Of a stretch of DNA of 23,336 bases, positions 1 to 23,336 are shown piece by piece. Source of the stretch: a virus; the IMG/VR virus record IMGVR_UViG_3300033153_006046, positions 1 through 23,336 of that record. One strand, 5' to 3'. Below the pieces are notes generated by a model. The model had not been told where the DNA came from. It did no database searches and saw nothing but the letters and a program-made list of their open reading frames with translations. Both the position numbers and the translations under genes were made by a program. Numbering within the stretch: position 1 is the stretch's first letter; the number at the start of each line of letters is the position of its first letter.

Positions 1-161
1 CCCCCGGTCTTGCAGGGAAGGCTGTCGATGCTCGTTTGCAGGTGGTTTAAGTGGTTGGTGATGATCCCCAACAGCCGCTTGACGACGAAGGCCAGGATGC
101 CAATCACCAACACGCACAAGCCAAACGCACCGGCCTGTAGGACTGGGTCGAAAACTTCCAT
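1..161 (-). CDS. Small membrane protein, holin-like, cut by window edge
   Basis: The visible 53 residues start at an ATG preceded by a strong GGGAGG ribosome-binding site and follow the capsid gene by 13 bases. Residues 9 to 28 are a single hydrophobic segment (AGAFGLCVLVIGILAFVV), followed by a Lys/Arg and then an amphipathic stretch (NHLNHLQTSIDSL). This one-helix-plus-tail layout is common in small phage membrane proteins, including BhlA/UviB-like holins, but length and topology are the only support. The C-terminus lies outside the window. It could equally be a non-lytic membrane peptide. Confidence 0.6.
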   Translation of the reverse strand, partial: MEVFDPVLQAGAFGLCVLVIGILAFVVKRLLGIITNHLNHLQTSIDSLPCKTG

Positions 162-174
162 GATGACCTCCCGG

Positions 175-1377
175 TTACGCGGTGCCGTCGGAACGGATCA
201 TGTAGCGGGGCTCCCGCACGGCTGGAATACCCTTGAAGGAGACCTTGAAGCGGGCAGCGATGTCTGATGTGAACATGGCCTCATTGTTCATCGGTGCCTC
301 CTCGACCGTCAGCGGCCAGATTTCCTTCCACAGGAACGCCTTCTTGGGATTGCCCAGGAACCAATGGGCGTTGGCAAGGGCGCGATCGCCCGATGTCAGC
401 CCACCGTTGCCGTTGTTGGCAATCAGTCGTCGCGTGACCCATTCGTTGGTCTTCAACGTCAGGTTCCACGGAATGCGATTGGAACCAATCGACCGGATAC
501 CGGGGGGCGTGTCGGTCAACCCAAGCTCCACGGTCGTATCGCGGAGAATCGCCTTCGCCGTCCAAGAAAGCGTCGGGCACACGATCAGCGTGTCGGGATT
601 GTGCATCAACGGTTCGCCGATGTTCGGCTCACTGAGTGAGTTCCACAACTCCGCGGCAGCCTGAAGGTCGGTGTAGTCGACCAAAATGTCCGTGATGATG
701 TTGTCGAAGTACGACACACCGGCAATGTTCGCGTAGGTGTTGCGGGCAATGTCGTTTCGGACGTATGGATTGACTCCACCAATCACCACGTCGATGATCG
801 CTTTCTCTCGCCGAATCGCCAGGCTTGTGCCCAGGCTGCGGCCACGCTCGATCAGGAGGCCCGTGCGGTCGGCGATGATCGCTTCCTTGGTGATCCCCAG
901 TATCTTCCCGTGCTTCTCGGCACGCGGGATGCGAATCTTTTCCTCCGCAAGGCCCGCAAGCGGGTACTCCTGGCCCTCTCCGATTTCGCCGACGTCGTCA
1001 TCGGCGTCCACGGTGATCCCGGGAATGAGTTCGTCTTCCTGAAGGGTCGACGGCATCGTCGTGACAAGGTCGTCACCGATCAACGTCTCCAGCGACATTG
1101 CTTCGTTGATTGCCGAGAAGAGAATCTGTCTGTTGATCGACGAGAAGGCCGACGTATCGACGGCGGCCGCGTCTTCCATGACGTGGCTCTTGCGTCTTGG
1201 GTCCAACCTGCGCACGAACTCGCGGCCGTCGGGAACCAGGTTTTCCGCCATGTCACGCAGCGAGAAGTCGTAGCTTCCGAAATCCTTCTTTTCGAGCCCC
1301 TCTTGGACGAAATGCAAAGTTCGTGCCTTGCCCTTTTCGTCCCACATCCTGCGGAGGTCTTTTGCTTGAACTAACAT
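175..1377 (-). CDS. Major capsid protein (HK97 fold)
   Basis: This 400-residue protein should form the icosahedral head shell. It is long enough for an HK97-fold capsid protein and lies directly after the portal, protease and decoration-like genes. Features typical of the fold are visible: a charged N-terminal arm (1 to 65), a region where the protein starts to read as the folded shell domain (SSINRQILFSAINEA, about 79 to 93), a long helix with paired arginines (GTSLAIRREKAIIDVVIGG, about 183 to 201), and a C-terminal strand ending FKGIPAVREPRYMIRSDG. The ATG is preceded by AAAGGAAACC. The N-terminal 65 residues may be a delta domain or stay in the mature protein; I cannot tell. Identification rests on motifs and position, not a search. 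Confidence 0.85.
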   Translation of the reverse strand: MLVQAKDLRRMWDEKGKARTLHFVQEGLEKKDFGSYDFSLRDMAENLVPDGREFVRRLDPRRKSHVMEDAAAVDTSAFSSINRQILFSAINEAMSLETLIGDDLVTTMPSTLQEDELIPGITVDADDDVGEIGEGQEYPLAGLAEEKIRIPRAEKHGKILGITKEAIIADRTGLLIERGRSLGTSLAIRREKAIIDVVIGGVNPYVRNDIARNTYANIAGVSYFDNIITDILVDYTDLQAAAELWNSLSEPNIGEPLMHNPDTLIVCPTLSWTAKAILRDTTVELGLTDTPPGIRSIGSNRIPWNLTLKTNEWVTRRLIANNGNGGLTSGDRALANAHWFLGNPKKAFLWKEIWPLTVEEAPMNNEAMFTSDIAARFKVSFKGIPAVREPRYMIRSDGTA

Positions 1378-1394
1378 GATGGTTTCCTTTCCGC

Positions 1395-2174
1395 CTAGAT
1401 GGCGTCAATCCTGATTTGTGAGGCGGAGGCGTAGTCCACGTGCATCGACGCCTCGACGTTGGCTGCGGTGGCGGTTCCGTTGTGAACGCCAAAGCCGAAG
1501 TGCATTGCGGTAAAGTTGGCGATGGTCATGTCGCAGTTTTCGTGGACGACGTGACGATCGTTGATCCAGAAATCGAAGTCCAGGTTGAGGATCGCCGCCG
1601 TCTTCATGCAGACCGGGTTGCACTCGGCGCGGAAGTTGTAGAGCGTGTCTTCGTCCGCGTCGATCTTCTCGCCGGCCAGGTTGCGGGGGTTCGCCAACGT
1701 CAAGGCCTGGGTGCGTTGCACGAAGTCGGTGAGGTTGTCAACAACCGTGTTCCACACAACCCCGCCGTCAAGTTTGTAGAACCCGAACCCGCAGAAGTCG
1801 GCCTTGGGGCCGGCGCCGGCGTCTTGCATCGGTTGCGCCGCCGCGGTCAGGGCGTTCATCATGCCAACAAAGACGTTCTCTTCGTCTGCACCGTGTGAGA
1901 CTGCGCCCCAGTAGTAGCTTTCCTGTTCGAAGCAAATCGGCTTCAGGTTTTGGAAGAGGAAGTGCTCCTGCTTGCTTCGCAGGTAAGACATATCCTCGTT
2001 GACGGCCGTTGTCGGAATCAGAAGGAGTCCGTGGGGTGCATCCACTTCGGCAATTGCACCCGTGTCGGTTTCTTCGGTCCAGGCATCGTTGTCGACCCAG
2101 TGGCCGAAGTCATCTTCCAGGGTGAACACATCGCGGCGCCCAGTCATCATCTGGGATTTCTTCATACTCAGCAT
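1395..2174 (-). CDS. Virion protein between protease and capsid, decoration-like
   Basis: A 259-residue protein sits between the prohead protease and the major capsid gene, where phages often encode a head decoration or stabilisation protein. The start used (MLSMKK) has GGAGAACCGTT just upstream. The sequence is rich in aromatic and acidic residues and short beta-like strands (GLLLIPTTA, FCGFGFYKLDGGVVWNTVV, AAILNLDFDFWINDRHVV). It resembles jelly-roll or concanavalin-like phage surface proteins in texture; no catalytic motif is visible. A direct role in the head is inferred from position only. It could instead be a second, minor capsid protein. Confidence 0.55.
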   Translation of the reverse strand: MLSMKKSQMMTGRRDVFTLEDDFGHWVDNDAWTEETDTGAIAEVDAPHGLLLIPTTAVNEDMSYLRSKQEHFLFQNLKPICFEQESYYWGAVSHGADEENVFVGMMNALTAAAQPMQDAGAGPKADFCGFGFYKLDGGVVWNTVVDNLTDFVQRTQALTLANPRNLAGEKIDADEDTLYNFRAECNPVCMKTAAILNLDFDFWINDRHVVHENCDMTIANFTAMHFGFGVHNGTATAANVEASMHVDYASASQIRIDAI

Positions 2175-2184
2175 AACGGTTCTC

Positions 2185-2901
2185 CTAGTTTATGGCGTAG
2201 CCGCGTACGACGGCCAGCAGGTCTTCGTGGCTGTTGCCCATCGGGGCTACGTCGCCCTCGCCCTCCGTCACGTTCTCCAGAGCCGTGATCCGCTTGGGCT
2301 CCGGCTTGGGTTCTGCCTTCGCCGCTTCCAATACGGCGACGCGATCGCCCAGCGCCTTAGTACCGGCGTCGATCGCTTCCTTCATTTCGTCCAGGCTCTT
2401 CTGAAGTTCTTCCAAACCCATGTCATCGATCTCCTCGAATAGGTTGACCGTGGTGGCCGGGTCATCGACCAGGTCCACGGAGTTGACTTCTACAATCTTG
2501 ACAACCTCCGTTTGGTCGTCGTTCATTTCAACAACAGCGTTATGCGAGAGCCCGAAGTTGTGGCCGCTCGACTCGACAATAAGCTGCGCCATGGGGTGGC
2601 TCTGCTTGACGTGCAGGTCGCCCCATAAGCCGAGCCCGATCTTGCCGTCGAAGCGCTCGTGGACGTTCGACAGACTGCCGAAGTGATGGACAAGCTGCCG
2701 GCTTCCCCGTCGCTTCTCCGGATCGGTCGGGTGATAGACGTAGACGGCGGTCGCTTCATAGAGCGGGATGGCGGCACGCAACACGGGCTGCGGGTAGACG
2801 CGGCCGTTGCTGCTGCGCGTGCCGATGATCTTGACGCCCTTGATGACGCCGCCGACTACGGGCGCTCGGCTGTACTCTAGGACTTGGTAAAGCCTTGGCA
2901 T
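2185..2901 (-). CDS. Prohead maturation protease with C-terminal scaffold-like region
   Basis: This 238-residue protein should process the capsid precursor. It contains signatures of phage prohead proteases: SSNGRVYP (30 to 37), VHHFG (71 to 75), GDLHV (94 to 98), the block NFGLSHNAVVE (115 to 125) with the likely nucleophile Ser119, and EVNSVDLVDDPAT (138 to 150), matching the S-D/L-V-x-x-P-A end of the fold. From about 160 to 200 a Leu/Glu/Lys-rich heptad-like helix follows, then a short conserved-looking tail, as in protease-scaffold fusions. The true ATG is at 2901; the open frame extends further upstream into the preceding genes but that part is Arg/Ser shadow sequence. The start overlaps the stop of the preceding small gene (TGATG), suggesting coupled translation. 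Confidence 0.82.
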   Translation of the reverse strand: MPRLYQVLEYSRAPVVGGVIKGVKIIGTRSSNGRVYPQPVLRAAIPLYEATAVYVYHPTDPEKRRGSRQLVHHFGSLSNVHERFDGKIGLGLWGDLHVKQSHPMAQLIVESSGHNFGLSHNAVVEMNDDQTEVVKIVEVNSVDLVDDPATTVNLFEEIDDMGLEELQKSLDEMKEAIDAGTKALGDRVAVLEAAKAEPKPEPKRITALENVTEGEGDVAPMGNSHEDLLAVVRGYAIN

Positions 2902-3059
2902 CACGAAACCCTTTCGTCTGGCAACCACAATCCGCAACCGGGCATCGGCGGTTCCGGCTTTCGCGGGCGGTGGTATTCGATTTCGTCCACCACAGCCACA
3001 TATCCAATCACGAGGAAACCAACCACCATGAAGCCGATGCAGATGATCGTCGTAATCAT
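2901..3059 (-). CDS. 52-aa membrane peptide between portal and protease
   Basis: A 52-residue frame is linked to both neighbours by TGATG overlaps: its ATG shares a base with the portal stop, and its TGA shares a base with the protease start. It begins MITTIICIGFMVVGFLVIGY, a clear transmembrane segment (residues 4 to 24), followed by an acidic and proline-rich tail (RPRKPEPPMP, 31 to 40). The exact fit between neighbours and the membrane-helix profile argue that it is translated. Function is unknown; it might be a holin-like or head-gene regulator peptide. No family recognised. Confidence 0.65.
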   Translation of the reverse strand: MITTIICIGFMVVGFLVIGYVAVVDEIEYHRPRKPEPPMPGCGLWLPDERVS

Positions 3060-4690
3060 CACGATACCCTTTCGCTGTTTGACTCGGTACTGTTCTCCGA
3101 CGGCGTGGCGGAGGGTGAGCCCGACACGGCGTCCATTTCAAGCATGATCGACGGCGGCTCGATCGGGTCCTCTTCGATGTTCTGTTGCTCGGCGTCGAAA
3201 TCGAGGTCCTCACGAGCGGCCCAACTCTGATTGCTGAGCACGCCCCGCTCATTCAGCAAAGCGTTGCGATCGGTCTCTTCTTTCTGCTTGCGGGCGACCA
3301 CCGGCGGCATTTCAACATTGTCCTCGATATCGTCCAGGATGTTCTCCCGGGCCGGGCCGAGTAGGCCATGGATCGCGGCGTGATCAATCACGCGTTCAAT
3401 CAGCCGCTTGTACGCGGAGCGGTAGAACCACTGGCGGGCTTGGAGGGCTCGGGTGAAGGGTCCCTCGGCAACCAACGCGGAGGCGAGATTCGCGTTGGAC
3501 GCATCCCCAGAGACGATCCCCTCCGGCATCTGCCACCTTGCTCCAATGTTCCGCAGTGCGGCTTGCAGAACTTGGATTAAGGTTTCGGATTGACCAGTAC
3601 CCGCCAGTGGCCCCGCCGTGTACTTCATTCCGTTGGGGACGGACAAGATCGTCGGCCCCTCGTATTGGATCGATTCGGCTTGCCGGCCGGTGCGCGTGGT
3701 TGTGATGCTCCCGCCCATCGCCTCCGGCATCACGCCTTCCGGATGCTCGCGGACCCACGCGATCGCCGCTTGCACGGTCGCACCCTCGCGGAGGTTGCGC
3801 AAGAGCTTCCTGACGCCGGGCAGATCGTTGGCGACACAGAAGAAGTCCGACACGCCACGCTTGCTCTGCCGGTCGACCCACTCGGTCTTGAGGTGGAATA
3901 CCTCGTCAGCTTCGTAGAACACGCCTTGCTGTTGCGTGTCGTTGTACTGGCTCACCACCCAGTAGCCGAGCGGCTTGGACGTGTCTTCCTTCGTCGTGAG
4001 GATGCCGAACCGCCACGACTCGCCGCCGCCTACGCCAAGCTGCCTGTTGAGCGCACTGCGGTTCTGTGGCTCCTTGACTTGCTCCGGCTCGACTGACCGC
4101 AGGGAAAGGGAGCCCGTCAGATCGTCCGGCTGCAAGATCAAGAAAGCCTCACCATCGCGTCGGGTGCGACGGAACAACTCCAGTTCCCACGAGTACCAGT
4201 CAACGTCACGTTGCCACTTGTCGATAAACTCGGTCGCTTCGTCGGCAAGGTCCTGCGGTCCGTCTTGCTCGCGTGGCACGACCCGATACTCAAAGCCCGT
4301 GAAGATCACGAACTGAGAGAGCACGTCCAACACGCAGACGGCCGTGGGGCAGAAGGCTTCCAGAATCCTCGCAACCTCGACCGAGTGCCGACGCTGCTCC
4401 TCGGTGAAGTAGAACGGCGGCAGAGCCCCGTGCTGTCGAGAGCCGGGGCGTGCAGAGTGCCGGCCGATCGCCCTGTAATGGAGTAGATCGTTGGCCGCAG
4501 AGCCGAGCCCGGCCGCGTAGCCGGTGCTGCTCGTGTACGGATCGGCGGAAGCCCACGCATCCTCCAAGACTTGCCTCTTGGCAACGTCCCTCAGCCGCTT
4601 CAGGACGCGCTCTTCACGCTGGAGCAAGGCAAGCTGCGTCTGCTCGGCAACGTGTTCACGCTGCGCAAGTGACTCAAGAAAGGTAGGCAT
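3059..4690 (-). CDS. Portal protein
   Basis: This 543-residue protein should form the dodecameric ring through which DNA enters the head. Length and position directly ahead of protease and capsid genes fit the portal family. Supporting stretches include the stem/wing region with ELFRRTRRDGEAFLILQ, the conserved-looking VFHLKTEWVDRQSKRGVSDF, a Gly/Ser-rich loop with GIVSGDASNANLASALVAEGPF, and the C-terminal ALLNERGVLSNQSWAAREDLDFDAEQ, the last being a characteristic portal ending in which unused or re-ordered batches are listed as acidic and Gln-rich helices. The start has GGGAG nine bases upstream. Residues 1 to 40 form a heptad-rich coiled coil. Its stop overlaps the next start. Confidence 0.85.
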   Translation of the reverse strand: MPTFLESLAQREHVAEQTQLALLQREERVLKRLRDVAKRQVLEDAWASADPYTSSTGYAAGLGSAANDLLHYRAIGRHSARPGSRQHGALPPFYFTEEQRRHSVEVARILEAFCPTAVCVLDVLSQFVIFTGFEYRVVPREQDGPQDLADEATEFIDKWQRDVDWYSWELELFRRTRRDGEAFLILQPDDLTGSLSLRSVEPEQVKEPQNRSALNRQLGVGGGESWRFGILTTKEDTSKPLGYWVVSQYNDTQQQGVFYEADEVFHLKTEWVDRQSKRGVSDFFCVANDLPGVRKLLRNLREGATVQAAIAWVREHPEGVMPEAMGGSITTTRTGRQAESIQYEGPTILSVPNGMKYTAGPLAGTGQSETLIQVLQAALRNIGARWQMPEGIVSGDASNANLASALVAEGPFTRALQARQWFYRSAYKRLIERVIDHAAIHGLLGPARENILDDIEDNVEMPPVVARKQKEETDRNALLNERGVLSNQSWAAREDLDFDAEQQNIEEDPIEPPSIMLEMDAVSGSPSATPSENSTESNSERVS

Positions 4691-4775
4691 GGCGATCTAC
4701 TCCCTTTCGGGAATCATACCGCCACGCCTGCCTAATGCAAGGGCACTACGTGCCCAGATTGCTGGCAGGGTACAC

Positions 4776-4915
4776 CTACGGGGGGGACCTTACCTTCGGA
4801 GTCTGGGGGATTGGTGGATTCAGGTCGAATGGTTCATCATCCACATCGTACTTGTAATGAGCGGCGTAGCTCACAAATCCTCCCACTCTCCGGAAGTCAC
4901 AAGCCAGATTTTCAT
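4776..4915 (-). other. Split small reading frame after the peptidase gene
   Basis: An ATG overlapping the peptidase stop (ATGA) opens a 14-codon frame (MKIWLVTSGEWEDL) that ends at 4871. A GTG whose last two bases lie in that stop, with GGAGG four bases upstream, opens a 32-codon frame (begins VSYAAHYKYDVDDEPFDL) ending at 4776. The first part resembles the N-termini of small phage proteins starting MK-x-x-V-T-S-G-E. A minus-one slip at GATTTG would fuse the two into a 45-residue product. It may be a broken gene, two coupled mini-genes or chance. Between 4691 and 4775 I see nothing else apart from the portal ribosome-binding site. Confidence 0.35.
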
Positions 4916-5721
4916 GTACTCACTGCCGGAACAGCCTCCTTAATTTGGGGGACGCCATCCGTACTTGACCCTGCCGCCCAGCAGCCAAATGAGCTAAAAT
5001 CGCGGCATTGGTCCTCCGTAAGCGTGTAGAAACCGCCCACGACACCGGGTAGGTTGCGAATGTGCAGCCACTCGAAATCTGCTTTGGTATACCCAGGCGA
5101 CTCCCCCCAATCCTCACTCCACGAGTTCGGGCCGCGGATCAACCAGCCCCGATCGTCCCTGTCAAGCTGGGTCGCACAGACGGCGTGACCGCCGCCGCGG
5201 CTACCCGGCCACCGAACGCCGATCAGGCAAGGCCGGTGCTGCTGTATCGCCGTGGCGACCGCGTCGAAATCGGCGTTGAGGTCGAGCCACTCGAGCATCC
5301 GATTCTGTGCCGCATCCGCCTCCGCGTCGTCCGGCCAGTCGGACGGCCGCCAAGCATCTTGCGGCACCTTCGCCCGGGTGCAGACCCCAACGTCAACCAT
5401 CGCTTTCAGGTTCTCGTCAAGCGTCGAACCTTGGCCCCACTTGCTGTGCTGACCGAAGAGGTGTTCCGGTGAGAGTTCGACGTGAGGACGGCCGCGGATC
5501 GACCGCTCCGTCATCATTGTTTCGCAGGCGCCGTTGCTGGTACACATACCGTCAAGCTGCGAATAGATCGTCTTGACGTGCCGGTTCATGGACGTTGGCA
5601 CCCAGAGCCGGCGGGCGATCAATTCGAACCAATCCGTCCATTTTGGAAAGGTGCCGTCGCCGTAGACCGTGGATCGCGGCAGGGCACCGAATTCAGTTCC
5701 GATTGGTGGTGCGTGCATCAT
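4912..5721 (-). CDS. Papain-like (C1A) cysteine peptidase
   Basis: This 269-residue protein carries the C1A catalytic signature in order: QLDGMCTSNGA with candidate oxyanion Gln55 and nucleophile Cys60, GGGHAVCATQLD with His179, and GPNSWSEDWGESPGY with Asn199 and the NSW-x3-WGE-x2-GY strand typical of papains. No signal peptide is visible, so it probably acts in the cytoplasm or is packed in the virion. The sequence starts MMHAPP; either Met could initiate, after GGAAGGAGA. The gene overlaps its upstream neighbour (ATGATG) and ends by ATGA onto the next small frame, and lies just ahead of the portal. Possible roles are capsid processing, lysis, or attack on host proteins; the sequence does not decide. 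The Cys spacing from Gln is one residue short of papain. Confidence 0.75.
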   Translation of the reverse strand: MMHAPPIGTEFGALPRSTVYGDGTFPKWTDWFELIARRLWVPTSMNRHVKTIYSQLDGMCTSNGACETMMTERSIRGRPHVELSPEHLFGQHSKWGQGSTLDENLKAMVDVGVCTRAKVPQDAWRPSDWPDDAEADAAQNRMLEWLDLNADFDAVATAIQQHRPCLIGVRWPGSRGGGHAVCATQLDRDDRGWLIRGPNSWSEDWGESPGYTKADFEWLHIRNLPGVVGGFYTLTEDQCRDFSSFGCWAAGSSTDGVPQIKEAVPAVST

Positions 5722-5864
5722 TCTCCTTCCTCCTCACTGAGTTCTTGTAGCCTCATATCCCAGCCTACCGCCTCAGCCATCAAGGCTTGGTACAATTCGC
5801 GTTCGCCGCATGTCGACCGGGCGATGGTGTTCCGGACGGCGTCCACAGTTTCTTTGGCAGTCAT
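5718..5864 (-). CDS. 48-aa helical protein of unknown function
   Basis: The short frame begins MTAKETVDAVRNTIA and ends in an acidic tail (LSEEEGE). It is one base after the previous stop and its own TGA overlaps the start codon of the peptidase gene, and the Glu-rich end supplies the GGAGGAAGGAGA ribosome-binding site for it. It is predicted mostly helical with one Cys. Its operon fit suggests it is translated; it may merely couple or regulate the peptidase. No family recognised. Confidence 0.55.
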   Translation of the reverse strand: MTAKETVDAVRNTIARSTCGERELYQALMAEAVGWDMRLQELSEEEGE

Positions 5865-5865
5865 T

Positions 5866-6057
5866 TCAATTCTCCTTGGGTTTTGCGTGCTTACAGGTCA
5901 TACCCCGGCCGACGGCCACGGTTTGGCTCGGGTAGCTGGGGTGCAGCAAGTAATACCGGCAACGCCACCATCCTCGCGTCTTACTGTCTGGCGGCCCTCC
6001 GTTCCCGCACTCTTCGCACCGGACATCTCCCGCGAAGGCTTTGCGGTAACCTTTCAT
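5866..6057 (-). CDS. 63-aa Cys-rich mini-protein, probable zinc binder (copy A)
   Basis: Four cysteines are arranged as C14-x2-C17, C33 and C55 with the framework W-R-C (31 to 33) and V-G-x3-T-C (49 to 55), a layout for one structural metal site. The same framework is found in the gene at 8152 to 8352, so the two are paralogues. The ATG overlaps the preceding stop by ATGA. Such mini-ribbons often act as protein adaptors, regulators or inhibitors in phages; nothing in the sequence says which. It is unlike a DNA-binding zinc finger in having no second pair of close ligands. Confidence 0.65.
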   Translation of the reverse strand: MKGYRKAFAGDVRCEECGNGGPPDSKTRGWWRCRYYLLHPSYPSQTVAVGRGMTCKHAKPKEN

Positions 6058-6563
6058 TTCAATCCTCCAATCATCGCCCGCATTTTCTCGACGGTGTCCG
6101 GCAACGGAACAACCGAAACCGGCTTACCGTCGGAGCCGACGAAGCAAACCACGGGCAGCGTCGTATCCGCGGCCGCCTCCCCGATCGGCCCCGGCAGCGT
6201 CGGCAGGTCCTTGTCTTCGATCCGGTAGGTCAATCCCTTCGCCAGGGCCGCTGCCTGCCATACCGGATCGTCCAGAATCTTCGCCTGCGCCGCCGTCCGG
6301 TCGGCTTGCTCCTCTATGATCCAGACCCCCGACACCTTGACCGGCACCGGGGGAACCGGAGGGACCGGCACGGGCGGCACGTCGCCGCCGTAGCGGAACA
6401 CGGCGACCACGATCGGGACCGTGCCGTCGATCGGCGCGTGGACCACGAAGGCCAGGCCCCCGGCCGCAACCACGGTGGTTGCGCCGGGGGCCAGGGTGGT
6501 GGGTGACTGTCCGCCGGCGACGGTGGCCGCCAGCAACACGAGGGAAGTCAAGAGCGGTCGCAT
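6054..6563 (-). CDS. Secreted protein with proline-rich linker, possibly thioredoxin-like
   Basis: The 169-residue product starts at ATG 6563, two bases after the previous stop, with GGAAGG upstream. Residues 1 to 20 (MRPLLTSLVLLAATVAGGQS) form a cleavable signal peptide. A beta-rich segment follows, then a proline linker near 62 to 75 (VPPVPVPPVPPVPV), then a C-terminal alpha/beta domain (from about 77) with VSGVWIIEEQADRTA, LPVVCFVGSDGKPV and a terminal helix, the order of a thioredoxin-like fold though it lacks a CxxC motif (the single Cys is in VVCFV). It should act outside the inner membrane. A lysis or envelope role is possible from the export signal but is inference. Confidence 0.6.
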   Translation of the reverse strand: MRPLLTSLVLLAATVAGGQSPTTLAPGATTVVAAGGLAFVVHAPIDGTVPIVVAVFRYGGDVPPVPVPPVPPVPVKVSGVWIIEEQADRTAAQAKILDDPVWQAAALAKGLTYRIEDKDLPTLPGPIGEAAADTTLPVVCFVGSDGKPVSVVPLPDTVEKMRAMIGGLK

Positions 6564-6565
6564 GG

Positions 6566-6838
6566 TCAACCTTCCTCCCCTCGCAAGACGGCGTCGGCGT
6601 CATCCATCAAGCAAGCCACGTCTTCGACGGTCATGCCTGCCAGGTAGGTCATGCCGTCATCGACGGTAAGGCGCAACTCACGGCCGCGCATGCCCTGGTC
6701 GCGCAACACTCGCCGCAGGGCGAACGCCTCACGGAAGCCGGGATTGTTCAACCCGAATTCGATCCGGTCGCGATTGCGTTCCTTCAGACATTCAACAATT
6801 GCCTCAATCACAGCAGCAATCAAAATACTCCAGTCCAT
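6566..6838 (-). CDS. 90-aa protein of unknown function with N-terminal hydrophobic helix
   Basis: The start is taken at ATG 6838, preceded by TTGGAG, because upstream codons in the same frame are Ser/Arg-rich shadow sequence. The protein opens with a hydrophobic stretch (MDWSILIAAVIEAIVECL) that could be a membrane anchor or amphipathic helix, followed by charged helices (KERNRDRIEFGL, FREAFALRRVLRDQGM) and an acidic end (VEDVACLMDDADAVLRGEEG). It precedes the secreted protein by two bases and follows the 99-aa gene by 31 bases. I do not recognise a family; an envelope-associated role would fit the neighbour. Confidence 0.55.
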   Translation of the reverse strand: MDWSILIAAVIEAIVECLKERNRDRIEFGLNNPGFREAFALRRVLRDQGMRGRELRLTVDDGMTYLAGMTVEDVACLMDDADAVLRGEEG

Positions 6839-6869
6839 CACAAGCTCCAATCGTAAAAGGGGTTGGGAG

Positions 6870-7169
6870 TTACTCAGCGGGATCGCTGAGCTTCTTACTG
6901 AGCTTCTTACACTTGATTCTTGTTTCGTCTTTCGTTTCTCGGTCGACTTGGTAACGAATCGTCGCATCACCGTCTGTGAAACTGACCTCCAACCTTCGCA
7001 CGTCATCTTCGGTCATTTTCTCCATGACGGCCGGCTTGAGCACCTCCAACACGCTGCCGAGTTCTTTCCATTCGTGCAGCGCCTTCACGTACTTCCGCGC
7101 CGTGTCCTTCACACGTCGCGACGGCACATCCGACGCGCCATCGATCAGTTGTTGCTCCTTTTCAACCAT
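6870..7169 (-). CDS. 99-aa charged helical protein of unknown function
   Basis: The protein starts MVEKEQQLIDGASDVPSRRV and contains a long charged helix (VKDTARKYVKALHEWKELGSVLEVL, broken by single Gly), then a beta-like strand pair (RLEVSFTDGDATIRYQV) and a lysine-rich end where a nearly repeated KKLS unit occurs twice. Its codons and the ATG with good upstream spacing support a real gene, and it lies 10 bases after the endonuclease stop. Similar small charged proteins are common in phage replication regions, but I recognise no family or motif. Confidence 0.5.
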   Translation of the reverse strand: MVEKEQQLIDGASDVPSRRVKDTARKYVKALHEWKELGSVLEVLKPAVMEKMTEDDVRRLEVSFTDGDATIRYQVDRETKDETRIKCKKLSKKLSDPAE

Positions 7170-7179
7170 CGCATCCTCC

Positions 7180-7560
7180 TTAGGTTTTCGGCGAGAACAA
7201 CCGCAGTTGATCCTCGCCGTCGGGTTGTTTCCCTTGCTCCAGCAAGGAAATGATTTCTTCGATCATCTGAGTCGGACGTTTGCGGATATCCAGCGTCGTA
7301 TACGTCAACACGCGCCACCCCAGCACGACGGCCGCGTTTCGCTTTTCGCATCCTGCCGAATACTGAGGGCCGCGGACGTGGCGACCGCCAGTGAAAATCC
7401 CGCCGTCCATTTCGACCGCCACGCGGTGCGCCGGCCATGCGAAATCGAACCGCCACCTCCGCACAGGGTGGAAGCGGACCTCCCGTTCGGGCTCAGGCCA
7501 CGCGCTGGCCTGCCAGTTCCACAAGATCAGGAACTTTCGCTCAAGGCTGCTCGTGCGCAT
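7180..7560 (-). CDS. PD-(D/E)XK endonuclease (VSR/DUF559-like)
   Basis: The 126-residue protein matches the core of the VSR/DUF559-type nucleases: an acidic region EPEREVRF (23 to 30), RRWRFDFAW (34 to 42) with Asp39, RVAVEMDGG (46 to 54) with Glu50 and Asp52, a conserved-looking RH (60 to 61), a CEKRNAAVVLGWRVLTYT segment (71 to 88) with Asn75. The frame opens at TTG 7563 but ATG 7560 is better placed, overlapping the previous TGA (TGATG). Alone in a phage replication block it could cut branched or host DNA, act as a resolvase-like enzyme or a homing-type nuclease. Substrate unknown. Confidence 0.72.
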   Translation of the reverse strand: MRTSSLERKFLILWNWQASAWPEPEREVRFHPVRRWRFDFAWPAHRVAVEMDGGIFTGGRHVRGPQYSAGCEKRNAAVVLGWRVLTYTTLDIRKRPTQMIEEIISLLEQGKQPDGEDQLRLFSPKT

Positions 7561-8165
7561 CAAAACAACTCCCCCGCAGGTGAGCCGAGCAGTTGCGCCC
7601 GGTCCTGCGGATTGTTAGGGTCAAGCTGGCAGCGGATACCGTCGCCGTCGCGGTACACTTCTCGCATGTCGTCTTCGCCGACAACGCCACACTGACGCGC
7701 GTACTCCTCGCCGGCCTTGCAGTCGCAAGCTCGCGTGATTCGGTAGACCTTGACGCGATCCCCATCGGCCGCCCGTTTGATCTCGGCAATCGTCTTAGGG
7801 TGGAAGCACTCAATCAAGCCGCAGTCGTGACAATCACGGCAGGCGAACGTCGTGTCGCCATCGACCGGAGCAAACCAGCGCGCCTTTTGCTCCACCGCCC
7901 GGGCACGCTCTCGGCTGTAGGACCTGGCTATGCGCAGGATTGCGACGGGGTGTTTCCCGTGACCCTTGGGCTCCAGGTTGTCGTCTGCGTGCATCGCTCG
8001 GCTAGCGCGGATGGCGTCTTCTGCCGGAGTCTCCCACAGCAGATGGAACCATTCCGTCAGCACGCCAACCCGCTTGCTTTCGCCCATCTTGCGTAGCCAG
8101 TCGTCCACGCCCGGAAAGCAGGCGGTGTGAACTTCCAACCAGTTGTCGAAATCATCGCGGGTCAT
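7560..8165 (-). CDS. Zinc-binding replication protein, helicase-loader-like
   Basis: The 201-residue protein starts at ATG 8165 after GGAGCG. Its N-terminal half is helical (DFDNWLEVHTACFPGVDDWL; LTEWFHLLWETPAEDAIRA). A cysteine cluster follows: C109-x2-C112-x2-C115 (ACRDCHDCG) and, after about 30 residues, C147-x-C149, then GEEYARQCG. A CxxC with a distant CxC-x-x-G pattern is typical of zinc domains in phage and bacterial replicative helicase loaders. It lies between the initiator and the nuclease, as expected for a loader. Classification is by architecture; it could be a different zinc protein. The open frame continues upstream to 8222 but that is unsupported. Confidence 0.5.
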   Translation of the reverse strand: MTRDDFDNWLEVHTACFPGVDDWLRKMGESKRVGVLTEWFHLLWETPAEDAIRASRAMHADDNLEPKGHGKHPVAILRIARSYSRERARAVEQKARWFAPVDGDTTFACRDCHDCGLIECFHPKTIAEIKRAADGDRVKVYRITRACDCKAGEEYARQCGVVGEDDMREVYRDGDGIRCQLDPNNPQDRAQLLGSPAGELF

Positions 8166-8352
8166 TTTGCACGCTCCGTTTCGTGGGTCGCCATTGGGAG
8201 TAAGGGCAAGTCTTCCTGGCACCTACTGCCCGCGAAGGAAGGACCCGAGAACATCGCCATCGCGCCCTAGTGTTCCACGGGCTCTTGGTTGCGTGTTGAC
8301 AATCCTTACAACACGCGTGGCCGTCGGCGTATCCGAAGGGTCTCCGCCTCAT
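8152..8352 (-). CDS. 66-aa Cys-rich mini-protein, probable zinc binder (copy B)
   Basis: Cysteines occur at 14, 15, 18, 34 and 49, with W-R-C at 32 to 34 and V-G-x3-T-C at 43 to 49. These two anchors have the same spacing to their cysteines as in the gene at 5866 to 6057, so I read the two as a duplicated small zinc protein. Its ATG overlaps the preceding stop (TGATG) and its end overlaps the helicase-loader-like gene by 14 bases. Arg-rich ends could contact nucleic acid. Function unknown. Confidence 0.6.
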   Translation of the reverse strand: MRRRPFGYADGHACCKDCQHATKSPWNTRARWRCSRVLPSRAVGARKTCPYSQWRPTKRSVQNDPR

Positions 8353-8549
8353 CGGTCGTCCTCCCGGTCACGGGCATCGTCGGCCCGGTCCAGCAATCTA
8401 GGTGGCAAGCCACATTTCCGCATCACAATAGGCAGCGGCCTTCCGCCAAATCCGAAATCATGGGCATCGTCGGCCCGGTCGCCTTCGTCCGGCAGTTCCG
8501 GCCGGTCCTCGTGAGGCGACGCCAGCTTCCATTCGTCGTAGGTCATCAT
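8349..8549 (-). CDS. 66-aa acidic/Arg protein with internal DRADDA repeat
   Basis: Start is at ATG 8549 or 8546 (MMTYDEWKLA), overlapping the previous stop; the upstream part of the frame is Cys/Gly shadow sequence. The protein contains two DRADDAxD units separated by about 30 residues (GDRADDAHDFGFGG and LLDRADDARDREDD), encoded by an exact 19-base direct repeat. Low complexity and charge suggest a disordered linker or adaptor. No family recognised; support is the start/stop coupling to both neighbours. Confidence 0.45.
   Translation of the reverse strand: MMTYDEWKLASPHEDRPELPDEGDRADDAHDFGFGGRPLPIVMRKCGLPPRLLDRADDARDREDDR
8372..8480. repeat. 19-base direct repeat, two copies 90 bases apart
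   Basis: GGGCATCGTCGGCCCGGTC occurs at 8372 to 8390 and again at 8462 to 8480 on the plus strand, both inside the DRADDA gene. The copies encode the same amino acids in the same frame, so this could be internal gene duplication as well as a nucleic-acid repeat. Confidence 0.8.
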
Positions 8550-8749
8550 AGCTTCGCGGCCTTTTCTGCCGCTGCTGACGCACGTTGCGCAAAATCGGCA
8601 GCGTTTGTCGCTTGTTCCGCAGCCACAGCAGCAGCCGCCCATGCGGACGATGCCGCTATCTGTGCCGCCTTCGCGATATTCGATCTGGCGACACACTGGC
8701 TTGCCAATTGTGACGCCGTCAGTTTTTCAGTCGTGGTTTGCTTGGCCAT
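8546..8749 (-). CDS. 67-aa alanine-rich helical protein
   Basis: Alanine makes up over a third of the product, in a regular pattern (IAASSAWAAAAVAAEQATNAADFAQRASAAAEKAAKL, split by single charged or polar residues) that predicts one long helix, possibly an oligomerising or coiled one. The ATG has a strong GGAGG eight bases upstream, and its stop overlaps the next start, which supports translation. It lies one base after the initiator. No family recognised; similar Ala-rich short proteins appear in phages of high-GC hosts. Confidence 0.55.
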   Translation of the reverse strand: MAKQTTTEKLTASQLASQCVARSNIAKAAQIAASSAWAAAAVAAEQATNAADFAQRASAAAEKAAKL

Positions 8750-8750
8750 T

Positions 8751-9704
8751 TCATGGACCTCCTAAGTCAAGCCCCTTGGAAACGCCGCCCGTATCTTCCG
8801 GCGGGAGCGGCCGGGTGCCGCCGCCTTGATCCTGCGACCGCCCGAGCCAGCGCCCCAGGAAGGCCAGCATCCCGCGGGCCGTTTTCTTCTTCGTCGGGTT
8901 GTTGTTCAACCAGAGGCAGGCACGGCCGAACTCCGCGAGTACGTCCATCGCCGGGAAAGCGAGTTCAAACTCTCCGAGCTTCTCCGGCGTGAGGTCCCAG
9001 GTCCTTTTCTTGGGATCTCCATAGACCGGAAAGGTCATCACGACGGGCGACGGCTTGGACGCTGCCGCTTCAAATTTGGCTAGAACGGCTGTTTGACGCT
9101 CTTTCGCCATTTTCCTGCCGGCCGCGTTGGCCACCGCTTTCAATTCGTCGAACCCACGATCTATCGAATTAGTGGCTGACGCGGGCGACGGCTCGGACGC
9201 CGGCTCGTCCGGCTCCGAGCAAGCTGCGCAGCAGCCTTCTTTCCCTTCCTTTCCCTTCTCTTCCCTTCCCTTCCCTTCCCTTCCCTTCCGGGCACCCTCC
9301 TGACGCGCATCTGGCACCTTCCTGTCACCCTCCTGACAGGCTTGCTCTAAAACCTTGCCATCACTGGAGATACGTTCCAACCAGCCGACCGCAATCAGTC
9401 GCGGAATCGCCGCGTCGAAGCATTTCGCCGGAATGCGCGTCATCCGGCTTAGGGAGGCTGAATCGTGCCCTTCGCCAGTGCCCCGCACGAGGGTGCCACG
9501 AGGGTGACACCTGCTTGCCACTTGGGTGCAGACAACCCAGCAAGCGTAGTGCAGGGCACCGTCAGGGTGGTCCAGTAGCGCGGTGTAACCGTCGCTGTCG
9601 TGCTTGTTCGGCAGGGGGACCCACTGCATCATCTTCATGCTCCGGGTCCTGTTGTTCTCGAAGTGCCGATCCCAGTCGACGACCCTTAGGATTGGTTCAT
9701 CCAT
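8751..9704 (-). CDS. Replication initiator, DnaD/O-like
   Basis: The 317-residue protein has the three-part architecture of phage replication initiators. Residues about 41 to 112 form a winged-helix-like domain (LLDHPDGALHYACWVV, LSRMTRIPAKCFDAAIPRLIAVGWLE). A Lys/Glu/Gly/Arg linker follows (about 135 to 157, encoded by a repeat tract). The C-terminal domain (about 182 to 292) contains TWDLTPEKLGEFELAFP and ends in a helix with GMLAFLGRWLGRSQ, resembling DnaD or O-type C-termini that recruit the helicase. The ATG at 9704 was chosen; a TTG at 9713 overlapping the RecT stop (TTGA) is an alternative, and neither has a good ribosome-binding site, so it may be translated by coupling. It follows RecT and precedes a loader-like gene. 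Confidence 0.65.
   Translation of the reverse strand: MDEPILRVVDWDRHFENNRTRSMKMMQWVPLPNKHDSDGYTALLDHPDGALHYACWVVCTQVASRCHPRGTLVRGTGEGHDSASLSRMTRIPAKCFDAAIPRLIAVGWLERISSDGKVLEQACQEGDRKVPDARQEGARKGREGKGREEKGKEGKEGCCAACSEPDEPASEPSPASATNSIDRGFDELKAVANAAGRKMAKERQTAVLAKFEAAASKPSPVVMTFPVYGDPKKRTWDLTPEKLGEFELAFPAMDVLAEFGRACLWLNNNPTKKKTARGMLAFLGRWLGRSQDQGGGTRPLPPEDTGGVSKGLDLGGP
9235..9289 (-). repeat. GGGAA-unit tract inside the replication initiator gene
   Basis: On the plus strand the 55 bases are almost pure C and T, with five perfect TTCCC units at 9261 to 9285 and degenerate units around them. On the coding (minus) strand this reads as GGGAA repeats, with four or more GGG runs spaced by two bases, a pattern that can fold into a G-quadruplex. 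It encodes the Lys/Glu/Gly linker. A dyad (CCTGTCA at 9321 and TGACAGG at 9334) lies just upstream in transcription terms. Confidence 0.85.
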
Positions 9705-9709
9705 GACGA

Positions 9710-10666
9710 TCAAGGGGTGGAGGATTTTCCGATTCGATCCGTCGCGCCGTTCGCCAGTTCGTAGAGTTGGTCCGCCAGGTCCTCGGTCAGCGTGCCGCCA
9801 CCGACCGAGAGGACGATCGTTTTGCGGATCGTCGAAACCTCGTCGGCTGTGTCTGCCTCGGCAATTTGGACGGCGAGAGCCTCGGCTATAAATGCTTGCT
9901 CTGCGGCGATATCCTCCGGTGTCGGGGGCTGGAACTTCGGGTCCACGGGAGGCGGCGCCGGGGGAGGCTTTGGAATACTCGGCAGCGGCGGAGGCTCGGT
10001 CAGCTTGTCCGCCAGGTTGTCCAGGGAGGTGACGGGGTCAACCGGCGGAGCGTCGGCCATCCAATTTGCCTCTTCTTCCGTCACGACGGAGCCGAGTGGC
10101 ACAAACAGCCGGGCCGCGTGTTTCAAGCTGAAAATACGAAGCATGTGGATAAAGATTGTACTGGCGACCGGACCTGCTAGCTTGCGGTATTCGTCGGCCA
10201 GCGCGACGTACTGGGCTGGATGGCTCCGGTTCTTGGAATAGATCGTCGTTGTCACGGAGACGACCTTGTCATCGCCGTCTCTGTCAATGCTCACGTCCAT
10301 TCCATCGTAATGATCGGTCCGGTCAAGAACGCGAATCCAACCGTCCACGCCAACGATGACCATCAAGCCCTTCTTGCCACGGGTCACGTAGATTTCCCGG
10401 GCAAAGGGATCAAGCTCGTATCTCGCGACTAGGGCCATGCCAACCATCAACTCTTGATTGGTGAGTGGCGGCGTGCCCTTGGTTGTCGTCCAGATGACGC
10501 GCAAGACGTCGAAGACCCGCGATTGGTCGCAGCCGAGGAAAGCGGCAACCCGCTCAGGCACGAACTTGCGCGCCGAAGTGGTTGGCCCCTTCAGCAGACC
10601 GGTCAGCAGACTGGCCGATGGCGCCGTAGTTTCCGGCAGCGGTGGCGGTTGCTGTGGTTGGCTCAT
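9710..10666 (-). CDS. recT: RecT-family single-strand annealing protein
   Basis: The 318-residue protein carries the RecT core: LTNQELMVGMALVARYELDPFAREIYV (68 to 94, broken here by no gap) followed by GKKGLMVIVGVDGWIRV and the aromatic HYDGMDV, then a helical part with KHAARLFVPLGSVVTEEE. It should coat and anneal single strands made by the neighbouring exonuclease. The start at 10666 shares a base with the exonuclease stop (TAATG) and has AGGAGG. Beyond the core a proline segment (224 to 250, with EPPPLP) and a C-terminal helical extension of about 70 residues occur, longer than a minimal RecT; the N-terminus also holds a PPPLP. The tail may bind a single-stranded DNA-binding protein or helicase. 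Confidence 0.88.
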   Translation of the reverse strand: MSQPQQPPPLPETTAPSASLLTGLLKGPTTSARKFVPERVAAFLGCDQSRVFDVLRVIWTTTKGTPPLTNQELMVGMALVARYELDPFAREIYVTRGKKGLMVIVGVDGWIRVLDRTDHYDGMDVSIDRDGDDKVVSVTTTIYSKNRSHPAQYVALADEYRKLAGPVASTIFIHMLRIFSLKHAARLFVPLGSVVTEEEANWMADAPPVDPVTSLDNLADKLTEPPPLPSIPKPPPAPPPVDPKFQPPTPEDIAAEQAFIAEALAVQIAEADTADEVSTIRKTIVLSVGGGTLTEDLADQLYELANGATDRIGKSSTP

Positions 10667-11604
10667 TACCTACACCTCCTTAGTACACGGAATTCGTTGG
10701 TCCAGGCTTTCCTGGCTTTGTGGTTGACGGTCTGTAGCTTGTGCGTGTAGGCCATACTGCTATTCCGCAACACGCCGCGCGTGGCCGTGCCCATCGCGGC
10801 CTTGATCTTGTTTTCGTACATCCGGCGTTGGTTCTCCTGCGCCTTGATGTCTTTTTTGCACACCTGCAACTCTTCATCCCAGTGGAACGCATCGTCAGGA
10901 AGAACGATCGTCTCGCCGTCGTCGCGCGGGTAGAGCCGTCTCAGCGTGTCGGTTGTCGCGATCGATCCGTCGGGGTCGGGCGGGGTACGGTCGAGAACCT
11001 GGGTCCAAAAGAATGCTTCTTTAGCGATCATCGCTTCTATGAACCGCTCGTTGCGGTCCACGTCGAAATAGAGCATCTTCTGACCACCAATAAGAACGCA
11101 AAGCGTGCCCCAATTCAGGCCGGTAACGGCCAATTCATGCTGCACTTGCACCTGATAGTGGATCGGCTGTGTGTCTTCCCACTCCTTTTGATTCCACAGG
11201 CTTGTCGTCTTGATTTGTAGCACGCCCTTTCCGCGGCCGTTCCCGTTGGTCTGGAAGGCATCGGGCGTTGCTGTCATCCACAGCCGATCGGGGTGACGCT
11301 CAACCGTCTGGTCAAAGTTGTAACGGATGTCTCGCCCCGATCGCTCAGCGAACGCCTTACCGATCACGAGTTCGAGCCGGGTCCCCCACTCGACCGCCTC
11401 TACGGCGTCCAGGTCCGGCGGTTCGGCTATCCCCGTTTTCTCTGCCCACAGTTGGAATTGCGACTTCCAAGGCGAGATGCCCAGGGCCGCCGCCGCGTCG
11501 CTTGCCCCGATGCTGCCGGTTCGATCGGGGATTACCAGCGTTGGCTCGCCGTCGACCTCGCGGGCCGCGGCGTCGCTTTCGTGTTGGGTTGGGTTTTCGT
11601 TCAC
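10666..11604 (-). CDS. YqaJ-family viral recombinase exonuclease
   Basis: The 312-residue enzyme should digest double-stranded ends to leave strands for RecT. Motifs: GSIGASDAAAALGISPW (30 to 46), the YqaJ hallmark; WGTRLE with Glu78; TATPDAF with Asp115; VLQIKTT with Gln130 and Lys132; IHYQVQVQHELAV (148 to 160). The usual E-x-K acidic residue is Gln here, which is odd. Start is GTG 11604, overlapping the preceding stop (GTGA); a longer frame from GTG 11649 is possible but overlaps the 69-aa gene. The C-terminal third is a charged helical region. It lies directly ahead of RecT, the usual exonuclease-annealase pair. Confidence 0.88.
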   Translation of the reverse strand: MNENPTQHESDAAAREVDGEPTLVIPDRTGSIGASDAAAALGISPWKSQFQLWAEKTGIAEPPDLDAVEAVEWGTRLELVIGKAFAERSGRDIRYNFDQTVERHPDRLWMTATPDAFQTNGNGRGKGVLQIKTTSLWNQKEWEDTQPIHYQVQVQHELAVTGLNWGTLCVLIGGQKMLYFDVDRNERFIEAMIAKEAFFWTQVLDRTPPDPDGSIATTDTLRRLYPRDDGETIVLPDDAFHWDEELQVCKKDIKAQENQRRMYENKIKAAMGTATRGVLRNSSMAYTHKLQTVNHKARKAWTNEFRVLRRCR

Positions 11605-11810
11605 GAGGCGGCGCCCCTTTTGATCAGCGTGTCCGTCAGTTCCCGGCACACTTTCGCGGCCTCTTGCGGCGTGAAGTACAGGACGTGCTCTCCAGTGTCA
11701 TTCTTGCCGATGATCGTGAGGAAGCGGTCGCAGTTTTGAACGGACAGCGTACAGTCGTAGTGTTCGCTGCCGCTTAGGATGCCATCACGAAACTTCAAAC
11801 TCGTAGTCAT
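11601..11810 (-). CDS. 69-aa protein at the head of the recombination operon
   Basis: The protein begins MTTSLKFRDGILSGSEHYD at ATG 11810, with a good GGAGG eight bases upstream; the frame upstream of that ATG is unrelated shadow sequence in the repeat-rich region. It contains beta-like strands (CTLSVQNCDRFLTIIGK, EHVLYFTP) and a C-terminal helix (EAAKVCRELTDTLIKRG). It is the first gene after the long non-coding region, and its stop overlaps the exonuclease start (GTGA). I do not recognise a family. Confidence 0.6.
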   Translation of the reverse strand: MTTSLKFRDGILSGSEHYDCTLSVQNCDRFLTIIGKNDTGEHVLYFTPQEAAKVCRELTDTLIKRGAAS

Positions 11811-11843
11811 AGAATCATCCTCCAGAAAAGCCACCGACCCGGG

Positions 11844-11919
11844 TGGACAACCTGAGCGGCAGAACCGCCAAGATTCCGGGCCGGTAGCGTGTTTCGTGTT
11901 GTGTTTGTCAGGTTGTCCA
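11844..11919. repeat. Perfect 12-base inverted repeat, arms 52 bases apart
   Basis: TGGACAACCTGA at 11844 to 11855 matches TCAGGTTGTCCA at 11908 to 11919 exactly as an inverted copy. The left arm lies 33 bases upstream of the ATG at 11810, so the pair could be two operators or a stem of the transcribed leader that shields translation. A smaller dyad (GCGG/CCGC, in the loop at about 11855 to 11870) lies between. Confidence 0.8.
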
Positions 11920-12022
11920 TATCCGGAATCTAGCGTCCCTGCGGATTCCGTCAAGCGGAATCCATCGAATCTGGGCGGATTTCGGGAAGTAATTCCGCGG
12001 CGTTACACTGTGTCCGATTCCG
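11872..12022. repeat. Five copies of the 7-mer GATTCCG in both orientations
   Basis: Exact copies: 11872 to 11878 (+), 11924 to 11930 (-), 11944 to 11950 (+), 11956 to 11962 (-), 12016 to 12022 (+). The third and fourth form a perfect dyad GGATTCCG-TCAAG-CGGAATCC (11943 to 11963). The fifth lies in a small GTCCG-ATTC-CGGAC hairpin (12012 to 12025). Such clustering suits a repressor operator or initiator iterons. Confidence 0.75.
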
Positions 12023-12039
12023 GACGGTGGAGCGGGGGG

Positions 12040-12088
12040 TGCGCACACAAGCGTAGTGTGCGCAGTAGTGTGCGCAGTAGTGTGCGCA
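12040..12088. repeat. Three tandem 12-base repeats with an inverted flank
   Basis: GTAGTGTGCGCA is repeated without gap at 12053, 12065 and 12077. TGCGCACAC at 12040 to 12048 is the inverse of the GTGTGCGCA core, so the first unit can form a hairpin with it (loop AAGCGTA). Each unit contains the palindrome TGCGCA. Confidence 0.85.
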
Positions 12089-12104
12089 GCCACGGTGCCT
12101 GTAC

Positions 12105-12136
12105 GCGACGTAAAATCTTACGCGGCGACGTAAAAT
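12105..12136. repeat. Two direct copies of GCGACGTAAAAT
   Basis: Copies lie at 12105 to 12116 and 12125 to 12136, starting 20 bases apart, about two helix turns. Between them TTACG (12118 to 12122) makes a short dyad with CGTAA (12109 to 12113). They are the most AT-rich part of the region and lie next to the terminase stop. Confidence 0.7.
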
Positions 12137-12172
12137 TACCGCCGAATTTTCTGGCCGGATTTTCACAACCGA

Positions 12173-13624
12173 TCATTGCGTCGAGACCGAGATGTCCCCC
12201 GTTTGCTGACCGCCGCGGCCCTGGATCAAGTCCCGCCAGAGACGGACCATGAGGGCGAGGGCGTCGGGCCCGTCATCGTGGGAAGCCAAGGGGAAGTCCC
12301 TGAGTTGCTGACCGAGGATGCGCCCCTGGGGCGTGTCGCGGATGCGCAGCCGGTGGAGTGACAGCAGTGGTGTCAAGAGCATCCGGATGTCGACTTCCTT
12401 CCCCTTGCCGGTTGCCGAGGTCCCGGGCTTCGAACCACGTCGTAGGGCCGCCACGGCCTCCGCCCGGCTGTTGTTGTACGGATAGATCGGAGCCAGTGCC
12501 GGGGCCTTGGCGTGGATGTTCGCGGCAACGACTTCCTGGAATCCGTTGATTTCGATCGCGAAAGCGTCCGGCCGCCGGGCCGATAGCATGGCTACGGCCG
12601 TGTCCTCCAACTGCGTCAGCGGCACCCGGACCATCACGGGATCGTCGATCCACAATGTGTCTTCCGGGTCAACTTCCCCGTAAAGCAAAGCGGCGAAGTC
12701 ACCTTTCTTCTTGTCCTTGCCCATGCTGGGGTCCAAGGCCATCAACCGCAGCTTCGGCGTGAACGCCGGCCGGTCGCTGTAGAAAAACGGATCGTCCCAG
12801 TACGACGCCGGCCACTCGCACAACTCGGCGGCCGTCGCCGGGTCTTGCTGGTAGAGGCTATGCCAAATCCAGGGGGTGCCGGCTAACTCTTGGTCCCGCT
12901 TGATGCTGAGTAGTTTCTTGGCGGGGTATCGTTCCGGCCATAGTGCCTTGTTGTGTTCGTCCAGGGCCGGGAACTTGATCCGGTGCCACCGCTCCGCCGG
13001 CTCCAGATCGGCGTTCAGTGCGAGTAGGCTGCCCGAGAGATCGTCCGGATGCCGCCGGCTCATAACGATGACGCATTTGCCGCCGGGCTCCAGACGGGTC
13101 AGTAGCTCGCTGTGAAACCGTTGGTGGAGCGTGGCCCGGGCTTCCTCGGTCGCCACTTCTGCCATCTCCTTAATCAAGTCGTCCGCAATCAAGAGGTGGG
13201 CACCTGTCCCCGCGAGCGACCCCCCGATGCCAAGGCCACGTAGCTCACCCGTGTGAGGCGGGCTGAGACGGAAGTGGCCCCGGCTCTGATAATTAGGGTC
13301 CAGGCCCACGCCGGCCAGGGAGGGCCCCCACTCCCCAACAAGATCACGGATGCGACTCGACCATTCCGTTGCGAAGTTGCCACCGTAACTGACCACCGTG
13401 ACCTTGTGATTGGGCCGCACCATCAAGTGCCAAGAGGGGAGCAGATAGCTGCAATAGTAGCTCTTGCCGTGCCGGACGGGAATCTCAACAATCAGCCGGT
13501 TTCGGTCCGGGCTGGAGAGCATTTCCATCACGGCCGTTTCCAGCGCCCGGATGTGCGGCGGGAACTGCCAGCCCGGCACCGCCAGCCGTCCCAGTGTCGA
13601 GGGCGCGTGCAGCAGTGTCGGCAT
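12173..13624 (-). CDS. Terminase large subunit (packaging ATPase-nuclease)
   Basis: The 483-residue protein should drive DNA into the prohead and cut the genome. ATPase motifs: PVRHGKS (49 to 55), a deviant Walker A; LLIADD (144 to 149), Walker B; CVIVMSRRHPDDLSG (184 to 198), the coupling motif. Nuclease acidic residues: Asp298 in LMALDPSMG, Glu358 in AIEING, and Asp451/Asp454 in SHDDGPDALALM. The start chosen (MPTLLHAP, after AAAGGGA) keeps the segment HIRALETAVMEML that normally precedes Walker A; a longer frame to 13795 reads as low-quality Arg/Ser sequence. It overlaps the small subunit by 140 bases and is followed by the repeat-rich region. Confidence 0.9.
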   Translation of the reverse strand: MPTLLHAPSTLGRLAVPGWQFPPHIRALETAVMEMLSSPDRNRLIVEIPVRHGKSYYCSYLLPSWHLMVRPNHKVTVVSYGGNFATEWSSRIRDLVGEWGPSLAGVGLDPNYQSRGHFRLSPPHTGELRGLGIGGSLAGTGAHLLIADDLIKEMAEVATEEARATLHQRFHSELLTRLEPGGKCVIVMSRRHPDDLSGSLLALNADLEPAERWHRIKFPALDEHNKALWPERYPAKKLLSIKRDQELAGTPWIWHSLYQQDPATAAELCEWPASYWDDPFFYSDRPAFTPKLRLMALDPSMGKDKKKGDFAALLYGEVDPEDTLWIDDPVMVRVPLTQLEDTAVAMLSARRPDAFAIEINGFQEVVAANIHAKAPALAPIYPYNNSRAEAVAALRRGSKPGTSATGKGKEVDIRMLLTPLLSLHRLRIRDTPQGRILGQQLRDFPLASHDDGPDALALMVRLWRDLIQGRGGQQTGDISVSTQ

Positions 13625-14072
13625 CGGCAATGTCCCTTTCGAGTTGCAAGGCCCGGTCGCGCAGGCCCGGGTCGGCCGTGTAGGCCGCGATCGGATCGTA
13701 AGGCATGGCCGTAACTGAGGCTTCGATTTTCTGCGGGGCTGCCAGACCGAGCAAGTCGATCTTGAGCTTGATCGCAGACAGCCGCAGTGATTCATTGACC
13801 ATGTTGCCCTCGATCATTTCCTCGATCTGCTCGAGTGCCCGGGCCCGGTGGATTTCTGAGGTCGAGTGATAGTCGGCGGCAATCGCCGCTTTCGCATTCC
13901 GGATCAAGCGCTGTGCTGTGCTCTTGCAGACGCCGAATTCGGCCATCACTTTCTGCCAGACGCCGCGGTTGCGGTTGGGCAGGTCGAGAAGCTCCAGGGT
14001 CCCGACCAGCCTTCGCTCGCGTTCGACATCGGTGTGCCGGCCGCCTTTCGACTTGCGAGCTTCAAGTCCCAT
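13485..14072 (-). CDS. Terminase small subunit-like protein
   Basis: The 195-residue protein lies directly ahead of the large subunit. Residues about 36 to 65 look like a helix-turn-helix (VWQKVMAEFGVCKSTAQRLIRNAKAAI), and 70 to 111 form two oligomerisation-like helices (EIHRARALEQIEEMIEGN; NESLRLSAIKLKIDLLGL), the usual small-subunit layout for DNA recognition. Its last 45 residues (from about 150) overlap the large-subunit start in another frame and are Gly/Ala/Pro-rich. The ATG follows the stop of the 56-aa gene by one base. Function as packaging recognition protein is inferred from position and architecture. Confidence 0.72.
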   Translation of the reverse strand: MGLEARKSKGGRHTDVERERRLVGTLELLDLPNRNRGVWQKVMAEFGVCKSTAQRLIRNAKAAIAADYHSTSEIHRARALEQIEEMIEGNMVNESLRLSAIKLKIDLLGLAAPQKIEASVTAMPYDPIAAYTADPGLRDRALQLERDIADADTAARALDTGTAGGAGLAVPAAHPGAGNGRDGNALQPGPKPADC

Positions 14073-14073
14073 G

Positions 14074-14244
14074 TCAGGGCCCCAGGCGGATTAGATGCCA
14101 GAGGATTGCCAACGGCAGGGCCATCTTGCACAACGTCCAGAACGCAGTCCCGATGTGACGTTTCCAAGATGGCCTCCGCTCGGGGAACTCTTGGAAGTAG
14201 AGGGCGTATCGCTCGTCTTCGCTGAGTTTGTGGAAGTCTCGCAT
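14074..14244 (-). CDS. 56-aa protein with C-terminal membrane segment
   Basis: This frame begins MRDFHKLSEDERYALYFQEF after AAGGTGAG, and ends with hydrophobic residues (about 37 to 52: TLCKMALPLAILWHLI). It fills the gap between the KTSC gene and the small terminase exactly, with its TGA one base ahead of the terminase ATG. The N-terminal half is charged and helical. A tail-anchored membrane peptide fits. No family recognised. Confidence 0.6.
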   Translation of the reverse strand: MRDFHKLSEDERYALYFQEFPERRPSWKRHIGTAFWTLCKMALPLAILWHLIRLGP

Positions 14245-14248
14245 ACTC

Positions 14249-14794
14249 TCACCTTATCGTAATCGGGACATACGGCGCGCCGGCCTTGGGGATACCGTGG
14301 TACAACGCCGCCCAAACGTACTTGCCCTTGGAGGCAGCCGCAGCCATGTGTTTGAAATTCGTGACGTTCGTGGTCGGGTAGACCACCGTGATTCGGTTAA
14401 ACTCGACCGCCAGAGCTGGTCGACCGCCCCAGACGATCAAGAAGATTCGCTTGACCCACGAGGAGTTGACGACCTCTTCTTCCAGCACGTCGCCCTCGGA
14501 AAGCCGGCCATACTGACTGACCGCCTTGGCTCTTGCCTGGGGCGCTTCCTCGCGACCCACGATCGACTTGTAGCGCGGCCCCTTTCGGAATTTCCCCGCT
14601 CTTGCCTTCGGGGATATCTGGCCCTTCAGGACCTTGACCTTCTCCCGTTTTGGCACCGCCTCGGGGGCCACGATGACTTTCACCTTGCGGACGTGAGCCG
14701 TGGGCGTCAACCGCTGCCGGCCGGCGGTGCGTGTCCGCCGCTTCTTGTGCGCGGCGACCTTCGCCTGCAATCGTCTTACGGCTGCTGTGGCCAT
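14249..14794 (-). CDS. KTSC-domain protein with basic N-terminus
   Basis: The 181-residue protein has a very basic N-terminal 70 residues (KKRRTRTAGRQRLTP; REKVKVLKGQISPKARAGKFRK) and a C-terminal region (about 108 to 168) with the KTSC pattern: VVNSSWVKRIFLIVWGG, LAVEFNRITVVYPTTNV, AAAASKGKYVWAALYHGIP. KTSC domains are small and of debated function, often in phage or RNA-related proteins. The basic part could bind nucleic acid, and the position among virion genes makes packaging or a minor virion role plausible. Start is one base after the preceding stop. The domain call is by pattern memory, not a search. Confidence 0.5.
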   Translation of the reverse strand: MATAAVRRLQAKVAAHKKRRTRTAGRQRLTPTAHVRKVKVIVAPEAVPKREKVKVLKGQISPKARAGKFRKGPRYKSIVGREEAPQARAKAVSQYGRLSEGDVLEEEVVNSSWVKRIFLIVWGGRPALAVEFNRITVVYPTTNVTNFKHMAAAASKGKYVWAALYHGIPKAGAPYVPITIR

Positions 14795-14795
14795 G

Positions 14796-16280
14796 TCAGT
14801 CCTCGTTTAGGACGGCGCCGGGGATCGTGGTAAACGTCAGGTGACACTCGGTCGGCAGCGTTTTCCATCCATCGTCATAGCAGGTGCTCAGCATTTTGCG
14901 AATCCGGACCCGCAGCGTCTTGCCCGCCTCCAGCTTTTGGACAACGTGCCCGGCGATGCAGTTCACGGCGCGGTCCCCTTCGCCGGACACCCTTCGCCGG
15001 CTGGAGGACATCTGCCCTTGGCTCCCTGTGATCTCCAGGTTGTCGTTGAACAGCACAACCTGCAAGATGCTATGCACATCCGCTGCCGGAGCGGGCCCGA
15101 CCGTTGGTCCAAGCAATCGTTGTGCAGAGACGGACCACTCGACTACGCCGACAAGGTCAACGCCGCTGATATTCCTGATTGAGTTTGTCCCCAATTGCAG
15201 TTCTAATCCGTCGCCGTAGGAAGCGATCTCAGTATCCATCGGCACGGTGGATAGCATGGCATCCCCACCGGCGAGACTGACGGTCGCCGACGCATAGATT
15301 GTAATCCCATGCCCGACCGTCGACCCCGTGGAGGTCAGCGGCATCCACACGTAGTGGTTGCGGCTGAAATGCACCTTCAGCACGTCGCCCACGTCAAGCG
15401 CCGTCGTTAGGTCGTTGAACACGTCGATCTGGTAGCCGCTGCTGATTACGCTCGGCTCGTCGACATGCTTGTTGATCCAGAATAGCTGCGCTTTGCCGAC
15501 GGCACCGGGCGCGATGGTATCTTCGTAGATGACAACTTGCGCAATCAAGTCGGCATAGAGCGTCACTATTTGCCACTCTCCGCGCCAACCTTGCGTACCG
15601 TCCGCTGCCGTGTACGCGGTGCCTTTCGGTTGATACCTGGCCCATCCGTAAGTCCCCCGGAAATAGGCGCCGGGCCCTCGCCCGATGCCAAGGGAAAGGA
15701 ACTGGTCACCTGAAGGAAAACCGCTGCGGTGTTCTGGGTAGAGCGTGACTTCTTCGCCCGGGTTGTCGAGCCACTCGGCAGTGATCGTCGTGTCGAGTTC
15801 CGGCCCGCCGGTTGGGACAAGGTCAAATAGCAGCTTGAACGGGCGAAGCACGGAAGCCGAGAACTGCCAGAGCCGATGGAAGCCGCCGGCGGCGTCAAGC
15901 GCCGGCCGGGATGGTATCAGGCGAACGACCGTGCCGATCGGGACCGCGTTGCCGTTGACCTCGTGCGCGGGATTCAGCAGCGTGTAGCCTACTCGCCGGG
16001 AGTGACGGCCGCCGGGAAAGATTTCGGTCCTCACGGGAACCCACTCGCCCTTGACGATATGAACTTCTTCCCACTCGAATTCCCACTTCTTGTCATCGTC
16101 CGGGCCCTTGTCCGTGATGACGCCCCAGACCGGTTCGACGTGGCGATCGGGGACGAAGCCTGTACCCATCACGGATTGGTCCGTCGAAATCCCAACAGCA
16201 GACACCGACGGAGAACTGCCGGCAACCAGTTCATTGAACGCCTGCGGAGTGACCTGTTGGCCGGGACGGAGCTTCGCCAT
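14796..16280 (-). CDS. Large virion protein, likely tail or baseplate
   Basis: The 494-residue protein starts MAKLRPGQQVTPQAFNELVAG, an opening seen in phage structural proteins, and is almost wholly beta-rich with many Gly, Thr and aromatic residues. No catalytic motif is evident; the C-terminal half (from about 300) resembles a receptor-binding or carbohydrate-binding sandwich in texture (LQVVLFNDNLEITGS; HLTFTTIPG). It lies between the 352-aa and KTSC genes with a three-base gap. I treat it as a virion protein by context; its identity as tail fibre or baseplate part is uncertain. Confidence 0.5.
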   Translation of the reverse strand: MAKLRPGQQVTPQAFNELVAGSSPSVSAVGISTDQSVMGTGFVPDRHVEPVWGVITDKGPDDDKKWEFEWEEVHIVKGEWVPVRTEIFPGGRHSRRVGYTLLNPAHEVNGNAVPIGTVVRLIPSRPALDAAGGFHRLWQFSASVLRPFKLLFDLVPTGGPELDTTITAEWLDNPGEEVTLYPEHRSGFPSGDQFLSLGIGRGPGAYFRGTYGWARYQPKGTAYTAADGTQGWRGEWQIVTLYADLIAQVVIYEDTIAPGAVGKAQLFWINKHVDEPSVISSGYQIDVFNDLTTALDVGDVLKVHFSRNHYVWMPLTSTGSTVGHGITIYASATVSLAGGDAMLSTVPMDTEIASYGDGLELQLGTNSIRNISGVDLVGVVEWSVSAQRLLGPTVGPAPAADVHSILQVVLFNDNLEITGSQGQMSSSRRRVSGEGDRAVNCIAGHVVQKLEAGKTLRVRIRKMLSTCYDDGWKTLPTECHLTFTTIPGAVLNED

Positions 16281-16283
16281 GAT

Positions 16284-17342
16284 TCACCCCGCGTTCACTC
16301 GGAACAGTTCCATGAAGTTGCTTTCGATGTGAAGCCGGCCCGCGGAAAGCTGGAGTTGACCGATTCCGAATCCGGGGATTACGAAGCCATGCTTTACGAA
16401 TTGACGGCCGACGTAGATTTCGTACCACCCGGTCCGTCCGGTCGGCCAGCCGAGAAACGAGGTATTCGTGAAGACGTGATTCCAAGTCACCGGCCCCTCT
16501 GAGTCCACGCCGAGCACGTCGGTCAGCCTATCGGTATAGTACGAAATCCAACGGAACCGATAGGTGATTTCGTACCACCGCTCCCCCTCGCTGTCGATCA
16601 TTGTGGGCGTGTCGGCCCCCATAAACTTGAGCGTTCGGGGTGCGAAGTTCGGCAAGCCAGCCGCCGCGCCGCCCGGCCCCGGGAAGTCTACGGCGTTGAC
16701 CGTGCCGGCCATCCGGTCGATCGTCCCCCACGGGATGCTCCCGACAAACATCCGCTTGATCGAAAAGTCGGAAATGGGTATGCGGAGTGCTTCGCCGGCG
16801 TCGTCCGGCACGCTGTCCACGTCGATGCCGTTCGTGATGTAGAGCCCGTCGGGCCATGCGATTTGCCGAGAGCCCGGCACGAACTGCGGGTCGATCCAGT
16901 CCCATACGTCATCGTCCGGATTGTCCGGGTCACTCGATTTCCACGCTGTAATCAGCGGCCGATAGTGGGCCGTGATGATTGCCCCGGCCGTGCCCAGCGC
17001 CGTCTTCTCCGGCTGGCCTTCGAGCTTTTCCAGCAACGTGCCAAGGGCAGGATCGTCTTGCAAGCCCAGGCTGCTTGCCATGGCGTCCGGGTCCGCGAAG
17101 TTGACGACGCACTCCGTGCAATAGCAGTTCCGAATGTAGGTGTCCCGAGCCGGGGCCGTCCGCTCCCATGACGTGGCCTTCCCGTCCGCATTCCGCGTCA
17201 CGTCGACGCCGCCTTGCAATTCCTTTAGGACCGCAGGATGGGAATCATAGGGTTCAACGTAGAACGTCCGCACGATCTCGATGCCGCTCTGGCTTGTGTG
17301 AACCGTCCGATTCATTTGTTCAATCTTCGTCGGCTGCGGCAT
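16284..17342 (-). CDS. Virion-associated protein, tail module
   Basis: The 352-residue protein has an N-terminal portion with beta-strands (SGIEIVRTFYVEPYDSHPAVL), a cysteine pair (CYCTECVV), a helix-rich middle (EKLEGQPEKTALGTAGAII), and a C-terminal half full of Tyr/Trp (RWYEITYRFRWISYY; GWYEIYVGRQFVKHGFV). This is typical of phage structural proteins that are hard to classify. It sits between the PPPLP protein and the 494-aa protein, in the position of a distal tail or baseplate component. No motif settles the role. Confidence 0.45.
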   Translation of the reverse strand: MPQPTKIEQMNRTVHTSQSGIEIVRTFYVEPYDSHPAVLKELQGGVDVTRNADGKATSWERTAPARDTYIRNCYCTECVVNFADPDAMASSLGLQDDPALGTLLEKLEGQPEKTALGTAGAIITAHYRPLITAWKSSDPDNPDDDVWDWIDPQFVPGSRQIAWPDGLYITNGIDVDSVPDDAGEALRIPISDFSIKRMFVGSIPWGTIDRMAGTVNAVDFPGPGGAAAGLPNFAPRTLKFMGADTPTMIDSEGERWYEITYRFRWISYYTDRLTDVLGVDSEGPVTWNHVFTNTSFLGWPTGRTGWYEIYVGRQFVKHGFVIPGFGIGQLQLSAGRLHIESNFMELFRVNAG

Positions 17343-17345
17343 GGC

Positions 17346-17897
17346 TCACATCCTTGACCCTACGGCGGTTGTTGTGACGGTATCCCTTACGGGCGTACCT
17401 ACCTTAGCGATTCGCTGTTGCACGCTCAACAGGGCTTTCAGCGTGCGGCCCGTATCGTCCTCCCCCTTGGAAGCGCCGCCGCCCTCCAAGGTCCCGATTA
17501 CCTTTCCCCGCTCGGCTTGCTCTGCGAACCCGATCGCCTGTTGGGCAACAAACAGGGCCGCGGCACCGGGCAATAGTTTGCCCGCCGCTCCGGTCGCGGC
17601 CTTGCCGGCGGCTCCCGCCGCGGCCTTACCGGCAGCGGGAGGCAAGGGCGGAGGCGTGGCGATTTCCGGCAACGGCGGTGGCACAGGGGTTCCCGGCAGC
17701 GGCGGTGGCACGGCTTCCATGCTGCGGTGTCGTTCGACGAAATCATCGCCGCCCGGCAGCGGCGGAGGCACGGCCGCGGCTGGCAGGTCCGGCGGAGCGA
17801 ACACGAACTCGCCGGTGAACTTCCCGCTCGCGTCGCGGCGCTGGACCACCTTGCGGTCTTTATTCGGGTTGGGCAGCGGTGGAGGTTCAGAAGGCAT
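17346..17897 (-). CDS. PPPLP-repeat, Ala/Gly-rich protein; possible short tape measure
   Basis: The start is ATG 17897, overlapping the previous stop by 11 bases (the upstream Met in frame is inside the neighbouring gene). Of 183 residues, the first half has five exact PPPLP motifs at 5, 44, 64, 73 and 82, plus a basic/aromatic patch (RRDASGKFTGEFVF). Residues 88 to 130 form Ala/Gly-rich helix with a hydrophobic stretch (LLPGAAALFVAQQAIGFA), as seen in tape measures; a charged amphipathic end follows. In gene order it lies where a tape measure would, but it is very short. If it is one, the tail is short; it could instead be a virion linker or internal protein. Confidence 0.45.
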   Translation of the reverse strand: MPSEPPPLPNPNKDRKVVQRRDASGKFTGEFVFAPPDLPAAAVPPPLPGGDDFVERHRSMEAVPPPLPGTPVPPPLPEIATPPPLPPAAGKAAAGAAGKAATGAAGKLLPGAAALFVAQQAIGFAEQAERGKVIGTLEGGGASKGEDDTGRTLKALLSVQQRIAKVGTPVRDTVTTTAVGSRM

Positions 17898-18528
17898 CGT
17901 CGGGCCCCGCTGGTTGCTGGTCTGCCTGGGCAATCCCCAACGCCCCGGCCCCACACCACCGGGCGTCGACGTAGCGACGTAGCGGCGCGGAGCCGACTCC
18001 GGTGATCCGGTAGGTGACCACGTCCCCGCGGGAGATGTTCACCACGACAACCTCCCCCAGCAAGACCTCGGGGCAGAAGTAGTACACGCCAAGCCGGCCG
18101 GCTGCGGGTGGCCTGGCGATGGTCTGGATGTTCGGCTGAGAGTAGAACGTCGGGTCGCCGGCTTGGAAGTGGATCGCGATCAAGAAGTTGTCATCCGGCG
18201 CGCCTTCCATGCGGCCGTCGATGTGCGGCTGGGTGGACGGGCCGGGACCAGGGACGACCCCCGCTTTCCGCATTGGCGTTAGGTCCAGGTCGACAAGAAT
18301 CGTGAACCGGAAGCCGTCGGCCACCCGCCGATTCTGGAGCGACCCGTAGCCCCCGGACATAGCCAGTTCCTTGTTGCGGAACTGACGTTGGATTTCCCAC
18401 CGCAGAACCTCGATTCGCTCGGGCTCCCGATCCTCCACGAAGTAAGCCCCGGGCCAGCGGAATTCGATGTAGCCACCGATGCCTGAGAGCGGCTCTGTCG
18501 GGCGCGTCGGCCGTACACTTGGCGGCAT
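17887..18528 (-). CDS. Virion protein, second member of a duplicated pair
   Basis: The 213-residue protein shares a spaced pattern with its neighbour at 18541 to 19065: RQ at 48, N at 52, SG at 58, G at 62, RVAD at 68 and GDP-x-F at 124. It has strands typical of a virion beta fold (FRFTILVDLDL, GVYYFCPEVLLGEVVVVNI). A Pro-rich spot lies near 93 to 100. The C-terminal 25 residues are loosely packed and may be disordered. Start has GGAGGGCGAG upstream. Likely a tail-module component; tail tube or completion protein cannot be distinguished. Confidence 0.5.
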   Translation of the reverse strand: MPPSVRPTRPTEPLSGIGGYIEFRWPGAYFVEDREPERIEVLRWEIQRQFRNKELAMSGGYGSLQNRRVADGFRFTILVDLDLTPMRKAGVVPGPGPSTQPHIDGRMEGAPDDNFLIAIHFQAGDPTFYSQPNIQTIARPPAAGRLGVYYFCPEVLLGEVVVVNISRGDVVTYRITGVGSAPLRRYVDARWCGAGALGIAQADQQPAGPDDAF

Positions 18529-18540
18529 GACTCGCCCTCC

Positions 18541-19065
18541 TTAGAACCAAACGCCAGGATGTATCGGCACGTCATCTTCGTAGGTCCACAACAGCGAGTT
18601 GCCTTCGCCGGCGATGTTCAACCCGACCACCGCCTTGCCGCTCGAATCAAGCACCGTCTCGACCGTGCTCAATAGCGCCTTCGTGGCGCGGTAGCTGCGG
18701 ACACTCAACTGTTGCGAAGTCCAGAATTTGGGGTCGCCAACGAAGAACGCCATCGCCACGCTACGTGAACTGCCCAGCAACGATTCGACGAAGCTGTGCG
18801 AGAGGCCCTCTTTCAGCTTCGCCGGGAACGACAAGACCAGAGCGAAGTTCCAATCGGCACTCACGCGGGTCCGGAGCACGGCACCATTGGACCCGCTGTG
18901 CGTCGTGTCTTGGTTGGTGAGGATCTGCCGGACGAAGCCTTGTTGCACATCCAGGACCGTGGACGGCTGCAAGACGCCCAGGTGGTCGTACTGGGCAATC
19001 TCGACATGACTCCCGGAGCCGGGCACAAAATCGTAGTCCCGAGACGCTCGCGTGAAAACTGCCAT
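18541..19065 (-). CDS. Virion protein, first member of a duplicated pair
   Basis: The 174-residue protein shares a patterned region with the gene after it: RQ at 46, N at 51, SG at 57, G at 61, RVSAD at 67, and GDP-x-F at 110, with matching strand order. It ends LWTYEDDVPIHPGVWF, and a related LWSYESG segment occurs in the preceding 304-aa protein. The start follows TAAGGAGCC. Position after the tube candidate suggests a tail or connector component. No catalytic residues are apparent. Confidence 0.5.
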   Translation of the reverse strand: MAVFTRASRDYDFVPGSGSHVEIAQYDHLGVLQPSTVLDVQQGFVRQILTNQDTTHSGSNGAVLRTRVSADWNFALVLSFPAKLKEGLSHSFVESLLGSSRSVAMAFFVGDPKFWTSQQLSVRSYRATKALLSTVETVLDSSGKAVVGLNIAGEGNSLLWTYEDDVPIHPGVWF

Positions 19066-19075
19066 AGCCGGCTCC

Positions 19076-19990
19076 TTAGAAGATGATTGCGTTCTTGCAG
19101 ATTCGGGCGTCGAAGTTCGCGTTGACGGCCCCGGGGTTGTTCACCATGCAGTAGGCCACGTCGCCGCGGTCCACGTTGTAGATCGGGGACGCGCCTTGAT
19201 GGTCGAGGCCCTCGTTTGTCGTCGGGTGAATGAACGGGTTCTGAATCCCGCTTTCATACGACCACAAGAACGGCTCGTTTGCACTCAGTTCAATGGCGGG
19301 CCGCACCTTGTAAAGTTGCCCATCGTCCGTGTTGTCTTCGAGTGCGGCGCCAACCACGGTCAGCGTCGTGAGGCCAGCAATTCCCACAACGGTCAGCAGT
19401 TCATAGATGCCGTTGTTTCCCGTGCTGTCCGTGATGGCAATAAAGTCACCAGCCGCGAGTATGTCAGACAAGTCACCTGCAACGGTAATCACGCCGGTTG
19501 CGAGCGTTGCCGTGGCGATGGTATACATGTAGCCCATTTTCTGATGCGAGCACACGCGGGCAAACGTGCCGACCGCACCGCCACCGCCAACGGGAAATTG
19601 ATTGCCGGGGCTAATTGTAAGGATTCCAGGGGCCGCCCCGTCCACAAGATAGATGCCGTCGTCGGCAACAGTGCCCTCTACTCGCACGAGGTCGCCAGAG
19701 AAGATCACATCATCAGCAGCACCGGCGTGGGTGATCGTCATTCCGATCAGCACGCAGTCGGTAAGCGGATACCGCACGCCTAAGAACTGCACGTCCACGT
19801 CTTGATCGCAGACCAGCGACAAGGCTTGCAGTTGATGATCCTTGAAAGCCCCGATCGCCGTTTGCTCTTCTGCACCGGCCGAAATGACCTGGTCCGGAGA
19901 CTCGGGCGATTCGACTTCGACAGCCTCCGCCCCACTAATGCCCGCTTCGTTCGCAACACGCAACGCGCGAGTGATGCTGATGACAGTCAC
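19076..19990 (-). CDS. Tail-tube candidate with two inserted repeats
   Basis: The 304-residue protein begins at GTG 19990 with AGGAGC eight bases upstream, a start otherwise rare among the virion genes. The N- and C-terminal parts (about 1 to 75 and 225 to 304) look like the core: ALSLVCDQDVDVQFL, FLWSYESGIQNPF, RGDVAYCMVNNPG. Two inserted domains, about 78 to 145 and 158 to 226, share the layout GD-(L/F)-(V/I)-x-(V/I), DGIY or NGIY, and (ILTI or TLTV). Such small repeats decorate phage tube or capsid proteins. It follows a tail-terminator-like gene, which fits a major tail protein, although an ordered tape-measure gene is not evident. Confidence 0.5.
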   Translation of the reverse strand: MTVISITRALRVANEAGISGAEAVEVESPESPDQVISAGAEEQTAIGAFKDHQLQALSLVCDQDVDVQFLGVRYPLTDCVLIGMTITHAGAADDVIFSGDLVRVEGTVADDGIYLVDGAAPGILTISPGNQFPVGGGGAVGTFARVCSHQKMGYMYTIATATLATGVITVAGDLSDILAAGDFIAITDSTGNNGIYELLTVVGIAGLTTLTVVGAALEDNTDDGQLYKVRPAIELSANEPFLWSYESGIQNPFIHPTTNEGLDHQGASPIYNVDRGDVAYCMVNNPGAVNANFDARICKNAIIF

Positions 19991-19992
19991 AG

Positions 19993-20442
19993 TTAAGCTC
20001 CTAATTCCGGGTTATGTTCTGAGAGTTGGATTTCCCATGTCGTGATGCCAAGCACGATGTCGCTACCTAAATCTTCCTCGGCAGCTTCGCCAAGCTCGGA
20101 AGCCCCGGGATGGATCAAGACCAGCCGGGCGACGTCCGGGTCCAGGGCCGGCAGGCTGGTGATCCGGTCCCAATACTTGTGGAAGGTTTCCAGGATGCTG
20201 CCGGCCGTGCCGACAAGTTCCTTGACGTAGACGCTGAGCGTGACTTCGTAGGTCACGAGCGACACGCCGCTGCTGTTGCTCACGCGCTCCACTTCCTCCA
20301 CGGACAGCAGCCCGAACGGCCGCAACGCCGTGCGCGATGCCCGGGCCCCGTGGTGGAGCCCGCCGGTCAGTAACTTAGCCAGCGGCAGCGCGGTGTCGGC
20401 CGTGATCTCCTTCAATGATTTGGCGATGCTGTGGATTTGCAT
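19993..20442 (-). CDS. Tail terminator/completion-like protein
   Basis: The 149-residue protein starts MQIHSIAKSLKEITADT and has a texture like gpU/DUF3168-type tail completion proteins: a helical start, a middle strand pair (SGVSLVTYEVTLSVYVKELVG), a helix (SILETFHKYWDRITSL) and a C-terminal strand ending TTWEIQLSEHNPELG. It is directly after the stop of the 72-aa gene (TGA then ATG) and ahead of the tube candidate, the usual slot. Family membership is inferred from these clues and not confirmed. Confidence 0.45.
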   Translation of the reverse strand: MQIHSIAKSLKEITADTALPLAKLLTGGLHHGARASRTALRPFGLLSVEEVERVSNSSGVSLVTYEVTLSVYVKELVGTAGSILETFHKYWDRITSLPALDPDVARLVLIHPGASELGEAAEEDLGSDIVLGITTWEIQLSEHNPELGA

Positions 20443-20661
20443 TCAGTCCACCGTGACCCTCTTGACGATCTTGTGGACGCCGCGGTCCACGTAGCGAACC
20501 TCCCGATGGGCCTCCCAGTCGTGAACGATGTGCGGGACCATCCGCAGGATCGCTTGCACGGTGTCCTCTATGATGATCGGCAGCGCCGCCGCGTCAGTCA
20601 GCTTGTGCTCTGACCAGATTGCCATGGCGAGGACCTTCGCTGCTTGTTCGATGTTGGGCAT
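20443..20661 (-). CDS. 72-aa protein of unknown function in connector module
   Basis: Start is at ATG 20661, two bases after the preceding stop; the open frame reaches 20688 but the extra codons fall inside the neighbour. Residues 1 to 40 form a helix (MPNIEQAAKVLAMAIWSEHK), 30 to 60 another (IIIEDTVQAILRMVPHIVHDW), followed by a beta-like end (VRYVDRGVHKIVKRVTV). Its size and place between joining and terminator candidates fit a small head-tail connector. No family recognised. Confidence 0.5.
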   Translation of the reverse strand: MPNIEQAAKVLAMAIWSEHKLTDAAALPIIIEDTVQAILRMVPHIVHDWEAHREVRYVDRGVHKIVKRVTVD

Positions 20662-20663
20662 GG

Positions 20664-21314
20664 TTACGCTCTGGGTCTGAGTTCGCAAACGATGACGGAC
20701 AGTTCATCGATCTGCACGCGGTTGCGGTAGGAAACGATCTGATAGATTTTCAAGTCTTGATCCTTGAGCACGTCCCCGCTGTTGACCTGGCCGACGTCCT
20801 CGGCTACGTACACGTCGTAGATCTCCACGAACTCCCGTTGCCCGGCGTACTCCTCAATCCCCGACGGCCGCAGTTGTATCTTGGCAGCGATGCCGGTGAA
20901 CCATCCGGCCGGCGTGGTGTGGGCCCGGACCTGCGACCCCCAAGCGTCGACCGTGTCCACGGCCGGGTAGAGCGTGACCTGGTCTTGCAGCGTCACGTCG
21001 TCCGTGATGCTGGCAACGCGAGTCCGCAGCCGCCAGCAATCGTTGAGGCTGGGGTTGGTCACGTCCTGAATCACCCACGCCACGCCGGGCCCATCGGTAA
21101 TCACGTCGCCGATCTGCGGGTCAATGTCCAGGGGTGTCTGGATTCCGATGTGCCAGTTGGTCTCGCGGTGAAGGTAGCCGCCCTCCGCCGAGTCGCCTTC
21201 TACGATGTGGTCCCGCAGGCGGTAGGCGTCCAGGATCGCAGGGACGAAGCCGGAGAGGGCAACCGTCTCCAGGTTGTCAAGTAACGCTTGGTCTGCGGAA
21301 AGGTCGATAGCCAT
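20664..21314 (-). CDS. Head-tail joining candidate with duplicated beta unit
   Basis: The 216-residue protein starts MAIDLSADQALLDNLETVAL. Two similar segments, about 71 to 100 (IGDVITDGPGVAWVIQDV) and 180 to 213 (SGDVLKDQDLKIYQIVSY), share the GDV-(I/L)-x-D start, then an aromatic strand and RLR or ELR. This pattern resembles phage head-closure/joining proteins. It follows the beta-helix gene by two bases and precedes the small connector gene. The role is inferred from neighbours. Confidence 0.4.
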   Translation of the reverse strand: MAIDLSADQALLDNLETVALSGFVPAILDAYRLRDHIVEGDSAEGGYLHRETNWHIGIQTPLDIDPQIGDVITDGPGVAWVIQDVTNPSLNDCWRLRTRVASITDDVTLQDQVTLYPAVDTVDAWGSQVRAHTTPAGWFTGIAAKIQLRPSGIEEYAGQREFVEIYDVYVAEDVGQVNSGDVLKDQDLKIYQIVSYRNRVQIDELSVIVCELRPRA

Positions 21315-21316
21315 GG

Positions 21317-22525
21317 TCAGTCAGTCACAAAGTCGAACACGGTCCGCTGTGGAACCGATGTGATGGTCTTCGCCGGGATCACCCGCTCGGTCGCGATTCG
21401 GACCTGCACGGCTCCCCTGTCGAACCGGCAGCCGTTCGGGTAGGCACCGCCGCGGGTGTCGCCGGCGGACAAGACGCCCTTGAAATAGTTGAACCTGTTG
21501 GCCCAGGTCAGCGCCCCATCTTTCAGGAAGGGGCTGTCGGCCATGTCCAGGTCGTTGTCGGCTTCGTAGTTGATGTCGCCCCGGTTGCGTTCGTCGTTCC
21601 CATCGTTGTCGTGGAACCCGTTATTTGCGTAGAGGTGGACGTGCTCGGTGAGGTTTCCAAAGTCGATCCCGCTACCCCCGACACCCGAGAATCCTTCAAT
21701 CAAGTTGTCGAGGATCGAACAGGAAGCGTGGCCGGGTGCGTCAAAGTAGATGCCCGCAGCCGTGCCGACGTTGGTGTGGAGGATCGAATTTCCAACAATC
21801 CGTTGCAAGTCTTGGCTGACGCGAATTCCCCAGGACGCCGCGCCGTCCAAGACTATGATATTCCTGGCCGCATTAGCGCCGGCGCCAGCCAAGAATATCC
21901 CACCGCCGGCCCCGGCGTTGCGGATCATGTTCCCGTAACACCATGACGATCCGCCGAGCTGGCCGACGTAAGTTGCGCCGCCACCTTCCAGGTAGTTTCC
22001 GGAAACACTGCCGTAAGTTCCAACCAGAAACGCTTCTTGGTTCGTGGTCGTATCCAGGATACAGTTGATGATTGACGAACGATTTCGCAGGTAGAGAATC
22101 TCGTTAGCGCCCGTGTTGTGGCAGTGCATATCGATGAAGTGGATGTAATCCTTCACCACCACGTTGGAATCCATCACGGAGAACCCGAGGTTGTCCCCGT
22201 CAAGCCCGCCGATGCCACGGTCGCCCACGGCCTCATAGTACCCGCGGAAGATCAAGGGGGCGTCAGCGGTAGGCGCGCCGTAGGCGACAAGGTTGAGGGT
22301 CGCCCCCAGCACGTCGTCGGTCGTTGTCACGACGCCGGGGATTTGATCCGACTTGATGTTGACCTGGTCGCCGTTGGCGGCGTCACGGGCGAGAATACCC
22401 GTAGTGAGCGCATACTGGACGGTCAACCACGGGCGGGCCGGGTCCGTTCCCCGGGCAGGCGGCCCAACGTCAAGATCGTCGGTGCCATTCAGCGGATCGA
22501 CAAAGTAGTCTGTGGGTGCGGCCAT
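21317..22525 (-). CDS. Right-handed parallel beta-helix protein
   Basis: The 402-residue protein opens with YFVDPLNGTDDLDVG and later RPWLTVQYAL, the usual start of a beta-helix repeat protein. The middle (about 150 to 320) holds beta-helix coils marked by N-x-x-(I/L) turns: SSIINCILDTT, SGNYLEGGGATY, GNMIRNAGAGGGI, RNIIVLDGAASWGIRV, VGNSILHTNVGTAAGI, LDNLIEGFSGVGGSGI. The C-terminus ends AYPNGCRFDRGAVQ before a terminal beta domain. Such proteins are often tailspikes or host-glycan depolymerases, but no catalytic triad of a lyase is recognisable. Here it lies among connector genes, so it may be a virion surface spike or decoration. Confidence 0.7.
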   Translation of the reverse strand: MAAPTDYFVDPLNGTDDLDVGPPARGTDPARPWLTVQYALTTGILARDAANGDQVNIKSDQIPGVVTTTDDVLGATLNLVAYGAPTADAPLIFRGYYEAVGDRGIGGLDGDNLGFSVMDSNVVVKDYIHFIDMHCHNTGANEILYLRNRSSIINCILDTTTNQEAFLVGTYGSVSGNYLEGGGATYVGQLGGSSWCYGNMIRNAGAGGGIFLAGAGANAARNIIVLDGAASWGIRVSQDLQRIVGNSILHTNVGTAAGIYFDAPGHASCSILDNLIEGFSGVGGSGIDFGNLTEHVHLYANNGFHDNDGNDERNRGDINYEADNDLDMADSPFLKDGALTWANRFNYFKGVLSAGDTRGGAYPNGCRFDRGAVQVRIATERVIPAKTITSVPQRTVFDFVTD

Positions 22526-22528
22526 CGG

Positions 22529-23146
22529 TCAATGTCCGTAGTGTGCGTCGATGTGTTCGTGCCAGTTGAGCACGATGTTGTGAACCGTGTCGTTCACCGT
22601 CGAACTCGTGAGGATGACGACGTACTCGGTCTCCGGCAGCAACAGGAAACCGCGTTGGGAGCGGACGACGCCGTTCATCATAGAACCAAACGGCGGCCCG
22701 GCCCCGACCGCAAGGGTCTCGTGGTGGAGGATGTTGCCCGTACCAATCGCCAGATCAGCAGCGTTGGCTTGCGCGACGGTGTAGGTGTTGACGCTGTTGC
22801 CATTGCCATTGCCAACGTCATTATCGCGAATGGCAGAGGCCCCGCCGCTTCGCTCTCGATTGAGCGGTATTGCAGCAAGCCCCCCGCCGAGCACGATCGT
22901 CGGGTCTTCGCGAATCTCCAGCACGCTCTCGTCGTCTGCCCAAGCGTCCACGGTCAAGTGAATCCTCGCCACCGCGGCGGCCGGGGTGAGAAAGCCGATC
23001 GCCGTCTCCTCCCCGATGTTCGTCGGCAACGGGGCCACACTCTCGTATTGCACTGTGAATGCGTGACCGTCAAACAACTCGGTCAACTCGTGGTCGACCA
23101 TCATCGCGGCGCCGGTGTGCCTGTTGATTGGTATCGGTGGTGCCAT
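22529..23146 (-). CDS. Virion beta-sandwich protein
   Basis: The 205-residue protein has an Asn-rich loop (DNDVGNGNGNSVN), a strand-turn layout (ARIHLTVDAWADDESVLEIRE), and an end with YVVILTSSTVNDTVHNIVLNWHEH; the VLNWHEH ending resembles tail-adjacent phage structural proteins that end in L-x-W-Y-E. Start has GGAGAG upstream. It precedes the beta-helix gene by three bases. No enzyme motif. Role in the virion is inferred. Confidence 0.5.
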   Translation of the reverse strand: MAPPIPINRHTGAAMMVDHELTELFDGHAFTVQYESVAPLPTNIGEETAIGFLTPAAAVARIHLTVDAWADDESVLEIREDPTIVLGGGLAAIPLNRERSGGASAIRDNDVGNGNGNSVNTYTVAQANAADLAIGTGNILHHETLAVGAGPPFGSMMNGVVRSQRGFLLLPETEYVVILTSSTVNDTVHNIVLNWHEHIDAHYGH

Positions 23147-23155
23147 GATTCTCTC

Positions 23156-23336
23156 CTATCCGTAAGCGATGGTCTGAATTTCAACGCCCCCGCCCTCTTG
23201 GATTATCAGCAGCCGAAGCTGTTTGATTTCCTCCAAGAGGGCCTTGCGGTGGCCGTCGTGGTCCATCGATCGGCCCTCGACGCTGTAGGTCGGGCCAACC
23301 TTGGCCGCCCGGTACTCGGTAATCTTTTCGTCAAGC
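23156..23336 (-). CDS. gpW-like small head-tail joining protein, cut by window edge
   Basis: The visible 59 codons lack a start and end at TAG 23156. The sequence contains KITEYRAAKVGPTYSVEGRS and then a helix (RKALLEEIKQLRLLIIQ) with a short tail. The helix - YS-x-x-GRS - helix pattern is typical of small phage joining proteins such as gpW-related families. The first helix is incomplete. It precedes the beta-sandwich gene by nine bases. Confidence 0.5.
   Translation of the reverse strand, partial: LDEKITEYRAAKVGPTYSVEGRSMDHDGHRKALLEEIKQLRLLIIQEGGGVEIQTIAYG

Follow-up and report, generated by a model that had tools for sequence, protein, structure and literature searches.

The locus that we describe lies in a 23,336-base virus record from IMG/VR, the whole of which is referred to here as the window. 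The genes that could be identified in the window are all on the minus strand and run from terL through the region under study to a 69-aa open reading frame (ORF), genes for a RecE/YqaJ-type exonuclease and a RecT/Bet-type annealing protein, and a 320-aa ORF (Table 1). The product of the last of these matched no family and looks replication-related; positions 9238–9290, within the same ORF, contain five-base repeats of the AAGGG type that encode a stretch rich in Lys, Gly, and Glu.

Table 1. Features of the locus in the order in which they occur along the minus strand; positions are those of the window, and numbers with a sign are relative to the predicted transcription start
Feature	Positions	Strand	Basis or remark
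Terminase large subunit (terL), upstream of region	12173–13795	−	PHROG 38, E 8e-66
GATTCCG near −100, in small hairpin	12016–12022	+	
GATTCCG, dyad half, −42 to −36	11956–11962	−	
−35 hexamer TTGACG (predicted)	11949–11954	−	Sole σ70-like promoter; TTGA conserved in aligned relatives
GATTCCG, other dyad half, overlapping −35 box and spacer, −30 to −24	11944–11950	+	
−10 hexamer TAGATT (predicted)	11927–11932	−	Same promoter match
GATTCCG overlapping −10 box, −10 to −4	11924–11930	−	
P1 5′ strand TGGACAACCUGA, from +2 of transcript	11908–11919	−	
L1, A/C-rich linker	11889–11907	−	Leader alignments
P2 5′ strand GCUACCGGCCCGG	11876–11888	−	
GATTCCG in transcribed leader, +43 to +49, overlapping end of P2 5′ strand and L2	11872–11878	+	
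P3, small hairpin GCGG-UUCUG-CCGC in L2	11856–11868	−	Folds
P1 3′ strand UCAGGUUGUCCA	11844–11855	−	
P2 3′ strand CCGGGUCGGUGGC	11830–11842	−	
U-rich tract UUUUCU after P2, terminator-like	11824–11829	−	
Ribosome-binding site GGAGGA of first gene	11818–11823	−	Sequence
First operon gene, 69 aa	11601–11810	−	No family match
RecE/YqaJ-type exonuclease	10666–11604	−	PHROG 434, E 5e-76; Pfam YqaJ
RecT/Bet-type annealing protein	9710–10666	−	Profile matches

Five exact copies of the heptamer GATTCCG, all within positions 11872–12022, lie in the non-coding interval between terL, which ends at 12173, and the 69-aa ORF, which starts at 11810. A sequence-only reading had drawn attention to this cluster, and its observation was borne out, with small corrections. 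The copies alternate in orientation, two of them form a perfect 8-base dyad (GGATTCCG-N5-CGGAATCC, positions 11943–11963; GGATTCCG-CTTGA-CGGAATCC on the minus strand), and the copy at 12016 sits in a small hairpin (GTCCGGAATCGGAC, minus strand); the spacing between neighbors, however, is irregular (52, 20, 12, and 60 bp). The density of the cluster also exceeded chance, as claimed, in that none of 150 shuffled windows contained any 7-mer at five non-overlapping copies within 151 nt. The remaining 23.2 kb hold four other copies, about five being expected by chance in the entire window. When the 362-nt intergenic region was shuffled 2,000 times with dinucleotides preserved, five copies of GATTCCG never arose and five copies of any 7-mer arose six times. 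The 8-bp dyad taken alone had a p value of ~0.04 in its 81-nt region. Other repeated sequences occur nearby: a near-palindrome, GTAATTCCGCGGCGTTAC, at positions 11989–12006 (about −70 to −86 from the predicted start); a trio of tandem repeats of 12 bp (in register, GTAGTGTGCGCAG), adjoined by an inverted copy, GTGCGCAC, at 12039–12090, which are iteron-like; and GCGACGTAAAAT, present twice, 20 bp apart, at 12105–12136.

Two features had been overlooked in the sequence-only reading: a promoter and a conserved leader RNA. The only σ70-like promoter in positions 11600–12200, TTGACG-N16-TAGATT on the minus strand, is predicted to drive the recE/recT/replication operon, and we infer that transcription starts (+1) at position 11920. 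The perfect dyad spans the −35 box of this promoter, and a third GATTCCG copy covers the −10 box. The array had been placed ahead of the recombination and replication genes, which is correct, but the copy at 11872 is inside the transcribed leader and not upstream of the promoter.

The leader RNA begins at +2, directly behind the promoter, and consists of two crossing helices, P1 and P2, located ahead of the first ribosome-binding site. Relatives of the window were obtained from public virus contigs, the source of all of the leader copies, by searches with TerL and RecE (L002, L003, L006, L007, and L025), and L005 was added to these. In total there are eight leader copies in seven phages, L006 having a second copy (L006b), and the distance from the −35 box to the start of the leader is kept within about 1 base in the seven copies outside the window. 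P1 is 9–12 bp long and starts at +2 (+3 in L005); P2 is ~13 bp long and is followed by three to six U residues; and the 3′ strand of P1 ends 1–3 nt before the 3′ strand of P2. P2 thus has the form of an intrinsic terminator, a GC-rich stem with a run of U residues directly after it. Several copies have a weak tract (TTTTCT; TTT in L005), and the sequence GCTTTT is invariant in the seven aligned copies and reads GCTTT in L005. Hairpins in L2 are present in the other copies as well. P1 and P2 share no bases, and when the copies were folded with nested structures only, a transcript cut off where P1 ends gave P1 and the full leader gave P2 in eight of eight cases. The two helices may coexist as a pseudoknot or may replace each other.

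Both helices are conserved and covary on the transcribed strand. The two best helices crossed in every one of the first six leaders. A descriptor search of 108 loci (0.93 Mb, both strands) matched nothing besides the window, its relatives, and an unexpected second copy in L006, with scores of 56–65 for the real leaders versus 51.5 or less in shuffled loci; L002 was missed because its P2 has a bulged A. In an alignment of seven copies, 97.1% of the helix cells were paired, versus 77.8% when shuffled (0 of 500 shuffles reached the real value) and less than 43% when the strands were slid either way, and 16 of 25 pairs showed two-sided changes. This alignment leans towards structure because it was trimmed by hand so that the helix strands alone remained and the bulged A of L002 was dropped, and the search with a covariance model serves as an independent check. 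That model, for which six leaders were used and P1 was the sole helix, recovered the previously unseen second copy in L006 at an E value of 2e-11 and the copy in L005 at 0.011 across all loci (3e-4 within its own contig). The helix cells comprised 169 Watson–Crick pairs, 10 G·U pairs, and no A·C, as would be expected if the transcribed strand were the functional one, the absence of A·C being partly by construction since the limits of the helices had been set to stretches that pair. Weak matches to the model in L123, L109, L125, and L108 were not counted, those that we inspected having neither the crossing helices nor the promoter; a weak match in L035 was also left out of the count, and a match on the opposite strand of the window was a mirror of the same helix. 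No Rfam covariance model matched the window, L002, or L003 at an E value of 1 or less, and a search of the literature found no description of such an element in the papers covered. The leader is strongly conserved among related phages and is apparently undescribed.

The genetic context of the leader varies among the phages. L002, L003, L006, L007, and L025 carry the same gene block as the window. L005 has a different gene order, and its leader (an 11-bp P1 and an interrupted P2 behind the promoter TTGACA-N17-TATTCT) nevertheless lies at the head of an operon of replication-like, exonuclease, and recT genes. For the second copy in L006 the promoter is spaced in the same way, and the gene that follows is replication-like, with a product that we read as a DnaD-like replication protein. 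L006 (positions 8230–8883) retains the leader although the exonuclease behind it is seemingly of a different family, and hence the leader would not be tied to one gene. A direct repeat, CCTGCGCGATCACGCAGAAAAA, occurs in L003 at 7519–7543 and 7851–7872, ~330 bp apart, each copy being followed by promoter-like sequence, in one case TTGACA-N17-TATAAT. No relative turned up when isolate phages were searched by nucleotide sequence, a search of plasmids yielded nothing beyond a single weak match of 40 bases, and TerL profiles had no matches among GTDB genome contigs and so revealed neither a prophage copy nor a host. Three DNA patterns derived from the leader found, in viral contigs, only the known copies, unrelated junctions between terminators and ribosome-binding sites, and chance matches.

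What do these observations suggest about the region? On balance, we are inclined to view it as being under two layers of control: a promoter bearing operator half-sites, and a conserved, structured leader that governs the passage of polymerase into the operon. The GATTCCG copies are probably landing sites for a putative regulator, operator sites being the best reading. Most likely, they would be half-sites recognized by a regulator specific to this phage lineage, which when bound would exclude RNA polymerase. The leader, in turn, probably exerts cis control over early transcription, either by attenuation or as a polymerase-modifying RNA similar to put (see below). P1 would form once its 3′ strand had been made, and the terminator-shaped P2 only afterwards; to work as a classical attenuator switch, the two would have to compete sterically, because they have no bases in common. 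In this proposal, the regulator would act at the GATTCCG sites and the leader would then set the amount of polymerase entering the operon. To a broader proposal we give somewhat less than even weight, namely, that the leader represents a new class of phage leader RNA in which a pseudoknot formed from the first transcribed bases controls polymerase in cis, by attenuation or by protein-free antitermination, in combination with lineage-specific operators.

The sequence-only reading had suggested that the repeats might be a repressor operator array or a set of iterons. Their placement agrees with the former, in that repeated dyad sites overlap an early promoter, but the array did not prove to be conserved in relatives that keep the flanking genes, a check that the reading had itself put forward. 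Upstream alignments showed that the −35 box, its distance from the leader, and the leader itself are common to the relatives and that the GATTCCG array is not: among the six phages checked, no copy was found near the equivalent promoter in L002, L003, L006, L025, or L005 (the last read directly), and one was found in L007. A fast-changing operator is possibly still compatible with this absence, since the TerL proteins of the relatives are only ~60–72% identical to that of the window. Dyads at the promoters of the other phages are suggestive at best, most of them being no better than in shuffled sequence (the best, in L025, had a p value of ~0.05, and that of L006b ~0.26); L005 has a spacer dyad, AGGTTT-TCCG-AAACCT, that was read directly. 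No gene for a regulator or repressor was found among the scanned proteins of the contig, which may be a fragment.

The lack of conservation also bears on whether the cluster simply arose through chance and descent, with no regulator involved, which we regard as unlikely but take seriously. One copy lies in the leader RNA and one on the −10 box, both of which are under sequence constraints of their own, and one half-site is common to L025 (ATTCCGCTTGAC). Against such an origin are the failure of all 150 shuffled windows to produce a comparable cluster and the presence of a perfect 8-bp dyad on the −35 box.

A second alternative concerns the leader, which could act after transcription while the GATTCCG sites remained operators. 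P1 would then lock up the 5′ end and shield the mRNA from 5′-end-dependent decay, or L2 would control translation of the first gene through pairing of a CU-rich stretch with the Shine–Dalgarno sequence. The start of P1 at +2 or +3 in all copies is consistent with this idea, as is the complementarity of the CU-rich motif at the start of L2 to the ribosome-binding site, which extends, for example, over 9 bp in L006 and over 11 bp in L007. (A motif of this kind, just after the 5′ strand of P2, is seen in L003, L006, L007, and L025.) We nonetheless think a post-transcriptional role less probable: L006b and L002 show only weak predicted pairing of this kind, and the conservation of P2 and its U tract would be left unexplained.

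We consider it very unlikely that the GATTCCG copies are iterons of a replication origin. They adjoin replication and recombination genes, and separate 12-bp tandem repeats lie just upstream, at 12053–12089. However, the copies are of mixed orientation and irregular spacing instead of being direct repeats in regular phase, they overlap the −35 and −10 boxes, and they are missing from relatives that keep the genes. It is the placement of the copies on the core promoter that leads us to favor operators over iterons, and the 12-bp direct repeats look the more iteron-like of the two. Finally, a leaderless leader peptide, in which conservation would reflect coding from an ATG at the predicted +1 (present in seven of eight copies, with an open frame in those read by hand), was rejected as most improbable, given that L025 and L002 do not keep the same frame at P2, that the frame is variable at the U tract, that L005 has AAG in place of ATG, and that double changes follow the pairing.

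The two proposed layers of control have parallels in known systems. In the λ operators OR and OL, dyad repeats cover the −35 and −10 sequences of an early promoter, and the sites differ between relatives. The GATTCCG repeats, now placed on a likely promoter, similarly have dyad symmetry, lie on the −35 and −10 boxes, and vary among relatives. Unlike the λ sites, they are mostly single half-sites around one full dyad, and no repressor gene was identified in the contig of the window. Meanwhile, the leader resembles bacterial attenuators and leader terminators in having, between the promoter and the first gene, a GC-rich helix with U residues behind it and, as judged by nested folding, an earlier helix that is able to form first. 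It differs from them in that the earlier and the terminator-like helices have no bases in common, and neither a leader peptide nor a ligand was identified.

The nearest described parallel to the leader is the put RNA of phage HK022. To our knowledge, cis-acting RNAs at the early promoters of phages are few, put being the best studied. It suppresses termination in cis via the zinc-binding domain of the β′ subunit of RNA polymerase. The putL and putR sites specify cis-acting, structured RNAs of ~70 nt that are downstream of the early promoters (directly so for putL), with two copies per genome, one behind each early promoter, and they suppress both pausing and termination (PMC9378689). The leader is likewise located downstream of predicted early promoters and is present twice in L006. 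The put RNAs, however, are two successive plain stem-loops (PMC9378689), whereas the leader of the window has no two adjacent stem-loops of this kind, being composed of crossing helices that start at +2 and end in a U tract, so that put is to be taken as an analogy and not as a class to which the leader belongs. A covarying, two-helix leader that is found across divergent uncultivated phages, that tracks the early operon through a change in gene order, and that occurs twice in one phage is a concrete and testable candidate for another such RNA.
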